This document shows, piece by piece, positions 1 through 64,000 of a DNA stretch of 64,000 bases. This DNA comes from Zhouia spongiae (GTDB lineage Bacteria; Bacteroidota; Bacteroidia; Flavobacteriales; Flavobacteriaceae): NCBI RefSeq assembly GCF_022760175.1, contig NZ_CP094326.1, positions 868,001 to 932,000 on the forward strand, read 5' to 3'. The notes below the pieces were generated by a model that did not search any database, was not told the DNA's origin, and was given only the letters and a program-made list of their open reading frames with translations. The first letter of the stretch is position 1. Each line of letters begins with the position of its first letter. The position numbers and the translations under genes were made by a program.

Positions 1-2
1 AG

Positions 3-62
3 CAGAAAGAAGAACTCGAAAAGACCATTAAGACCATCCTGGAAGAAGAAAAATCAAAATAA
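3..62 (+). CDS. 3' end of an unidentified CDS (partial)
   Basis: An open frame enters from the left edge and ends at a TAA at 60-62. The 19 visible residues are highly charged (QKEELEKTIKTILEEEKSK) and look like a helical or coiled C-terminus. The stop is followed directly by a hairpin with a T-run, which supports this being a true gene end. The family cannot be named from so little sequence. Confidence 0.55.
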   Translation, partial: QKEELEKTIKTILEEEKSK

Positions 63-73
63 TTCACATTAAA

Positions 74-113
74 AAAAGCCGATTATCTAAAACAATCGGC
101 TTTTCTTTTTATC
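74..113. terminator. Bidirectional intrinsic terminator
   Basis: The stem AAAAGCCGATT / AATCGGCTTTT encloses a 9-nt loop and is flanked by A and T runs on both sides. It lies between the rightward partial gene and the leftward isomerase gene, so it can end both transcripts. Confidence 0.8.
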
Positions 114-121
114 TGTAAAAC

Positions 122-1051
122 TTAAAAATCATCTACTTCTTTGTAGGCGTCTATTACAGCACGCTCACCTTCTTTTCCCGGCTTTGAATTTCCATGTTCC
201 ATTCCAAGAACTCCATCAAATCCTCTGGCGTGAATATGCCTAAATACATTTTTATAATTAATTTCTCCTGTTGTCGGCTCTTTTCGTCCGGGATTATCCC
301 CTATTTGTATATAAGCTATTTCATCCCAGCAAGCATCGATATTAGGAATAAGGTTTCCCTCGGTAATTTGCTGGTGGTAGATATCGAACAGGATTTTACA
401 CGATGGAGAATTAACCGCTTTGCAAACCTCAAAAGCCTGAGGAGACTCGCTTAAGAACATTCCCGGGTGATCTCTAAAGTTCAAAGGTTCCAATACCATC
501 ACCAATCCGTGAGGCTCTAAAATTTCAGCTGCCCGTTTTAACGACTCTACTACATTTGCAGTCTGATAAGCTATATTTTTACGCAAATCAACATGTCCGG
601 GCACTACCGTCATCCATTTAGCATTAACGCGTTTAGCCACTTCCACCGAACTTTTTATATCGTCTAAAAACTCTTTTCGGTATGAAGCATCACCTCCTGC
701 AAGGTTGGGCTTATTCCAGTATATCTTATGCGCCACAAAAACCCCCATCTGAATGCCGTGTTTTTGCATGGTTGAAGCCATTTGTTCCTGTGTCTGAACT
801 GCCCTGCTTTTCATCCCATTATCCTCAAAGGCCTTAAAACCCTGACTTGCCATGAACTCAAGCTGGGAGACCTCATCCTTACCTGCAAGGTTTTTAAACA
901 TCCCCAGATGTGGAGCGTATTTCAGCTTGAATATATTTTCGCCATTTTTAACATTGTCCTTATTTGCAGAAAAAGCCTCTGAAGTAATCATAGATGCACC
1001 TATAGTTGATAAAGCAGTGTTTTGAATAAACTTTCTTCTTTTCACGTTCAT
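122..1051 (-). CDS. Sugar phosphate isomerase/epimerase, hydroxypyruvate isomerase-like TIM barrel, Tat-type signal
   Basis: A 309-residue AP-endonuclease-2-like TIM-barrel protein of the hydroxypyruvate isomerase/sugar isomerase type. Barrel features visible are the 'MVLEPLN' strand, 'ILFDIYHQQ', 'YIQIGD' and 'GVLGMEHG', which carry metal-ligand Glu/Asp/His residues. The N-terminus MNVKRRKFIQNTALSTIG has a twin-arginine signal pattern, so export is likely. The ATG at 1051 is preferred over the one at 1105 because it starts the Tat signal and leaves a 7-nt gap from the upstream gene instead of an overlap. It is the last gene of a leftward unit with the GMC oxidoreductase and its small subunit, which suggests it acts on an oxidised sugar in the periplasm. 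The substrate is unknown. Confidence 0.85.
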   Translation of the reverse strand: MNVKRRKFIQNTALSTIGASMITSEAFSANKDNVKNGENIFKLKYAPHLGMFKNLAGKDEVSQLEFMASQGFKAFEDNGMKSRAVQTQEQMASTMQKHGIQMGVFVAHKIYWNKPNLAGGDASYRKEFLDDIKSSVEVAKRVNAKWMTVVPGHVDLRKNIAYQTANVVESLKRAAEILEPHGLVMVLEPLNFRDHPGMFLSESPQAFEVCKAVNSPSCKILFDIYHQQITEGNLIPNIDACWDEIAYIQIGDNPGRKEPTTGEINYKNVFRHIHARGFDGVLGMEHGNSKPGKEGERAVIDAYKEVDDF

Positions 1052-1058
1052 TTTAATT

Positions 1059-1631
1059 TTATAAAGACCACGACTTTCCTCCGGTAAGGTCCTGCAGGTT
1101 TTCACATCCTAAATACTGACCGGGCACAGGATCATAGGCCAAAACAGTTTCTCCGATAACCTCACTGTTCCTGTACGCATTAATGGTCATCCACTTTATG
1201 CTGCCAAGCAACTGGGCAATTTCCTTTTCTTCTCCCTCCCTTTCAGCTTTAGAAAGATATTTATCCAATATCTTCTGATAATCCTGCTCTTTGACCTTGT
1301 TAAGGTCTTCAGAATAATCAGCTCTGATTTCAGTTATCAGGGCTTTCATGGCATTCTTCTTTTGCTCCTGTTCTTCAGAACTCACTACGTCTTTTAAAAT
1401 GACGTCTATAAATTGAGGAACATTTACTTCAGACGCAGAGGGTAAATCTGTTTTAGGCAATATCGTATCCACCAAACCTATCAAAACGACGCCCTCATCT
1501 ACAGTTAAATACTCAGGCTGCCAGTTTTCCACAGCCGTATTACAACTTTGCAGTAAACTCAACAGAGAAGGGGTTGCCACGACAAAGCCGGTAGTTAACC
1601 CTATATTTCTAAGTGCTTTTCTTCTATCCAT
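1059..1631 (-). CDS. Gluconate 2-dehydrogenase subunit 3 family protein
   Basis: A 190-residue protein of the gluconate 2-dehydrogenase subunit 3 family, the small partner of periplasmic GMC dehydrogenases. The N-terminus MDRRKALRNIGLTTGF is a twin-arginine-like signal, followed by a lipobox-like LLSLLQSC. The mature part contains the family-typical 'ILPKTDLPSASEVNVPQFID' stretch. It lies 11 nt after the GMC oxidoreductase gene. Such subunits are thought to carry or stabilise the folded FAD subunit through Tat export, which fits the absence of an obvious signal on the GMC protein. Function is inferred from family and context. Confidence 0.88.
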   Translation of the reverse strand: MDRRKALRNIGLTTGFVVATPSLLSLLQSCNTAVENWQPEYLTVDEGVVLIGLVDTILPKTDLPSASEVNVPQFIDVILKDVVSSEEQEQKKNAMKALITEIRADYSEDLNKVKEQDYQKILDKYLSKAEREGEEKEIAQLLGSIKWMTINAYRNSEVIGETVLAYDPVPGQYLGCENLQDLTGGKSWSL

Positions 1632-1642
1632 GTCTCCTGATA

Positions 1643-3358
1643 TTAAATATTTTGCTTTTTCAACTCTTTAACCGCATGGTCAACAGCCCTTGCCGTAAAT
1701 GCCATATAGGTCAATGAAGGGTTCTGACACCCCGAAGAGGTCATAAACGACCCATCGGTTACAAATACGTTTTTAGCAGCATGCACCTGGTTAAAACCAT
1801 TCAAAACTGATGTTTTCGGGTCGTTACCCATTCTTGCCGTACCCATTTCATGTATCCCAAGTCCCATTCCTCCGATTGAATCGTAGGAGCTGACATTTTT
1901 AAAGCCTGCCGCTTCAAGCATGTCAACCGCCTGTTGCTTCATATCCTTACGCATGGCAAGCTCATTCTCGCCAAAATCTGCATCGAATGTAACCGTAGGC
2001 AAGCCCCATTTATCTTTTTTATCGTAATCGAGATACATTCTGTTTTTATGATCAGGCAATGTTTCACCAAAACCGGTAAGTCCCATACTCCATCCTCCCG
2101 GATGAAGAATGGCCTCTTTCAGCTCTTTCCCATAATTAAGCTCGGCAACAAAACCACCATCATAACCGGCACGTCCTGCTCCTCCCTGATAACCATATCC
2201 TCTCAAATAGTCTTTTCTATCAGTAGTTCCCCCAAGATTTCGGAATCTTGGAATATAAATTCCGTTAGGTCTTCTTCCCTTGTAGTATTTGTCTTCAAAA
2301 CCATCTATACTACCTCTGGCCCCTACTCTAAAATGGTGATCCATCAGATTATGCCCAAGCTCACCACTATCATTTCCAAATCCTTCCGGGAAACGGTCTG
2401 ATTTCGACTGTAGTAAAATAGATGTTGAAGCTATGGCAGAGGCACACAAGAAAATCACCTTCGCTTTAAACTCGTATGTTTCATTTGTTTCAGAATCTAT
2501 GACACGAACACCGGTTGCTTTTCCTTTCTGGTCATCATAAATAATTTCATGAACTATTGAATTCGGCCTGAGCGTCATATTTCCAGTTGCCTCGGCTACA
2601 GGCAGTGTTGAAGAGTTACTGCTAAAATACCCCCCGAAAGGACACCCTCTCATACAACGGTTTCTATACTGGCACGAACTTCTGGTTCCGGGTTTTGTAC
2701 CTTCTGTGATATGAGCCACTCTCCCTATAGTCAGTAGCCTGTCATTAAATTTATCAGCCATGGAAGATTTTAAATGTTCCTCCACACAATTTAATTCCAT
2801 AGCCTTTAAGAACTGTCCATCCGGCAACTGTTTCAACCCCAGATTTTCCCCGCTGACACCTATAAAACGTTCTACATGATCATACCACGGAGCTATATCT
2901 TTATATCTGACCGGCCAGTCAACCCCGATGCCTTCTTTAAGGTTAGCCTCAAAATCTATCTCACTCAGGCGATAGCTTTGTCTTCCCCACATGAGCGACC
3001 TTCCCCCTACATGATACCCCCGAATCCAGTCAAATCGCCTGTCTTCATTATATGGATGTTCTATATCATCGACAAACAAATGATCGGTTGCCTCACTTAC
3101 CACATAACCGGTCCTGTTCTGTTTAGGTTTTCTTTCTATCATTTGCCTTGTAGCCCTTCCACCATGTTCAAAGTCCCAAGGATCTTTATTGGCTGTAGGA
3201 TAATCTTTCACGTGTTTAAGGTCTCGCCCTCTTTCCAGCACAAGAGTCTTCAACCCTTTCTCGCAGAGCTCTTTAGCTGCCCATCCTCCGGAAATTCCTG
3301 TACCCACTACAATAGCGTCGTACTCCTCCTGAGGTGTGTTATAATAAAAAATACTCAT
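1643..3358 (-). CDS. GMC family oxidoreductase (FAD sugar dehydrogenase)
   Basis: A 571-residue FAD-dependent GMC oxidoreductase. An N-terminal dinucleotide fold (GTGISGGWAAKEL, residues about 18-30, with E42 after the second strand) is followed by the 'GGRSLMWGRQSYR' FAD-contact segment. The C-terminal GMC domain has 'GIHEMGTARMG' and 'SGCQNPSLTYMAF', supplying the usual catalytic His and Asn. A four-cysteine cluster (CQYRNRCMRGC) resembles that of membrane-linked sugar dehydrogenases. It is the first gene of a leftward operon with subunit 3 and a TIM-barrel enzyme, and it faces a cluster with DUF1080 proteins. Oxidation of glycosides at C3 is therefore a likely role; the exact substrate cannot be read. 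Confidence 0.9.
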   Translation of the reverse strand: MSIFYYNTPQEEYDAIVVGTGISGGWAAKELCEKGLKTLVLERGRDLKHVKDYPTANKDPWDFEHGGRATRQMIERKPKQNRTGYVVSEATDHLFVDDIEHPYNEDRRFDWIRGYHVGGRSLMWGRQSYRLSEIDFEANLKEGIGVDWPVRYKDIAPWYDHVERFIGVSGENLGLKQLPDGQFLKAMELNCVEEHLKSSMADKFNDRLLTIGRVAHITEGTKPGTRSSCQYRNRCMRGCPFGGYFSSNSSTLPVAEATGNMTLRPNSIVHEIIYDDQKGKATGVRVIDSETNETYEFKAKVIFLCASAIASTSILLQSKSDRFPEGFGNDSGELGHNLMDHHFRVGARGSIDGFEDKYYKGRRPNGIYIPRFRNLGGTTDRKDYLRGYGYQGGAGRAGYDGGFVAELNYGKELKEAILHPGGWSMGLTGFGETLPDHKNRMYLDYDKKDKWGLPTVTFDADFGENELAMRKDMKQQAVDMLEAAGFKNVSSYDSIGGMGLGIHEMGTARMGNDPKTSVLNGFNQVHAAKNVFVTDGSFMTSSGCQNPSLTYMAFTARAVDHAVKELKKQNI

Positions 3359-3387
3359 GTTTTTTGTTTTAAAAATTCGATGCCCCC

Positions 3388-3395
3388 CAAATATA
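3388..3395 (-). promoter_or_regulatory. Probable -7 box for the GMC operon
   Basis: On the minus strand TATATTTG matches the Bacteroidota consensus TAnnTTTG, 29 nt upstream of the GMC start codon, in the 142-bp divergent region between the two carbohydrate units. No convincing -33 TTTG was found at the ideal distance. Confidence 0.5.
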
Positions 3396-3500
3396 TAAAT
3401 TAATTTTTTACATTAGTTGGATGTTTATTTTAACAGATTCATACCTAAAAGACTTAATTAATATATAATTACCGAATTTGCAGTTAAAAACCACTCCCTT

Positions 3501-4493
3501 ATGAAAAGAAGAATTTTTCTGAAAAACACAAGCCAGTTTGGCATTGCGCTATCTGTTCTTGGTTTAGCATCATGTGCCGAAAACAACAAGAAAAAAAACG
3601 CTGAAAACCCCGAAAACATTACAGGATCAAAAGAACCGTTTTTCAAACTCTCTCTTGCCCAATGGTCTGTGCACAGAATGATTCACAAGAATGAACTTAA
3701 CCCATTGGATTTTGCCAAAATAGCCGGTGAATGGGGATTTTCCGGTCTTGAGTTTGTAAATCATTTATACAACAAGGAGTTAGACAAAAACACAAATTTG
3801 GCTTTGTCTGTTAATAAATTAACTACAGAATTGAACAAACGCAGTAAAGACAATAATGTTACGAACCTGATTATGATGGTTGACTTACCCGGTGATATTG
3901 GGAGTCTGGCCTCTGGTGATGAGGCCAAAAGAAAAGTTGCCATAGAAAGTCATCAGGTATGGGCAGATGCTTCGGCAGCTTTAGGCTGTCATAGCATGAG
4001 GGTTAACCTGCATGGAAACTCAAATCTTGAAGAATGGACAAACTTCTCTGCTGAATCACTGGCTACACTTTCCGAATACGCTTCAAAAAGCAACCTGAAC
4101 ATTATTGTAGAAAATCACGGTGGTTTCTCATCAAACGGACAATACTTGTCCGATGTAATGAAAAGAGTAAACATGAGTAACTGTGGTACACTTCCTGACT
4201 TCGGGAACTTCTGTATTAAGAAGGAGGATGGAAAATGCACAGACGAATACGACCGATACACAGGTTTAAAAGAATTACTCCCTTTTGCAAAAGGGGTAAG
4301 TGCAAAATCATACGATTTCGATGCTGAGGGAAATGAAACAACCATAGACTACAAGAAGGCTTTACAGCTGGTAAAAGCTACCGGATATAGCGGTTTTGTA
4401 GGTGTCGAATACGAAGGTGACAGACTAAGTGAAGAAGAAGGTATTAAAGCCACCCGGGACCTTCTGATACGTATCGGTTCTGAATTAGCATAA
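3501..4493 (+). CDS. Sugar phosphate isomerase/epimerase, Tat/lipoprotein-type
   Basis: A 330-residue TIM-barrel protein of the sugar phosphate isomerase/epimerase superfamily. The N-terminus MKRRIFLKNTSQFG has a Tat-like Lys-Arg-Arg signal and ends in a lipobox (VLGLASC), so it is probably a periplasmic lipoprotein. Barrel landmarks are 'LIMMVDLPG', 'IIVENHGGFS', 'CGTLPDFGNF' and 'GFVGVEYEG', giving the Glu/Asp/His set expected for the metal site. It is the first gene of the rightward cluster, 25 nt before the MFS transporter. It is distinct from the other two TIM-barrel genes of the locus, which suggests different steps or substrates. Confidence 0.85.
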   Translation: MKRRIFLKNTSQFGIALSVLGLASCAENNKKKNAENPENITGSKEPFFKLSLAQWSVHRMIHKNELNPLDFAKIAGEWGFSGLEFVNHLYNKELDKNTNLALSVNKLTTELNKRSKDNNVTNLIMMVDLPGDIGSLASGDEAKRKVAIESHQVWADASAALGCHSMRVNLHGNSNLEEWTNFSAESLATLSEYASKSNLNIIVENHGGFSSNGQYLSDVMKRVNMSNCGTLPDFGNFCIKKEDGKCTDEYDRYTGLKELLPFAKGVSAKSYDFDAEGNETTIDYKKALQLVKATGYSGFVGVEYEGDRLSEEEGIKATRDLLIRIGSELA

Positions 4494-4518
4494 TTAACCT
4501 GCCTAAACCATTTCTAAA

Positions 4519-5751
4519 ATGAATAAAAAAATACAATTTCAACTATCCTTAATGATGTTCCTCGAATTTTTTATTTGGGGAGGATGGTTTGTATCATTGG
4601 GTACTTTTTTAGGAAATAACCTTAATGCTACAGGAGCAGAAACTGCCATGGCCTTTTCTACACAGTCGTGGGGAGCGATCATTGCTCCTTTTATAATAGG
4701 TCTTATAGCCGACAGATACTTTAACGCAGAAAGGATCTTAGGTATTCTCCACCTTATCGGAGCTATACTGATGTATCAGATGGCCAACGCCTCAGACTTT
4801 AATGCTTTTTATCCTTATGTACTCGGGTACATGATATTGTACATGCCTACACTGGCACTGGTTAATTCAGTATCCTTTAATCAAATGACCGACCCTGCCA
4901 AGCAGTTCCCTCTGGTTCGTGTATTCGGAACTATTGGATGGATTATTGCCGGACTTACGATCAGCTTTGTCTTTAACTGGGATTCATCAGAAGGCATCGA
5001 ACAAGGCTTGCTGAAAAACACTTTTTTAATGACAGCCGCTGCTTCGGCTTTCTTAGGCCTGTTCAGCTTTACATTACCTAAAACCCCGCCACGGGCAAAA
5101 ACATCCGGTGAAAAACCAACAATTTCGGAAATTCTTGGACTTGAAGCCCTCAGCTTATTAAAAAGCAGAAACTTTTTGATCTTCTTCCTGTCTTCCGTTC
5201 TGATATGCATCCCTTTGGCTTTTTATTACCAAAACGCTAATCCTTTTTTAGCAGAAGTAGGTATGGAAAACCCAACAGGTAAGATGACACTCGGACAAGC
5301 CTCTGAAGTCTTATTCATGCTTTTATTACCTGTGTTCTTTAAAAGGTTCGGAATTAAAATGACCCTACTGGTAGGTATGCTTGCCTGGACGGTAAGGTAC
5401 TTATTATTTGCCTATGGCGATGCCGGAGAGCTTGCATTTATGCTGTTAATCGGAATTGCTTTACATGGCATTTGTTACGATTTCTTCTTCGTGTCCGGAC
5501 AGATCTACACAGACTCCAGAGCAGGAGAAAAATATAAAAGTGCCGCACAAGGATTGATTACACTTGCCACGTATGGCGTGGGTATGTTAATTGGCTTCTG
5601 GGTAGCAGGAAATATCTCTGATCATTTCTTATTATCAGATGGTTCGCATGTATGGACATCCATATGGACATATCCGGCATTCTTTGCATTGGGTGTTTTA
5701 ATCTTATTTATTATATTTTTCAAGAATGAAAAAGTAGAGTACAAACAATAA
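4519..5751 (+). CDS. MFS transporter, nucleoside:H+ symporter (NupG) family
   Basis: A 410-residue membrane protein with about 12 hydrophobic segments, of the NupG/XapB nucleoside:proton symporter family. The start MNKKIQFQLSLMMFLEFFIWG and the following 'GGWFVSLGTFLG' are typical. The family is named for nucleosides, but in Bacteroidota members often lie in carbohydrate clusters. Here it sits between a TIM-barrel isomerase and a Gfo/Idh/MocA dehydrogenase, so uptake of an oxidised sugar across the inner membrane is the better guess. It lies 25 nt after the upstream gene and 18 nt before the next. Confidence 0.87.
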   Translation: MNKKIQFQLSLMMFLEFFIWGGWFVSLGTFLGNNLNATGAETAMAFSTQSWGAIIAPFIIGLIADRYFNAERILGILHLIGAILMYQMANASDFNAFYPYVLGYMILYMPTLALVNSVSFNQMTDPAKQFPLVRVFGTIGWIIAGLTISFVFNWDSSEGIEQGLLKNTFLMTAAASAFLGLFSFTLPKTPPRAKTSGEKPTISEILGLEALSLLKSRNFLIFFLSSVLICIPLAFYYQNANPFLAEVGMENPTGKMTLGQASEVLFMLLLPVFFKRFGIKMTLLVGMLAWTVRYLLFAYGDAGELAFMLLIGIALHGICYDFFFVSGQIYTDSRAGEKYKSAAQGLITLATYGVGMLIGFWVAGNISDHFLLSDGSHVWTSIWTYPAFFALGVLILFIIFFKNEKVEYKQ

Positions 5752-5769
5752 AAAACAGAAACAAATTAC

Positions 5770-6909
5770 ATGAGCAATAAAATTAGATTGGGAATCTTAG
5801 GAGGTGGCGGTGACTCCTTGATAGGCGTCTTACATCGCGTGGCATCTTCAATGTATGATAGTTATCATTTGGTTGGTGGTGTTTTTAATCCAAATCAAAA
5901 AGACAACCTCGAATTTGCCGAGAAGATAGGCATCCCGACTAACCGTGTTTATAAAGATTTCGATACGCTTATAGCCGAAGAAACTAAACTTCCTGAAGAT
6001 GAGCGTATGCAGGTAATATCGATATTAACCCCTAACTTCCTTCATTTTCCAATGGCAAAAAAACTACTGGAAAATGGTTTTAATGTTATTTGTGAAAAAC
6101 CGATGACCACAACCTACGAGGAAGCTAAAATTCTTAAAAACATACTGGATCGATCCGAAGTCGTTTTTGCTGTAACATATACATACACCGGATATCCTAT
6201 GATCCGCCAAATGAAGGAGATGATCGCTTCAGGCGTAATAGGACGTATTCAAAAAATAGATGCACAATATTATCAGGGATGGATCAACCCAATCATTCAC
6301 GATGAAGAAAAAAGAGCTAATACCTGGCGGTTAGACCCTGAAAAATCAGGAATCAGCTGCTGCATCGGAGATATAGGAACCCATGCTTTCGATATGGTCG
6401 AGTATGTAACCGGCATGGAAGTCAGTGAAATTTTAGCCGACCTTAACTATGTGTACAGTAACAACAAAATGGATGTCGACGGTACAGTTCTCTTGCGTTT
6501 TTCTGAATTTGTAAAAGGCATCATCAGAACAAGTCAAATTGCCACCGGAGAAGAAAACAATTTCACTGTCAGTATTTATGGAGATAAAGGCGGCTTAAAA
6601 TGGGAACAGGAAAACCCGAATTACCTATACCACCTTACCGAATCCGAACCATTAAAAGTTTTAAAACCGGGACATGCATATAACAGTGCTCTTTCGCTGG
6701 ACGGAACTAAGTTGCCTCCGGGTCATCCGGAAGGAATTTTCGATTCTATGGGCAACATATACAGAGGAGTAGCTAAAGCTGTCAGAAAGGAAAACTATCA
6801 TCCCGGTGAATTCCCAACGATGAATGATGGCGTCAGGGGTATGAATTTTATAGAGAAAGTAGTTGACTCTCATCAAAAAGGAAATGTCTGGATTAAAATT
6901 GAAGATTAA
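5770..6909 (+). CDS. Gfo/Idh/MocA family oxidoreductase
   Basis: A 379-residue NAD(P)-dependent dehydrogenase. The N-terminal Rossmann fold (GILGGGGDSLIGVLH, residues 8-22) is followed by the conserved EKP motif at residues 109-111 and the C-terminal 'DIGTHAFDMVEY' segment with the catalytic-type Asp/His. No signal peptide is present, so it is cytosolic. In the 3-keto-sugar scheme members of this family reduce or oxidise the C3 carbonyl. It is separated by only 2 nt from the next TIM-barrel gene, suggesting translational coupling. Confidence 0.9.
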   Translation: MSNKIRLGILGGGGDSLIGVLHRVASSMYDSYHLVGGVFNPNQKDNLEFAEKIGIPTNRVYKDFDTLIAEETKLPEDERMQVISILTPNFLHFPMAKKLLENGFNVICEKPMTTTYEEAKILKNILDRSEVVFAVTYTYTGYPMIRQMKEMIASGVIGRIQKIDAQYYQGWINPIIHDEEKRANTWRLDPEKSGISCCIGDIGTHAFDMVEYVTGMEVSEILADLNYVYSNNKMDVDGTVLLRFSEFVKGIIRTSQIATGEENNFTVSIYGDKGGLKWEQENPNYLYHLTESEPLKVLKPGHAYNSALSLDGTKLPPGHPEGIFDSMGNIYRGVAKAVRKENYHPGEFPTMNDGVRGMNFIEKVVDSHQKGNVWIKIED

Positions 6910-6911
6910 AC

Positions 6912-7964
6912 ATGAAAACAATAAAAGGACCTGCTGTTTTCCTGGCTCAGTTTGTAGATAACAAACCACCGTTTAACAGTTTAGACGGCATGTGTAAATG
7001 GGCATCAGAACTGGGATACAGGGGCATACAAATACCTACCTGGGAGAAATTTCTGATTGACCTTGATTTGGCTTCGGAAAGTCAGACATATTGTGACGAA
7101 CTGAAAGGAAAAATCAATTCTTACGGATTAGAGATTACTGAGCTATCGACTCACCTGCAAGGACAATTGGTTGCCGTTCATCCTGCCTATGACACCATGT
7201 TCGACAACTTCGCTCCGGATCCGTTAAAGGGAAATCCGAAGGCAAGAACAGCATGGGCTGTAGAAACTGTTAAAAAAGCCGCCATTGCCAGTAATCGCCT
7301 GGGGCTAAAAGCACATGCGACGTTTTCCGGCGCACTTTTATGGCACACTTTCCATCCCTGGCCGCAAAGACCTCCGGGACTTGTAGAGATGGGCTTTGAA
7401 GAACTTGCCAAAAGATGGCTTCCCATATTAGATGTTTTTGATGAGCATGGGGTAGATGTTTGCTATGAAGTTCACCCTGGTGAGGATATCCACGACGGAG
7501 ATACTTTTGAACGTTTCCTCGAAGCAACCGGAAACCATAAACGTGTAAATATCTTATATGATCCTTCGCATTTCGTACTGCAACAATTAGATTATATAGA
7601 ATACATCGATCATTATCACGAATTTATTAAGGCATTTCATGTAAAGGACTCTGAATTCAACCCTACAGGAAAAAAGGGAGCATTTGGAGGATACAACAAC
7701 TGGGGCGACCGCGCCGGTCGATACCGTTCACTTGGTGACGGCCAGGTGGATTTTAAAAAAATATTTTCTAAATTAACGCAATACGGTTGTGATGTCTGGG
7801 CTGTCATGGAATGGGAATGTTGCATCAAAAGTCCGGAACAAGGTGCCCGGGAAGGGGCTCCTTTTATTCAACGGCACATTATCGAAGCTACTGAAAAAGC
7901 ATTTGATGATTTCGCGGGTGGGGAAATAGATAGAGAAACACTAAAGGACATTTTAGGTCTGTAA
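6912..7964 (+). CDS. Sugar phosphate isomerase/epimerase (cytosolic TIM barrel)
   Basis: A 350-residue TIM-barrel protein with no export signal. Metal-site-like segments are 'CYEVHPGEDIHDG', 'NILYDPSHFVLQQ', 'AFHVKDSEF' and 'WAVMEWECC'. Members of this type are regularly paired with Gfo/Idh/MocA dehydrogenases, here 2 nt upstream. It probably acts in the cytosol on the same oxidised sugar after uptake. It differs from the two exported TIM-barrel proteins of the locus in lacking a Tat signal and in its longer C-terminal extension (the 'GGEIDRETLKDILGL' end). Confidence 0.88.
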   Translation: MKTIKGPAVFLAQFVDNKPPFNSLDGMCKWASELGYRGIQIPTWEKFLIDLDLASESQTYCDELKGKINSYGLEITELSTHLQGQLVAVHPAYDTMFDNFAPDPLKGNPKARTAWAVETVKKAAIASNRLGLKAHATFSGALLWHTFHPWPQRPPGLVEMGFEELAKRWLPILDVFDEHGVDVCYEVHPGEDIHDGDTFERFLEATGNHKRVNILYDPSHFVLQQLDYIEYIDHYHEFIKAFHVKDSEFNPTGKKGAFGGYNNWGDRAGRYRSLGDGQVDFKKIFSKLTQYGCDVWAVMEWECCIKSPEQGAREGAPFIQRHIIEATEKAFDDFAGGEIDRETLKDILGL

Positions 7965-7978
7965 AACAAACTAACAAG

Positions 7979-8734
7979 ATGAAAAAGCTGGCTTTCCCGT
8001 TAATTGCATGTATTGTATTGGTATCATGTAAACAAAACGAAAAAAAAGAAACTGCTGTGACTACTGAGAAAGTTGAATCCAATACTGCTAAAACCGACAA
8101 CCCGGATACAGAACAAGATAAATGGATTATGCTATTCGACGGATCTTCATTTGATGCATGGAGGGGTTACCTGAAAGAAGACATCCCAGATCAGTGGACT
8201 ATCGAGAGTGATGCCATGGCATTCACTCCGGGAAAAAACGGGGGCAGCAACATTATCACAAAAGAGAAGTTTAAAAACTTTGAACTCTCACTGGAGTGGA
8301 AAATATCCGAAGGAGGCAACAGTGGCATTTTCTGGGGTGTCCATGAGGATCCCAAATTCCCTGAAGCATACCAAACCGGACCCGAAATACAGGTTCTGGA
8401 TGACGAACGACACCCCGATGCAAAAAACGGAACGACGCATCAGGCCGGATCTCTATATGATATGATCGCACCATCTGAAAAAGTCGTTAAACCGGCAGGG
8501 GAATGGAATACATGCATTATCAGGATAGATCATAAAAACAATGCAGGCAGCGTTACACTTAATGGCACAGAAATAGTCAAATTCCCTGTTCATGGTCCGG
8601 AATGGAATCAAATGGTCGATAATTCAAAATTTAAAGGCTGGGAAGGCTTTGGCAAATACCCGACAGGACATATAGGCCTGCAAGATCACGGGGATAAAGT
8701 TTGGTACAGGAATATAAAAATTAAACCCTTGTAA
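7979..8734 (+). CDS. DUF1080 (3-keto-disaccharide hydrolase family) lipoprotein
   Basis: A 251-residue lipoprotein: the signal peptide ends with the lipobox VLVSC at about residues 13-17, followed by a polar linker. From about residue 50 it has a concanavalin-like beta-sandwich of the DUF1080/3-keto-disaccharide hydrolase family, with the signatures 'LFDGSSFDAWRGY', 'GNSGIFWGVHED', 'EIQVLDDERHPDAK' and 'GHIGLQDHGDKVWYRNI'. Such proteins cleave 3-keto-glycosides outside the cytosol. It is followed after 3 nt by a second DUF1080 protein. The paired arrangement suggests different linkage or substrate preferences. Confidence 0.9.
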   Translation: MKKLAFPLIACIVLVSCKQNEKKETAVTTEKVESNTAKTDNPDTEQDKWIMLFDGSSFDAWRGYLKEDIPDQWTIESDAMAFTPGKNGGSNIITKEKFKNFELSLEWKISEGGNSGIFWGVHEDPKFPEAYQTGPEIQVLDDERHPDAKNGTTHQAGSLYDMIAPSEKVVKPAGEWNTCIIRIDHKNNAGSVTLNGTEIVKFPVHGPEWNQMVDNSKFKGWEGFGKYPTGHIGLQDHGDKVWYRNIKIKPL

Positions 8735-8737
8735 TTT

Positions 8738-9550
8738 ATGTTTTTAAGAAAAACTGCTGCCTTTATCCTTGTTATACTAATTACAGGGTGTAAAAACAAA
8801 AATCAGAACACCGATAAAATTGCCTTACACAGCCCTATTGAAGCAGACTCTACAAAACAGAAAGAGCCTACGATTCCTGAAGATACCGAAATATGGGAGC
8901 CCGTACCGAAAAAAGTAAACACAACCGGAAACAATAATATTCCTTCAGATGCCATTATTCTTTTCGACGGCTCTGCCCTCGGTGCGTGGGTCAGCTCAAA
9001 AGACACCTCCAAAGTAGCGGACTGGATCATAAATAATGATAGCAGCATGACTGTAAAAAATGGTGCCGGGGATATCCAAACCAAACAGGAATTCGGAGAC
9101 ATCCAACTTCATATAGAATGGAAAAACCCTGCTACATCTGAGGCAATTGGACAAAATCGTGGCAATAGTGGTATATTCCTGCAAAACAGATATGAAATAC
9201 AGGTTTTAGATACTTATGAAAATAAAACCTATGTAAACGGGCAAGCAGCTGCCGTGTATAAACAACATATACCGCTGGTTAATGCCAGCAAGCCTTCAGG
9301 AGAATGGCAGACTTACGATATCATCTATCGCGCTCCTATATTCAATGAGACAGGATCCAAGACAAAAGACGCCACCGTTACGGTTCTTCACAATGGTGTT
9401 TTGGTACAGGATCATGTATCGATCAAAGGTACGACCGAATATATAGGCTGGCCCAAAAACACCCCACATGCCAAAGCGGCCCTTAAACTTCAGGATCACA
9501 TGGACCATAGCGGCGTAAGCTTTCGAAATATATGGGTCAGGGAATTATAG
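8738..9550 (+). CDS. DUF1080 (3-keto-disaccharide hydrolase family) lipoprotein, second copy
   Basis: A 270-residue lipoprotein (lipobox ILITGC at about residues 13-18) with a long polar linker and a DUF1080 beta-sandwich from about residue 68. The signatures are 'ILFDGSALGAWVS', 'GNSGIFLQNRYEIQVLD' and 'AALKLQDHMDHSGVSFRNI'. It is clearly related in fold to the preceding gene but divergent in sequence, so it is an old paralogue and not a recent duplication. It is the last gene of the rightward cluster and ends 9 nt from the end of the convergent aminotransferase gene. Confidence 0.9.
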   Translation: MFLRKTAAFILVILITGCKNKNQNTDKIALHSPIEADSTKQKEPTIPEDTEIWEPVPKKVNTTGNNNIPSDAIILFDGSALGAWVSSKDTSKVADWIINNDSSMTVKNGAGDIQTKQEFGDIQLHIEWKNPATSEAIGQNRGNSGIFLQNRYEIQVLDTYENKTYVNGQAAAVYKQHIPLVNASKPSGEWQTYDIIYRAPIFNETGSKTKDATVTVLHNGVLVQDHVSIKGTTEYIGWPKNTPHAKAALKLQDHMDHSGVSFRNIWVREL

Positions 9551-9559
9551 CCTTGTACA

Positions 9560-10423
9560 TTATATGTATCTCCTGGTCTTTCCTATAAGCTCCTGTTGTA
9601 AAATACGGGTAATCTCGCCTATTTGGTTTTGTTTAAATCTTGCAACTCCATTCATCACCACAGACCTGACAGCCAGTATCTGTGTTGTGGTTCCGGTCAA
9701 AAACACTTCGTCTACAGTTGAAAGCTGATCAATACTCAAGGGGGTTTCGATAATTTGAATATTATTAGCCCTACACAAGTCTATTGTTGCTTTTCTCGTT
9801 ATACCGGGCAATATAAACTTACCATTGGGATGCGTGTAAACCACTTTGTTCCTTACAAAGAAGACCGAAGAATGAGAGCCTTCGGTAATCACCCCGTTTC
9901 TGTGTAATACATTTTCATGGAATCCATTTTTTACCGCTTCATTATTCATGGCCACATTCGCTACCAATGAAGTAGATTTAATATCACAGCGGTGCCACCT
10001 GTAATCCTCGGATACCAACACATCTACAGATTTTTCTTCGAAGCCTTCCAAAACAACAGGGAAAGCATAAATCAATACGGTCGGTTTACTTTCTGAGGGA
10101 TATGAATGTATCCGTGGAGCGACTCCTCTCGTTACCTGAATATATGCAGCACCATCACTCCCATCCAGGTCCGCTTCCCTGATTGCCTTTAACAAAACAT
10201 CATTAATACCATCTATTTCAAATTCAATATTTATCTCTTTAAGACCGTAGCTCAACCTGTTTAAATGATCTTCTTTCAGGAAAAATTTCCCATTGTAAAA
10301 CGGAATCACTTCATATAAACCATCGCCAAAAACAAACCCCCTGTCAAATACAGAAATTTTCGCTTCTTCAGCGTTCTTCCATTCGCCATTCAGGAAAACC
10401 CTTTTCGGGAAACTCTTTTTCAT
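9560..10423 (-). CDS. Class IV aminotransferase, D-amino-acid transaminase-like
   Basis: A 287-residue fold-type IV PLP enzyme. The N-terminal 'SVFDRGFVFGDGLYEVI' and the 'EGSHSSVFFV' loop are class signatures. The PLP lysine is probably K149 in 'RCDIKSTSL', a context that matches D-amino-acid (D-alanine) transaminases better than branched-chain enzymes. The 'TGTTTQILAV' phosphate-binding segment lies near the C-terminus. Likely role is D-alanine/D-glutamate interconversion, possibly for cell-wall precursors. It is a single gene with no operon partner. Aminodeoxychorismate lyase is the main alternative, judged less likely. Confidence 0.82.
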   Translation of the reverse strand: MKKSFPKRVFLNGEWKNAEEAKISVFDRGFVFGDGLYEVIPFYNGKFFLKEDHLNRLSYGLKEINIEFEIDGINDVLLKAIREADLDGSDGAAYIQVTRGVAPRIHSYPSESKPTVLIYAFPVVLEGFEEKSVDVLVSEDYRWHRCDIKSTSLVANVAMNNEAVKNGFHENVLHRNGVITEGSHSSVFFVRNKVVYTHPNGKFILPGITRKATIDLCRANNIQIIETPLSIDQLSTVDEVFLTGTTTQILAVRSVVMNGVARFKQNQIGEITRILQQELIGKTRRYI

Positions 10424-10599
10424 AACACTAACAATATAATTTCAAAAATACATCATGTTGTAAAAAACTAAAGCATTCACCTCTCAATTAACACTCATAA
10501 TGCTACATCGGGAACGCTCCACTTCCCGGATTTACCTGTCTTTCACACTACAAAACCTGTAAAATGCATCTGATTTCCTGAAGGTCTCTCTTATTGAAT

Positions 10600-10630
10600 T
10601 TTCAATGAGATAAATTTTAATGTACTTTTG
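10600..10630 (+). promoter_or_regulatory. Promoter of the yicC-gmk-nadD operon
   Basis: TACTTTTG at 10623-10630 matches the Bacteroidota -7 box TAnnTTTG. A TTTC about 19 nt upstream is a fair -33 element. The start codon lies 21 nt downstream of the box. Confidence 0.55.
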
Positions 10631-10651
10631 CATAACTTTTAAAATCAGAGC

Positions 10652-11518
10652 ATGATACAATCCATGACCGGTTACGGGAAGAATGTAATTCAACTTCCGA
10701 ACAAAAAAATAACCATCGAGCTTAAATCATTAAACAGCAAAGGCCTCGACCTTAATGCACGTATACCATCTCAATACAGGGAAAAAGAGATGGAGTTACG
10801 CAATACTATAGCCTCCTCATTAAAAAGAGGCAAAGTAGACTTTGGATTGTATGTAGAAATTACCGGTGAAGAAACCTCATCGTCTATCAATATACCTGTT
10901 GTTAAAGAATATATCCGGCAGCTAAAGGCTGTTTCTCCTGATGCCGGTGACAATGAGGTAGAATTCATGAAAATGGCCGTAAGACTTCCTGACGCGCTTA
11001 AAACAGAACGCGAAGAGATCGACGAAGAAGAGTTCCATGCAATTGCTGATGCCCTTAACAGCGCTTTGAAAGAGATCAACAAATTCAGGACTGAAGAAGG
11101 AGAAGCGCTGAATAAAGATTTTCTTATCAGGATCGATAATATCAAAAACCTGCTGAGCGAGGTGGAAAAACTGGATCCTGAACGCTTAAACGCTGTCAGG
11201 GAACGTTCAACCAAGGCCATCGCCGACCTAAAAGAAAATATAGATGAAAACCGTTTCGAACAGGAGCTTATCTACTATCTGGAGAAACTGGATATAACCG
11301 AAGAAAAAGTCCGGTTAGCAAATCACCTCGACTATTTTATGTCTACCCTGAAATCTAAAGAATCTAACGGCAGGAAACTTGGCTTTATCTGTCAGGAAAT
11401 AGGCAGGGAGATCAATACTATGGGGTCGAAAGCCAACTATGCTGCTGTACAGCAATTGGTAGTTCAGATGAAAGATGAGCTCGAAAAAATAAAAGAACAA
11501 ATCTTAAACGTATTGTAA
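10652..11518 (+). CDS. yicC: YicC family endoribonuclease
   Basis: A 288-residue protein with both hallmarks of the YicC family: the N-terminus MIQSMTGYGK and the C-terminal 'GRKLGFICQEIGREINTMG' followed by SKA. The middle is a charged helical region. Members of this family act as endoribonucleases in enteric bacteria and are near-universally linked to gmk. Here the TAA stop is followed directly by the gmk ATG with no gap, so translation is probably coupled. Cytosolic. Confidence 0.93.
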   Translation: MIQSMTGYGKNVIQLPNKKITIELKSLNSKGLDLNARIPSQYREKEMELRNTIASSLKRGKVDFGLYVEITGEETSSSINIPVVKEYIRQLKAVSPDAGDNEVEFMKMAVRLPDALKTEREEIDEEEFHAIADALNSALKEINKFRTEEGEALNKDFLIRIDNIKNLLSEVEKLDPERLNAVRERSTKAIADLKENIDENRFEQELIYYLEKLDITEEKVRLANHLDYFMSTLKSKESNGRKLGFICQEIGREINTMGSKANYAAVQQLVVQMKDELEKIKEQILNVL

Positions 11519-12106
11519 ATGTCTAAAGGCAAACTCATTATATTTTCCGCTCCTTCCGGCAGTGGAAAAACCACTATTGTCAAACACCTGCTTCAACACC
11601 CCGAATTGAACCTCGAATTCTCAATATCTGCCACTACACGTGAGGCAAGAGGTGAAGAGAAAGACGGGGTTAATTATTATTTCTTATCATTAGACACCTT
11701 CAAGCAACATATTAAAAACGGAGATTTTGTAGAATGGGAAGAAGTGTACAGAGATAATTTTTATGGCACTCTAAAAACAGAAGTAGAGCGTATTTGGGCG
11801 AAAGGTAAAAATGTAATCTTCGATATTGACGTGGCCGGAGGCTTACGAATAAAAAGGAAGTTTCCGGAAGAAACCCTGGCTGTTTTTGTAAAACCGCCCA
11901 GCATAGATGAACTAAAGATCCGATTGAAGAAGCGGAAAACAGAAAGCGAAGATAAAATAAACATGCGCATTGCAAAGGCATCTGTTGAATTGGCCACAGC
12001 CCCTCAGTTTGATACTATCATTAAAAATTACGACCTCAATACTGCCAAACAAGAAGCTTACGATCTGGTAGCTGATTTTACAGGCATTAAAAAAGGAAAT
12101 CAATAA
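11519..12106 (+). CDS. gmk: Guanylate kinase
   Basis: A 195-residue guanylate kinase, of usual length. The P-loop SAPSGSGKTT lies at about residues 10-19. The GMP-binding segment includes 'FSISATTREARGEEKDGVNY' and 'FVEWEEVYRDNFYGT'. It converts GMP to GDP at the expense of ATP. It is the second gene of a three-gene operon, directly abutting yicC and overlapping nadD by one base (TAATG). Confidence 0.96.
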   Translation: MSKGKLIIFSAPSGSGKTTIVKHLLQHPELNLEFSISATTREARGEEKDGVNYYFLSLDTFKQHIKNGDFVEWEEVYRDNFYGTLKTEVERIWAKGKNVIFDIDVAGGLRIKRKFPEETLAVFVKPPSIDELKIRLKKRKTESEDKINMRIAKASVELATAPQFDTIIKNYDLNTAKQEAYDLVADFTGIKKGNQ

Positions 12107-12687
12107 TGAAACGAACGGGACTTTATTTCGGTACTTTTAACCCTATCCACATAGGTCATCTGGCCATTGCCAATCATATGGTTGAGTTCTCCGAACTCGA
12201 AGAGGTTTGGTTTGTCATAACACCGGTAAGTCCTTTTAAAAAGAAATCGTCATTATTAGACAATCATCACCGGCTAGAAATGGTATACATGGCTACAGAA
12301 GGTTATGCCAAACTTAAACCTTCTGATATTGAATTTAAAATGGAGCCTCCGTACTATACGGTAAACACTTTGGTGTATCTGGAAGAAAAGTATCCCGATC
12401 ACAAATTCTCCCTAATTATGGGAGAAGACAACATAAAAGGGTTTCATAAATGGAAAAATCACGAAGTAATACTTGAAAAGAACGACCTTTTTGTATATCC
12501 GAGGCTATCTGTAGGTGAAACCGTTCCTGCTTTTAAAGAACATCCTAAAATACATTTTGTCGACGCCCCCATTATGGAAATCTCTGCCTCTTTTATCAGA
12601 AAGAGCATTGCAGAAGGAAAAAATATTAAACCCCTGTTACCGGAAAAGGTATGGGATTATATAGACAGAATGAATTTTTATAAATAA
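12106..12687 (+). CDS. nadD: Nicotinate-nucleotide adenylyltransferase
   Basis: A 193-residue nucleotidyltransferase of normal length. The N-terminal GTFNPIHIGHLAIAN contains the (H/T)IGH motif, and the C-terminal 'ISASFIRKSIAEG' is the ISxTxxR-type ATP-binding motif. 'FVITPVSPFKKK' matches the NadD substrate loop. It forms deamido-NAD from nicotinate mononucleotide and ATP. It is translationally coupled to gmk by a TAATG overlap and followed by a strong terminator. The window also carries PnuC and a riboside kinase, so both routes to NAD are touched here. Confidence 0.95.
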   Translation: MKRTGLYFGTFNPIHIGHLAIANHMVEFSELEEVWFVITPVSPFKKKSSLLDNHHRLEMVYMATEGYAKLKPSDIEFKMEPPYYTVNTLVYLEEKYPDHKFSLIMGEDNIKGFHKWKNHEVILEKNDLFVYPRLSVGETVPAFKEHPKIHFVDAPIMEISASFIRKSIAEGKNIKPLLPEKVWDYIDRMNFYK

Positions 12688-12714
12688 AAAGGCTGAAAAT
12701 TCAGCCTTTTTTAT
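12686..12714. terminator. Bidirectional intrinsic terminator
   Basis: The hairpin AAAAAGGCTGAA / TTCAGCCTTTTTT with a very short loop starts at the nadD stop. A and T runs flank it on both sides. It can end the rightward nadD operon and the leftward LysM gene. Confidence 0.85.
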
Positions 12715-13212
12715 TTACGCTTCTGTTACAGGTATACGAAGTACCTGTCCCGGGTAGATCTTATCCGGATCAGAAAGCATTGGCTTATTGGCTTCAAAGA
12801 TTACAGGATACTTCATGGCATTTCCGTAAAATTTCTTAGCAATCTTACTTAATGTATCACCACTGACAACTGTATGGAACTGTGCTTCCGGCTCGGTATG
12901 TTCAACTTCCATCCGGTCGTCGACAACGGCTATACCCACGCTGTTTCCGACAACGAGCACGGTCTTCTCTTTATTGGTCTGATCGTATGCCAACCCGGTT
13001 ACAACCGCCGTATCACCTTCAATCGAAACATCCAGATTCTGGACTTTCAACCCTAAGTCGTTTATAGTTTCTTCCAAGCGTTGCTCCGCTGCGGCTATTC
13101 TTGCCGCTTCGGCCGCAGCTTTATCAGCCGCTGCCTGTGCTTGTTTTTCTGCTTCAGTGGGGTAGCCAAAAATTTTGGCTCCTGCATCTTTAATAAATGA
13201 AATCAATCCCAT
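12715..13212 (-). CDS. BON and LysM domain protein, Kbp (YgaU)-like
   Basis: A 165-residue soluble protein. It has a short N-terminal motif MGLISFIKDAGAKIFG, an Ala/Glu-rich helix (residues about 20-50), a BON domain (about 50-103) and a C-terminal LysM domain starting at 'HTVVSGDTLSKIAKKFYGN' and ending 'PGQVLRIP'. This order and both ends match the E. coli potassium-binding protein Kbp/YgaU, here with a longer linker. No signal peptide is seen, also as in Kbp. A role in potassium sensing is inferred from the homologue, not proven. Confidence 0.85.
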   Translation of the reverse strand: MGLISFIKDAGAKIFGYPTEAEKQAQAAADKAAAEAARIAAAEQRLEETINDLGLKVQNLDVSIEGDTAVVTGLAYDQTNKEKTVLVVGNSVGIAVVDDRMEVEHTEPEAQFHTVVSGDTLSKIAKKFYGNAMKYPVIFEANKPMLSDPDKIYPGQVLRIPVTEA

Positions 13213-13376
13213 TTTTATTCATTTTAGTGTTTATTCAATGAAAATAAGGAATCTGCCTTCTATATCCAACAGTAGTCATGTTAAATAATGATTATACATT
13301 CTAAAAAGCTTTCATTAAAACATTTAATCGTATTTTCACTATTCCGTAACTTTATACCATAAATCATAAAATAGCC

Positions 13377-13919
13377 ATGAGTGTTAAAAGACCTTTTAAT
13401 TTGTTGCAATGGGTTAAAGAGAATAAAGACCTGCTTAAACCACCTGTAAGCAACAAAAACCTTTACAAAGAATCTGATGATTACATCGTTATGGTTGTAG
13501 CCGGACCGAATGCCCGAAAAGATTATCATTATAATGAAACTGAGGAGTTATTTTATCAGTTAGAAGGAGAAATAGAAATACTCATACAAGAGGATGGACA
13601 AAAAAAAGTAATGAAGCTGGAACCGGGAGACATGTACTTACATCCTGCCGGAACACCTCATTCTCCGGTAAGAAAAGAAGGATCGGTGGGGTTGGTTATC
13701 GAACGAAAAAGAGCCGGAAAAGGTTTTACTGACGGATTACTCTGGTATTGCGATCATTGCAATGAAAAACTACACGACGTCTATTTTGAATTGCACGATA
13801 TCGAAAAAGACTTCCTTCCATATTTTAAAACTTTTTACAGTTCAGAAGAACTCAGAACCTGTAATCATTGCGGAACCATAATGCCTGTTGATAAACGTTT
13901 TACGACGGACAATGATTAA
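13377..13919 (+). CDS. 3-hydroxyanthranilate 3,4-dioxygenase
   Basis: A 180-residue cupin enzyme of the tryptophan/kynurenine pathway that opens 3-hydroxyanthranilate to aminocarboxymuconate semialdehyde. The Fe(II) ligands fit H51 and E57 in 'DYHYNETEELFYQ' and H95 in 'PAGTPHSP'. The C-terminal CDHC and CNHC pairs form the rubredoxin-like second metal site found in bacterial enzymes. A box TAACTTTA lies 22 nt before the start. The other kynurenine-pathway enzymes are not in the window, so the pathway must be completed elsewhere. Confidence 0.94.
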   Translation: MSVKRPFNLLQWVKENKDLLKPPVSNKNLYKESDDYIVMVVAGPNARKDYHYNETEELFYQLEGEIEILIQEDGQKKVMKLEPGDMYLHPAGTPHSPVRKEGSVGLVIERKRAGKGFTDGLLWYCDHCNEKLHDVYFELHDIEKDFLPYFKTFYSSEELRTCNHCGTIMPVDKRFTTDND

Positions 13920-13934
13920 GCAATTATTTATTTG

Positions 13935-13942
13935 TACATTCG
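13935..13942 (+). promoter_or_regulatory. Possible -7 box (TACATTCG) for the ALDH7 gene
   Basis: TACATTCG lies 37 nt before the ALDH7 start, directly after a TTTG. The same octamer lies 36 nt before the saccharopine dehydrogenase start at 17815-17822. It deviates from TAnnTTTG at one base. Confidence 0.4.
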
Positions 13943-13979
13943 TAGAAATTTATAACAAAAACACTAAAAAAAGTTACAA

Positions 13980-15533
13980 ATGTCAATAGTTGCTACAGAT
14001 TTTGGTATTGAAGAAGCCTTGAAAAGTTTGGGAGTTAATGACCTAAATGAGGGTACCTCTACAGGCATTCAATGGTATTCAAATGGAAGTGAAATTACAT
14101 CTACATCTCCGGTAGACGGACAAGTGATCGGGAAGGTAAAAACCACTACAAAGGAAGATTACGAAAAAGTTGTAGAAACTGCCCAACAAGCTTTTAAAAC
14201 ATGGAGAACCCTACCGGCTCCCAAACGTGGAGAAATTGTTCGTCAGTTTGGTGAAAAACTACGTGAATACAAGGAACCCCTGGGGAAACTGGTTTCGTAT
14301 GAAATGGGTAAAAGTTATCAGGAAGGCCTAGGTGAGGTACAGGAAATGATCGACATCTGTGACTTTGCTGTTGGACTCTCCCGTCAATTGCACGGTTTAA
14401 CCATGCATTCGGAACGACCGCTGCACAGAATGTACGAACAATACCATCCGCTGGGGATCGTCGGAATCATTTCAGCTTTTAACTTTCCGGTGGCTGTTTG
14501 GTCCTGGAATACCGCTTTGGCATGGGTATGTGGCGATGTCTGCATCTGGAAACCTTCTGAAAAAACTCCGCTAACGGGAGTTGCCTGTCAGAACCTAATA
14601 GCAGAAGTCTTAAAAGACAATAATATGCCTGAAGGCATCTCTTGTTTAATTAACGGGGATTATAAGGTTGGTGAGTTGATGACTCATGACAACAGGGTTC
14701 CGCTCATATCTGCGACAGGCTCTATCAGAATGGGTAAAATAGTTGCTCAGGCTGTTGGGGCACGCCTGGGTAAATCGCTCCTGGAACTCGGGGGCAACAA
14801 CGCTATTATCGTTACTCCTGATGCCGATCTTAAAATGACAATCATTGGTGCTGTTTTTGGTGCAGTTGGTACTGCCGGACAGCGATGTACATCGACCAGG
14901 AGACTGATTATACATGAATCTGTTTATGATACTGTAAAGGAAAAACTGGTTGATGCTTATAAGCAATTACGTATCGGGAACCCATTAGATCAAAACAATC
15001 ATGTGGGTCCGGTAATCGACAAGGATGCCGTTAAAATGTATCAGGCCGCTTTGGAAAAAGTAGTTACAGAAGGCGGGAATATTCTTGTAGAAGGAGGCGT
15101 ACTGGAAGGAGACGGTTTTGAAAGCGGATGTTATGTAAAACCCGCAATTGCTGAAGCGGAAAACCATTTTGAGATTGTACAGGAAGAAACTTTTGCACCG
15201 ATCTTATACCTGATGAAATATTCAGGCGATGTTACAAATGCGTTAGAGTTGCAAAACGGGGTAAAACAAGGACTTTCATCTGCTATTATGACAACGAACC
15301 TCCGTGAGGCCGAACAATTTTTAAGTTATGCGGGTTCCGATTGTGGGATTGCCAATGTGAATATTGGTACTTCAGGGGCAGAAATAGGAGGTGCATTCGG
15401 TGGCGAAAAAGAAACAGGTGGTGGTCGTGAGAGTGGATCAGACGCTTGGAAAGTTTATATGCGCCGTCAAACCAATACCATAAATTACTCTACAGAACTT
15501 CCGCTGGCTCAGGGAATAAAATTTGACCTGTAA
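13980..15533 (+). CDS. ALDH7-type (antiquitin) aldehyde dehydrogenase, likely alpha-aminoadipic semialdehyde dehydrogenase
   Basis: A 517-residue NAD-dependent aldehyde dehydrogenase. 'ELGGNNAIIV' carries the general-base Glu and 'GTAGQRCTSTRRLI' carries the catalytic Cys in the form specific to the ALDH7/antiquitin branch. The C-terminal 'GGAFGGEKETGGGRESGSD' and 'LPLAQGIKF' also match that branch. Such enzymes oxidise alpha-aminoadipic semialdehyde to aminoadipate in lysine breakdown. The saccharopine dehydrogenase that makes this aldehyde is encoded 2.3 kb downstream. Cytosolic; single gene followed by a terminator. Confidence 0.9.
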   Translation: MSIVATDFGIEEALKSLGVNDLNEGTSTGIQWYSNGSEITSTSPVDGQVIGKVKTTTKEDYEKVVETAQQAFKTWRTLPAPKRGEIVRQFGEKLREYKEPLGKLVSYEMGKSYQEGLGEVQEMIDICDFAVGLSRQLHGLTMHSERPLHRMYEQYHPLGIVGIISAFNFPVAVWSWNTALAWVCGDVCIWKPSEKTPLTGVACQNLIAEVLKDNNMPEGISCLINGDYKVGELMTHDNRVPLISATGSIRMGKIVAQAVGARLGKSLLELGGNNAIIVTPDADLKMTIIGAVFGAVGTAGQRCTSTRRLIIHESVYDTVKEKLVDAYKQLRIGNPLDQNNHVGPVIDKDAVKMYQAALEKVVTEGGNILVEGGVLEGDGFESGCYVKPAIAEAENHFEIVQEETFAPILYLMKYSGDVTNALELQNGVKQGLSSAIMTTNLREAEQFLSYAGSDCGIANVNIGTSGAEIGGAFGGEKETGGGRESGSDAWKVYMRRQTNTINYSTELPLAQGIKFDL

Positions 15534-15562
15534 CACAAATCATCAAACATCTTAATAACACC

Positions 15563-15595
15563 AAGCCGGTTCAAGTTTATTGAACCGGCTTTTGG
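15563..15595 (+). terminator. Intrinsic terminator after the ALDH7 gene
   Basis: A perfect 12-bp stem AAGCCGGTTCAA / TTGAACCGGCTT with a 5-nt loop and a short T-run lies 29 nt after the stop codon. Confidence 0.85.
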
Positions 15596-15626
15596 TTCAA
15601 CAATAAAATCTTGAGTTCCCGCTCAT

Positions 15627-15662
15627 AAAAAAGGGCCGCCAATGAAATGACAGCCCCTTTTA
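15627..15662 (-). terminator. Probable terminator of pckA
   Basis: On the minus strand an imperfect GC-rich stem (AAAAGGGGCTG ... GGCCCTTTTTT) ends in a T-run, 22 nt after the pckA stop. Confidence 0.6.
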
Positions 15663-15683
15663 TCGCATCAATTATAAAACAAA

Positions 15684-17294
15684 TTAAACCAGAGGTCCTC
15701 CGGCTTTTATCTCATCATTGGCAAAAGATTCAAACTTTTTGAAATTCTCCTTGAAAGCATTTGCCAACTGATGGGCTTTTTCATAGTACCCTTGATCATT
15801 GCCCCACGTTCTCCTTGAACTTAAAACTTCCGTAGGCACATTAGGACACGATCTTGGCTGAGCCAATCCGAAAACGGAATGAATATGATAATTTTCGTAA
15901 TTTATCTCATCTGGCAATACACCGTTCATTGCAGCTGTAATCATGGCCCTTGTGTATTTAAGCGCCATCCGCTTGCCGACTCCGTAGGGTCCACCGGTCC
16001 ATCCGGTATTTATAAGCCATACATTCACTCCGGCCTCCTTCATTTTCTTACTCAGCATTTCGGCATACACAGTTGGGTGCAAAGGCATAAAAGGCGCTCC
16101 AAAACAAGCTGAAAAACTTGGTACAGGTTCGGTAATTCCGGCTTCTGTTCCCGCTACTTTGGCCGTATATCCTGAAATAAAATGATATGCTGCCTGACCG
16201 GGAGTTAACTTAGAAATAGGAGGTAGTACTCCGAAAGCATCAGCCGTTAAGAAGAATATATTCTTTGGATTCTTCCCTATCGATGGCTGTTGAATATTTT
16301 CAATATGATAAATCGGGTAACTGACCCTGGTATTTTGAGTAATCGAAACATCGGCAAAGTCAACCACTCCATTCTCATCCATGATTACATTTTCCAGGAT
16401 AGCGCCATTTTTTATTGCACCATAAATCTCCGGTTCGCTTTCGGCAGAAAGGTTAATCGCTTTGGCATAGCACCCTCCTTCAAAATTAAAAATGGTATCC
16501 TCAGGAGTCCACCCGTGCTCATCATCCCCTATCAGTTTTCGATTCGGGTCGGCTGACAAGGTTGTCTTACCGGTTCCGGAAAGGCCAAAGAAGATAGAAG
16601 TATCTCCTTTTACCCCCACATTGGCACTACAATGCATAGGAAGTGTATTATGATATACAGGCAATAAGAAATTCAAGGCAGAAAAAATACCTTTTTTAAT
16701 TTCACCCGTATAGCCGGTACCTCCGATTAAGGCAATCTTCTTCGTAAAATTTAAAATAGCGAAGTTATGCTGGCGTGTTCCGTCTGCTTCAGGTTCTGCC
16801 ATAAAACCGGGTGCATTTACTACCAACCAGTCTTCCTTGAAATTATCCAGTTCGGCCTCTTCAGGACGCAAGAACATATTATAAGCAAACAAATTACTCC
16901 AGGGATATTCATTAATTACCCTGATGTTCTGCCTGTACTTCTGATCAGCACAAACATAACTGTCTCTTACATAAACATCTTTTTCCGAAAGATAAGCCAC
17001 AACCTTATCGTATAGCTTATCAAACTTTTCAGGAGCAAAAGGAATATTAATATCTCCCCACCAGACCTTATCGTTGGTTATTTCGTCTTTGACAATAAAA
17101 CGATCTTTAGGCGAACGACCCGTAAACTCTCCAGTATTGATGGCTAATGCTCCCGAGGAAGCTTCCTTACCCATATCTTTTTCGATCGTAATGCTGTGTA
17201 GCTCTTCTGGTGAAAGCTGATAATACACATTGGCATTATTTATTCCATACTTCTTTAACGAAATGTGATTCGTTACCAGGGAATTTGTAGCCAT
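15684..17294 (-). CDS. pckA: Phosphoenolpyruvate carboxykinase (ATP)
   Basis: A 536-residue ATP-type PEP carboxykinase, of usual length. The P-loop GLSGTGKTT lies at about residues 237-245, followed by the kinase-2 'LIGDDEHGW'. 'NTGEFTGRSPKDRF' is the oxaloacetate-binding segment near residue 60, and 'LPMHCSANVG' carries the metal-binding His. It converts oxaloacetate to PEP for gluconeogenesis. It lies beside amino-acid catabolic genes, a sensible context for growth on amino acids. Single gene with a terminator. Confidence 0.97.
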   Translation of the reverse strand: MATNSLVTNHISLKKYGINNANVYYQLSPEELHSITIEKDMGKEASSGALAINTGEFTGRSPKDRFIVKDEITNDKVWWGDINIPFAPEKFDKLYDKVVAYLSEKDVYVRDSYVCADQKYRQNIRVINEYPWSNLFAYNMFLRPEEAELDNFKEDWLVVNAPGFMAEPEADGTRQHNFAILNFTKKIALIGGTGYTGEIKKGIFSALNFLLPVYHNTLPMHCSANVGVKGDTSIFFGLSGTGKTTLSADPNRKLIGDDEHGWTPEDTIFNFEGGCYAKAINLSAESEPEIYGAIKNGAILENVIMDENGVVDFADVSITQNTRVSYPIYHIENIQQPSIGKNPKNIFFLTADAFGVLPPISKLTPGQAAYHFISGYTAKVAGTEAGITEPVPSFSACFGAPFMPLHPTVYAEMLSKKMKEAGVNVWLINTGWTGGPYGVGKRMALKYTRAMITAAMNGVLPDEINYENYHIHSVFGLAQPRSCPNVPTEVLSSRRTWGNDQGYYEKAHQLANAFKENFKKFESFANDEIKAGGPLV

Positions 17295-17384
17295 AATAAC
17301 TGTTTTTTGTGTTAGTTTGTTTTAAGCGTTTTTACAAGGCAAAAATATGAAATTATAGCTACTACAACGTTTGAGTTGTGATGA

Positions 17385-17774
17385 TTATTTAGTTTTTATA
17401 GATAAAACGTTAAATATTAACATTCCCCATGCAATAATCAGAAGCAATCCGCCTATCGGAGTAACAAATCCTATCTTTTTAAAATCAAATGATGATAAAT
17501 CGTTAGTCGCCAATCCGTAGATCGAGCCGGAAAACAGTATAATTCCTCCCACGACGAGATAAAAAATAGTCATTTTAGCTCCATTGTTCAGATACCCAGT
17601 ACCTCCGACGAATAATAAAAGTAACGCATGGTACATCTGATAGCGAACACCGGTCTCGAAAGTGTTAATTGCATCAGCATCTACTAATTTTTTCAGACCA
17701 TGAGCACCAAAAGCTCCTAAAATTACCGCCAGCATACCTAAGATGGCAGCAACACTCAAAATTGTTTTGTTCAT
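17385..17774 (-). CDS. DUF423 (YgdD) family membrane protein
   Basis: A 129-residue membrane protein with four hydrophobic segments and the family signature 'GAFGAHGLKK' plus 'FETGVRYQMYHALLLLF'. It matches the DUF423/YgdD family in length and both motifs. The function of the family is unknown. It is transcribed leftward, 90 nt upstream of pckA, and divergently from saccharopine dehydrogenase. Confidence 0.88.
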   Translation of the reverse strand: MNKTILSVAAILGMLAVILGAFGAHGLKKLVDADAINTFETGVRYQMYHALLLLFVGGTGYLNNGAKMTIFYLVVGGIILFSGSIYGLATNDLSSFDFKKIGFVTPIGGLLLIIAWGMLIFNVLSIKTK

Positions 17775-17814
17775 AACTTTACAAGGGAAATTTTTTATAA
17801 ATATAACAAATTGC

Positions 17815-17822
17815 TACATTCG
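17815..17822 (+). promoter_or_regulatory. Possible -7 box (TACATTCG) for saccharopine dehydrogenase
   Basis: TACATTCG lies 36 nt before the chosen ATG at 17859 and is the same octamer, at almost the same distance, as the one before the ALDH7 gene. If it is the promoter, the longer reading frame starting at 17811 would lie upstream of the transcript start, which supports the ATG at 17859. Confidence 0.45.
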
Positions 17823-17858
17823 TGTTATATAATTCAAAAATACAGAACTTACAACAGA

Positions 17859-19229
17859 ATGAGAAACATTTTAATCATTGGAGCGGGTAAATCAATTTCA
17901 TTTTTAGTACGGTATCTATTAGAGAAGTCTGAGAAGGAAAATTTATTTCTTACTATAGCTGACATTCAGCTGGAGAATGCCAGGGTATTGGTAAGAGATG
18001 CTTCAAATGTTGAATTACTCAAACTAGATATATTTAACGAATCCGAGCTTAAAACAGCTATAGAAAAAGCCACTATTGTCATATCGATGGTTCCGGCTCG
18101 ATTTCATATTCAAATAGCTAAAGAATGCCTGGATCAGAAGAAAAACCTGATTACAGCCTCCTACGTAAGTGACGAAATGAAAGCCCTCGACGAAGAAGTT
18201 AAGAATGCCGGTTTGGTATTTATGAATGAAATCGGACTCGATCCGGGCATCGACCATATGAGCGCCATGAAAGTGATTGATGAAATACGCGATAAAAATG
18301 GCAAAATGATTTTGTTTGAATCATTTACCGGCGGCTTGGTAGCTCCGGAAAGCGATAATAATCTCTGGAACTATAAATTTACCTGGAACCCTAGAAATGT
18401 TGTTTTGGCCGGTCAGGGTGGCGCCGCCAAATTTATACAGGAAGGCGCCTATAAATATATCCCGTACCATAAATTGTTCAGGAGGACTGAGTTTCTTACT
18501 ATTGAAGGTCATGGCAGATTTGAAGGCTATGCAAACAGGGATTCCCTGAAATACCGTTCTGCTTACGGACTTGACGATGTATTGACGTTATACAGGGGAA
18601 CCCTCAGAAGGGTTGGTTTTTCTAAAGCCTGGAATATGTTCGTGCAATTAGGAATGACTGATGACAGTTATGTTATTGAAGACTCTCAAAATATGAGCTA
18701 CCGCGATTTCACCAATGCCTTTTTGCCATATTCTCCCTCTGACGCTGTTGAATTAAAACTCAGACACTACCTGAAAATCGACCAGGACGATATTATGTGG
18801 GACAAACTGGTGGAACTCGATCTCTTTAATAAAGACAAACGTGTTGAACTTGAAAAAGCTACGCCTGCCCAGATACTGCAAAAAATACTGGAAGACAAAT
18901 GGACACTCTCCGAGAGCGACAAGGATATGATTGCCATGTACCATAAGTTCGGTTATGAAGTGAATGGAAAGAAACACCAGATAGATTCTACTCTGGTCGT
19001 AACCGGGGAAGACAAAACCTATACGGCCATGGCTAAAACTGTAGGGCTTCCGATTGGTATTGCCACCTTACAAATCTTAAATAAACGATACACAACCCCG
19101 GGGGTTCAGATTCCTCTTAACAAAGAACTCTACCTCCCGGTATTAAATGAACTGGAAACATACGGTATAAAATTTAACGAAAACATACTACCCTACCAGG
19201 GATACAACCCCAACAATGTGGCTGGTTAA
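17859..19229 (+). CDS. Saccharopine dehydrogenase (L-glutamate-forming, LYS9-type)
   Basis: A 456-residue protein of the saccharopine dehydrogenase family. It has an N-terminal Rossmann fold (ILIIGAGKSISFLVRYLLE, residues 4-22) and a long C-terminal substrate domain with 'NEIGLDPGIDHMSAMK' and 'GGLVAPESDNNLWNYKFTWN', typical of LYS9 and the second half of mammalian AASS. It interconverts saccharopine with glutamate and alpha-aminoadipic semialdehyde. The start at 17859 gives a clean Rossmann N-terminus; the longer frame adds 16 unrelated residues. Next to it are an Lrp regulator and, upstream, an ALDH7 enzyme for the product. Confidence 0.9.
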   Translation: MRNILIIGAGKSISFLVRYLLEKSEKENLFLTIADIQLENARVLVRDASNVELLKLDIFNESELKTAIEKATIVISMVPARFHIQIAKECLDQKKNLITASYVSDEMKALDEEVKNAGLVFMNEIGLDPGIDHMSAMKVIDEIRDKNGKMILFESFTGGLVAPESDNNLWNYKFTWNPRNVVLAGQGGAAKFIQEGAYKYIPYHKLFRRTEFLTIEGHGRFEGYANRDSLKYRSAYGLDDVLTLYRGTLRRVGFSKAWNMFVQLGMTDDSYVIEDSQNMSYRDFTNAFLPYSPSDAVELKLRHYLKIDQDDIMWDKLVELDLFNKDKRVELEKATPAQILQKILEDKWTLSESDKDMIAMYHKFGYEVNGKKHQIDSTLVVTGEDKTYTAMAKTVGLPIGIATLQILNKRYTTPGVQIPLNKELYLPVLNELETYGIKFNENILPYQGYNPNNVAG

Positions 19230-19324
19230 ACAACATGCTCAATCTCAACAATGACTTTTAAAACCCGCCGGCTTAGGGTTTGTTACCAGGTGTGTTTTGC
19301 CTTCGTCCGGCACAGACTCTATAG

Positions 19325-19354
19325 TTTCATATTAAAACCTATTTTGTAACTTTA
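19325..19354 (+). promoter_or_regulatory. Probable promoter of the Lrp gene
   Basis: A TTTC (19325-19328), an 18-nt spacer and TAACTTTA (19347-19354) resemble the Bacteroidota -33/-7 pair. The start codon lies 22 nt downstream. The same TAACTTTA box, also 22 nt before the start, precedes the 3-hydroxyanthranilate dioxygenase gene. Confidence 0.45.
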
Positions 19355-19376
19355 CTTTCAATTTATCACTCACACG

Positions 19377-19847
19377 ATGAAAGTAAACGACGATAAAATA
19401 GAAATAGACGGTATAGACAAAGAAATTCTTCGTTTTCTAATGGAAGACGCTCGCAAACCGATTTTAGAAATTGCACGAAAGATCGGTATCTCAGGAGCTG
19501 CTATCCATCAACGATTGAGAAAGCTGGAACAAAGCGGCCTGATTGCAGGCTCTAAATTTATAATCAATCCGAAAGTACTGGGCTATACTACAATGGCATT
19601 TATAGGCATCTACCTCGATAAAGCCATGCGAAACCCCGAAGCTGTAAAGCAGCTGCGAAAGATTCCTGAAGTACTCGAATGCCATTACACCACCGGAAAC
19701 TGGAGCATCCTGGCAAAGATCATCTGTAAAGACAACGAACATCTTATGAACCTGTTAAATCACAAGATTCAGAGCATAGAGGGGGTTTCAAGAACCGAAA
19801 CATTTATATCGCTGGCACAACAAATTGACAGGCAAATAAGTATATAA
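19377..19847 (+). CDS. Lrp/AsnC family transcriptional regulator
   Basis: A 156-residue regulator of normal Lrp length. The N-terminal winged helix-turn-helix spans about residues 10-65 ('DGIDKEILRFLMEDARKP', 'GISGAAIHQRLRKLEQSGLI'). The C-terminal RAM ligand-binding domain spans about 75-150 ('FIGIYLDKAM', 'ECHYTTGNWSILAKI'). Lrp proteins sense amino acids. It lies 147 nt downstream of saccharopine dehydrogenase in the same direction with its own promoter-like sequence, so control of lysine catabolism is a reasonable inference. Confidence 0.92.
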   Translation: MKVNDDKIEIDGIDKEILRFLMEDARKPILEIARKIGISGAAIHQRLRKLEQSGLIAGSKFIINPKVLGYTTMAFIGIYLDKAMRNPEAVKQLRKIPEVLECHYTTGNWSILAKIICKDNEHLMNLLNHKIQSIEGVSRTETFISLAQQIDRQISI

Positions 19848-19914
19848 ACACGGCGGAGCGAACCCAAGATTAGCGGTATTCTTCATCAACATTAACACCT
19901 TGCACTTTAACTAT

Positions 19915-19932
19915 AGCAAACTACCTCGGGGC
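19915..19932 (-). repeat. Partial mosaic intergenic repeat (right-end half)
   Basis: On the minus strand GCCCCGAGGTAGTTTGCT matches the right end of the full repeat copies at 32742-32835 and 37281-37350, with one base changed. Confidence 0.6.
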
Positions 19933-20276
19933 ATTAAAAGGAAAACCTAAAAAAGAAGAATGGATGTGTTCACAGACCTTCACTCAAATCACTACAGTAT
20001 TATATAAAAACAGGCATATCCTTCCTGATATGAGAACAGGCCAAGCCATGTCTTCACCATACTGATTCCAGATGGGATACATGGAAGCTACGGACTTGAA
20101 CGGAATTTATGGCATCTAAGAAAGGCATAATTGATGTTTTTTTGACATCTTCTAAGCGACACCGCAAATTTAGATGAATATAAAGAAAGTAATCATTAAA
20201 ATCAATATTTACCTCTGAAAACAACGTTAGCCTCCTGTGAGTTTTATCAAGAAGCTGATGGCTTGAGCTGAGTAAG

Positions 20277-20313
20277 AAAAAACCGTCCGGCATATACTCT
20301 CGGACGGTTTTTT
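20277..20313 (-). terminator. Intrinsic terminator of the zinc metallopeptidase gene
   Basis: A perfect 13-bp stem (AAAAAACCGTCCG / CGGACGGTTTTTT) with an 11-nt loop and T-runs in both directions lies 25 nt after the leftward stop. Confidence 0.85.
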
Positions 20314-20337
20314 TTAGTATGTTTTAATATCAAGGAC

Positions 20338-21033
20338 TTAATCCCTGCTTCCAAACACCTGCAAGGCCCAGTATACGAGATTTGCAAGAGCTCCTATGGC
20401 AGCAACCACATAGGTACGTGCAGCCCACTTTAATGAATCTTCGGCAGCTTTATATTCCTGCTGACTCACCATGTTTTTGTTTTGCAACCAGGCTAAAGCC
20501 CTGTTACTCGCATCATACTCTACCGGAAGTGTAACAAAACTAAAGAGTGTTGCCATTCCCATAAAGACAAGTCCGGCTACCGCTACCCAGTACCCCATTC
20601 CAACACCAGAAGCAGCTCCTAGTATCAATCCACCAATAACAAGCCATTGTGACATTCCCGAAGTAACGCTTACCACAGGCACAAGCTTAGAACGCATTTC
20701 CAGCCATTGGTAGGCCTGTGCATGTTGCACGGCGTGCCCACATTCGTGTGCCGCTACTGCTGCAGCTGCTGCATTTCGTTGATTGTATACTGACTCACTA
20801 AGGTTTACTGTTTTATTTTTCGGGTTGTAATGGTCCGTAAGCATTCCCGGAGTTGAAATAACCTTTACATCATAAACACCATTATCTGCAAGCATTTTCT
20901 CGGCAATTTCCTTTCCGCTCAATCCGTTTCTCAGGTACACCTGAGAATAATGCTTGAATTTGCTTTTAAGTTTAGAGCTTACAAGCATGCTTATAAGCGC
21001 AATACCACCAATAAGAATATAATATCCTAACAT
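20338..21033 (-). CDS. Neutral zinc metallopeptidase, YugP/DUF2 type
   Basis: A 231-residue membrane metallopeptidase. An N-terminal membrane helix (residues about 4-20) is followed by the zinc motif HECGH at residues 96-100 in 'VAAHECGHAVQHA'. Two more hydrophobic segments follow, 'WLVIGGLILGAASGVGMGYW' and 'VAVAGLVFMGMATLFSFV', then a last one at the C-terminus. Length and motif match the YugP family. Its substrate is unknown. Single gene with its own terminator. Confidence 0.9.
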   Translation of the reverse strand: MLGYYILIGGIALISMLVSSKLKSKFKHYSQVYLRNGLSGKEIAEKMLADNGVYDVKVISTPGMLTDHYNPKNKTVNLSESVYNQRNAAAAAVAAHECGHAVQHAQAYQWLEMRSKLVPVVSVTSGMSQWLVIGGLILGAASGVGMGYWVAVAGLVFMGMATLFSFVTLPVEYDASNRALAWLQNKNMVSQQEYKAAEDSLKWAARTYVVAAIGALANLVYWALQVFGSRD

Positions 21034-21119
21034 ATTTCAAAAATTAACTGTGATAAATATACAATGAAGATATCAAAAATCCGGCCGTTTTAGCTCGGTT
21101 TTAACAATCTGTACTTTTG

Positions 21120-21872
21120 TCAGTTCTTGAGCTTTTTCTTTGTCTTTCTTATCGTTGGTGATGAAATCCAAAAAAGCATAAATCCTGACAAAATGGTCAA
21201 CATCCCTAAAACTGAAAAGAAACGCAATACCCAGTTAGTGATATAATCGCGGCTTTCATAATCCATGGTATGCAACATCCAGAGAAAATCAAAACGTCTC
21301 CAATTATTATTCCGGATACTGGTAATCCGGTGTGATTGCGTAGAAACATACACCGAAGTTTCTTCTTCATTGTTAAAAGTAACTACATAAGCCGGCAATG
21401 GCTTTCCCCGATATTCATGATGAGCATTAACTCCATCTTTTAAATATTCAACAGTCTTCACTTCAAAGACATCGGTTAAACCCTTTGTCGCAATTAAAAC
21501 CGCCTGCGTTTCAGATACCGGCCTCATGATACTCAAATCACCAAGGCTGTATACCAGGTTCTGAATATGACCGGAAATCTTCACTTTCAGCAAAGCAAGC
21601 TCATCGACACCATTGTTGTATGTCTGAAAATCCTGCAATACAGCATCTGTTTTTAAGCTGTCCAATGCCGACTGGATATGGTGTAAATTCGCATTTTCAG
21701 TCACCGGATAGGGAGCGTGCCTGTAGGTGTCGCCATGCACATCATCCATGTCATTCCAGGAAAAATACAATCCGCCCAATGTCCAGAAAAAAAACTGGAT
21801 GCCTATAAAGACACCCAGATACCTGTGTATTTTACGCGTTTGATAATGTAAGCTTCCCTTAAAGAATTTCAT
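21120..21872 (-). CDS. PepSY domain-containing membrane protein
   Basis: A 250-residue protein with a membrane helix near each end (about residues 16-38 'RYLGVFIGIQFFFWTLGG' and about 215-238 'FFSVLGMLTILSGFMLFW') and a periplasmic PepSY-like region between, including 'YVVTFNNEEETSVYVSTQSH'. PepSY-TM proteins are often tied to iron or redox systems, but no such partner is adjacent here. The start codon overlaps the leuS stop by one base (TAATG), so it is coupled to leuS translation. Confidence 0.82.
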   Translation of the reverse strand: MKFFKGSLHYQTRKIHRYLGVFIGIQFFFWTLGGLYFSWNDMDDVHGDTYRHAPYPVTENANLHHIQSALDSLKTDAVLQDFQTYNNGVDELALLKVKISGHIQNLVYSLGDLSIMRPVSETQAVLIATKGLTDVFEVKTVEYLKDGVNAHHEYRGKPLPAYVVTFNNEEETSVYVSTQSHRITSIRNNNWRRFDFLWMLHTMDYESRDYITNWVLRFFSVLGMLTILSGFMLFWISSPTIRKTKKKLKN

Positions 21873-24685
21873 TACCCGACAATATTAATTATTTTGCCCG
21901 GAACCACAATTACCTTTTTAGGCGCTCTGCCATTTAACTGGGTTTTGGTGCGATCGTCTTCTAAAATAATCTTCTCTATTTCTTCTTTCGAAAGATCGAG
22001 TGGCAGTTCTTTTTTGAAACGCATTTTTCCGTTGAATGATACCGGATATTCCTTACTGCTTTCTACGAGGTGTTTTTCATCAAATACCGGCCACGAAGCT
22101 GTAGCTATTGATTCATCATGCCCCAAACCGGCCCATAATTCTTCAGCAATGTGTGGTGCATACGGTGATATTAAAACAGCCAATGGCTCTAAAACAGCAC
22201 GCTCGTGGCATTTTTGTGCTGTTAACTCATTCACGGCAATCATAAATCCTGAGACTGAGGTATTAAATGAGAAGTTGCCGATATCTTCTGTTGCTTTCTT
22301 AATGGTTTTATGCAAAGTCTTTAATGAATCTTTCCCCGGTTCGTTATCGGTAACGATTAAGCCGTTATCATCAAAATACAAACGCCAAAGTTTCTTTAAG
22401 AACCCTGCTACCCCTGTAATACCGGCCGTATTCCACGGCTTCGCTTGTTCTAATGGCCCTAAGAACATTTCGTACAAACGCAGGGTATCCGCTCCGTATT
22501 CATCGCAAATATCATCCGGATTTACTACGTTGTACTTCGACTTGGACATTTTTTCAACTTCGCGTCCAACAACATATTTGCCTTCTTCAAGAATGAACTC
22601 AGCATCTTTAAACTCAGGTCGCCAGTTTTTAAATGCTTCAACATCTAATTCATCCGAAGCGTTTACAAAAGACACGTCGGTATGAATTGGCTGTATATCA
22701 TAATCTCCTTTTAACCCTTTTGATACAAATTTATTTTCACCTTCTATTCTATACACAAAAGCACTCGTTCCCAGGATCATTCCCTGGTTGATGAGTTTCC
22801 TGGCAAATTCATCGACAGGCAACAAGCCTCTGTCGAAAAGGAATTTTTGCCAGAAGCGGCTGTACAGCAAGTGTCCGGTAGCATGTTCACTTCCGCCTAT
22901 GTACAAGTCGACATCTTTCCAGTAATTTAATGCCTCCTGTGAAGCAAATTCTTTTTCGTTAGCGGCATCCATATAGCGGTTAAAATACCACGAAGACCCT
23001 GCCCAACCCGGCATGGTATTCAGCTCTAACGGAAATACCGTTTCATGATCTACCAGATCGTTTGAAACTACTTCATGTTTTTCCGTATCCCAGGCCCACA
23101 CACCGGCATTCCCCAACGGCGGCTCGCCTGTTTCTGTCGGCAGGTATTTCTCTACTTCCGGCAAGCGAATCGGCAGATATTCGGCTTCGATCATTTGCGG
23201 CAGTCCGTTTACATAATAAACAGGGAACGGTTCTCCCCAATATCGCTGACGGCTGAATACAGCATCACGCAGACGGTAATTAATCTTACCTTTTCCTTGG
23301 CCCATTGCTTCAAGCTTCTCAATTACTTTTTGGGTCGCTTCTTTATATCCTAATCCGCTAATAAAATCGGAATTGGCAATTTTTGTATTGTCTTTATCGG
23401 CAAAAGCTTCTTCAGAGATAGCTACCCCATCAAAAATATTTTTAATCGGAATATTGAAGTGTTTTGCAAAATCGTAATCACGCTGATCGCCACACGGTAC
23501 CGCCATTACAGCACCTGTTCCGTAACTTGCCAGCACATAATCACCTATCCAGACCGGAATTTGCTCTCCGGTAAAAGGATGAATCGCATAAGCTCCGGTA
23601 AACACACCCGAAATGGTTTTCACATCGGCCATTCGGTCTCGTTCACTACGTTTTGCCGTAGCATCGATATAGGCTTCAACTTCGGCTTTTTGTTCGGTTG
23701 TTGTAATCTCTTTTACCAGGTCCAGTTCCGGTGCCAGCGTCATAAAGGTAACTCCGAATATGGTATCCGGACGCGTGGTGAACACTTCTATCATTTCGTT
23801 GTGTCCATCAATCTTAAATTTCACCGACGCCCCTTCCGAGCGCCCGATCCAATTGGTTTGCGATTCTTTTAGCGGCAAGGGCCAGTCAACTTTGGCCAGT
23901 CCGTCTAACAAACGTTGTGCATAGGCAGTAATCCGCATACTCCACTGCATCATTTTTTTACGTATTACCGGATGCCCCCCACGTTCTGAAACGCCATTTA
24001 CAATTTCATCATTCGCCAGCACAGTACCCAATGCAGGACACCAGTTTACTTCGGTCTCCGCCAGATAGGTCAATCTGTATTTTAAAAGAACGGTTTGTTT
24101 TTCTTCTTCAGAAAAAGACTTCCACTGATCGGCAGTAAAAGCTTCTGCATCTTCATCACAAACAGCATTTACGTCCGTATTCCCTTCCACTTCAAACGTT
24201 GCAATTAAAGTTGAAATATCTTCGGCCTTATCCGCATCAATATTGTACCATGAATTGAATAACCGGATAAATATCCACTGTGTCCATTTATAATATTCAG
24301 GATTAGACGTTCGCACTTCGCGGCTCCAGTCGAAAGAGAACCCGATTTTATCCAACTGTTCGCGGTATCTTGTAATATTGGCTTCTGTTGTAACTGCCGG
24401 GTGTTGCCCTGTCTGAATAGCGTATTGTTCAGCAGGTAGTCCGAAGGAATCATACCCCATCGGGTGCAATACATTATATCCCTGATGACGCTTAAATCGC
24501 GAATAGATATCACTGGCTATATATCCAAGCGGATGCCCTACATGCAATCCTGCCCCTGACGGGTAAGGAAACATATCGAGCACATAATATTTTGGCTTGT
24601 CGCTGTTATTTTCAGCTTTAAATGTTTTGTTTTCTCTCCAATACTTCTGCCACTTGGCTTCAATTTCGTTGAAATTGTACTTCAT
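21872..24685 (-). CDS. leuS: Leucyl-tRNA synthetase
   Basis: A 937-residue class I aminoacyl-tRNA synthetase. The HIGH-type motif is 'GAGLHVGHPLGY' at about residues 43-54, and the KMSKS loop is 'EKMSKSKYN'. The CP1 editing domain is visible ('TTRPDTIFGVTFM', 'GDQRDYDFA'). It is longer than the E. coli enzyme; an acidic insertion near residues 155-200 ('AFTADQWKSFSEEEKQ') accounts for part of this. It charges tRNA-Leu in the cytosol. The downstream PepSY gene is coupled to it. Confidence 0.97.
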   Translation of the reverse strand: MKYNFNEIEAKWQKYWRENKTFKAENNSDKPKYYVLDMFPYPSGAGLHVGHPLGYIASDIYSRFKRHQGYNVLHPMGYDSFGLPAEQYAIQTGQHPAVTTEANITRYREQLDKIGFSFDWSREVRTSNPEYYKWTQWIFIRLFNSWYNIDADKAEDISTLIATFEVEGNTDVNAVCDEDAEAFTADQWKSFSEEEKQTVLLKYRLTYLAETEVNWCPALGTVLANDEIVNGVSERGGHPVIRKKMMQWSMRITAYAQRLLDGLAKVDWPLPLKESQTNWIGRSEGASVKFKIDGHNEMIEVFTTRPDTIFGVTFMTLAPELDLVKEITTTEQKAEVEAYIDATAKRSERDRMADVKTISGVFTGAYAIHPFTGEQIPVWIGDYVLASYGTGAVMAVPCGDQRDYDFAKHFNIPIKNIFDGVAISEEAFADKDNTKIANSDFISGLGYKEATQKVIEKLEAMGQGKGKINYRLRDAVFSRQRYWGEPFPVYYVNGLPQMIEAEYLPIRLPEVEKYLPTETGEPPLGNAGVWAWDTEKHEVVSNDLVDHETVFPLELNTMPGWAGSSWYFNRYMDAANEKEFASQEALNYWKDVDLYIGGSEHATGHLLYSRFWQKFLFDRGLLPVDEFARKLINQGMILGTSAFVYRIEGENKFVSKGLKGDYDIQPIHTDVSFVNASDELDVEAFKNWRPEFKDAEFILEEGKYVVGREVEKMSKSKYNVVNPDDICDEYGADTLRLYEMFLGPLEQAKPWNTAGITGVAGFLKKLWRLYFDDNGLIVTDNEPGKDSLKTLHKTIKKATEDIGNFSFNTSVSGFMIAVNELTAQKCHERAVLEPLAVLISPYAPHIAEELWAGLGHDESIATASWPVFDEKHLVESSKEYPVSFNGKMRFKKELPLDLSKEEIEKIILEDDRTKTQLNGRAPKKVIVVPGKIINIVG

Positions 24686-24847
24686 CTTTATTAACTTCTG
24701 TATAATGACGGCTATGCCTCCTAAATAAATATCATAATTCGGTGGGCAAAAATACGATTAATGCATGACTCTGAAAAAGAAATAGATACTTCTTTAAGCG
24801 TTTCAACATTTGCAGCAATACTCAAGAAAACGATAAAAATTCTTACT

Positions 24848-24872
24848 TTTACTCGATCATCGAGATTTAAAT
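24848..24872 (+). repeat. Partial mosaic intergenic repeat (left-end half)
   Basis: A 25-bp segment here is identical to 32742-32766. It contains the odd-length palindrome CTCGATCATCGAG. After position 24872 the sequence diverges from the other copy and forms a separate 7-bp hairpin (ACTTCAT TCT ATGAAGT, 24874-24890). The element lies upstream of the patatin gene. Confidence 0.75.
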
Positions 24873-24978
24873 TACTTCATTCTATGAAGTACAGGGATAC
24901 AATGAAATATTTTTAAGCTTTTTTACTTTACTTTCTAAACCATTATCTTGAAAGCGTATTATTTAAACCCAAAATAAC

Positions 24979-25749
24979 ATGCCTGACAAAAAAATTGGAA
25001 TAGTTCTCTCGGGCGGGGGTGTAAAAGCCCTGGCCCATGTTGGCTTTTTAAAGGCTCTTGCTGAACATGGCATTCATCCGGCAGCACTGTCGGGAACCAG
25101 CGGGGGAGCGTTGGTTGCCGCCCTTTATGCTTCCGGCTACCGGCACGATGAGATGATTGCCTTTTTTAAAGAAACTCCTGTTTTTAAGTTCTCATTATTT
25201 GCCATGAACAAACCGGGGATTATGGACAGCGCCAAATACCATCTTCTATTCAAGAAATATTTCAGGAAAGACACTTTTGAAGAGCTTGATATCCCGATAA
25301 CTATAACGGCTACGAATATTACAACAGGAAGGGTTGCGTTTTTTAATTCGGGGGAACTCATTAAGCCTCTTATCGCTTCTTCCGCATTGCCTCCTTACTT
25401 TTCGCCTATTGAGATCAATGGTGACCTATACTCTGACGGGGGTATCTTAAACAACTTTCCGATCGCCCCGCTTCAAAGAGATTGCGATGCCATTTTAGGC
25501 AGTTTTGTAAACCCAATACGGAAAGTAGAAAAAAGCGAAGTGAACACGACCCTGAAACTGATTCAACGTGTTTATCACATCGGTATGGATGCCCTTTACT
25601 ACAATAAATTTAAAAGCTGTAATTATGTCTTTATCCCTGACGACATAGAAAAAATCAGCGTTTTAGACACTAAAATGATCGAGAAGGCTTTTACCTTAGG
25701 ATACGACCATGCCATGAAAGAAATGGAGGTTATCCTGGGAACCCTCTAA
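24979..25749 (+). CDS. Patatin-like phospholipase family protein (RssA-like)
   Basis: A 256-residue serine hydrolase of the bacterial patatin family. The oxyanion loop is 'SGGGVKALAHVG' (residues 11-22), the nucleophile motif is GTSGG with S41, and the Asp of the dyad lies in 'SDGGILNNFP'. No signal peptide is seen, so it is probably cytosolic and membrane-associated. It likely hydrolyses lipid acyl esters; the substrate is unknown. It is a single gene whose last 4 bp overlap the end of the convergent panE gene. Confidence 0.9.
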   Translation: MPDKKIGIVLSGGGVKALAHVGFLKALAEHGIHPAALSGTSGGALVAALYASGYRHDEMIAFFKETPVFKFSLFAMNKPGIMDSAKYHLLFKKYFRKDTFEELDIPITITATNITTGRVAFFNSGELIKPLIASSALPPYFSPIEINGDLYSDGGILNNFPIAPLQRDCDAILGSFVNPIRKVEKSEVNTTLKLIQRVYHIGMDALYYNKFKSCNYVFIPDDIEKISVLDTKMIEKAFTLGYDHAMKEMEVILGTL

Positions 25750-26675
25750 TATTTGCTTCTCGCTCTTTTTTCCTGAAGCAATAAAAGATTATAGATAAAT
25801 TCATTGACCGGCACATCAACACCGTACTTTATAGCTTCACGAACTACATAACCGTTAAAATCTTCCAGTTCTGATGGCTTTCCTTCCATGATATCACGTT
25901 GCATCGAGGCTGTAGTATGCGGATCTTGTTTTGCAATCCCTTCAAAAACCGCATCGACATCCTTCTGGGTTAAATTTATCCCTTTTGCCCGGGCAAGAAG
26001 CAAAATTTCGCTGGCCGTTTGACGCATTATATCCATCACAAAAGGGTTTTCCCGCATACCCCCCATTTCAGACCTTGTTAATGCTCCAATCCCGCTGATG
26101 GTACAGATAAACAGAAATTTTTTCCAGACTGCGGCTCCGATGTCATCAGCTATCAGATTATCAAAACCTGCTTCGTCAAAAATCTTTTTAAGGTGTTGAA
26201 TCCGTTCACTTTTTTCATTGTCCAGCTCTCCGAACATTACTTGCGGGTGAAATGCCTTATGCCTTATAACCCCGGGAGATTCTATAAAGCTGATAATCCT
26301 GCACAAACCACCTATCACGTGTTTCCCTCCGAGTACTTCCATTAACTTATCGGCATTATCTGCTCCATTCTGCAAGGGAAGAACCATCGTATTTTCTTCC
26401 AATATGGGTTTAATATCGCGTGCAACGTCACTTACCTGCCACGATTTCGTACATACCAGCACCAGATCCGGTGTTTCTATACTGCGGACATCGCTTGTTA
26501 CACTATTCGGTGCCGCTACAAAATCGCCATAAATACTTTTCACCTGCAGTCCATTTTTTTGTATGGCCTCCAGATGTCTTCCCCTGGCTATGAAAGTGAC
26601 CTTATGGTTGGTTTTTGCCAGTTTTCCGCCAAAATACCCTCCGACACCTCCAATTCCGTACACAACAATTTGCAT
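25746..26675 (-). CDS. panE: 2-dehydropantoate 2-reductase (ketopantoate reductase family)
   Basis: A 309-residue NADPH-dependent reductase. The N-terminal GIGGVGGYFGGKLA (residues 7-20) is the dinucleotide motif. 'LPLQNGADNADKL' and the C-terminal 'TTASMQRDIMEGKPSELEDF' with its Lys/Ser/Glu are typical of ApbA/PanE. It reduces ketopantoate to pantoate in coenzyme A synthesis. Several paralogues of this family act on other substrates, so the symbol is probable, not certain. Convergent 4-bp overlap with the patatin gene. Confidence 0.85.
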   Translation of the reverse strand: MQIVVYGIGGVGGYFGGKLAKTNHKVTFIARGRHLEAIQKNGLQVKSIYGDFVAAPNSVTSDVRSIETPDLVLVCTKSWQVSDVARDIKPILEENTMVLPLQNGADNADKLMEVLGGKHVIGGLCRIISFIESPGVIRHKAFHPQVMFGELDNEKSERIQHLKKIFDEAGFDNLIADDIGAAVWKKFLFICTISGIGALTRSEMGGMRENPFVMDIMRQTASEILLLARAKGINLTQKDVDAVFEGIAKQDPHTTASMQRDIMEGKPSELEDFNGYVVREAIKYGVDVPVNEFIYNLLLLQEKRARSKY

Positions 26676-26713
26676 GAGTTTAAGTTATAGTTTACGTATT
26701 AAAATTACTTTAT

Positions 26714-26721
26714 TACTTTTA
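26714..26721 (+). promoter_or_regulatory. Possible -7 box for the ftsX-uppP-truB unit
   Basis: TACTTTTA, one base off TAnnTTTG, lies 20 nt upstream of the ftsX start in the 66-bp divergent gap with panE. Confidence 0.4.
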
Positions 26722-26741
26722 CACCAGCAATTATATTTATA

Positions 26742-27620
26742 ATGAGCAATTCTTTTGAACGTTACCAAAAACGAAAGTTAATTTCATCATACTTTTCCGT
26801 AGTACTGAGTATTGCACTGGTATTATTCTTACTGGGCATGCTTGGCCTGCTCATTTTAAATACCAAAAAACTGGCCGATCATTTTAAAGAGCAGGTTGCC
26901 GTTACGGTATTTTTAAAGGATCAGGCAAAAGATGTTGAGATAAAACAGCTACAACAAAGCCTGGCTATGGCCAATTACACAAAATCAGCAGTATTTGTAT
27001 CCAAAGAAGAGGCTGCCGAAAAACACAGCAAGGAAATTGGAGAGAACTTTATGGATTTTCTCGGGTACAACCCATTGCAAAATTCTATCGATGTACACTT
27101 AAAAGCTGTCTATGTACATCCGGACAGCTTACAAAACATAGCCGCCAGCCTAACGGAAAAAAATTACGTAGACGAAGTTTCATACGATCAACCGTTAATT
27201 TCATTACTGAACGACAATATCAAGCGGATCAGTTTCTGGATATTAATAGCCAGTGCCGTATTTACCTTAATTGCCGTATTACTCATTAACAGTTCCATCC
27301 GATTGTCGGTATATTCGAACCGTTTTATTATCAAAACCATGCAAATGGTAGGTGCAACCAAGGCGTTTATCAGGAAGCCGTTTATCTGGCGTAATGTCAA
27401 GCTTGGCATGGTGGGTGCCACTGTAGCTATTCTGGCCATGGCAGGAGTATTGTATTATGCAGATATAAAGCTACCACAACTCGATATTCTTGGCGATCCG
27501 GTATGGCTGGTCGTATTATTTATCGGGATTTTTATGATGAGCATTTTCATTACCACGATAAGCACCTTTATTGCCACACAACGTTTCCTTAATTTAAGAA
27601 CTGATGATCTTTACTATTAA
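26742..27620 (+). CDS. ftsX: Cell division protein FtsX
   Basis: A 292-residue permease-like protein of the ABC transporter family. Four membrane segments are visible: about residues 18-40, 165-190, 220-242 and 255-280. A periplasmic domain lies between the first two ('VAVTVFLKDQAKDVEIKQL'). With FtsE it links cytoplasmic ATP hydrolysis to septal peptidoglycan hydrolases. ftsE is not adjacent, as is common in this phylum. The next gene, a DUF3098 protein, starts 9 nt later. Confidence 0.92.
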   Translation: MSNSFERYQKRKLISSYFSVVLSIALVLFLLGMLGLLILNTKKLADHFKEQVAVTVFLKDQAKDVEIKQLQQSLAMANYTKSAVFVSKEEAAEKHSKEIGENFMDFLGYNPLQNSIDVHLKAVYVHPDSLQNIAASLTEKNYVDEVSYDQPLISLLNDNIKRISFWILIASAVFTLIAVLLINSSIRLSVYSNRFIIKTMQMVGATKAFIRKPFIWRNVKLGMVGATVAILAMAGVLYYADIKLPQLDILGDPVWLVVLFIGIFMMSIFITTISTFIATQRFLNLRTDDLYY

Positions 27621-27629
27621 ACTCATGTT

Positions 27630-27905
27630 ATGAAAAAGAATCAACAAAAAGAAAATAAAAAACCTACACATGATTTTGTATTTCAAAAAAAGAACTACAC
27701 CGTTATGTTTATCGGTTTAGCAGTAATCGCACTCGGTTTTATCCTGATGAGCGGTGGCGGCAGTGATGATCCGAATGTGTTTAACCCGGAAATTTTCAGT
27801 TTCCGAAGGATAAGACTGGCTCCAACCCTGATTTTAATCGGGTTTGCTATTGAGGCCTATGCTATTCTTTTAAATCCGGACAAGGAAAAGAAAAACACCA
27901 AATAG
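27630..27905 (+). CDS. DUF3098 domain membrane protein
   Basis: A 91-residue protein with a charged N-terminus and two membrane helices (about residues 24-40 and 62-80) joined by a loop with 'SGGGSDDPNVFNPEIFSFRR'. This matches the DUF3098 family, which in Bacteroidota regularly sits between ftsX and uppP as here. The conserved linkage suggests a role in cell-envelope synthesis or division, but none has been established that I know of. Confidence 0.87.
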   Translation: MKKNQQKENKKPTHDFVFQKKNYTVMFIGLAVIALGFILMSGGGSDDPNVFNPEIFSFRRIRLAPTLILIGFAIEAYAILLNPDKEKKNTK

Positions 27906-27921
27906 CCAGAAAAAAGCCTAA

Positions 27922-28719
27922 ATGGATATAATTGACGCAATTATCCTTGGAATTATCCAGGGGTTGACAGAATTTTTACCGGTATCTTCCAGCGGACATC
28001 TGGAACTTGGAAAGTTTATTTTGGGTGATGACTCCATTCCGGAGGAAAGCCTCATTTTCACAATTGTTCTTCATTTTGCCACAGCATTAAGCACCATTGT
28101 CGTATTCAGAAAAGACGTTTTCGAAATTATAAGAGGATTATTCCAGTTCAAATGGAACAAGGAAACTGTTTTTTCACTGAAAATTATTGTTTCCATGATT
28201 CCGGCGGTATTTGTCGGGTTGTTTTTTGAGGAACAGCTTGAGCAACTTTTTGGCGAGAACATTCAGCTGGTAGGTTTTATGCTTATGGTAACCGCATTGT
28301 TACTATTTCTGGCAGACCGCGCAAAAGACACTTCAAAAAATGTAACCTACAGCAACGCCTTTATTATCGGGATCTCACAGGCTATTGCCATGCTTCCCGG
28401 AATATCGAGAAGCGGCGCCACTATTTCGAGTTCGGTACTATTAGGGATTGATAAAACCAAAGCTGCACGTTTTTCATTCCTCATGGTAGTGCCTTTGATC
28501 TTTGGAAGCATTTGCAAAGAAATAGGATCTGGCGCTATCACCTATGACTCACAACAGTTTACACCGCTTGCGATCGGGTTTGTAGCTGCTTTTATTTCAG
28601 GCTTGCTAGCCTGCACCTGGATGATTAAATTAGTAAAAAGCAGCAAACTCACCTATTTCGCCGTTTATTGTTTGCTCGTAGGTGCGGCAGCCATTGTTTA
28701 CTCTTTTTATAACAGTTGA
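27922..28719 (+). CDS. uppP: Undecaprenyl-diphosphatase
   Basis: A 265-residue integral membrane phosphatase of the BacA/UppP family. Both signature segments are present: 'GLTEFLPVSSSGHLELG' near the N-terminus and 'MLPGISRSGATISSS' near the middle, supplying the catalytic Glu, Ser, His and Arg residues. It recycles the undecaprenyl lipid carrier for peptidoglycan and glycan synthesis and can confer bacitracin tolerance. It lies 16 nt after the DUF3098 gene and 1 nt before truB. Confidence 0.95.
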   Translation: MDIIDAIILGIIQGLTEFLPVSSSGHLELGKFILGDDSIPEESLIFTIVLHFATALSTIVVFRKDVFEIIRGLFQFKWNKETVFSLKIIVSMIPAVFVGLFFEEQLEQLFGENIQLVGFMLMVTALLLFLADRAKDTSKNVTYSNAFIIGISQAIAMLPGISRSGATISSSVLLGIDKTKAARFSFLMVVPLIFGSICKEIGSGAITYDSQQFTPLAIGFVAAFISGLLACTWMIKLVKSSKLTYFAVYCLLVGAAAIVYSFYNS

Positions 28720-28720
28720 T

Positions 28721-29410
28721 ATGTATTCGCTAGAAGAGCTCAAAGAAGGAAAGATCCTGTTGATCGACAAGCCCCTGGAATGGAGTTCGTTTCAGGCAGT
28801 AAATAAATTGAAATGGGCCATACTTAAAAAATTCAAGATCAAGAAGATCAAGATCGGACATGCAGGAACACTCGATCCGCTGGCTACCGGATTATTGGTT
28901 ATTTGCGTTGGTAAATTCACTAAGAAAATTCCCGAGCTGCAAGGACAAATAAAAGAATATACAGGTACGTTCACCATAGGCGCCACCACACCGTCATACG
29001 ACCTCGAAACCGGGATAGACAAAACATATCCAACCGAACATATCTCCGAAGAACTTGTTCTGAAAACCACCCGAAAATTTATTGGAAAAATAGAACAGGT
29101 ACCTCCTGTATTCTCAGCCTTAAAAAAAGACGGAAAAAGGCTGTATGAATTTGCAAGGGAAGGGAAGGATGTAAAAATAAATCCGCGTGTTGTTGAAGTC
29201 TCGGAATTTGAAATCACAAATATCCGTTTCCCTGAAATTCATTTCAGGGTTGTATGCAGTAAAGGCACCTACATTCGCTCTTTGGCATACGATTTCGGGA
29301 AGGCCTTGAATTCAGGCGCCTATTTATCTGCACTGCGGAGAACCAAAATAGGTGAATTTAACGTAGATAAAGCAATAGCACCCGAGGCATTTGCCGAAAG
29401 TTTACAATAG
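28721..29410 (+). CDS. truB: tRNA pseudouridine(55) synthase
   Basis: A 229-residue pseudouridine synthase. The catalytic Asp is D52 in 'GHAGTLDPLATGLLV', and 'CSKGTYIRSLAYDFG' is the conserved RNA-binding segment. The ATG at 28721 is chosen because it lies 1 nt after the uppP stop and starts the family-typical 'LKEGKILLIDKPLEWSSF' region. A longer frame from 28682 would overlap uppP by 38 bp. It modifies U55 in the T-arm of tRNAs. Shorter than E. coli TruB because the C-terminal PUA domain is absent. Confidence 0.94.
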   Translation: MYSLEELKEGKILLIDKPLEWSSFQAVNKLKWAILKKFKIKKIKIGHAGTLDPLATGLLVICVGKFTKKIPELQGQIKEYTGTFTIGATTPSYDLETGIDKTYPTEHISEELVLKTTRKFIGKIEQVPPVFSALKKDGKRLYEFAREGKDVKINPRVVEVSEFEITNIRFPEIHFRVVCSKGTYIRSLAYDFGKALNSGAYLSALRRTKIGEFNVDKAIAPEAFAESLQ

Positions 29411-29455
29411 AGTTTTCTATTTTTCTTTTATATTTAGGGTGAAGAAATTGTGATC

Positions 29456-30175
29456 ATGAGCCCCAACAATAAACAATTATCATTAATGATTTCATTCTTC
29501 ATATTGGCCCTGCTGGTATTGACTTTGTACAATATACGTTTACGGGGACAACAGGAGGATGAAATACGCTATGAAATGGTGTATGAGGAAGAAATTCCCG
29601 AAGAATTCAAAGAAGAACTCAAGAATGATTTAGCAGAACTTGAAACCCATGAAGCTCATAACGAGGCTGAAGATGAGATAAAAAGCAGGTTTGACGAGGA
29701 ATTAGAAGAACTCAAAACCCTTGAAGAACTGCGGCAGGAACAACATGAAACTGACGGGGAGGAAAGTCCCGAGGAACTAAATGATCTTGCACTTAATAAC
29801 AGCACTGCCAAGTACAGAGAAAAGCTTAAAGAGCAGCGTCAAAAAATGGCGGAACTCAATAAGAAGTCCTCCGAGAACAAAGATATCAATATTAAAAGAA
29901 GGACAACCATCTCCTATTCTTTAAAAGGCCGTACGAAAGTGATCATCCCCAACCCCGTATATACCTGTGACAGTTTTGGGAAAGTAGTGGTTAATGTAAA
30001 AGTTGACGCCTATGGCAATGTAACAGAAGCTACCTATAACAAGGCCAGTTCGACTACTACAAACGGGTGCTTAATAGATAATGCCATCAATTACGCTTTG
30101 AAAGCCCGGTTTAACAAGGACCTGCAAAAACCAGACCAACTAGGAACCATTACTTACCAGTTCCAGGGGGAGTAA
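29456..30175 (+). CDS. TonB-like protein: single membrane anchor, acidic coiled region, TonB-type C-terminal domain
   Basis: A 239-residue protein with an N-terminal membrane helix (about residues 9-27), a very acidic Glu/Lys-rich helical region (about 38-140), and a C-terminal domain whose 'GKVVVNVKVDAYGNVTEATY' strand pattern resembles energy-transducer TonB domains. Two Cys in the C-terminal domain may form a disulfide. The first ATG (29456) is preferred over the GTG at 29450. The 3' end overlaps the convergent thioredoxin-like gene by 36 bp. No ExbB/ExbD partner is adjacent. The precise role is unknown. Confidence 0.7.
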   Translation: MSPNNKQLSLMISFFILALLVLTLYNIRLRGQQEDEIRYEMVYEEEIPEEFKEELKNDLAELETHEAHNEAEDEIKSRFDEELEELKTLEELRQEQHETDGEESPEELNDLALNNSTAKYREKLKEQRQKMAELNKKSSENKDINIKRRTTISYSLKGRTKVIIPNPVYTCDSFGKVVVNVKVDAYGNVTEATYNKASSTTTNGCLIDNAINYALKARFNKDLQKPDQLGTITYQFQGE

Positions 30176-30775
30176 TTCAATCAACTCTTCAGAGATTGCC
30201 TGGCCCTTATCTTTATTATACCAGACTTGGAGGTTCTGCTTTAATTCCGGGGTAATTTTCCCGAACTTTTCCTTGTAATCCGATACCATCCGGGTTGCGG
30301 GTTTAGGGCGTGGCCCCCAGGTGCCGGTCACATCAGAGTTCATATCGTCTATAACTATTAATTTAGGGATCGACTTTCCTCCATTGGTTAAAAACATATT
30401 CATCAGATCTTCATGCTGATCCCTAAACACAATTTCCAATCGGATTTTATCGGTTTGCTCAGCTATTTTATTCATTATTGGCAATGCATGAGCAGCATCA
30501 CCACACCAGCTCTCCGTTAAGACCAGCCATGTTACAGGTCGTTCTAGATTTTTAAGGGCCGACAACGTATCATCAGATATTTTTATTGTTTTATCCCATC
30601 GCTTCATACGCCTTTCATTGAGAACGGTGTATTCGGACATTTGCTCATTTTGTTGCGGGGCACTTGATCTGCCTTCAGAAGCCAGCGACGCTACCAGCTC
30701 TCTATACTTACTATATGAAACAGCCTGTGTCAGGCTGTCTTCAATTGTTTTATTTACCGTTATTTCCATACTCAT
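30140..30775 (-). CDS. Thioredoxin family protein
   Basis: A 211-residue cytosolic protein. The thioredoxin-like core starts near residue 88 with 'WLVLTESWCGDAAHALPIM'; the WCGDA motif replaces the classic WCxxC with a single Cys. 'GKSIPKLIVID' carries the cis-Pro region. Single-Cys thioredoxin-fold proteins of this type are common in Bacteroidota and have no established role that I know of. The ATG at 30775 is preferred because a promoter-like TATTTTG lies close upstream; 30790 and 30769 remain possible. Confidence 0.82.
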   Translation of the reverse strand: MSMEITVNKTIEDSLTQAVSYSKYRELVASLASEGRSSAPQQNEQMSEYTVLNERRMKRWDKTIKISDDTLSALKNLERPVTWLVLTESWCGDAAHALPIMNKIAEQTDKIRLEIVFRDQHEDLMNMFLTNGGKSIPKLIVIDDMNSDVTGTWGPRPKPATRMVSDYKEKFGKITPELKQNLQVWYNKDKGQAISEELIELLPLELVSNGS

Positions 30776-31023
30776 GCAAAATAAATACATCTGACACGAA
30801 TAAAAGCTAACATTTATCAGCTTTTGCCCGATCGTCGATATTTTAATGTTTCATCCCGGTATTACCAGGATGTGCCTAAACATCTCATTCGTTTTTCCAA
30901 TGTATGCTTCACAGGCTTTCGTACAAAGAAATATCTTGGACGTTTTTCCCACATGAAACTTACACCGGTTTCATAATTGGAAAAAAGTAGTATTTTTAGG
31001 ATTGTAAAGAAAAACAGCATATA

Positions 31024-31593
31024 ATGCAGAAAAATCGTTGCGGTTGGTGTATAGGAGATGAACTCTACGAGGAATATCATGATACGGAATGGGGTGTTCC
31101 TGTATATGATGATGCCACTTTGTTTGAGTTTCTGACCCTGGAAACCTTTCAGGCGGGTTTAAGCTGGATAACCGTTTTAAGGAAAAGAGAAAATTTCAGG
31201 ACGGCTTTCGATAGTTTCGATTATAAAAAAATTGCCCGGTACACTGAAAAGAAAACAGAGGCGTTATTGAAAGATCCCGGTATTATAAGAAACAAACTTA
31301 AAGTTAAAGCTACTGTAACAAACGCTCAAGCTTTTATAAAAGTTCAGGAAGAATTCGGTTGTTTCAGTGATTACATATGGAGTTTTGTTAACGGAAAGCC
31401 GATTAAAAACAAACTTGCACATTACAAGGACGCTCCTGCCAATACATTGTTATCAGATAAAATCAGTAAAGACCTGAAAAAACGCGGTTTCAAGTTTGTG
31501 GGCTCTACTGTCATCTATGCACATATGCAAGCCACAGGAATGGTAAACGATCATGAGGTCGGATGTTTCAGGTACAACGAAGTTACCCCTTAA
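31024..31593 (+). CDS. tag: DNA-3-methyladenine glycosylase I
   Basis: A 189-residue Tag-type glycosylase of usual length. Signatures are the N-terminal 'RCGWC', 'YHDTEWGVP', 'ETFQAGLSWITVLRKRENF' and the C-terminal 'NDHEVGCFR'; together they give the zinc-binding Cys/His residues and the catalytic pocket. It removes 3-methyladenine from alkylated DNA. The last 11 bp overlap the end of the convergent aat gene. Confidence 0.95.
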   Translation: MQKNRCGWCIGDELYEEYHDTEWGVPVYDDATLFEFLTLETFQAGLSWITVLRKRENFRTAFDSFDYKKIARYTEKKTEALLKDPGIIRNKLKVKATVTNAQAFIKVQEEFGCFSDYIWSFVNGKPIKNKLAHYKDAPANTLLSDKISKDLKKRGFKFVGSTVIYAHMQATGMVNDHEVGCFRYNEVTP

Positions 31594-32230
31594 CAGCTTG
31601 TATTATTTTAAGAAACTCATTGCGTGGGATTTCAACCGCTCCCAAACTTGCAAGATGATCGGTGTACACCTGACAATCTATTAGTTTATAGTTTTTTTTC
31701 CTGAGATGTTTGACCAGCGTTATAAAGCCGGCCTTCGATGCATTGCTCTCCCTGGCAAACATGCTTTCACCGCAAAAAACGTCTCCAAGATCTACTCCGT
31801 ATACTCCACCGACAAGGCTTTCATCTTTCCAGACCTCAACAGACATGGCATAACCAAGCTCATATAATTTCATATAAGCTTTTTTCATGTCTTCCGTGAT
31901 CCAGGTATCATCCTGACCTGTCCTTCGCATGGACGCGCAGTTATTAATAACCCCTTCAAAATCCTTATTAAAAGTCACTTTAAAAACATTCTTCTTAAGA
32001 ATACTCCTCATGCTTTTGGATACTTTTAAATCTTCAGGATACAGCACCATTCTTGGATCCGGACACCACCAGAGAATTACGGAACCTTCATCAAACCACG
32101 GAAAGATGCCATTCTTATATGCATAAACCAGACGTTCATGTGAAAGGTCTCCGCCAAAAGCCAGCAATCCTTCAGAAGTCGCTTCTTCAGGATCAGGAAA
32201 TTCTATTTTTTCACTTAAGGATCGTATCAT
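31583..32230 (-). CDS. aat: Leucyl/phenylalanyl-tRNA--protein transferase
   Basis: A 215-residue GNAT-like transferase of normal length. Signatures are 'AYKNGIFPWFDEGSVILWW', 'CPDPRMVLYPEDLKVSKS' and 'VYGVDLGDVFCGESMFARES'. It adds Leu or Phe to proteins with N-terminal Arg or Lys, marking them for ClpS/ClpAP degradation. Cytosolic, single gene, transcribed leftward into the end of tag. Confidence 0.95.
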   Translation of the reverse strand: MIRSLSEKIEFPDPEEATSEGLLAFGGDLSHERLVYAYKNGIFPWFDEGSVILWWCPDPRMVLYPEDLKVSKSMRSILKKNVFKVTFNKDFEGVINNCASMRRTGQDDTWITEDMKKAYMKLYELGYAMSVEVWKDESLVGGVYGVDLGDVFCGESMFARESNASKAGFITLVKHLRKKNYKLIDCQVYTDHLASLGAVEIPRNEFLKIIQAVKG

Positions 32231-32349
32231 TACCGGTTAAACTTTCTGCAATTTCTTAAAAAACCATAAAAAAATCATTTTTATATTGTTTTTACAGAAA
32301 AAAATACTCACATTTGTTAACACCTTTACATTCTGTTAATATTATTTTC

Positions 32350-32430
32350 ATCATTGCTTTTTGAGTTTGATGTAAAGGTAAACCTAAAACCACAACACTT
32401 AATCCCGCTATCTTTGGCGGGATTTTTTTA
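32350..32430 (+). ncRNA. Candidate small RNA of about 80 nt ending in an orphan terminator
   Basis: A perfect 8-bp stem (AATCCCGC / GCGGGATT) with T7 follows about 120 bp of non-coding sequence, with no rightward gene upstream to terminate. A TTTG at 32313-32316 and an AT-rich box about 20 nt later could form a promoter. Neither the promoter nor any RNA family is certain, so this is a suggestion from the terminator's position. Confidence 0.35.
32401..32430 (+). terminator. Orphan intrinsic terminator
   Basis: AATCCCGC, an 8-nt loop and GCGGGATT are followed by TTTTT. It points rightward, but no rightward gene precedes it within 800 bp (tag ends at 31593 and is followed by the oppositely oriented aat gene). 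Confidence 0.8.
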
Positions 32431-32600
32431 TTCTGGCAACTCTCTTTCCCTGCTTTGTTTGCTGAAAACCTTAAGATTTAGTGTATCACCCAGATTCTAA
32501 TACCAAAAGCTTGCACCTTACAATGGTTACAAATCCATGAAAACTAAAAAATGATTGTTTTCAGACGGTTATATTCCGGGAGACAGTAAGGGTTTAAAAC

Positions 32601-32737
32601 AAAAAGAGGCCGTCTAAAAAGTCCCAGAAGTGCCCTTCCGAATTCATTTCAGGATTTCATCGCGTTGATTTTAAACCTGTGCGACATTCTGAAACGGGTT
32701 CAGGTTGTAAAAAAAGCCTTTTAGATGGTCTCTTTTG
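32601..32737. repeat. MITE-like element with imperfect 21-bp terminal inverted repeats
   Basis: The left end (32601-32621, containing GGCCGTCTAAAAAG) and right end (32717-32737, containing CTTTTAGATGGTC) are inverted copies matching at 17 of 21 positions. The interior is about 95 bp, non-coding, with a small hairpin CTGAA ACGGG TTCAG. The ends resemble those of the element at 38460-38641. Confidence 0.65.
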
Positions 32738-32741
32738 TTTA

Positions 32742-32835
32742 TTTACTCGATCATCGAGATTTAAATGCTCCGACGCTTGCCCTTATGAAATAGTCCTGAC
32801 GGAATTTCATTGGGCTTGCCCCGAGGTAGTTTACT
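32742..32835 (+). repeat. Full copy of the mosaic intergenic repeat
   Basis: It begins TTTACTCGATCATCGAG, continues through AAATGCTCCGACGCTTGCCC and ends GGGCTTGCCCCGAGGT plus AGTTTACT. The same landmarks occur in the same order on the other strand at 37281-37350, with a shorter middle. It lies just after the stop of the DUF3127 gene. Confidence 0.75.
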
Positions 32836-32844
32836 TCCTTTACA

Positions 32845-33222
32845 TTAGAAAGGAAGATCGTCGAAATCTTCTTCTTTAAAATCATTCGCGGGCTCAAAAG
32901 CATCTGCCGGCGGCACAGGAGGAAGATCCGGAGCTTGTTGCTGCTGCTCTATATTCTCTATTCTCCATCCCTGAATCGAATTAAAATACTTGGTTTCGCC
33001 TTGTGGGTTCACCCATTCCCTTCCTCTCAGGTTTATACTTACTTTTACCATTTGTCCTACATTGAAGCTATTGAGCAGATCGGTTTTATCCTGCACAAAT
33101 TCAACCATAATGTGTTGTGGATATTGTTCTTCTGTGGTAACAACCAATTCTCTTTTTCTAAAACCGTTATTTCCAAAGGTCTTAGTTTCGTCAATCATTT
33201 TAATTCTTCCTTGTATTTCCAT
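32845..33222 (-). CDS. DUF3127 protein with an SSB-like acidic C-terminal tip
   Basis: A 125-residue protein of the DUF3127 family. The ATG at 33222 starts the family-typical MEIQGRIKMIDETKTFG; a longer frame from 33255 would overlap the upstream gene. The N-terminal 90 residues are beta-rich and OB-fold-like ('FRKRELVVTTEEQYPQHIMV'). A Pro/Ala/Gln linker follows, and the protein ends EEDFDDLPF. That tip closely resembles the C-terminal DFDDDIPF of single-stranded DNA-binding protein. A role in nucleic-acid metabolism is inferred from this likeness. It lies 8 nt after the flavin reductase-like gene. Confidence 0.85.
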   Translation of the reverse strand: MEIQGRIKMIDETKTFGNNGFRKRELVVTTEEQYPQHIMVEFVQDKTDLLNSFNVGQMVKVSINLRGREWVNPQGETKYFNSIQGWRIENIEQQQQAPDLPPVPPADAFEPANDFKEEDFDDLPF

Positions 33223-33230
33223 TATATCTG

Positions 33231-34103
33231 TTATTTTGCAAGTAACACTTTCCATGCAGAAAGCACATCGTTTTTATTTAAATATTCCTGAGACCGCTTA
33301 TGAAGGTCTTCTTCTGTCATCTTATCCAAGGTACCATTTAATTCTGGAGTAGCAGTTATAAAGGCCTTTATTTCCTCATTTGAAGGCAGGACTTCTACAT
33401 TCCCCAGTTTCCCAAGATCATTTCCCGTAAGCACCTTACTCAGTCTTATTTGTTCAGGCAACTGGTCGACGCCTATCCCCAGGGTCGATAAAGGCTTAGG
33501 CACTTCAAAAAGCCCTTCCCGTAAGCTGCCATACCAATTTCCCCCTAACCTACTCACCAAATCTATTTTATACTGATCTATTTTACCTTCTGCATTCAAT
33601 ACCTGCTCATTTATATGTAACTTAACCACTTCACATAAGATCAGGTTTCCTGCGCCTCCTTCAGCTCCTAATTCAATAATCTCCCTGATCTTACATTCAA
33701 ACTGTACCGGCGACTCAGCTACCCTGAAAGGCTTCACCTCATCGGAAGGAAGCATTGTTAACCCTGCTTTTTCAAATTCATTAACCCCTTCAGGATATTC
33801 GGTACTTGATAGCGACATCTGCTGTACAATATCGAAATTAACCACGTTGATAACCATTTCACGGGTTTCCTTTGCATTTTCGAAAGTATGTTTGGTCGTA
33901 TTATCCCGCACTCTCCTGTTTGGCGATACAATCATTACCGGAGGGTTGGAACTGAATACATTAAAAAAGCTAAAAGGTGATAAATTAGGACGGCCATCAG
34001 CATCTATTGTACTGGCAAAAGCAATTGGCCTCGGAGCAACTGCTCCCAGCATATAACCATGTAATTGAGCCGTAGGGGTATCTTTAGGATTGATTGATAG
34101 CAT
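33231..34103 (-). CDS. Flavin reductase-like (FMN-binding split barrel) protein
   Basis: A 290-residue protein. The N-terminal two-thirds form a flavin reductase-like split barrel ('YMLGAVAPRPIAFASTID', 'NLSPFSFFNVFSSNPP', 'VINVVNFD'). The C-terminal 80 residues are a separate helical extension. The ATG at 34103 (MLSINPKDTPTAQ) is preferred, since the longer frame would need a TTG at 34121. It probably binds FMN in the cytosol; the partner or substrate is unknown. The DUF3127 gene follows after 8 nt and is likely cotranscribed. Confidence 0.87.
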   Translation of the reverse strand: MLSINPKDTPTAQLHGYMLGAVAPRPIAFASTIDADGRPNLSPFSFFNVFSSNPPVMIVSPNRRVRDNTTKHTFENAKETREMVINVVNFDIVQQMSLSSTEYPEGVNEFEKAGLTMLPSDEVKPFRVAESPVQFECKIREIIELGAEGGAGNLILCEVVKLHINEQVLNAEGKIDQYKIDLVSRLGGNWYGSLREGLFEVPKPLSTLGIGVDQLPEQIRLSKVLTGNDLGKLGNVEVLPSNEEIKAFITATPELNGTLDKMTEEDLHKRSQEYLNKNDVLSAWKVLLAK

Positions 34104-34220
34104 GTGCGTAATTTTCAGCAAAAATAGCCAATCTGCCAGAGCCTGAAAAATGTTTGATCCGGCAAAACAATAAATTTAACCGTTTTACTTTATATTTATG
34201 TTGTAAAGTTTTTTACGTAT

Positions 34221-35378
34221 ATGGATTATAGCGATCAAAAAAGTACAACTCGCTGGATATTGATTGCAGCTTCGTTTATTATTACGTCGTTGATTTTATG
34301 GAATACCTATATATTCTTTCAACGGTTTAAGGAGGAGGAAGAAGCTAAAATGAGGGTCTGGGCTGCCGCTTATGCAGAATTTATTCAAACTGAAGACCTG
34401 AATAAAGATTTAGGCAATCTTACCCTGGAAGTACTGAGGAGTAACAACTCCACCCCCATGATATACCTCAAGGCCGACGGGGAAATGGAACCGCGGAATC
34501 TCGATTCTGAAAAGTCTAAGGACACGCTATACCTTCAAAGAAAAATCAATGAATTCGGACAAGAGAACATCTCCATAAGGATCTCCTATAAAGATAAGTT
34601 TATGGGAACTCTTTATTACGGAAATTCAGACCTTCTAAGAAAGCTTAAATATTACCCTATAGCACTTTTACTGGTATTCTTCCTTTTCGGAACGGTTGTA
34701 TATTTTTATTATAAAACCAATAAAATGTCGGAACAAAATAAGCTTTGGGCCGGCATGGCAAAAGAAACCGCCCACCAGATAGGAACTCCTCTTTCATCTT
34801 TGCTCGGGTGGACTGAATTCCTGAAAAACGAAAATGTAGACCCCACTATCATAACCGAGATAGAAAAAGACATCAGCAGACTACATACGATCACCGAGAG
34901 ATTTTCCAAAATAGGTTCCGTTCCTGATTTAGAGCTTTTAGATATTGTGGAGGCCACTAAAAAAAGTTACGACTACCTAAAAGCACGTAGCTCCGATTTA
35001 ATCGAATTTCAGTTTAAGGCTCCGGATAAAGAATTAATTTCCCTGGTGAATCTCCAACTTTTCAGCTGGACCATTGAGAATCTTGTGAAAAATGCTATTG
35101 ATGCCATGAAGGGAAGGGGATTGCTGACCATTGAAGTCGCTGATGACAAAAACAGTGTAAAGATCAATATCACAGATACCGGAAAAGGCATTCCCAAACA
35201 TTTATTTACTAAAATATTTGAGCCCGGGTTTACCACTAAAAAAAGAGGTTGGGGATTAGGACTCTCACTGGTAAAACGAATTATAGAAGACTACCACAAG
35301 GGCAAGGTCAGGGTTTTATCTTCGGAGACCGACAGAGGCTCTACCATTCAAATAGTTTTAAAAAAAGAACATAACTAA
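34221..35378 (+). CDS. Sensor histidine kinase (two membrane helices)
   Basis: A 385-residue kinase. Two membrane helices (about residues 11-30 and 143-162) flank a sensor domain of about 110 residues. The H-box is 'KETAHQIGTPLSSLLGW', a variant with Gln and Gly-Thr where many kinases have Asp/Glu-x-Arg/Thr. The HATPase domain has 'ENLVKNAIDAM' (N box), 'ITDTGKGIP' (G1) and 'RGWGLGLSLVKRI' (G2). No response regulator is adjacent, so its partner is unknown. The next small gene starts 6 nt after its stop. Confidence 0.92.
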   Translation: MDYSDQKSTTRWILIAASFIITSLILWNTYIFFQRFKEEEEAKMRVWAAAYAEFIQTEDLNKDLGNLTLEVLRSNNSTPMIYLKADGEMEPRNLDSEKSKDTLYLQRKINEFGQENISIRISYKDKFMGTLYYGNSDLLRKLKYYPIALLLVFFLFGTVVYFYYKTNKMSEQNKLWAGMAKETAHQIGTPLSSLLGWTEFLKNENVDPTIITEIEKDISRLHTITERFSKIGSVPDLELLDIVEATKKSYDYLKARSSDLIEFQFKAPDKELISLVNLQLFSWTIENLVKNAIDAMKGRGLLTIEVADDKNSVKINITDTGKGIPKHLFTKIFEPGFTTKKRGWGLGLSLVKRIIEDYHKGKVRVLSSETDRGSTIQIVLKKEHN

Positions 35379-35384
35379 ACACTA

Positions 35385-35741
35385 ATGGAACCAAGTAAAA
35401 AGAAACTTAACCAATTTACATTAGCCAATAACTGTCCTGAATGTTATGCCCAGGATGCCATGATTTTAACCTTTTACCAGAAACGTGTTAAAAACAGTAT
35501 TTACGAAAAGGTATCTAAGCAAACAGGGCATTCCATCCTTTGTCAAAAATGCAAACAAACGATTTATCCTGTTAAATGGACGGAAGACATAGAACGTGTA
35601 TATAACTTCTATCTTAAGACATTAACTCCGGAGCCTTCTTTAAAACTGACCAAACTGGGATTATTCCTGATCATCTTTATTGTTTTACTAATTGCAGGAC
35701 TCCTCATTTTCTGGCCTCAGCAGGCAGTTAACCTTCAATAG
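35385..35741 (+). CDS. Small zinc-ribbon-like membrane protein of unknown function
   Basis: A 118-residue protein with two CxxC pairs, 'NCPEC' (near residue 18) and 'LCQKC' (near 57), which could bind zinc, and one C-terminal membrane helix (about residues 90-112). The order suggests a cytosolic ribbon domain anchored to the membrane by its tail. It is 6 nt downstream of the histidine kinase gene and may be cotranscribed with it. I do not recognise the family. The last 14 bp overlap the end of the convergent HIT gene. Confidence 0.75.
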   Translation: MEPSKKKLNQFTLANNCPECYAQDAMILTFYQKRVKNSIYEKVSKQTGHSILCQKCKQTIYPVKWTEDIERVYNFYLKTLTPEPSLKLTKLGLFLIIFIVLLIAGLLIFWPQQAVNLQ

Positions 35742-36123
35742 CGGCGCTTATCTCGGAAGCTGTCCTGACAAACTCATCCGGACTCATACTTGCTTTGTCT
35801 TGGAAAGTAGCATTTTTCATTTCATTCAATGGAATCAGATGCACGTGTACATGAGGTACTTCCAGCCCGATAACCGTCATCCCGACCCGCTTACAATCTA
35901 TTACCTTTTCAATCGCCTTTGCAACCTTTCTCGAAAAAGCCATTAATTCTATATATGTTTCCTCATCGAGATCGAAAATCTTATCCACTTCCTTTTTAGG
36001 GATACACAGTGTATGCCCCTTTGCATTGGGGTTTATATCCAGGAATGCTAAAAATTTTTCGTCTTCAGCCACCTTGTGGCATGGTATTTCCCCATTTATG
36101 ATCTTTGTAAATATTGTAGCCAT
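35728..36123 (-). CDS. HIT family hydrolase
   Basis: A 131-residue histidine-triad protein of usual length. The HIT motif is HVHVHLIPL at residues 91-99 with three aligned His. 'FLDINPNAKGHTLCIPKKEV' is the conserved N-terminal segment. Such proteins hydrolyse nucleoside phosphoramidates or dinucleoside polyphosphates in the cytosol; the precise substrate is unknown. It lies 80 nt after greA, with an intrinsic terminator between them. Confidence 0.92.
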   Translation of the reverse strand: MATIFTKIINGEIPCHKVAEDEKFLAFLDINPNAKGHTLCIPKKEVDKIFDLDEETYIELMAFSRKVAKAIEKVIDCKRVGMTVIGLEVPHVHVHLIPLNEMKNATFQDKASMSPDEFVRTASEISAAIEG

Positions 36124-36153
36124 TCTATTGATTTTTGAAGTGTGTTAAAATTA

Positions 36154-36184
36154 AAAAATCCTTTCCTGAACAGAAAGGATTTTT
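36154..36184 (-). terminator. Intrinsic terminator after greA
   Basis: A perfect 12-bp stem AAAAATCCTTTC / GAAAGGATTTTT with a 7-nt loop and T-run lies 20 nt after the greA stop, before the HIT gene. Confidence 0.85.
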
Positions 36185-36203
36185 CAAGCCTGAGCCTGTT
36201 TTT

Positions 36204-36677
36204 TTATCGGGTTATTTCCAATATTTCAAAATTAAGTTTCCCGTTCGGAACCTGTACTTCGGCAATCTCCCCTACTTTTTTCCCCAACAGGCCTTTACCG
36301 ATAGGAGAGCTTACGGATATCTTACCACTTTTTAAATCAGCTTCACTTTCAGCCACCAAAGTATACTTCATTTCCATACCATTAGCCTGATTTTTTATTC
36401 TAACTGTAGAAAGCACCAACACTTTTGAGGTATCCAGCTGACTCTCATCTATAAGCCTGGCATTGGCAACCGTTTCTTCTAATTTAGAAATACGCATTTC
36501 TAAAAGGCCCTGCGCTTCTTTTGCCGCATCGTATTCGGCATTTTCAGAGAGATCTCCCTTATCCCTGGCATCGGCAATAGCCTGAGATGCTTTAGGACGC
36601 TCAACACTTTTTAAGTGCTCTAATTCTTCTTTTAATTTTTTTAACCCTTCTGCTGTGTAATATGATACGTTACTCAT
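36204..36677 (-). CDS. greA: Transcription elongation factor GreA
   Basis: A 157-residue GreA of normal length. An N-terminal coiled coil (residues about 8-75) contains the tip acidic motif 'DARDKGDLSENAEYDAAKE'. The C-terminal globular domain has 'VSSPIGKGLLGKKVGEIAEV'. It inserts its coiled coil into RNA polymerase to rescue backtracked complexes by transcript cleavage. The leader contains a terminator-like hairpin 21 nt upstream of the start codon. Confidence 0.96.
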   Translation of the reverse strand: MSNVSYYTAEGLKKLKEELEHLKSVERPKASQAIADARDKGDLSENAEYDAAKEAQGLLEMRISKLEETVANARLIDESQLDTSKVLVLSTVRIKNQANGMEMKYTLVAESEADLKSGKISVSSPIGKGLLGKKVGEIAEVQVPNGKLNFEILEITR

Positions 36678-36698
36678 AACTTCATCGTTTATAAATAG

Positions 36699-36728
36699 AA
36701 AAAATCCCCTTCATTCCAAAGAGGATTT
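36699..36728 (-). promoter_or_regulatory. Terminator-like hairpin in the greA leader
   Basis: On the minus strand AAATCCTCTT (36728-36719), a 7-nt loop and AAGGGGATTT (36711-36702) form a 10-bp stem with one G-U pair, running into T6 (36704-36699). It sits between the probable greA -7 box and the start codon, so it would be at or near the 5' end of the mRNA. It could attenuate greA or release a short RNA. Confidence 0.6.
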
Positions 36729-36731
36729 AGA

Positions 36732-36739
36732 CAAATATA
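36732..36739 (-). promoter_or_regulatory. Probable -7 box for greA
   Basis: TATATTTG on the minus strand matches TAnnTTTG, about 55 nt upstream of the start codon and directly upstream of the leader hairpin. The -33 element is unclear. Confidence 0.5.
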
Positions 36740-36791
36740 CAAAATTTTATTGAAGTTTGTTTTTATCGTATTTTGCAAAAAAAATTGGAAA

Positions 36792-37232
36792 ATGAGAAAG
36801 ATAATATTCCTTGTGGTTACACTTTTTATACTGGCCTGCAGTAGTGATTCCGGCAACCGAAACCCGTACTTGCCCGAAGCCGGTTTTTCATTCGAGGTCA
36901 ATCTCAACCTTCCTTTATATGGAAGTCTTGCAACACCCGGAAATGCCATCTATATAGGAAACCAGGGGGTCGGAATAAGAGGGGTATTTGTTTATAACGC
37001 AGGTTTTGGGCAGTTTTTTGCCTGGGAGGCAAGCTGTCCCAATCATTCTCCTAGTAGCTGCTCTACCATGAGCATTATTAACGGAAACATGTGTAAGTGT
37101 TCATGTGAAGACTATGAATACAGTTTAGTGAACGGCACTTTACTATCAGAGCCACCCTCAGGAGGGAAAATACATGAGCTTTTGATCTACAAAGTAACTG
37201 TTCAGGAAAACATTATAACCGTATTTAACTAA
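36792..37232 (+). CDS. Lipoprotein with a degenerate Rieske-like domain
   Basis: A 146-residue lipoprotein: the signal MRKIIFLVVTLFILACSSDSG has the lipobox ILAC. The ATG at 36792 is preferred because it starts the signal. The mature part resembles a Rieske fold in layout, with 'EASCPNH' where the first Cys-x-His should be and 'CKCSCEDYEYS' where the second Cys-x-x-His should be. The second His is missing and extra Cys are present, so a normal 2Fe-2S centre is doubtful. Similar proteins occur in Flavobacteriia. The role is unknown. Confidence 0.75.
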   Translation: MRKIIFLVVTLFILACSSDSGNRNPYLPEAGFSFEVNLNLPLYGSLATPGNAIYIGNQGVGIRGVFVYNAGFGQFFAWEASCPNHSPSSCSTMSIINGNMCKCSCEDYEYSLVNGTLLSEPPSGGKIHELLIYKVTVQENIITVFN

Positions 37233-37280
37233 AATCAATTACCGACAAGCCTTTGGAAAGTCGCTGATTGTTACTACTTT

Positions 37281-37350
37281 AGTAAACCACCTCGGGGCAA
37301 GCCCACGAGAGGGTCGAGTGCCGGAGCATGAAACCTCGGTTATCGGGTAA
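37281..37350 (-). repeat. Full copy of the mosaic intergenic repeat (minus strand)
   Basis: Read on the minus strand it runs TTACCCGATAACCGAG, then CATGCTCCGGCACTCGACCC, then GGGCTTGCCCCGAGGT and GGTTTACT, the same order as at 32742-32835 with point changes and a shorter middle. It lies between the Rieske-like lipoprotein and the glycosidase gene. Confidence 0.7.
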
Positions 37351-37369
37351 CTAATCAATCTCAGAAATT

Positions 37370-38461
37370 TTGAAAACCATAAAGCACCTCTTTTTTTGTT
37401 TGTCGTTTATTCTTTTTACAAATACTTACAGCCAGGACATCCTTCCTGTTAAAGGTCTTTGCATTGCAGCACCCCATAGAGATCATGTAAATGAATTTGT
37501 CAGGTTCATCGACAATGAACTGGGCCCTGGCGGAATAAACACCCTGATCCTTAGGATAGATTTTAATTACGCCTACAAATCGAGGCCGGAGCTGAGGGGA
37601 GACAATCCACTCACTCAAACGGACATTCGAAAATTAGTTGATGTTTGTAAAAAACATCAGATAAACCTGATTCCCCAGATAAATTTGCTGGGACATCAAT
37701 CCTGGGCTGAAAAAACGAACAAACTGCTGGAAGTTTACCCGGAATTTGATGAAACACCCAATATTAAAGTCCCGAAAACATACGAATGGCCCAATGCAGA
37801 CGGGCTTTATTGCAAAAGCTACTGTCCGCTTCATCCAGAAGTCCATAAAGTTGTATTCGCCTTGGTTGATGAGATCATTGAAGCTTTTGAAGCTTCATCA
37901 TTCCATGCCGGAATGGATGAAGTATTCTACCTGGCCCATCCGGATTGTAAGCGGTGTAGCGGAAAAGATCCTGCCAAGCTATTTGCTGACGAAGTAAATA
38001 AGATAAGCAACTATCTTTCTCATAAAAACATCCGCCTGTGGATTTGGGGAGACCGGCTGATCGATGGTAAAACAACCGGTATCGGCATGTGGGAAGCCAG
38101 CATGAACAATACTGCCCGGGCTGTCGACCTGATAGACACATCCGTGATGATCTGCGACTGGCATTACGAAAAAGCTTTGCCGACTGCTACATTATTTGCC
38201 ATGAAAGGTTTTGATGTCCTGACATGCCCCTGGCGTAATCCGGAGGTGACCAGAAAACAGGTGGAAATGACCTACCTGCTCCGGGAGAACTCCAACGGGA
38301 TTATGAAAGATCATTATCAGGGCATACTGCAAACGATATGGTCTTCTGCCAAAAACTTCATGGAGGAATATTACGACAAGAAAAGTCATCGTAAAAAACA
38401 AGGACAGGCGGCCTCTTTTACATCAATGATATCGGCCATAAAAAAGCACGAAGCAAAATAA
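37370..38461 (+). CDS. GH20-type glycoside hydrolase (beta-hexosaminidase-like), TTG start
   Basis: A 363-residue exported TIM-barrel hydrolase. A signal peptide (MKTIKHLFFCLSFILFTN) starts at a TTG, and no ATG is available near it. 'RIDFNYAYKSRPEL', 'LIPQINLLGHQSW' and 'FHAGMDEVFYL' match the GH20 catalytic core, with D183-E184 as the expected substrate-assisted catalytic pair. The usual N-terminal GH20b domain is absent, making it shorter than classic hexosaminidases. It probably acts on N-acetylhexosaminides outside the cytosol. Single gene, followed by a MITE-like element at its stop codon. Confidence 0.82.
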   Translation: MKTIKHLFFCLSFILFTNTYSQDILPVKGLCIAAPHRDHVNEFVRFIDNELGPGGINTLILRIDFNYAYKSRPELRGDNPLTQTDIRKLVDVCKKHQINLIPQINLLGHQSWAEKTNKLLEVYPEFDETPNIKVPKTYEWPNADGLYCKSYCPLHPEVHKVVFALVDEIIEAFEASSFHAGMDEVFYLAHPDCKRCSGKDPAKLFADEVNKISNYLSHKNIRLWIWGDRLIDGKTTGIGMWEASMNNTARAVDLIDTSVMICDWHYEKALPTATLFAMKGFDVLTCPWRNPEVTRKQVEMTYLLRENSNGIMKDHYQGILQTIWSSAKNFMEEYYDKKSHRKKQGQAASFTSMISAIKKHEAK

Positions 38462-38641
38462 AAAGGGGTGTCTAAAAAGTCTTTCTGAATACTGAATATC
38501 AAGTTGGGCGTGGTCGAAACCTATTGACAATCAACTACTATTGGTCCTCGATAGCTTCGCCAGGCACTTTCAATGAAAATATATTTTCATTTCAGTAATG
38601 CTCGAACTGATAACTTTCATTCCTTTTTAGACAGCCCTTTT
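38460..38641. repeat. MITE-like element with near-perfect 19-20-bp terminal inverted repeats
   Basis: The left end AAAAGGGGTGTCTAAAAAG (38461-38479) and the right end CTTTTTAGACAGCCCTTTT (38623-38641) are inverted copies with one mismatch. The interior of about 143 bp is non-coding and contains the perfect palindrome TGAAAATATATTTTCA. It sits between convergent genes and begins at the stop codon of the glycosidase. It is related at its ends to the element at 32601-32737. Confidence 0.75.
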
Positions 38642-38671
38642 TTAACTTCCAGCCACATCTGGTTACTAACC

Positions 38672-40885
38672 CTAAAACCTAAATGTGGCCCCTACAAGGA
38701 AGTTTATTCCTGCCTGGGGATAATACCCGGCTCCCTCTATGGTTGTTACCTGACCCGGATTACTCCAGTCGTCGTTATAGGTATAAAAATATCCGTTTGA
38801 AATATACTTTTCGTCGAAGATATTGTTCACCAACCCCGTTAGTACGATCGAGTCGATAAATGAATTCGCCTGGATTTCATACTGAACATTAAAATCATTT
38901 ACGAAATAACCTGAAAGCTTAGACCCAACGGCATCAATATTACCCATGTACTGCTCGGAAACATACTTGGAAAGCAACGATATCTGCAAATTACTGACAG
39001 GGATGTATGTAAATATGTTAGACCCCACAAAGTTGGGGGAATAAGCAATGTTTGTATTGCCCAGATCAGCCAGTTCTCCATCTCTTTCAAAATAAAAGTC
39101 GACATTTTTGTTCGTACTTAATGCTATATTCGGACGAATGATGAATTTGCTGTTCAATACGATCGTAGCATCGGCTTCGACTCCCAGTCTGTAACTATCT
39201 CCAATATTTTTTCGAAGCGGGGCACCAACATCATTAAGCGCTCCTGTTAGTACCAGTTGATCTTTATATCGCATATAATAAGCATTCAGGTTCCATTTAA
39301 CCCCTGCCGATTTGTGTCTCCACCCCAATTCAAAATCATTCAGCTTTTCCGGTCTGGGATTTCCATTCTCATAATCATTCCTGTTAGGCTCCCTGTGTGC
39401 TCTCGCATATGAAAAATACAGATCGTTGGCATGATCAAGGTTATAAGTCACACCAGCCTTCGGGTTAAAAAAATCAAAATCATCGTTTACTAATCCTGTT
39501 TCATCTCCATTAGCTTTGTACGTAACCCTTCTGTATTGCAAATCACTATAAAAGCTAAGCTCACCGGTAAGCATAAAACTGGCTTTTCCGTATACATTCA
39601 AATCTGTTTTCACAGAGCTATCGTCATAATAACGATCGCGTATTTCACTATTCGATGCATATTTGGCCCAAATAACCTCACCAAAATGATCGCCTTCATA
39701 TTTATTCCATGCTCCTCCCAAGATCAAATCAACGCCGTTGTTTTGATAGTTGGCAGAAAAAGTGGTTCCGTAAAAATCATTGTCTAACCATCTTCTCCTG
39801 ATGAGGTCGGTAGTATTAATTTCACCATCGGCTGTTGCAATGGGTTCCAGGTTGTAATCCTCGAAAGATTCGTCTTCTTTATACTGTTCGAAATAACCTC
39901 TGCCATAGGTATAATGCAATGCCAAATTGGTGCTCCAGTTGCTGTCCCATTTTTCATTCCAGTGTAATTGGGTGTGGTCTTGTTTATAATCATCTACTTC
40001 ATTATCGTAAAACCTGACATTGTTATCTTCATCAAAATACAATCCTGCTGAATTAAAACGTCTGTTTTCTTCCAGCATATTTTCATTCAATCCGACACTT
40101 GCCAAATAAGACGGATCTATGCCATTCCATGCCTGATAGGTAACTTCATGCCCGCCAAACACCAATGCTTTTATAAGGGTTCGGTCGTTTACGTAAGCTC
40201 CTTGCAGAAAATATGACTTCAGGTCAGATTCGGCCCTATCGATATAACCATCAGAAGCTACAGCCGATAAACGTCCGGAAATCTCAATATGATCATTCAA
40301 CAGTCCGGTACTGAATTTAACAGTATGCTTCCTCGTATTAAAGCTTCCATAAGAATTAGACAACTCGCCATAAGCATCTTCAGAAACAGCATCTGTTAAT
40401 ACGTTTAAACTGGCTCCAAAGGCACCTGCTCCGTTTGTCGATGTTCCAACCCCTCTTTGTAGTTGTAAATTTTCGGTCGACGAGGCAAAATCAGGCATAT
40501 TGACCCAAAAAGTACCCTGGGATTCCGCATCATTATACGGAATCCCGTTAATGGTAACGTTTACACGGGTAGCGTCGCTACCCCTCACCCTGATGCCTGT
40601 ATAACCCACTCCTGCCCCGGCATCTGAAGTGGTTACAACCGACGGCAGGTAATTCATCAGTGATGGGATATCCTGTCCAAGATTCCTTTTCTTAATGTCT
40701 TTTTTGTTTAAGTTGGAGAATGTGACAGGGACTTCCGAGGTGACCCGAACAGCCGATACCAACACTTCATCTAGTGCTATCGGCACTTCCTTTTCTCCGA
40801 TAGAATCTTTCTTTTTTTCAGCCTGAGCGTTAGCGAAAGTAACACTCAAAAAAAATAACATAACGTAACTAGCACACTGTTTCAT
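38672..40885 (-). CDS. TonB-dependent outer-membrane receptor
   Basis: A 737-residue outer-membrane receptor. The signal peptide (MKQCASYVMLFFLSVTFANA) is followed by a TonB-box-like region, a plug domain (about residues 55-165: 'IPSLMNYLPSVVTTSDAG', 'GIRVRGSDATRVNVTINGIP') and a beta-barrel ending in an aromatic residue (GATFRF), as outer-membrane proteins do. There is no carboxypeptidase-like N-terminal domain and no SusD partner, so iron-chelate or metal uptake is more likely than glycan uptake. Single gene; an odd-length palindrome lies upstream. Confidence 0.92.
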   Translation of the reverse strand: MKQCASYVMLFFLSVTFANAQAEKKKDSIGEKEVPIALDEVLVSAVRVTSEVPVTFSNLNKKDIKKRNLGQDIPSLMNYLPSVVTTSDAGAGVGYTGIRVRGSDATRVNVTINGIPYNDAESQGTFWVNMPDFASSTENLQLQRGVGTSTNGAGAFGASLNVLTDAVSEDAYGELSNSYGSFNTRKHTVKFSTGLLNDHIEISGRLSAVASDGYIDRAESDLKSYFLQGAYVNDRTLIKALVFGGHEVTYQAWNGIDPSYLASVGLNENMLEENRRFNSAGLYFDEDNNVRFYDNEVDDYKQDHTQLHWNEKWDSNWSTNLALHYTYGRGYFEQYKEDESFEDYNLEPIATADGEINTTDLIRRRWLDNDFYGTTFSANYQNNGVDLILGGAWNKYEGDHFGEVIWAKYASNSEIRDRYYDDSSVKTDLNVYGKASFMLTGELSFYSDLQYRRVTYKANGDETGLVNDDFDFFNPKAGVTYNLDHANDLYFSYARAHREPNRNDYENGNPRPEKLNDFELGWRHKSAGVKWNLNAYYMRYKDQLVLTGALNDVGAPLRKNIGDSYRLGVEADATIVLNSKFIIRPNIALSTNKNVDFYFERDGELADLGNTNIAYSPNFVGSNIFTYIPVSNLQISLLSKYVSEQYMGNIDAVGSKLSGYFVNDFNVQYEIQANSFIDSIVLTGLVNNIFDEKYISNGYFYTYNDDWSNPGQVTTIEGAGYYPQAGINFLVGATFRF

Positions 40886-41199
40886 TCATAAAGTTTTACG
40901 AATAAAAGGGGATTATTCTTAAGTTAAGAAACGATTTGATTACATTTTTTCTTGTAAATAATAAATTTCTGTACTACTTTTAAGAAAACAAACTTTTAAC
41001 AAGTGTTCCTTAATGCAGTGTTTTGTTCCTAAACAGCATTATCTGTTCCAGGTTCAACGGGTATGATCTCAGCTAGTCTTTCTTTATATAAAAAAGATAT
41101 AAGCACCCCCTTATGAGATGCTGCAAAGTTAAAAACTTAAATCGAAAGACCGCCCCGTTTTTCAGATTTGTCAGATGAACCTATTTATGAACCGGCAAT
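40886..41199. other. 314-bp divergent intergenic region
   Basis: It separates the leftward TonB receptor from the first hybrid kinase. The only structure seen is the palindrome TTCTTAA-G-TTAAGAA at 40916-40930, 30 nt upstream of the receptor start, which could be an operator. No coding frame or RNA gene is recognisable. Confidence 0.6.
40916..40930. promoter_or_regulatory. Possible operator palindrome upstream of the TonB receptor
   Basis: TTCTTAA-G-TTAAGAA is a perfect 7-bp inverted repeat around one base, 30 nt upstream of the receptor start codon. The binding protein is unknown and chance is not excluded in AT-rich DNA. Confidence 0.35.
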
Positions 41200-43653
41200 A
41201 TGAATTTTTTAAAAAGTAAGATAAGCCTAAAGGTCTTTATCAGTTATATTCTCCTCTGTCTGCTTTCGTTTGCCGTTGGTGTCATCATCTATAGTGAATT
41301 TCAAGACTATTTACGGTTGCAGAAGAACAATGCCGCCGACCAGAATAAGGTTTTCAGGGTAGGGCACGTCTTAAGCTTGATGTACGAGAACGAAAGTATG
41401 GCCAGGCAAGCTATTCAGGATGGTTCTCAAGATTCGTATAATGAGTATCTGGCAAAGAACGATCAGCTATCCGCCGGGATCGATTCTTTAAAAATATTAC
41501 TTCATTCAAAACAGCAAGTCCAATTATTAGACAGTGTAAAAACACTTATCGCGCAAAAAGGGGAGAATATACTCGCCCTAAAGACGTTAAAATCGGCCAA
41601 TGAAACCAATGAATCTATTGATAATGCCATACAACGGTTAAATAAAATGGGGACTTCGACAGGCAAATACACTCTTAATGACTTTGTCCCTAATCCCAGC
41701 TCTTTATATCCGGAAACACGAAAGGCATTAGAAAAATATATTGCCAACCTGAACAATACCTCTTCAAGGAACGGCAATATTAACAGGGAGACAGTTAACT
41801 CTATCCTTAATGCCTCTACCAAAATATTAAAAGAATTAAAGCAAAGCTCCAGTGATCAGTTGTCTTCAGTTTCTTTCCAGGAACGAAAGTTAATAGCCAA
41901 TGACCTGATGATCTCCCGTCAGATCCAACGAATCTTGTCTGAAGTGGAATCAGATGCTCTGCAACATGCGAAGAAAGTAAATACCTCGCGTGAGATCGCC
42001 ATGGAAAAAAGTCAGGATGTCTTTGCTGTCGCCTCCGTCATCGGAGCCATCCTGGTTGTTTTATTTACCGTAATCATTTTAAACGATTTCCTGAAAATTC
42101 AAAAGTTCAAAAAAGAACTGGAGCTATCGAACAACTACACCAAGACACTACTGAAAAGCCGTGAACACCTTATTAAGATGGTGAGTCACGACCTGAGATC
42201 CCCGCTAAGCAATATTCTTGGATATAGTGATCTTTTAAAAACAGCCACAACAAAATCAAAACGAGATTCTTATGTCGATAAAATAAAGGGTGCTTCAAGC
42301 TATATGACCAGGCTCGTAGAAGATCTTTTGGACTATACCAAGCTGGATGCCGGAAAAATAAAGCCCAAAAAAGATGACTTTAACCTTGCTGCCGTAATAA
42401 ACGAGATCAGCCAAAGCGTACAACAGCAACATAGTAACAAACCTATAAGCCTCAGTGTCATAACAGATAATGCCCTAAACCGTAATATCATAAGTGATTC
42501 ACATAGGATTCGTCAGATTCTAAACAACCTTATCAGCAATGCATTTAAATATACTGAAGATGGCTTTGTGAAGGTCAATGCCTCCATTTCTGATCAGGAT
42601 ACTTTCGAAAAAGCAGTCTTGATCACTGTTAAGGATTCGGGGGTTGGGATCGAAAAAGAAAAGCAGGAACTGATCTTTAATGAGTTTACTCAAATTGAAG
42701 AAAGCGGTATCACTCAAAATGGTTTTGGACTCGGACTCTCCATTACGAAAAAACTGGTTGATATTCTGAACGGAGAACTCACTTTTACCAGTCAAAAAAA
42801 TATCGGCAGTATCTTCTCGGTTAAAATTCCTGTTGAACTATCGGAAACAACCGTTCCGGAGTCTATTTTTAAAAATAACAAGACAGTTAAACTAACTAAA
42901 AATAAAAAAAGTGACCTTCGGGCAATCGTTATTGAAGACGATGACCCTCTAAGGATATTGATTGAAGAAATTTTTAACACCGCAGGTATAAAAGTTAAAA
43001 GTTTTAAAAACGGGGATGAGGCGTTAAAGGCGATTGAAAGTTTTCCTTTTGACTTTATCACAACCGATATCCAACTGCCGCAGATGAATGGCTTCGATAT
43101 TCTGGAGGCCATAAAAAATATTGACAGTTATAGCGGAGAACCTGTAATTGCCCTTACGGGAAGAAAAGATTTCGACAAAGAGTACTATCTTTCAAAAGGA
43201 TTTTCTGAAGTAATCTTTAAACCTTTTACACCTGAAACTTTACTTAAGACTATAAAAGCCTTATTCCCTGTCCATAAGGTTAAAAGGTCTGCAGCCACTA
43301 AACCCGTTTCGTTAAACCCTGCCAACGAAAACTATAGCATTCAAACTTTGGAACGTTATATTACAGACACTGAATCATTAAAAAATGTACTGACAATCTT
43401 TATAGAAGACTCTCATAAAAATACAGAACTACTAACCCAATATGTCATAGACAAAGATATTGAAGGAATCAATGAAACCAGTCACAAAATGCTGGGCATG
43501 TTCAAACAAATAGAAGCTTATCGAGTGGTTCCGATCCTCTCTCAACTTGAAGCAACTAAAACCTACGAAGAAACCATCTTAAAAAACATCGTCTATATCC
43601 TTAATAAACATATCAATGAAATTGTCGAGGATATAAAGCTTAAAATCGTATAG
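41200..43653 (+). CDS. Hybrid sensor kinase with HK, REC and HPt modules (copy 1)
   Basis: An 817-residue membrane kinase. Two helices (about residues 10-31 and 275-296) enclose a helical periplasmic sensor of about 245 residues. The dimerisation domain has H330 in 'KMVSHDLRSPLSNILG'. The ATPase domain has 'NNLISNAFKY', 'VKDSGVGIEKE' and 'GFGLGLSITKKL'. A receiver (about 573-690) has D623 in 'TTDIQLPQMNG' and Lys in 'FKPF'. A C-terminal HPt-like helix bundle has H762 in 'TSHKMLGMFK'. It is followed after 118 nt by a close paralogue with identical layout. Confidence 0.92.
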   Translation: MNFLKSKISLKVFISYILLCLLSFAVGVIIYSEFQDYLRLQKNNAADQNKVFRVGHVLSLMYENESMARQAIQDGSQDSYNEYLAKNDQLSAGIDSLKILLHSKQQVQLLDSVKTLIAQKGENILALKTLKSANETNESIDNAIQRLNKMGTSTGKYTLNDFVPNPSSLYPETRKALEKYIANLNNTSSRNGNINRETVNSILNASTKILKELKQSSSDQLSSVSFQERKLIANDLMISRQIQRILSEVESDALQHAKKVNTSREIAMEKSQDVFAVASVIGAILVVLFTVIILNDFLKIQKFKKELELSNNYTKTLLKSREHLIKMVSHDLRSPLSNILGYSDLLKTATTKSKRDSYVDKIKGASSYMTRLVEDLLDYTKLDAGKIKPKKDDFNLAAVINEISQSVQQQHSNKPISLSVITDNALNRNIISDSHRIRQILNNLISNAFKYTEDGFVKVNASISDQDTFEKAVLITVKDSGVGIEKEKQELIFNEFTQIEESGITQNGFGLGLSITKKLVDILNGELTFTSQKNIGSIFSVKIPVELSETTVPESIFKNNKTVKLTKNKKSDLRAIVIEDDDPLRILIEEIFNTAGIKVKSFKNGDEALKAIESFPFDFITTDIQLPQMNGFDILEAIKNIDSYSGEPVIALTGRKDFDKEYYLSKGFSEVIFKPFTPETLLKTIKALFPVHKVKRSAATKPVSLNPANENYSIQTLERYITDTESLKNVLTIFIEDSHKNTELLTQYVIDKDIEGINETSHKMLGMFKQIEAYRVVPILSQLEATKTYEETILKNIVYILNKHINEIVEDIKLKIV

Positions 43654-43771
43654 ACAGCTGTTTTTTATCATCCCGAATACTTTTTAACACTTTTTTGAGT
43701 TTATCTAAGTGCTACCAACTCTTTTTCAACGTAAATAATCATATTTATTTGGTTGATGATTAATTTTGAAA

Positions 43772-46243
43772 ATGGATTTTTCTAAAAGTAAAATTACTCT
43801 TAAGGTTCTGATCAGCTATATTGTACTCGGAGTACTCTCATTTATAGTAGGCCATTTCGTTTTTGCGGAAATTGATGCATATACGCAATTACAAAAAGAT
43901 AATGCAGCTGATCAGAATAAGATCTTACATGTGGGTAAGGTTTTGAGCCTGATTTACGAAAATGACGGCCTGGCCAGAACAGCCATTCAATCTAAATCAT
44001 GGGAACCTTTTGATGAATACAAAACCATGAACGATAGCTTGAATATTGAAATAGATTCTTTAAGCCTCTTGCTCAACACCAAAGATCAAACATACTTACT
44101 CGACAGTATTAAAATCCTTATTTCCAAAAAAGAAAGCAATATACAAAGCCTCAAAACCCTAAAATCTCAAGACACCACCGAAGCCATTATCTTAAGAACC
44201 CTTGACAAACTTCGCTCTATGGAATCTTCTTTAGGAAGGCTTACCATAAAAGATTTTGTCAGCAATCCGGAAAATTTGGATTCCAGAACCAAGGGTGCCC
44301 TGGATAAATACATTGCCTATTTAAACGAAAATGCACCAAAAGATACCAGCAATACCATTAATGAAAAAACCCTGGATTCTGTATTTAAAGCTTCAACCAA
44401 AGCCTTAGAAGAGCTGCAAACCAGTTCTTCTAAACAACAAGCATCTATCGTCCGTCAGGAAAATAAACTCATCGCCAACGACCTGTTGATTTCCCAACAA
44501 ATCAGAAAGATACTATCTGCGGTTGAAGAAGAGGTCATTGCTTATTCGAATGAGATATCCCTGCAAAGAAAAACAGCTATCGACAGAAGTAAAGATATCA
44601 TAACATGGGCTGCTATAGCGGGTATCGGACTTATTATTCTTTTTTCTGTTCTGATATTAAATGACTTCTGGAAGAGTCAACGTTATCGGAAAGAGCTGGA
44701 AAAAACCACTAAAAAGGCCCAGTTACTGGCCAACACCAGAGAACAATTGGTAAACATGGTTAGCCATGACCTCAGATCGCCGCTGAGTACCATTGTAGGT
44801 TATGGAGAGTTATTGCAAAAATCGCTACAGAACAAAAAAAAAAGCGTCCATTACATCAACAAAATAAAGAACTCTTCTGCGTACATGAATCGCCTGGTCG
44901 AAGATTTACTTGACTATTCCAGACTGGAGGCCGGAAAAATCGCTTTAGAAGAAGTTAGTTTTAATCTGGATGCGGTTATCAGAGAAAGTGCTCAAAACAC
45001 CCGGCAGCAATACAATAGCAAACCGATAGATCTTCACTTTGAAATCGACACTTCACTGAAGAATAATATAATTAGCGACCCCTACAGAATAAAACAGATA
45101 CTTCACAACTTAATAGGCAATGCTTATAAATTCACCGAGAAAGGTTCGGTAACAATCAAAGCATACATCGACAGGAATACCAAATATGGCAAGTCGCTCC
45201 TGTCTGTTGAGGTTATAGACACAGGGATTGGCATCAGGGAGGAAAATCAAGACCTGGTTTTTAGCGAATTCACTCAAGTTGATGAGGATATAAAGAAAAA
45301 GAAAAACGGTTACGGGCTCGGGTTAGCGATCTCCAAAAAGCTGGCTCAATTATTAAAAGGTGACCTGACCTTTACAAGTGAAGCCGGGACAGGCAGTTGT
45401 TTTAAACTGATTGTTCCCATAAGGTTTTCTGACAATATCCATAAAGAGAAAACTTCCGGCAGTAAAGAAGGGTTCGCTGTTCCGTTTTCTGAATTAAACC
45501 TCAAGGCCATAGTCATTGATGATGACGACACCTTACGTAGCCTAATAGCAGAAACCCTTTCTGCTAACAACTGTACCGTATACACCTGTAAAGATGGTAC
45601 TGAAGCAATTGAACTTATCAGAGAGAAGGAATTCGACTTCATTATAACTGACATACAATTGCCTAAAATGAATGGTTTCCGGTTTGTTGAACTTTTGAAA
45701 AAAGAACTATTGACTGGTTCGGACAAGCCTATAATTGCCATAACCGGCAGGAAGGATATCGATAAGGCTTTCTACAGATCCAACGGATTTTCGGAAATTA
45801 TATTTAAACCTTTTACATCGGATGAATTAATACAAAACATAGCTCCTTTTTTTGTTAAAGGACACAAAAAAAAGCAACAGCCCGATAACAACCCGGCGAA
45901 TCGACAAGGCAAGAACCCCACGATCGATCTTAGGAGTTTAAAATCGTTTGTTCCTGATGAAGATTCACTCAAAGAAATCTTAAAGGTGTTTGTTCAGGAT
46001 ACAAAAAAGAACTTAACCCTGCTTGACACTGCCCTGAATACTCAAAACTTTGAACGTATTAAGGCTATCAGCCATAAAATGCTGACAATGTTTAAGCAAC
46101 TTGAAGCACATGGGGTGACAACAATTTTACATTCATTGGAAAACACAGACTCCCGACATGAAAAAACAGTTGAAAGACAATTAGAATCTTTACATCAGGA
46201 AGTCCAAACAGTACTAGATGAGCTGGATAAAATAATTAATTGA
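43772..46243 (+). CDS. Hybrid sensor kinase with HK, REC and HPt modules (copy 2)
   Basis: An 823-residue paralogue of the preceding kinase, with matching modules along its whole length. It has membrane helices near residues 10-31 and 279-298, H332 in 'NMVSHDLRSPLSTIVG', a receiver with the Asp of 'ITDIQLPKMNG', and an HPt-like end with 'ISHKMLTMFKQLEA'. The sensor region is also alike ('QKDNAADQNK' in both near residue 45), so both may see related signals. The ATG at 43772 is preferred over the TTG at 43766. The last 8 bp overlap the end of the convergent NtrC-type regulator. Confidence 0.92.
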   Translation: MDFSKSKITLKVLISYIVLGVLSFIVGHFVFAEIDAYTQLQKDNAADQNKILHVGKVLSLIYENDGLARTAIQSKSWEPFDEYKTMNDSLNIEIDSLSLLLNTKDQTYLLDSIKILISKKESNIQSLKTLKSQDTTEAIILRTLDKLRSMESSLGRLTIKDFVSNPENLDSRTKGALDKYIAYLNENAPKDTSNTINEKTLDSVFKASTKALEELQTSSSKQQASIVRQENKLIANDLLISQQIRKILSAVEEEVIAYSNEISLQRKTAIDRSKDIITWAAIAGIGLIILFSVLILNDFWKSQRYRKELEKTTKKAQLLANTREQLVNMVSHDLRSPLSTIVGYGELLQKSLQNKKKSVHYINKIKNSSAYMNRLVEDLLDYSRLEAGKIALEEVSFNLDAVIRESAQNTRQQYNSKPIDLHFEIDTSLKNNIISDPYRIKQILHNLIGNAYKFTEKGSVTIKAYIDRNTKYGKSLLSVEVIDTGIGIREENQDLVFSEFTQVDEDIKKKKNGYGLGLAISKKLAQLLKGDLTFTSEAGTGSCFKLIVPIRFSDNIHKEKTSGSKEGFAVPFSELNLKAIVIDDDDTLRSLIAETLSANNCTVYTCKDGTEAIELIREKEFDFIITDIQLPKMNGFRFVELLKKELLTGSDKPIIAITGRKDIDKAFYRSNGFSEIIFKPFTSDELIQNIAPFFVKGHKKKQQPDNNPANRQGKNPTIDLRSLKSFVPDEDSLKEILKVFVQDTKKNLTLLDTALNTQNFERIKAISHKMLTMFKQLEAHGVTTILHSLENTDSRHEKTVERQLESLHQEVQTVLDELDKIIN

Positions 46244-47573
46244 TATCATACTCCTTTAATTTGTTGTACAGGGTCTTCCGGGTAATTCTCAAGAGTTTTG
46301 CGGCCTGGGTTTTATTATTGGAAGCCTCTTTTAGTGCCCTTATAATCAGGTCTCTTTCGTGCTCTTTCGTTGAAAATTCAATCACTTTCTTTTCAGCATT
46401 ACTAATTTCTACGGGCAAAACCTCCGGAGGAACGAATTCCGCTTGTGTCAGCAACACAGCTCTTTTTATCACATTTGAAAACTCCCGCAGGTTTCCGGGC
46501 CATCTGTACTTTTGAAAGCAGGTTATGGTTTCGTCGCTGAACCCTATAACATTTTTGTTCAGCTGTTCATTGGCCCGTTCAAGAAAGTAATCGGCAAACA
46601 GTAACAGGTCTTCTTTTCGGTCAGACAGGCTTGGAACGCCAATTGAAAATTCATTCAGACGATGGTACAGATCTTCCCTGAAATCACCGCGGTTTACGGC
46701 TTTCTGGAGGTCTTCATTGGTAGCTGTAACCAATCGTATATCTACATCGATCTCAATATTACTCCCGATAGGTTTAATTTTTCGTTCCTGTAATGCCCTT
46801 AAAAGCTGAATCTGATTTTCGTAAGAAAGATTTCCGACTTCATCCAGAAAAAGGGTACCCCCGTTAGCTGCTGCAAAATGTCCGGACTTATCATTTACAG
46901 CTCCAGTGAAAGACCCCTTCACATGCCCGAAAAATTCACTTGCGGCTATTTCTTTCGGAATCGCCCCGCAATCGACAGCGATAAAAGGTTGATCGCTCCT
47001 ATGGCTATTCATATGGATCGCCTTGGCTACCACTTCTTTTCCTGTTCCGCTTTCACCAGTGACCAATACCGACATGTTGGTAGGTGCTACCAGTTTTATA
47101 AATTCATTTAATTTTTTGGATGCAGCGCTGATACCTTCCACAAAAGACGTACCCTCAGTATTTTTGCTTACAGGCTTCTCCTTTATTACCTTAGGAACCA
47201 CCGCTTCATTTTCTTCTCCTTTTACAGCATTCTTTATAACGTTGAGAACCTCGTCCTGATTAAACGGCTTGGATATGTAATCAAAAGCCCCCAGCTTCAT
47301 AGCCTGTACTGCCGAAGGCACCTCGGCATAGCCTGTCATCATAATAATCGGCAGGGAAGGATCCGTCTCTTTCATCTTTTCCAGCAATTCCAGACCACTT
47401 CCATCGGGCAACCTTAAATCCGTAAATATCAGATCGTATTTTTCCGCCTTTAACTTTGTAAATGCCTTTTCTATAGAATGCGCAATTTCAACCTGAAAAT
47501 CCTTTCTTTTTAAAAAGCGTTCAAGCATTACTGAAAAACTAATATCGTCTTCAACTAACAGTATTGATATCAT
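46236..47573 (-). CDS. Sigma-54-dependent response regulator, NtrC family
   Basis: A 445-residue regulator. The receiver domain (residues 1-115) has the phosphoacceptor D52 in 'FTDLRLPDGSG' and Lys in 'ISKPF'. The AAA+ domain has Walker A GESGTGKE at 173-180 and the sigma-54 contact loop GSFTGA at 220-225, a common variant of GAFTGA. A Fis-type helix-turn-helix ends the protein ('NNKTQAAKLLRITRKTLYNK'). The ATG at 47573 is preferred because it begins the receiver. It lies convergent to the hybrid kinases and is the natural end point of their phosphorelay. Confidence 0.94.
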   Translation of the reverse strand: MISILLVEDDISFSVMLERFLKRKDFQVEIAHSIEKAFTKLKAEKYDLIFTDLRLPDGSGLELLEKMKETDPSLPIIMMTGYAEVPSAVQAMKLGAFDYISKPFNQDEVLNVIKNAVKGEENEAVVPKVIKEKPVSKNTEGTSFVEGISAASKKLNEFIKLVAPTNMSVLVTGESGTGKEVVAKAIHMNSHRSDQPFIAVDCGAIPKEIAASEFFGHVKGSFTGAVNDKSGHFAAANGGTLFLDEVGNLSYENQIQLLRALQERKIKPIGSNIEIDVDIRLVTATNEDLQKAVNRGDFREDLYHRLNEFSIGVPSLSDRKEDLLLFADYFLERANEQLNKNVIGFSDETITCFQKYRWPGNLREFSNVIKRAVLLTQAEFVPPEVLPVEISNAEKKVIEFSTKEHERDLIIRALKEASNNKTQAAKLLRITRKTLYNKLKEYDIN

Positions 47574-47664
47574 AAAATTCTGTAGCATTTGATAAGGTGT
47601 CTTGTTATTCGACCACCCATGAATTCAATATACTTACGATAAATAATATCAAAAAAGATGTTAA

Positions 47665-47704
47665 AAAAGAAAAAAGAAAGGGAGATGTAATCATTACACC
47701 TCCC
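47665..47704 (-). terminator. Terminator of the PepSY-like gene pair
   Basis: On the minus strand GGGAGGTGTAA, a 3-nt loop and TTACATCTCCC (one G-U pair) are followed by a T-rich tract. It separates the PepSY-like genes from the response regulator gene in the same direction. Confidence 0.75.
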
Positions 47705-47733
47705 CTTCAACAAATGGATAGATAAACCTAAAA

Positions 47734-48042
47734 TTACTCCTTTTCAATCCAATTGCCATTTTTATCGGCATAGAGCGTAAGCTTTGCCTCATTATGGCTC
47801 ACCACCAGTTTATATTCATCGTTTTCATTCACGTAGGCCCTGTCTATGGTAGCACCTGCGTAATCCTTATTTACTGCTTTTGTAACCGCTTCCGGAAGTT
47901 TAGACACTTCGATCTCCTTAAATTCTTCCTGAGCTCTCATTACATCTTCCATAACTCCATCATGGAATATTACCGGGGTCGCTGCAAAAGTTGAGAAACT
48001 CCCCAACGTGATTGCCGTAACAACTGCTAACTTTTTCATCAT
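47734..48042 (-). CDS. PepSY-like secreted protein (copy 2)
   Basis: A 102-residue protein with a signal peptide (MMKKLAVVTAITLGSFSTFAA) and a single small PepSY-like domain ('EVSKLPEAVTKAVNKDYAGA' then 'AYVNENDEYKLVVS' and 'LYADKNGNWI'). It is a clear paralogue of the protein encoded 61 nt upstream. PepSY-like proteins in Bacteroidota are periplasmic; some inhibit or sense, but no role is established. Two ATG codons in tandem make the start ambiguous by one residue. Confidence 0.85.
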   Translation of the reverse strand: MMKKLAVVTAITLGSFSTFAATPVIFHDGVMEDVMRAQEEFKEIEVSKLPEAVTKAVNKDYAGATIDRAYVNENDEYKLVVSHNEAKLTLYADKNGNWIEKE

Positions 48043-48102
48043 TGCTTTTTTTTTTAAAAAATTTGTGGTTAAATATAAGTTTGGGGGATTTAAAGAGGGA
48101 TA

Positions 48103-48396
48103 CTATTTTTTAATCCAGTTACCCTCTTTATCGGCATACAAGGTTTTTGTAGCATCGTCCTTACTGATCTCCAGCTTATATTCTTCTTTATCATTTACAT
48201 AAGCTTTCTCAATTTTAGCTCCCGCAAAATCTTTTTGCACCGCTTCTGCAACTGCTGTCGGAAGTTTAGATATTTCAATCTCTTTAAATTCTTCCTGAGC
48301 TACTACCTCGGTATTGTGCTGAACTAATACCGGAGTTGCAGCGAATGCAGTTAAACCGCCTAAAACTATTGCTAATGTTAAAACAACTTTTTTCAT
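48103..48396 (-). CDS. PepSY-like secreted protein (copy 1)
   Basis: A 97-residue protein with a signal peptide (MKKVVLTLAIVLGGLTAFAA) and one PepSY-like domain. The core 'EEFKEIEISKLP' and 'YADKEGNWI' are shared with the downstream gene, indicating tandem duplication. It is upstream of the sigma-54-dependent regulator on the same strand, with a terminator between, and a weak sigma-54-like sequence lies 46 nt before its start. It is a plausible target of the adjacent phosphorelay, by inference. Confidence 0.85.
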   Translation of the reverse strand: MKKVVLTLAIVLGGLTAFAATPVLVQHNTEVVAQEEFKEIEISKLPTAVAEAVQKDFAGAKIEKAYVNDKEEYKLEISKDDATKTLYADKEGNWIKK

Positions 48397-48441
48397 AACT
48401 TCTAATTTTTAATGTTATTAATTTTTGATTTCGCTAGTAAT

Positions 48442-48461
48442 AGTGAAAAAGTTGTTCCAAA
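48442..48461 (-). promoter_or_regulatory. Weak sigma-54-like -24/-12 sequence upstream of the PepSY-like pair
   Basis: On the minus strand TTTGGAACAACTTTTTCACT has GG and, ten bases later, TC where the consensus has GC. The -24 half (TTGGAAC for TTGGCAC) is good and the -12 half is poor. Its position before these genes beside an NtrC-type regulator is the main reason to list it. Confidence 0.3.
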
Positions 48462-48475
48462 TAACCGGGAAGCAC

Positions 48476-48518
48476 AAAAAAAACAACTAACGTGCTTTAT
48501 TTCAGCTAGTTAGTTGTT
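48476..48518 (-). terminator. Intrinsic terminator of the DUF4301 gene
   Basis: On the minus strand AACAACTAAC and GTTAGTTGTT pair around a 17-nt loop and run into T8. It lies about 77 nt after the DUF4301 stop. Confidence 0.8.
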
Positions 48519-48594
48519 CCTGGATTCATGTACCTTATGTGTAAATATGTGTAACCGGACTGTGTAGTTGTATAAAAATTACACACTTAACTGT

Positions 48595-50145
48595 TTACTG
48601 ATGAGGAGGTTTTAAAAGGTCGTTAACGGTTTTAACCGGATTAAAGGTTATTAAAGGCACCTCTACAAAAATAGTGTTCCAGTTGGCCATTGCTCCGTTC
48701 CACAACCCTGGTAGCTCTAATGCCTTCAATGATTTACCGTCTTTGGTTTTTTCTGTAATGAAACCCTGCTTCGGGTTTGTGAACCCGGTAAGATCGTACT
48801 TTTCTCCTTTATAATTCTTGGTACTGCATACCAGGTCTACAGGATTAAAATGCGTAGAAGTTTTTAAAATTGAATTTTGCTTGCTATTAGAAATATCTAT
48901 CTGTGCCGATTCTATAATCTGAAGGGAAATATTACCGTCTTCATCTTTAATCCAGAAAGGTCCTCCTCCCGGTTCTCCTTCATTCTTCACCATTCCGCAA
49001 ACCCGGATAGGGCGGTCTAACTTTTCTTTTAGATATTCCACCTGATACACTTCTTTGTATTTATCGAAATCGGCTTTGACCATTACATTTAATTCATTTT
49101 CTATAAATTCTTTAATGATCTCAATTCTGTAATTGTCTATTGACGGCTGATCCAGTTCTCTCCTGAAAGCATAAGACCTCTCCTGAATGTCCAATAACAA
49201 ACCGGCCAGCATTTTTTTATATTTTGCGATCTCCTCACGCAAACGGGCAACAACCACATTATCTATATTTTTTATGAAAATAATATCGCCTTCCTGTTCG
49301 TTCAGGTTTTCTATGAGTGCTCCATGACCCGCAGGCCTGAATAATAAAGTATTACCAGGTTCCCTGAACGGTTTGTTATTTAAATCTACGGCTATCGTGT
49401 CAGTAGACTTCTTCTGGTATGAAAAAGAAATCGAAAAAGACACCCCGGTATCCTTTTCTACCTTTTTTTCTATTCTTTCAAATTCTTCATCAAATTTATG
49501 AGCATGATCCTCCGATATCGTAAAGTGCAGATAAGCCTCTCCTTTAGAAGCTGCATACAAAGCAGCTTCATACAGATGCTCTTCAAAAGCAGTCATGTTC
49601 TCAGATTCATATTTATGAAAAGGAATCAATCCTTTAGGATATCCCCCATAGTTCAGGCCGCTGTCCTGTAACATCTCTTTCACAAAATAATACTTTTGCA
49701 GGTCGTCCGTAAGTGAACTATAGCCGGTATGTTTACCCAGCACTCCCTTCATCACTTCTTCATAAAACGGAAATTTCTCTACACCTATAAAAAAAGTACT
49801 TACCATTGAAGAACCTGTCCTGTTTATATATGCATTTACAGATTCGTCATAGGGATCAAATTCTTTTAAGAACTTAAAAAGCTCCTTAAACATCCGGGTT
49901 GCAGCTCCGGAAGCCGGCACAAACTTCAACAACCTCAAATCGTTTTTCGACTGTTCAAACTTCCGGATGTACAGTTCTCTTTTTTTATCATTAAGCTGTT
50001 TTATACCGTTCCCTATGGTTGCACTTGATATTAAGTTTACAAACGGGATTCCTTCTGCAAATGTCTGCAACTGGTCTTCAATCTTACCGATTGCAACACC
50101 ATATTCTTTTATTTGTTCTTTATCCGAAGTACTTAATGATTTCAC
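48595..50145 (-). CDS. DUF4301 family protein, GTG start
   Basis: A 516-residue cytosolic protein of the DUF4301 family. 'LLKFVPASGAATRMFKELF' near residue 75 and 'LLFRPAGHGALIENLN' near residue 270 are strongly conserved-looking glycine-rich segments that could bind a nucleotide or phosphate. 'RVCGMVKNEGEPGGGPFWI' follows later. The only fitting start is a GTG at 50145. The reaction is unknown; the pattern suggests a nucleotidyl-transferase-like enzyme, but this is a guess. Single gene ahead of a terminator, 59 nt downstream of the riboside kinase. Confidence 0.85.
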   Translation of the reverse strand: MKSLSTSDKEQIKEYGVAIGKIEDQLQTFAEGIPFVNLISSATIGNGIKQLNDKKRELYIRKFEQSKNDLRLLKFVPASGAATRMFKELFKFLKEFDPYDESVNAYINRTGSSMVSTFFIGVEKFPFYEEVMKGVLGKHTGYSSLTDDLQKYYFVKEMLQDSGLNYGGYPKGLIPFHKYESENMTAFEEHLYEAALYAASKGEAYLHFTISEDHAHKFDEEFERIEKKVEKDTGVSFSISFSYQKKSTDTIAVDLNNKPFREPGNTLLFRPAGHGALIENLNEQEGDIIFIKNIDNVVVARLREEIAKYKKMLAGLLLDIQERSYAFRRELDQPSIDNYRIEIIKEFIENELNVMVKADFDKYKEVYQVEYLKEKLDRPIRVCGMVKNEGEPGGGPFWIKDEDGNISLQIIESAQIDISNSKQNSILKTSTHFNPVDLVCSTKNYKGEKYDLTGFTNPKQGFITEKTKDGKSLKALELPGLWNGAMANWNTIFVEVPLITFNPVKTVNDLLKPPHQ

Positions 50146-50204
50146 ACGCTTAATTTTTAATAGCTATTGACTGTGATTAAATTACAAAAATCTCAATATT
50201 CGTT

Positions 50205-50771
50205 TTATATTTTCTTTAAAAGGTTGTCTATGCTTTGAACAGCCTTATTGAACCTCTCCTGTTGGTTGCCTTCTATAAGCTTATATGGCATTTTATACTT
50301 ATCTAAAGTATTTTTAAACCTTATAAACATCGATGTCCTCTCCAAAGGTTTATCCCTAAGATCATCGGCCTCCCAGGGTACATCAACATTGGTTAATAAA
50401 TATAGATCGTAAGTATTGGCTAAAGCAAATTTTTCTATGGTTTTATTACAATATTCGTTGTAATACGCTTCGGAATATACTTTTATTTCCAACAGGTTCG
50501 TATCACATATTAAAAGTTTCCCGGCCTTCTTTGCCAAACGGTTCTCTCTTTCCATTTGTCCGACAGCTATAGGCCATAAATCTTCAGGCTGACATACCTC
50601 TTTTTCTTTGTCCCATTTATCCTGTAAATATTCACGCATATATTCCGGAACCAACGCTGTTTTGTAATATGCCGCCAGTTGCCGGGCCAAAGTGGTTTTC
50701 CCGGTAGACTCAGGACCGAACAACACTATTTTAATAATGTTTCCGGACTTTTGTTCAAGCTTTTCTTCCAT
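50205..50771 (-). CDS. NadR-like ribosylnicotinamide kinase (AAA family ATPase)
   Basis: A 188-residue P-loop kinase. Walker A is GPESTGKTT at about residues 19-27. The body ('LVPEYMREYLQD', 'LLICDTNLLEIKVYSE', 'LLTNVDVPWEADDLRD') matches the C-terminal kinase domain of NadR, without the adenylyltransferase or HTH domains. It phosphorylates nicotinamide riboside to NMN in NAD salvage. Its start lies 46 bp inside the end of pnuC, so the two are probably coupled: the transporter brings in the riboside and the kinase traps it. Confidence 0.88.
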   Translation of the reverse strand: MEEKLEQKSGNIIKIVLFGPESTGKTTLARQLAAYYKTALVPEYMREYLQDKWDKEKEVCQPEDLWPIAVGQMERENRLAKKAGKLLICDTNLLEIKVYSEAYYNEYCNKTIEKFALANTYDLYLLTNVDVPWEADDLRDKPLERTSMFIRFKNTLDKYKMPYKLIEGNQQERFNKAVQSIDNLLKKI

Positions 50772-51364
50772 GCCTTGTAACCATAAATAGCTATTATTGT
50801 AAAGAGTAAGTATTGAAATGATGTAAATATCAGTCCTTTATACAGGTACAGAGGAACCGAAATAATATCGCCTATTATCCAGAATATCCAATTCTCCAGT
50901 TTCTTTTTAGCCATTAGCCACATTCCTACAAAAAATATCGCGGTGGTAACGGTGTCTATATAAGCTGTCCAGCTTGTCCATTTTTCGAAGTACCAATAAA
51001 CCAAAAACACGAACAAAAGAGTAGCCACAAAAAGCAATACACTCCAATTTTTCTCGCGTAAATTAATATTCGTAATAGGAACAAAATGCGTTTCATCTAC
51101 TTTACGTGTCCAAAAATACCAACCATAGATACTCATGCTAAAATAATAGGCATTTATCATCATATCTCCCAACAGGCCGTAAACTAATAAAATGTAAACA
51201 AATATGGCGGTACTTATTATTCCGGTAGGATATACCAAAATGTTTTCCCGTTTGGAGTACCAAACACTCAAAAAGCCGAAAATCACTGCAATGATTTCAA
51301 ATATCACAATATGTAACGGAACTCCATCGTACTGTGCAAAAAACCAATCAAAAAAGCTATTCAT
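50726..51364 (-). CDS. pnuC: Nicotinamide riboside transporter PnuC
   Basis: A 212-residue membrane protein with about seven hydrophobic segments. 'FGFLSVWYSKRENILVYPTG' and 'MSIYGWYFW' are PnuC signatures. 'WIFWIIGDIISVPLYLYKG' lies near the end. The ATG at 51364 is preferred over the adjacent TTG. It imports nicotinamide riboside. Some relatives (PnuT) carry thiamine, but the overlap with a NadR-like kinase gene and the absence of a TPP riboswitch favour the riboside. Confidence 0.9.
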   Translation of the reverse strand: MNSFFDWFFAQYDGVPLHIVIFEIIAVIFGFLSVWYSKRENILVYPTGIISTAIFVYILLVYGLLGDMMINAYYFSMSIYGWYFWTRKVDETHFVPITNINLREKNWSVLLFVATLLFVFLVYWYFEKWTSWTAYIDTVTTAIFFVGMWLMAKKKLENWIFWIIGDIISVPLYLYKGLIFTSFQYLLFTIIAIYGYKAWKKSLNKSPETLLK

Positions 51365-51476
51365 CAAAAAATAATGTTATTATCATAAAGTTGTTATTAC
51401 TTTATCGCTACACAAAACTAATTATTATATTACTTTTTTTTATATATTTATTCTTACCAAACTTAAACCAAACCTT

Positions 51477-52037
51477 ATGAAAAAGTATTATTTACTACTG
51501 CTATGTACATTTATTGCCTTAACAACCAATGCTCAGGATACTAACACCGCTGCTCATAGTGTTACTATTAACTTCTCTGAAATTGCCATTGTTGACCTCG
51601 AAAGTGGCGGAAGCACAGATATTACGCTAGATGCTACTGCAGGTGTATCCGAAGCAGGTAATCCTGCGAACTTTGGTACTGTCACAAACAATTCGCTCTG
51701 GCTGAATTATACCAGTATCCTTGGGAACGAAGCCGCCAGATCGATTACAGCTGCTATTACCAACGGAACTGTTCCTGCCGGTATTTCTCTTAATGTTACC
51801 GCGGCAGCAGATGCCGGTAATGGAGACGGAACCACGGGAACTTCTTCAGGATCAGTCGAACTTTCAGGCACCCCTCAGAATCTCATAACCGGAATAGGTA
51901 GTGCCTACACCGGGAATGGTATCAGCAACGGCCATAACCTTACCTATGTGTTGGGCATTGCTGATTTTAGTGCTTTGGACGCCGATAATTCAGGGGCTTT
52001 AATAGAGGTTACTTATACTATTACCGACACCCCTTAA
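51477..52037 (+). CDS. Small exported beta-rich protein, subunit-like (first of a five-gene unit)
   Basis: A 186-residue protein with a clear signal peptide (MKKYYLLLLCTFIALTTNAQ). The mature part is low in charge, rich in Thr, Ser, Gly and Ala, and looks like an all-beta domain. Landmarks are 'EIAIVDLESGG', 'SITAAITNGTVPAGI', 'IGSAYTGNGISNGH' and the C-terminal 'VTYTITDTP'. A paralogue is encoded by the fourth gene of the unit and shares these landmarks. It is the first gene and may encode the major subunit of a surface structure. I recognise no named family. Ten nt separate it from the chaperone-like gene. Confidence 0.8.
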   Translation: MKKYYLLLLCTFIALTTNAQDTNTAAHSVTINFSEIAIVDLESGGSTDITLDATAGVSEAGNPANFGTVTNNSLWLNYTSILGNEAARSITAAITNGTVPAGISLNVTAAADAGNGDGTTGTSSGSVELSGTPQNLITGIGSAYTGNGISNGHNLTYVLGIADFSALDADNSGALIEVTYTITDTP

Positions 52038-52047
52038 CCTTAGACCT

Positions 52048-52821
52048 ATGAAATATTCAGGTCTTATAACCTTGTTCTTCATGGTTCAATTTAGCTATGC
52101 CAACATAGCTATTCTGAATGGTCTGAAGCATGAGCATTCAACATCATCAGGAGATTCAATAAGCGGAGAGATTGATGTGAAAAATATATCTGACGCCCGG
52201 CAAAAGATTATTTTATACCTTCAGGACATTTTAATTCCCTGCCATCAGGATGTAGTTTTTTCTGAACCCGGAAGTTCTGTGAATTCCTTAAATAATTGGA
52301 TCTCCATAGAAAACAACGAGGTTGTACTTGAACCCGGGGAAGTTCGAAAGATCAGATATAAAATTGTTTTTCCAAAGAATATAACTCCTATGGGGTATTG
52401 GAGCATGATCATGGTCGAGGGGCAAACCCCTTTATCTGAACAAAAATTAAAAAGCATTGTAACGGTGAGCTCTAAAATACGCTACGGCGTTCAGGTTATT
52501 TGTAACCTGGCCAATGATTTTGACCAAGCGCTGCAAATTGAAGATGCGAAATACAACCCTGTTACCGGCACTGTAGAAGTTACATTATCCAACCCTTCTG
52601 ATTATGTTGCCAAATCTTCGCTATCTATAGAAATATACAATAAAGAAAGTGAATTAATCTCCGACAAATCTTCTCAGAAGGAGAACATATATCCGGATTC
52701 TTGCAGGACGATCAAAATGCCATTGAATGAAACCCCCGACCCGGGTAAATACACCTGTATGATCATCATGGACCATTCGTCTGAACTTACAGGAACTTCT
52801 TTTGAATTTATCGTTGAGTAA
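52048..52821 (+). CDS. Exported two-domain Ig-like protein, chaperone-like
   Basis: A 257-residue protein with a signal peptide (about residues 1-18) and two predicted beta-sandwich domains (about 19-145 and 150-257). The first contains 'LEPGEVRKIRYKIVFP' followed by 'GYWSMIMVEG', a pattern like the core strands of PapD-type chaperones and DUF916 proteins. The second contains 'NPVTGTVEVTLSNPSDY'. Its place, between a small beta-rich subunit and a large outer-membrane barrel, is that of a periplasmic chaperone. The likeness is structural reasoning, not a database match. Confidence 0.7.
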   Translation: MKYSGLITLFFMVQFSYANIAILNGLKHEHSTSSGDSISGEIDVKNISDARQKIILYLQDILIPCHQDVVFSEPGSSVNSLNNWISIENNEVVLEPGEVRKIRYKIVFPKNITPMGYWSMIMVEGQTPLSEQKLKSIVTVSSKIRYGVQVICNLANDFDQALQIEDAKYNPVTGTVEVTLSNPSDYVAKSSLSIEIYNKESELISDKSSQKENIYPDSCRTIKMPLNETPDPGKYTCMIIMDHSSELTGTSFEFIVE

Positions 52822-52853
52822 CAACTACGTCCCTGACGTAAAAAACAGTTTAT

Positions 52854-55577
52854 TTGATCACCCCAAAAGGAATAGCAGGCTGTAAAAACATAGGCATCAA
52901 TAGCCTTTTACTAGTCGTGTTCCTGCTTTTTGAACCACTAAACGCTCAGCGAACAGCAATAAGCACTCCCAATGACACCATACATATATTGCCCAATAAA
53001 CGCCATACCATTCCGGTAACCTTTTTTAATCCAACACAATTAAAAGACAGCCTGCGCATCCTTTTAAACGTTCCCGGCACCATGTCTGTTTTTCACGATA
53101 TCCCTGAGAATACCGTTTTAGAGGGAAATTCTAAAAAATTATCATTTATCCTGCTAAAGACAAACTCAAAGGTACGCCCTGCGCTATACCCCCTGAAATT
53201 ACATTATGGTAACGGGAAAATAAAACGTGTAAAAACCATATACATAAATCTTCAGGAAGAAGAAAGAACAGAAGCTTCTGTTATCTCTTTTCCCGAGGAA
53301 GTAAAAAGTGATGAGGAATTTTACATTAAGTATTTAATAAAAAACACAGGAAATATAGCCGACACCTTGCAGCTAACATACACGAATGCTGTTGGTGGAG
53401 ATGATTTAAATAAGATCTGGGTCTTACCTCCCGGCAAAGACCTTTCTGTTGAATTGCCTTTCTTCGTACCTGAACAAGGTATTGGGAAAAGCTATTTTAT
53501 GGCAGAAACACATTACAGGTCACTACATAACGGAAAATTAACCAAAATCCGTAAAAGCATCCCTGTTTACCACTCTACACATAATAACGATGAAGATCGG
53601 TTGACTTTTCCGGTTACCGCCGGAATAAAATATTTTAACAGCAGCCTGCCAGAGCAGGAAAACCAAAGTCATTTTCAATTTGAGCTGTCCGGCAGTGGGT
53701 ATGTTGATACCATCAGGAATAAGAAAGTTGATTTTACGCTCAGGGGACCAAGCACCTTGGAGCAACCCAGGTTTGGCAGTTACGATCAATACAGCGTAAA
53801 TTATACATCAGGGAAATTGCATGTTGCACTTGGAGATTATCCGTTAAAACTAAATGTTTTAAGTCTTCAGGGCAGATGGGTCAGAGGTGCAGAGATTAAA
53901 ACATACTTCAACCGGAAAAATTCAATTAAAGCCTTTTATGGGAAGCCCCGTTTTTTTGCACTTACGAATACCCTCTACGGGGCAACATACAGTTATACAA
54001 ACAATAAAAACTTCTCATACTTCCTTGAATGGCTTCAAAAAGAAGAAGATTATAAAAATAAATTACACAATGGATGGATCGGTACAGGCGGTTTCAATTA
54101 CAAAAGAGAAGGGTTTACTTTTCAGGGGCTCTTTTCATATAGCAATGCTGATGCATACAAAGGTCACGGATTTCAAATTAACCCCCAGTTCAGGGACGAC
54201 CTTATAAATGCCTCCGTCGATTACCTGTATGCTTCAAAAGATTTTTTTGGTTATTATAACGATAGCGAGCTTTTAAATGCCCGTTTTCACTATAACTTCC
54301 TAAAACGTTTAAGAATCGGTGTAGGATATAATCAGGCACAATACAACAGACAGCTCGGGGACTTTGAGTTCAACACCCAGCCACAATACAATATGGTGTT
54401 TTCAGATGTGAGGTGGTATTTAAAATCTACTAATTATATCCAGTTCAAATTATACAGGAGGAACAATAAGGATCAGGCTGTAAATGCTACGTTCAATTAT
54501 AAAGAATCTGGTATCAGAAGTATATTAAACTGGAATTTTAACGGGTTTAACGCCAATATTCAACATACAATTTCCGAAACTGTTAACTACCTGATAACCG
54601 ATAACCACAATAGCGGAACCTCGTACAACACCAGGCTTGCCCTTACCTTTAACCCCTTTAACAGTCTTTCTGTTAAACCATATACAGAGCACCTGGCTAC
54701 CAATAGATTTAATCAGGACTCCTCAATAAATGAGACCTATTGGTATTACGGATTGTCTGTTAATTACCGTACAGAGAATTTTAATGGCTCTGTTTTCTGG
54801 AGAAACTCTTATGCCAAAGACGAGTTGTATAAAGACCGAAGCTTTTTTAATGCTCTTCTAAACTATAACATAAATAAAAGGGGACTTTTATCACTGTCAG
54901 GGGGCTACACCGTTTTTCCTTCTCCTCTTGAAAACAAAGACCTTTATTTCAGTCTGGGATACCGGCACCGTTTCGACATCCCATTAGAAAGGAGCAGGAA
55001 TAAGTTTAACTTAATGGGCGACATCCGGTTTTATGGTCAGCAACTCCTGAATAAAACAGGAATCAGGTTCCGGGTAAACAATGACGAGGTTGCCACCGAT
55101 CAGGACGGCCGTTTTGTAATCAGAAACATCAAAACACCGTCTGTAAGGATCGATATCGATAAAAACACCTTACCGGCCGGCTATCTTACCTTTGAAAAGT
55201 TTCCACAAATCGTAAACCTCATGGAAAATGACGTAACACGGATCAACCTGACCCTCGTTAAAGAAAGCAGCTTAAAAGGGAACCTGTCTGTAAAAAAAGC
55301 CCCGTACAGCAAACTCCGGGATTTTAAAATTTATCTCAAACTCTTTAATCAGGATTATCAATATTTTGCCGAGGTAGATAAAAAGAGTATTTTTAGGTTT
55401 ATGCATATTATTCCCGGAACATATAAACTGGAAATAATGAACAACCTTAAAAAAGATCGTATAGAAATTGTTTCCATGGCTGATGAAGTAACCCTTTTGC
55501 CGGGGAAAACCAAAACAGAGAATATTGAACTAAAAGAAACTGAGCGAAAGATCCGCTTTGTTAAATTGAAAAAATAA
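52854..55577 (+). CDS. Large outer-membrane usher-like protein: Ig domains, beta-barrel, two C-terminal domains
   Basis: A 907-residue exported protein starting at a TTG (no ATG lies before the signal, residues about 14-32). Two Ig-like domains follow (about 33-135 and 140-235, the latter with 'IKNTGNIADTLQLTYTNA'). Then comes a long region (about 255-714) of alternating aromatic beta-strands such as 'FSYFLEWLQKEED' and 'YWYYGLSVNYRTENFNG', typical of an outer-membrane barrel. Two C-terminal carboxypeptidase-regulatory/SdrD-B-like domains end it ('VATDQDGRFVIRNI', 'TLPAGYLTF'; and 'FMHIIPGTYKLEI'). No TonB plug is present. The layout recalls fimbrial ushers, but homology is unproven. Confidence 0.72.
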   Translation: MITPKGIAGCKNIGINSLLLVVFLLFEPLNAQRTAISTPNDTIHILPNKRHTIPVTFFNPTQLKDSLRILLNVPGTMSVFHDIPENTVLEGNSKKLSFILLKTNSKVRPALYPLKLHYGNGKIKRVKTIYINLQEEERTEASVISFPEEVKSDEEFYIKYLIKNTGNIADTLQLTYTNAVGGDDLNKIWVLPPGKDLSVELPFFVPEQGIGKSYFMAETHYRSLHNGKLTKIRKSIPVYHSTHNNDEDRLTFPVTAGIKYFNSSLPEQENQSHFQFELSGSGYVDTIRNKKVDFTLRGPSTLEQPRFGSYDQYSVNYTSGKLHVALGDYPLKLNVLSLQGRWVRGAEIKTYFNRKNSIKAFYGKPRFFALTNTLYGATYSYTNNKNFSYFLEWLQKEEDYKNKLHNGWIGTGGFNYKREGFTFQGLFSYSNADAYKGHGFQINPQFRDDLINASVDYLYASKDFFGYYNDSELLNARFHYNFLKRLRIGVGYNQAQYNRQLGDFEFNTQPQYNMVFSDVRWYLKSTNYIQFKLYRRNNKDQAVNATFNYKESGIRSILNWNFNGFNANIQHTISETVNYLITDNHNSGTSYNTRLALTFNPFNSLSVKPYTEHLATNRFNQDSSINETYWYYGLSVNYRTENFNGSVFWRNSYAKDELYKDRSFFNALLNYNINKRGLLSLSGGYTVFPSPLENKDLYFSLGYRHRFDIPLERSRNKFNLMGDIRFYGQQLLNKTGIRFRVNNDEVATDQDGRFVIRNIKTPSVRIDIDKNTLPAGYLTFEKFPQIVNLMENDVTRINLTLVKESSLKGNLSVKKAPYSKLRDFKIYLKLFNQDYQYFAEVDKKSIFRFMHIIPGTYKLEIMNNLKKDRIEIVSMADEVTLLPGKTKTENIELKETERKIRFVKLKK

Positions 55578-55578
55578 T

Positions 55579-56112
55579 ATGAGGCTGGCCTTTTATATAT
55601 TGTTGTGTTCTACCCAATGGCTTTTTGCGCAGATTGACAGCGACATTGTTCCTGTAGAAATAAGCCTCCCCGAAATAGCCTTGCTGGATATTGAAGATGG
55701 TAGTCCTGTAATTTTGAACCAGATCAACCCGACAGAAGCCGGGAACCAACCCGGCTTTGAATCAAACTCGGTTCACTGGATCAATTTTACTTCCGCAGTA
55801 AGTACCGGAACGACCCGAAATATTACAGCTGCCATTGAAGGGGGAAGTATCCCTCCGGGGATAGCATTACAATTAACCCTATCCGGTTATAGTGGCACCG
55901 GTGAAGGAAATCTGGGCACTCCGACGGGTGGAGCTATCACTCTGACAACGTCTCCACAGGATATTATTACGGCCATAGGCGGTGCATATACCGGTAATGG
56001 CGCAGGCAACGGATACCAGGTCGTCTATTCCATTTTATTATCAGATATCAGTTTATTAACCTCAACAACATCAACCAGTTTCGATGTCGTTTATACCATG
56101 ACCAGCTTATGA
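55579..56112 (+). CDS. Small exported beta-rich protein, paralogue of the first subunit
   Basis: A 177-residue protein with a signal peptide (MRLAFYILLCSTQWLFAQ). It shares with the first gene of the unit the segments 'EIALLDIEDGS', 'NITAAIEGGSIPPGI', 'IGGAYTGNGAGNGY' and a C-terminal 'VVYTMTSL'. The ATG lies 1 nt after the usher-like stop, and its own stop overlaps the next start (ATGA). Divergence from the first copy suggests a specialised subunit and not a simple duplicate. Confidence 0.78.
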   Translation: MRLAFYILLCSTQWLFAQIDSDIVPVEISLPEIALLDIEDGSPVILNQINPTEAGNQPGFESNSVHWINFTSAVSTGTTRNITAAIEGGSIPPGIALQLTLSGYSGTGEGNLGTPTGGAITLTTSPQDIITAIGGAYTGNGAGNGYQVVYSILLSDISLLTSTTSTSFDVVYTMTSL

Positions 56113-56609
56113 AACAAGCACCCCTGTTTATCTTCTTTTTTTGCGCATTTTTCTCTAACAGCCAGACGATTACAGTTAACGGGGGAGGCTGGACACCAGC
56201 CATCTCTTCATCTGACATACTTGATGCCGGCAGTGATTACAACACGAATATTTCCAGCAATACAGAACACTCCACCATTAATATCACCGGAACATCGTTG
56301 CTGTGTTTAGGTATCCTGGTAGCTCCCGACTATCAAATTCGAATAAGCCGACAAGACAATAACTGGAACAACCTGTTACAGCTTTTTTTAAGAAGAACAG
56401 GAGATGGAGAACCTACCTTATTATGCTTAGGTTGTTTCATAGAAAACGGCAATAATTATATTGAAATTGAGAGTATTGACAAATACTTTTTTAACATACG
56501 CGGTTGCTACAGTAACATCCCTATTCAGTATGACCTTAGAGGCTTATCCGTCCTTATCCCGCTAGACAGCTATAGCACAGAAGTTATTTATACTATAACC
56601 AATTTCTAA
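56109..56609 (+). CDS. Small exported protein with cysteine pairs, last gene of the unit
   Basis: A 166-residue protein with a signal peptide (MKQAPLFIFFFCAFFSNSQ). The mature part starts 'TITVNGGGWTPAISSSDIL' and has four Cys ('LLCLGILV', 'LLCLGCFIE', 'IRGCYSN') that could form disulfides. It ends VIYTITNF, like the C-termini of the two subunit-like proteins. Its N-terminal and central regions differ from them. By position and cysteine content it could be a tip or terminal component. The start overlaps the previous stop by 4 bp. Confidence 0.72.
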   Translation: MKQAPLFIFFFCAFFSNSQTITVNGGGWTPAISSSDILDAGSDYNTNISSNTEHSTINITGTSLLCLGILVAPDYQIRISRQDNNWNNLLQLFLRRTGDGEPTLLCLGCFIENGNNYIEIESIDKYFFNIRGCYSNIPIQYDLRGLSVLIPLDSYSTEVIYTITNF

Positions 56610-56621
56610 ATTACAGTTTCT

Positions 56622-56882
56622 CTAAAAAAACGGCTCGTAGTCGCTCCTGTCAGACTTTACAATTTTCATAAATAACAAGCCGCGTTCTACCAGCTCAAAT
56701 GCTTCTTTAACTTCAGTGGTCAATACTTTCATTACTTCATCGTAGTTACCGTAAACCTGCGTACTCAAAGGGTTTTCGAGTACCGTAAGTCCGGATTCCC
56801 TCAATTTTTTTATAAAATGGATAATGGCCGGCTCAAATTCGTCCTGAAGCGGGGTTAATGTAAGTTCTACTGATATTTTCAT
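56622..56882 (-). CDS. Thiamine-binding protein family (YkoF/MTH1187-like)
   Basis: An 86-residue protein with the ferredoxin-like fold pattern of the MTH1187/YkoF family: 'KISVELTLTPLQDEFEPAI', 'TQVYGNYDEVMKVL', 'FELVERGLLFMKIVKS'. The ATG at 56882 is chosen because it starts the family-typical first strand; a longer frame from 56909 adds nine unrelated residues. Some members bind thiamine or hydroxymethylpyrimidine. No thiamine genes or TPP riboswitch were seen nearby, so function is tentative. Confidence 0.8.
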   Translation of the reverse strand: MKISVELTLTPLQDEFEPAIIHFIKKLRESGLTVLENPLSTQVYGNYDEVMKVLTTEVKEAFELVERGLLFMKIVKSDRSDYEPFF

Positions 56883-56966
56883 TTTGTTGTTTGTTTTGTA
56901 AATTATCAATGGTGAATAGTGTTTTTTTCTTCAAACTCATAATTCAACACTCCGAATTCTAAAAAT

Positions 56967-57593
56967 TCATATTTCTGACTTTATGGCATAAGCACAGGTA
57001 AACCCCTCAAATTCCAGGAATTTAATTTCGTATTTCTCCAATTGATCATTGTATATGATCCATCCTGTTGTTTCCTGTTCCCCTATTTCAAAAGGAATGA
57101 CTTTGGTGTGTTGTTTAAAACTCATTCCGTCTGTTGCAAAAGCTTTATACAAGCTCTCCTTAACACACCAGACAACGGTTAATTCCCGTACCTGATCAGA
57201 GCTGAGATAATTAAACTCATAATCTATAAACTTATGTGCGATCACTCCTATTTTATCGCGTTGTTTCTCGATATCGATACCAATAACACCATCACTGACG
57301 ATAATAGCAGCGAAAGTAAATGAATGTGTAATGGAGATATGTTTGCCGTCTTTGAGATGCGGCTTCCCGCTACTGTTATAAAACAAATCTGAAGCCTTAT
57401 ACCCTGCCTTTTTTAATAAATGCCTGACACTTAGAAAACCTCGTTGATGTATTTCAGATTTCATGGAGGCGACTCTTGTCCTGCAATTATCCGTTAATTG
57501 TATTCCCTGCAATAGTTCCTCATACGATTCTTCTATCTTCCATATCAGCACCTTAGAGTTGTTTGGGGTAGTTATAGTTTTGTAAAGAGGCAT
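56967..57593 (-). CDS. 4'-phosphopantetheinyl transferase superfamily protein
   Basis: A 208-residue Sfp-like transferase. The magnesium-binding pair is in 'VIGIDIEKQRDKIG', and 'VVWCVKESLYKAF' supplies the conserved Trp/Lys-Glu/Lys motif; 'HISITHSFTFAAI' is the conserved His-Ser segment. It transfers phosphopantetheine from CoA to carrier proteins. No acyl-carrier or megasynthase gene is adjacent, so its partner is elsewhere, probably fatty-acid ACP or a secondary-metabolite carrier. Divergent from ahcY. Confidence 0.9.
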   Translation of the reverse strand: MPLYKTITTPNNSKVLIWKIEESYEELLQGIQLTDNCRTRVASMKSEIHQRGFLSVRHLLKKAGYKASDLFYNSSGKPHLKDGKHISITHSFTFAAIIVSDGVIGIDIEKQRDKIGVIAHKFIDYEFNYLSSDQVRELTVVWCVKESLYKAFATDGMSFKQHTKVIPFEIGEQETTGWIIYNDQLEKYEIKFLEFEGFTCAYAIKSEI

Positions 57594-57613
57594 TTATTCT
57601 AAAAGTTATTATG

Positions 57614-57621
57614 TACCTTTG
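57614..57621 (+). promoter_or_regulatory. Probable -7 box for ahcY
   Basis: TACCTTTG matches TAnnTTTG exactly, 56 nt upstream of the ahcY start in the 84-bp divergent gap with the transferase gene. No good -33 element was found at the ideal distance. Confidence 0.5.
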
Positions 57622-57677
57622 CAGGCACAAATTAATGTATTTCAACACATTTAAAGACGTAAAAATATAAAAGTAAT

Positions 57678-58994
57678 ATGAGTACTAAAACAATTCCATA
57701 CGTACCATACAAAGTAAAGGATATTTCTTTGGCGGATTGGGGTAGAAAAGAGATTGAATTGGCGGAAGCTGAAATGCCCGGACTAATGTCGCTTCGTGAA
57801 GAATACAAAGACGAGCAACCTTTAAAAGGTGCCCGTATAGCGGGTTGTTTACACATGACCGTGCAAACAGCCGTTTTAATTGAAACGCTGGTAGCTTTAG
57901 GCGCAGAAGTAACCTGGAGCTCATGTAATATTTTCTCTACCCAGGATCATGCAGCAGCCGCTATTGCAGCTGCGGGAATTCCCGTTTATGCATGGAAAGG
58001 AATGAACGAAGAAGAATTTGACTGGTGTATTGAACAAACTTTATTCTTTGGCGAAGAGAGAGAGCCCTTAAATATGATCCTGGATGACGGGGGCGATTTA
58101 ACCAATATGGTGTTGGATCAGTATCCTGAACTGGCAAACGGAATTAAAGGTCTATCTGAAGAAACCACTACAGGTGTTCACCGTTTATACGAGCGTATGA
58201 AAAACGGAACTCTTCCGATGCCTGCTATTAATGTAAATGACTCTGTAACCAAATCTAAGTTCGACAATAAATATGGTTGCAGGGAGAGTGCTGTTGATGC
58301 CATTCGACGTGCTACAGACCTTATGCTTGCCGGTAAGCGTGTTATCGTATGTGGTTACGGGGATGTCGGTAAAGGAACCGCGGCTTCTTTCAGAGGAACG
58401 GGAGCTATTGTAACTGTAACGGAAATCGATCCGATTTGTGCTTTACAGGCTGCCATGGATGGTTATGAAGTAAAGCGTTTAGATACTGTTGTAGACAAGG
58501 CTGACATTGTAATCACCACTACGGGAAATAAAGATATTGTGGTAGGCCGTCATTTTGAAAAAATGAAAGATAAGACCATCGTATGTAATATTGGTCATTT
58601 TGATAATGAAATTGATGTAGCCTGGTTAAAAGAAAACTATGGGAATACTTATGTGAACATCAAGCCCCAGGTGGACAAGTACAACATAAACGGTAATGAT
58701 ATTATTTTACTGGCTGAAGGTCGTTTGGTAAACCTTGGATGTGCTACCGGTCACCCTAGCTTTGTAATGAGTAATTCTTTTACAAATCAGACATTGGCCC
58801 AGATCGAATTATGGAACCATAGTGACAACTATAAAAATGAAGTTTATATGCTTCCGAAGCATCTGGATGAAAAAGTGGCAAGGTTACATCTTGAGAAAAT
58901 AGGTGTAGAGCTGGAGGTTTTAAACGAAGAACAAGCTAAGTATATTGGTGTTACGGTAGAAGGCCCATACAAACCTGAATATTACAGATACTAA
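57678..58994 (+). CDS. ahcY: Adenosylhomocysteinase
   Basis: A 438-residue S-adenosylhomocysteine hydrolase of usual length. The NAD-binding motif is [12 protein letters not shown] near residue 222. Substrate-site segments include '[17 protein letters not shown]' and '[20 protein letters not shown]' with the catalytic Lys/Asp. The conserved C-terminus KPEYYRY completes the NAD site. It splits S-adenosylhomocysteine into adenosine and homocysteine, relieving inhibition of methyltransferases. Single gene with promoter and terminator. Confidence 0.97.
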
Positions 58995-59012
58995 TTCAGA
59001 AATATATTATAT

Positions 59013-59050
59013 AAAAAGCCTTTGGTGATAAACAACCAAAGGCTTTTTCT
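59013..59050. terminator. Bidirectional intrinsic terminator
   Basis: A perfect 14-bp stem AAAAAGCCTTTGGT / ACCAAAGGCTTTTT with an 8-nt loop lies between the convergent ahcY and DUF3332 genes. Confidence 0.88.
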
Positions 59051-59084
59051 TTATATTAAATCTGAAAAAAGTAATTGTAATTTA

Positions 59085-59669
59085 TTAATCCAATTCAGCT
59101 AACATGCCTTCTCCGTAATGCTGGGAAACGGCTTTGTTAATCATAACCAAGCCTTCATCTTGCGTGGCATTCGCATCTATCTGAACTTTTTCTCCGTTTG
59201 GCAGGTAAACATAATAGAAACCTTCTTCAAAAGAAGATAATTTAATCATCTCACCATTTGCTTTAATAGCATTCCAAGATTTTTCACCGGGCTTATAGAA
59301 CAATTCTAACTTCTCTCCTTTTTTAGGCCCTTCTATAACTTTGACGAACATTCTGTTCTTCACAGCAGTCATTTCAATGGTATTACCGTCTTTTTCTACA
59401 ATTTGGGTTTCAACGTCTCCGTCTTTCATAGCTATAGGGTTAGATCCGGACCAGAATTCTATAACGTTGAATATGATGGCATCTCCTAAAAAGAAAAGTC
59501 CGTAGACCGGAATTATATTTAACCCCCAGAAAACAAGGTTATTCACAAATTTACTGTCACTAATCCCCTGGTTCCAGTCTTTTAAATTGTTAAACGCGCT
59601 AAAAGACCCTAAACAACTGGAGCATAACAAAGAAAGGGACAATACTGAACATAAAGCTAATTTTTTCAT
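59085..59669 (-). CDS. DUF3332 family lipoprotein
   Basis: A 194-residue lipoprotein (signal MKKLALCSVLSLSLLCSSC with lipobox at the Cys of 'LLCSSC'). 'GSFSAFNNLKDWNQGISDSK' and a hydrophobic segment 'GLNIIPVYGLFFLGDAIIFN' match the DUF3332 family. The remainder is soluble and beta-rich. The ATG at 59669 is preferred over the TTG at 59687. The function of the family is unknown. Single gene. Confidence 0.83.
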   Translation of the reverse strand: MKKLALCSVLSLSLLCSSCLGSFSAFNNLKDWNQGISDSKFVNNLVFWGLNIIPVYGLFFLGDAIIFNVIEFWSGSNPIAMKDGDVETQIVEKDGNTIEMTAVKNRMFVKVIEGPKKGEKLELFYKPGEKSWNAIKANGEMIKLSSFEEGFYYVYLPNGEKVQIDANATQDEGLVMINKAVSQHYGEGMLAELD

Positions 59670-59799
59670 ATCTGATGATTTAAACAATGGTTATACAATA
59701 TTAAATATATGAAAAATTCTACAAAATCGGACAGACTATTGTCCTTACATCATAAAAGAATACGCTTTACAGCCAGGCAATGTTATAGGAATGATACGA

Positions 59800-59835
59800 T
59801 AAAGCACCTTTCCTTATATGAAAAGATGCTTTATT
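59800..59835 (-). terminator. Hairpin after the phytase gene
   Basis: An imperfect stem of about 14 bp (ATAAAGCATCTTTTC / GGAAAGGTGCTTTAT on the minus strand, with G-U pairs) lies about 27 nt after the phytase stop. No T-run follows, so it may be a weak terminator or a stabilising 3' hairpin. Confidence 0.45.
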
Positions 59836-59861
59836 CTGAGATAATATCTGGTGATTACTCC

Positions 59862-60875
59862 CTAATCTAACTGAAGTTTGGCATAATCGTAGAAATAAAA
59901 AGTTCCATCGTCGTTCATCGCTACAAACAAGCCTTCCGAAAAGACATCGTTCAGAGGTATTGTTACAACATCGCAACCGTCTGTTTCTACGGTATTTAAA
60001 TTTACTGCCTTGACAAAGATGTTCTCTTTCCTGGAGAAAATATTGAACTGCCCTTTTTGCTGGTCTGAAACTATAATGTAACCGCTGCCGTCGGTATTTT
60101 TGGCAATGGCTATACCTTCTATATCTTCCTTAAAATAGTTACCCCCAAAGCAGGCCAGCTCGTCATTTCCTGCTGACGGATCTGCACCATACTTTCTTAT
60201 GCATTCACCTTCGTCTGAATAGTACACATGTCCGTTTTCGTCATCCACAGCTATGGCTTCGATCTCCTTTTTACCGCTGAACTTTCCAAACTTACGCACT
60301 AAAACCGCTTTTACCCCTGTGCTGTCGGCCTGGAATTTATACTGGTGGAGATAATTATCGTCCGGGCCTGATTTACGTCCTACTATTGCATAAATAATCC
60401 CCTCCGGGTTCGATTTATACAGGCTCACTCCCATAGGGGATTTAAAATCGGGTACTGTTTCTTCTGTAAACACAGGATAGCCTCCCCCGTCTAACGGATT
60501 CATATCCGGCACTGAAAAGAGCCTTAACATTCCTCTTTCTCTTTCCGTAAAGGCCAGTACATCTACAGTTACGGAATCGTTTAACTTAAGTCCATAGCGA
60601 AGGTCAACATTATTAGGGCGTTTAATCCCCCTGATGGTTTTCTCTTCGATCACTTTTCCGTTCAGGTCAAAAGCATAAATGGCTCCGTCTGTATTCTTGT
60701 CGGTACCGAAAACGATACTCTCGGCAGGGTTCTCAGGATTGACCCAAATAGCGGGATCGTCGGTATCGTATTTTACCCTCTCGGTAATAACATCCGGATC
60801 GATTGGCGGCAATTTCTTTTCACAAGCTACCATAAACGGTATGCTTAAAAGAACTAAACTCTTCTTTTTTATCAT
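59862..60875 (-). CDS. Beta-propeller phytase lipoprotein
   Basis: A 337-residue lipoprotein (MIKKKSLVLLSIPFMVAC lipobox). The mature protein has the beta-propeller phytase pattern: 'DTDDPAIWVNPENPAES' and 'GTDKNTDGAIYAFDLNGK' early, 'EREGFNVYS'-like blade repeats in altered form, and 'EDIEGIAIAKNTDGSGYII' late, with acidic residues for calcium and phosphate binding. It releases phosphate from phytate outside the cytosol. The ATG at 60875 lies 13 nt after the TonB receptor stop, so the two form an operon. Confidence 0.9.
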   Translation of the reverse strand: MIKKKSLVLLSIPFMVACEKKLPPIDPDVITERVKYDTDDPAIWVNPENPAESIVFGTDKNTDGAIYAFDLNGKVIEEKTIRGIKRPNNVDLRYGLKLNDSVTVDVLAFTERERGMLRLFSVPDMNPLDGGGYPVFTEETVPDFKSPMGVSLYKSNPEGIIYAIVGRKSGPDDNYLHQYKFQADSTGVKAVLVRKFGKFSGKKEIEAIAVDDENGHVYYSDEGECIRKYGADPSAGNDELACFGGNYFKEDIEGIAIAKNTDGSGYIIVSDQQKGQFNIFSRKENIFVKAVNLNTVETDGCDVVTIPLNDVFSEGLFVAMNDDGTFYFYDYAKLQLD

Positions 60876-60888
60876 TGTAAAAACTTTA

Positions 60889-63753
60889 TTAAAACAGGTC
60901 ATATTTCAATCCCAGATTGATTCTTGTTCTGTAATACTCCAATTGCATCGTTCTGTTGCCGGCGCCCTGGTAATATCTCAAAGGTTGGTTTGTGATGTTG
61001 GTAACGTCTGCATAGATCCTCAGGTTCTTGTTTATTGTAAAAGAGGCATTGAAGTCCAGAAAAAGCTGCTGATCGTAATAACGGTCTTCGAAAGATTCTC
61101 CTCCCAATTCGTCTATATAAGCATCCGAAAAGTTGGCGGATACCCTGGCAGAGAATATCTTGTCTGAATACGATAACGATCCGTTAAACATATGAGGAGA
61201 GGCACCGGGGAGGTCCATATTTCCCCGTTCATCGCCATCTTCGTTCCTGATCCCTTTGGCATTGGAATTCAGGTAGGTATAATTGGCATAGACCCCAAAG
61301 TTTTTAGCAAATCCGGGTAAGAAATCGAGTTGCCGCTGAATAGAAACCTCCGCACCGTATACCTGGGCCTTATCTCCATTAAGCGGCTGAAAAACATCAT
61401 AACCATTACCGTCTTCCGAGGTAAATGTATACACAAAGTCCTTAATATTCTTGAAGAAGACCCCTCCGGAGAGAATTCCAACATTTTTAAAATAATGTTC
61501 GGCCATAAAATCGAAATTCATTGAGGTTGTCGGATCCAGTTCTGAATTCCCTAAAAATATTTCTTCATCTTCATTATTTATTTCCCTGTACGAAACCAGA
61601 TCAACATAATTAGGTCTTGCCAGCGTATTGGTCCATGCCAAACGTAAAACAGTGTGATCATTCAGGTCGTATTTAAAATGAACTCCCGGCATAACATTTA
61701 CATAAGCATTCTCGTCTTCGGCTGATACGGTTGCATCCGGATCAAAATCGCCATCTTCATTATAGGCTATTTCATTTCCTGTACTCTCGATCTTTGTGCT
61801 TTCTACTCTTAATCCTGCCAGAACACTTAATTTGTCAGACAACTTCTGATTAGCCATTACATACGCTGCATTTACACTCTCGGTAACGTCGAAGTTCGCT
61901 GTCAAATACTCTTCGGGAAGATCTTCTCCTTCGTAATTACCTGCATCCATGAGGTTCAGCCCCCCCAGGAACTCTGCTGTTGCAAATGTTCCGACCAGAT
62001 AACCACTTCCTGCTGAAAAATCTTTATCTGAATAATCTTTGGCAGCTACATCTGCCAACGTCTCCAAACCTGAAACAGGCTCATATTCGTAGAACCCGTT
62101 CTTTCGTGTTTTATTTTTGTACCTGGTTTTCAGCCCAAACTTAAAAGTTCCGTCTCCATTACCAAAGAAATCCGCAGGTAAAGTAAAATTGGCAAAGAAG
62201 TTATAGTCTTCTTCGTAGGTATCCTGATTTTCTTCTGTCAATTCGCCAAACTCAAAATTATCCGGACTAAGATCAGATGGGTCCACAGCGGCATAAAGAG
62301 GCTTTCTCGTATCGGTACTGTTATTGATAAGGTATTCGCCCTCATATTCAATATATCTTTCATTAGGACGCTTTTCTGAGGCTCTTGAATACGAACCCAT
62401 CCAATCTGCCTGAAGTTTTCCGAAAAGGTGTTCTCCTCCGATGCTGTAGTTCTGCATACGCTGGTCTTCTAAACGCCTGTTCTTATTTCGTTTACCATCT
62501 ATCCCCCCTTTGGTCTGTCTTTTGGTTTCTACAGGAAACCTGATCAGGTTCCCGTTTTGAACATCAAAATCGGAACTGCCGATATCTTCCCCATCCAGGA
62601 TCTCATTTTCCTGACGGTATCTGTTTTCCCTGTCGTCTCTCCAGTTATACATGGTTTTTACGAATACGTGATTGTCATCGTTGAAACGATAATCCATATT
62701 GGCCGAAAAACTTCTTCGTATCCGTTGTACTAAATATTCCCTGATCTCGAATACACTGGCATAAGGATTTACATCAACTTCTTCAAGAATATCTTCCCCT
62801 TCTGCATCTTGTGTTCCTGTGTTATATTCGAACTCGTTATCCCATTCTGCTTCAATATTATCTGACCCGAAATCATTATCGTTGACAGATGCAGAAAGCA
62901 TCCATCCGAATTTCTTGTTTTTCGAACGGTCGCCTATCAAAAAGGAGCCGTTTAAGATTCTTTTATCAGAAATTGTATTAACGCCTGAACCGAGCGTTGC
63001 GGACAACCTGAAATCTTCCGGTGCAGAACGCGTAACGAGGTTTACAGACCCTCCCAGGGCATCAGCGTCCATATCGGGAGTAACAGCCTTATTTACTTCT
63101 ATGGTCTGGATCATATCAGACGGTATCAGGTCCATTTGCACGTTCCTGTTATCCCCTTCTGCCGAAGGAATCCTGCTGCCGTTCAGTGTCACGGAATTCA
63201 GTTGTGGTGCCAATCCCCTGATAATAATGTTTCTGGCCTCTCCCTGGTCTACCTGCATCGTAATCCCCGGAATACGCTTTACGGCATCCCCGATATTAGC
63301 ATCCGGAAATTTTCCGATTTGTTCTGTAGAAACCACATTCGTTATATTGGGGTTGTTCTTTTGTGTGTTTAACGCTCTTGCTTGTCCACCCAAAAAGCTT
63401 CCAACGACCTCAACATCATCCAGAACCACGTCTGAAGGCCGCATTTCAACTCTAACAGCCGTCGTCTGACCGGCCAGAACGGTTACATTGACCGTTTTAT
63501 CTCCAAATCCTAAATATTTAATTAATAAGGCATGGGTTCCCTCGGGCACACTGACAATAGTGAACTTACCATTCTGATTTGAAACAGCCCCTTTATTCAG
63601 CGCTGTAATTTCTACAGATGCGCCGGGCACATAAATTCCATAATTGTCTACAATGATTCCCTGGATAGCGCCTTCCTGAGCCATCGCTTTACCCGAAAAC
63701 AAGGCTAAAACAAGCGTTACAAATAATAGCCTACAGGTGTTGATTAGTTTCAT
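60889..63753 (-). CDS. TonB-dependent receptor with carboxypeptidase-like N-terminal domain
   Basis: A 954-residue receptor. Signal peptide about 1-25; a carboxypeptidase-regulatory-like domain (about 28-105, 'GIYVPGASVEITALNKGAV'); a plug with 'IGKFPDANIGDAVKRIPGI', typical of the Caulobacter/Xanthomonas-type receptors; and a beta-barrel ending NLGLKYDLF. The ATG at 63753 begins the signal and is preferred over 63798. Its operon partner is the phytase, so it probably imports phytate or a breakdown product. No SusD is present. Confidence 0.93.
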   Translation of the reverse strand: MKLINTCRLLFVTLVLALFSGKAMAQEGAIQGIIVDNYGIYVPGASVEITALNKGAVSNQNGKFTIVSVPEGTHALLIKYLGFGDKTVNVTVLAGQTTAVRVEMRPSDVVLDDVEVVGSFLGGQARALNTQKNNPNITNVVSTEQIGKFPDANIGDAVKRIPGITMQVDQGEARNIIIRGLAPQLNSVTLNGSRIPSAEGDNRNVQMDLIPSDMIQTIEVNKAVTPDMDADALGGSVNLVTRSAPEDFRLSATLGSGVNTISDKRILNGSFLIGDRSKNKKFGWMLSASVNDNDFGSDNIEAEWDNEFEYNTGTQDAEGEDILEEVDVNPYASVFEIREYLVQRIRRSFSANMDYRFNDDNHVFVKTMYNWRDDRENRYRQENEILDGEDIGSSDFDVQNGNLIRFPVETKRQTKGGIDGKRNKNRRLEDQRMQNYSIGGEHLFGKLQADWMGSYSRASEKRPNERYIEYEGEYLINNSTDTRKPLYAAVDPSDLSPDNFEFGELTEENQDTYEEDYNFFANFTLPADFFGNGDGTFKFGLKTRYKNKTRKNGFYEYEPVSGLETLADVAAKDYSDKDFSAGSGYLVGTFATAEFLGGLNLMDAGNYEGEDLPEEYLTANFDVTESVNAAYVMANQKLSDKLSVLAGLRVESTKIESTGNEIAYNEDGDFDPDATVSAEDENAYVNVMPGVHFKYDLNDHTVLRLAWTNTLARPNYVDLVSYREINNEDEEIFLGNSELDPTTSMNFDFMAEHYFKNVGILSGGVFFKNIKDFVYTFTSEDGNGYDVFQPLNGDKAQVYGAEVSIQRQLDFLPGFAKNFGVYANYTYLNSNAKGIRNEDGDERGNMDLPGASPHMFNGSLSYSDKIFSARVSANFSDAYIDELGGESFEDRYYDQQLFLDFNASFTINKNLRIYADVTNITNQPLRYYQGAGNRTMQLEYYRTRINLGLKYDLF

Positions 63754-63924
63754 TTTTCTTTGGTTTGATTTTCTACACAAAACTATGATACACAACACCT
63801 TTAGGGTTAAAAACTAAGATAACAAAATGTAAACAAGTTCGCGAATTGCCTTAAACAGCACAGCAACATTCACGGTTTTGAAACCCTGGCTTAACACCTT
63901 CTTAACAAACGGCAAAAAAAACAG

Positions 63925-63999
63925 CTATAGCTCTAAAATGAAGCTTTGAAGATTATCTCCTTTTTCTAAAGGCAGCTTTTTTCTAAGACGATAACGCGC
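63925..63999 (-). CDS. 3' end of a probable LuxR-type HTH regulator (partial)
   Basis: A leftward open frame enters from the right edge and ends at TAG (63925-63927). The 24 visible residues include 'ARYRLRKKLPLEKGDNLQSF', which resembles the end of the LuxR-type helix-turn-helix in Bacteroidota sensor-regulators ('RYRLRKKL...LxxFL'). It lies upstream of the receptor-phytase operon on the same strand and may control it. The fragment is too short for certainty. Confidence 0.5.
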   Translation of the reverse strand, partial: ARYRLRKKLPLEKGDNLQSFILEL

Positions 64000-64000
64000 T

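Follow-up and report, generated by a model that had tools for sequence, protein, structure and literature searches.

A five-gene cassette of Bacteroidota predicted to assemble a surface fiber by a chaperone-usher-type route

Do five consecutive genes for exported proteins in Zhouia spongiae encode a chaperone-usher-type system for the assembly of a surface fiber? The genes occupy positions 51477-56609 of the window, the whole 64,000-nucleotide stretch of DNA that was analyzed, and an earlier sequence-only reading had likened their arrangement to a chaperone-usher operon. All five ORFs are on the + strand, as are the protein features described below, with gaps of 10, 32, and 1 nt followed by a 4-bp overlap, in exact agreement with the layout given in that reading. 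The first gene encodes subunit 1, a secreted pilin-like protein (51477-52037, 186 aa), and is followed by genes for a periplasmic chaperone-like protein with two Ig-like domains (52048-52821, 257 aa) and a usher-like outer-membrane protein (52854-55577, 907 aa, TTG start). The last two genes encode subunit 2, a paralog of subunit 1 (55579-56112, 177 aa), and subunit 3, a cysteine-containing protein that is a candidate tip, base, or terminator (56109-56609, 166 aa). A hydrophobic segment resembling a signal peptide opens all five proteins, as had been claimed, and none has a lipobox cysteine (read from the sequence). None of the five proteins scored above a Pfam or NCBIfam cut-off, and searches of the PDB with the single protein sequences returned no match.

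The unit is bounded on both sides by housekeeping genes on the opposite strand. Pfam assignments identify pnuC (NMN_transporter) and an AAA_28 ATPase upstream, and a thiamine-binding protein (Thiamine_BP) and a phosphopantetheinyl transferase downstream. The stretch 51356-56623, which holds the five-gene cassette between pnuC and the Thiamine_BP gene, is absent from a genome of the same genus (G021). Homology to G021 ends at 51355 and restarts at 56624, and these two points are adjacent in G021. Because the flanking DNA resumes at adjacent positions, the cassette was gained or lost as a whole.

An alignment of the chaperone was used to scan 84,980 species genomes, which yielded 179 relatives, and the loci were fetched for 80 of these. 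The hosts span Bacteroidota (Arenibacter, Maribacter, Lutibacter, Leeuwenhoekiella, Algoriphagus, Emticicia, Runella, Chryseobacterium, Draconibacterium, Maribellus, and Saprospiraceae), and one relative comes from a Chlorobiota MAG. Co-occurrence of the genes had been proposed as a check, and it is borne out: the barrel gene directly follows the chaperone gene in all 74 relatives with enough downstream DNA, and the chaperone is followed by barrel, subunit, and subunit in 48 of 51. Two of the three exceptions have split barrel frames and the third has an unrecognized third small gene. A subunit gene lies immediately upstream of the chaperone in 57/71 relatives. The fetched loci were picked by similarity to a chaperone subset, and the gene-order statistics therefore hold for that branch; in more distant versions the parts are the same and their order varies. 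The protein distances of chaperone and barrel are correlated (r = 0.98; best of 500 permutations, 0.16), with the caveat that common species descent also raises r. Conservation of the whole unit, its clean presence or absence, and the mirrored chaperone and barrel distances exclude chance, and the five genes form one real unit. The chaperone is carried by 72 of 395 genomes in an even sample of the Bacteroidota phylum, and its distribution in Flavobacteriaceae is patchy (12/249 genomes). A first barrel profile matched 163 genomes of the phylum, and most of these genomes were left out because they matched through the carboxypeptidase-regulatory-like domain alone.

Genes resembling response regulators (LytTR-type by eye) lie just upstream of the chaperone gene in loci L014, L015, L017, L018, L020, and L069-L081, and some relatives also have Hpt-like or kinase-like genes upstream. 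The window copy has none nearby. These neighbors suggest two-component control of the unit in many relatives.

The identity of the chaperone-like protein was approached by profile comparison. On its own, the window protein matches nothing in Pfam, and a profile built from just nine chaperones found nothing in the PDB; a larger profile of 37 members was required. Run against all PDB chains, the 37-member profile returned EfmWxLIP1 (9i1y, 9i25) as the sole strong match (E = 3e-10). The match covers profile positions 41-258 of 261 and thus includes both Ig-like domains. By this measure the chaperone-like protein is a homolog of the crystallized WxLIP (DUF916-DUF3324), and its two-Ig fold is inferred from the crystal structure of WxLIP, with no predicted model of its own. 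A distant Flavobacteriaceae branch exceeds the Pfam cut-off for PF06030. The authors of the WxLIP work predict that a strand from one of its hairpins fills a gap in the WxL domain and so completes the WxL sandwich (PMC10599100), which we read as donor-strand complementation in all but name.

The same family connects to the chaperones of pili. Direct hhalign comparison of the window branch alone with the FimC set of Escherichia coli K-12 was negative. The window family matches the group 2 chaperones with a probability of 99.8, group 2 matches a Chlorobium-like set at 98.3, and the Chlorobium-like and group 2 chaperones together match eight K-12 FimC-type chaperones at 95.1. Controls for the last link gave 0.2 for a reversed profile and ≤1.0 for 30 shuffled profiles. 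Distant members match PF00345 at E = 9e-4 to 4e-3, which is below the cut-off. On this profile evidence the family is joined to FimC/PapD-type chaperones through intermediate families. The sequence-only reading had offered both a PapD-like and a DUF916-like analogy for a two-domain Ig-like protein, and both were right because the chaperone family belongs to the same superfamily as each.

The region aligned with the K-12 chaperones takes in the donor G1 strand of FimC. The candidate equivalent in the window protein is residues 137-151 (52456-52500; IVTVSSKIRYGVQVI), where alternating hydrophobic residues are followed by Arg145-Tyr146 in the consensus [VI]-x-[IL]-x-[TS]-x-[IV]-R-Y. In the 37 chaperones the conserved columns are V/I138, I/L140, T/S142, and I/V144, with Arg145 in 33/37 and Tyr146 in 37/37. 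The pattern parallels, by eye, the FimC consensus L-x-[LI]-x-S-x-I-K. Binding of the subunit C-terminus by the arginine is a conjecture.

Two further branches were seen among the relatives. One, distant and from Flavobacteriaceae (L022:7852-8808 and L023:8543-9406), matches WxLIP_PGBD (DUF916) above the Pfam cut-off, as shown for L022, and lies next to subunits of another set and to a barrel that carries an SdrD_B-like domain; it is a second version of this kind of system. The other (L154 and L163-L175; family f18, small genomes, probably Chlorobium-like) has subunits that end in GGQYTITATTI or similar and chaperones that open with a motif of the SPxMFEL type, and its barrel proteins are about 870-910 aa long. 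A weak match to PapD_N was seen for the chaperone of L154.

The AlphaFold2 model of subunit 1 (pLDDT 92.7) is a β-sandwich that ends in a conserved strand. The first five Foldseek matches are all the CFA/I pilin CfaB, with probabilities of 0.97-1.00 and E = 2e-3 to 8e-3, and the matches after CfaB are other donor-strand filaments. VIA Z scores are about 7 to CooA, CfaB, CS17, and some archaeal filaments, and 5-6 to FimG, PapA, and FimF. These values are moderate, and a Z of 7-8 falls in the range that the tool's own warning describes as common. A candidate N-terminal donor strand lies after the signal peptide at residues 27-35 (51555-51581; HSVTINFSE). A hydrophobic residue occupies positions 29, 31, and 33 in 95, 100, and 100% of 58 relatives, and positions 28, 30, and 32 in just 12-17%. 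At the level of sequence, a donor strand would be expected to show this alternation.

The C-terminal strand of subunit 1 spans residues 177-184 in the DSSP assignment of the model (52005-52028, within EVTYTITDTP). A similar terminal strand had been noticed in all three small proteins (VTYTITDTP, VVYTMTSL, and VIYTITNF in subunits 1, 2, and 3), and the relatives bear this out. An aromatic or aliphatic residue, a threonine, and a hydrophobic residue lie a few residues from the stop in 59/60, 57/70, and 69/70 relatives at the three subunit positions, and the motif [YF]-T-[LIV] is near universal. Subunits 1 and 2 are 34% identical, which upholds the proposal that they are paralogs, and subunit 2 is the only other copy of the subunit 1 family detected in the genome. 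A gene related to subunit 3 is present at the equivalent position in 70 of the loci examined. No profile link was found by hhalign between the subunit family and the K-12 FimA set.

The cysteines of subunit 3 (56109-56609) sit in LLCLGILV and LLCLGCFI, and the family at that position has two cysteines in 28/70 members and none in 23/70. Lutibacter-type loci have extra subunit-like genes outside the unit (L014:3112-5075; in L069-L080 they lie downstream of it), so some fibers may have more than three subunits.

Homology to WxLIP raises the possibility that the unit is a Gram-negative counterpart of a WxL cluster, in which a WxLIP-like protein holds a coat of subunits bound to peptidoglycan or the surface, the barrel is an anchor or porin, and no fiber is polymerized. 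The C-terminal YTLTD of the subunits also resembles the WTL end of WxL domains. Against this, none of 23 subunits scanned has a WxL match in Pfam, and the N-terminal strands of the subunits have the donor-strand pattern. The C-terminal transmembrane helix of WxLIP is missing: the window chaperone ends ...SSELTGTSFEFIVE with no hydrophobic segment, and the relatives likewise show none. An invariant usher-like barrel of 900 aa has no place in WxL clusters. We regard such a coat as unlikely. The likeness to DUF916 and WxL drawn in the sequence-only reading thus stands for the chaperone, and a WxL identity of the subunits is unconfirmed.

The 907-residue protein was modeled with AlphaFold2 from 41 aligned sequences (pLDDT 83.4). 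DSSP assigns two N-terminal β domains, 26 membrane-type strands, and two C-terminal β domains, which fits the outer-membrane barrel with terminal β domains that had been proposed. The N-terminal β-sandwich domains span about residues 33-245 (52950-53588), the membrane barrel residues 249-713 (53598-54992), and the C-terminal transthyretin/carboxypeptidase-regulatory-like domains residues 718-895 (55005-55538; profile match to NOMO2, E = 3e-17). Residues 34-145 match a sialidase Ig-like domain of bacterial origin (E = 3e-4). The predicted barrel has 26 strands, compared with 24 in the textbook usher. It has no plug-sized insertion, since no inter-strand segment exceeds about 15 residues in the model, which is a prediction only. 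PF00577, the usher family, is absent from the genome and from this protein, and hhalign of the barrel family against seven K-12 ushers gave a probability of 5.5 and no detectable link. Profile comparison of barrels and subunits with the ushers and pilins of K-12 gave probabilities of 0.2-27% with no sequence-level link, and an attempt to reach them through Chlorobium-like intermediates failed.

Structure comparison connects the barrel to ushers. When the model was compared with the whole PDB by Foldseek, FimD chains took the first eight places (E = 2.5e-16 to 6e-14), ahead of every other barrel; the TM-scores are low (0.27). VIA-align gave Z = 16.4-16.6 for FimD, with 485 residues aligned at an rmsd of 13.0 (Z = 16.6), and the alignment extends into the C-terminal domains (251..893 on FimD 137..833). 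The single best Z belongs to MtrB (Z = 19.6, 403 residues, rmsd 6.3), and the MtrB barrel has 26 strands, the number predicted here. It follows from the slightly higher Z of MtrB that large-barrel geometry explains part of the FimD match, and the protein could be conceived as a large MtrB-like diffusion or electron-conduit pore with the small proteins as extracellular partners. That account is very improbable, given that FimD chains lead the Foldseek results with an alignment that reaches the C-terminal domains, that the unit lacks cytochrome genes, and that the invariant partners are pilin-like and chaperone-like. In the model, the protein has the usher fold, a large barrel for the outer membrane with N- and C-terminal domains on the periplasmic side, and correspondence of the N-terminal domain is not established.

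The N-terminal domains of the barrel protein (52950-53588) weakly resemble chaperone profiles (hhalign probability 40-74%), and could serve for docking or as a plug built into the protein. One clade has barrel proteins with a lipoprotein-type signal at the start (FSAC, FIFAC, or QIAC) and, ahead of the N-terminal β domains, an extension of low complexity that is roughly 100 to 400 residues long (L015:9135-12209, L017:9602-13513, L018:9143-12679, and L020:8573-9814). The extension is a separate ORF in L020.

The sequence-only reading would have fallen if the predicted folds had shown no Ig-like chaperone, if the barrel had been closed or too small, or if the genes never occurred together, and it survived all three, two of them by prediction. 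The gene unit, the folds of subunit 1 and the barrel, the chaperone homology, and the donor-strand sequence patterns were computed, and together they support the chaperone-usher-like arrangement. We conclude, with a probability of about 0.78, that the cassette is a self-contained chaperone-usher-type system for the assembly of a surface fiber, of a lineage that diverged in Bacteroidota. The fiber itself is inferred, as are strand exchange, secretion through the barrel, and the roles of subunits 2 and 3.

The proposed mechanism starts with export of all five proteins by Sec, inferred from the signal peptides. Subunits 1-3 would be incomplete Ig-like β-sandwiches with one strand missing. In the periplasm, the WxLIP-type chaperone would lend residues 137-151 beside the C-terminal strand of the subunit and keep it soluble, and the chaperone-subunit complex would bind the usher-like protein at the periplasmic domains that lie N- and C-terminal to its barrel. 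Residues 27-35, the N-terminal strand of each newly arriving subunit, would then displace the chaperone strand, and the growing fiber would pass out via the barrel.

A broader hypothesis, to which we give even odds, is that the unit represents an ancient branch, the fourth in the chaperone-usher superfamily, that is native to Bacteroidota and Chlorobi. Its ushers would be plugless and 26-stranded, its chaperones would bridge PapD and WxLIP, and the pilus chaperones of diderms and the surface-complex proteins of monoderms would descend from one donor-strand chaperone. A plugless usher would raise the question of how so wide a pore stays shut. If the fiber is borne out, Bacteroidota gain a second fiber-assembly route beside type V fimbriae in about one in five sampled genomes, including those of Chryseobacterium, Arenibacter, and Lutibacter. 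The chaperone connects PapD chaperones with WxLIP, families that have been treated separately, and the origin of donor-strand assembly becomes testable. The chaperone-usher pilus pathway is a textbook route of secretion; current gene-family catalogs miss this unit. No description of it was found in the open-licence literature; preprints and most subscription papers were outside the reach of the search, so prior description is not excluded.

Type V fimbriae of Bacteroidia (FimA and Mfa1-5) are likewise a surface fiber of Bacteroidota, and a donor-strand mechanism has been proposed for them (PMC4789730). The unit differs in having its own chaperone and barrel, no fimbrillin or Mfa match in Pfam or NCBIfam, and no lipobox in its subunits. 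The shared phylum and the weak similarity of some relatives of the chaperone to Por_Secre_tail (best E = 1e-3) leave some room for surface proteins exported by the type IX route or for a form of type V fimbriae. No type IX C-terminal sorting domain was matched in the five window proteins by Pfam or NCBIfam, and the unit encodes a dedicated barrel; this origin is the least probable of the alternatives.

Subunit 1 aligns with TasA-like and archaeal donor-strand filaments (7ueg, 9ikj, and CanA) at Z = 5.6-7.2. We know of no dedicated outer-membrane barrel in those systems, whereas one is present in the unit.

The WxL/WxLIP clusters of Gram-positive bacteria (DUF916-DUF3324, PF06030/PF11797) share a chaperone homologous over both domains and a partner protein predicted to be completed by the WxLIP hairpin strand (PMC10599100). 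In contrast, the unit comes from a diderm host with a dedicated outer-membrane barrel, and, without WxL domains or the transmembrane helix, it does not qualify as a WxL cluster.

The known branches of the chaperone-usher pathway are reported from proteobacteria, Cyanobacteria, and Deinococcus-Thermus and have little sequence in common (PMC4654587). The phylum of the unit lies outside the reported range of these three branches. The unit also differs in having no PF00577 or PapD match in Pfam above the cut-off, no sequence-profile link for its barrel and subunits, and a barrel modeled with 26 strands and no plug insertion in place of 24 strands and a plug. It cannot be placed in the PF00577 usher family because neither the PF00577 test nor the plug test is met. 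In common with FimC/FimD/FimA, PapD/PapC, the archaic CsuC/CsuD, and the alternative CfaA/CfaC, the unit has the order logic of subunit, chaperone, usher, and subunits, a two-Ig chaperone with a hydrophobic G1-like strand, and a chaperone gene beside the usher gene (74/74). Its pilin fold is nearest to CfaB, and its barrel, with periplasmic N- and C-terminal domains, is nearest to FimD. With strand exchange and a barrel-dependent fiber inferred, the best reading is that the unit works like a chaperone-usher system.
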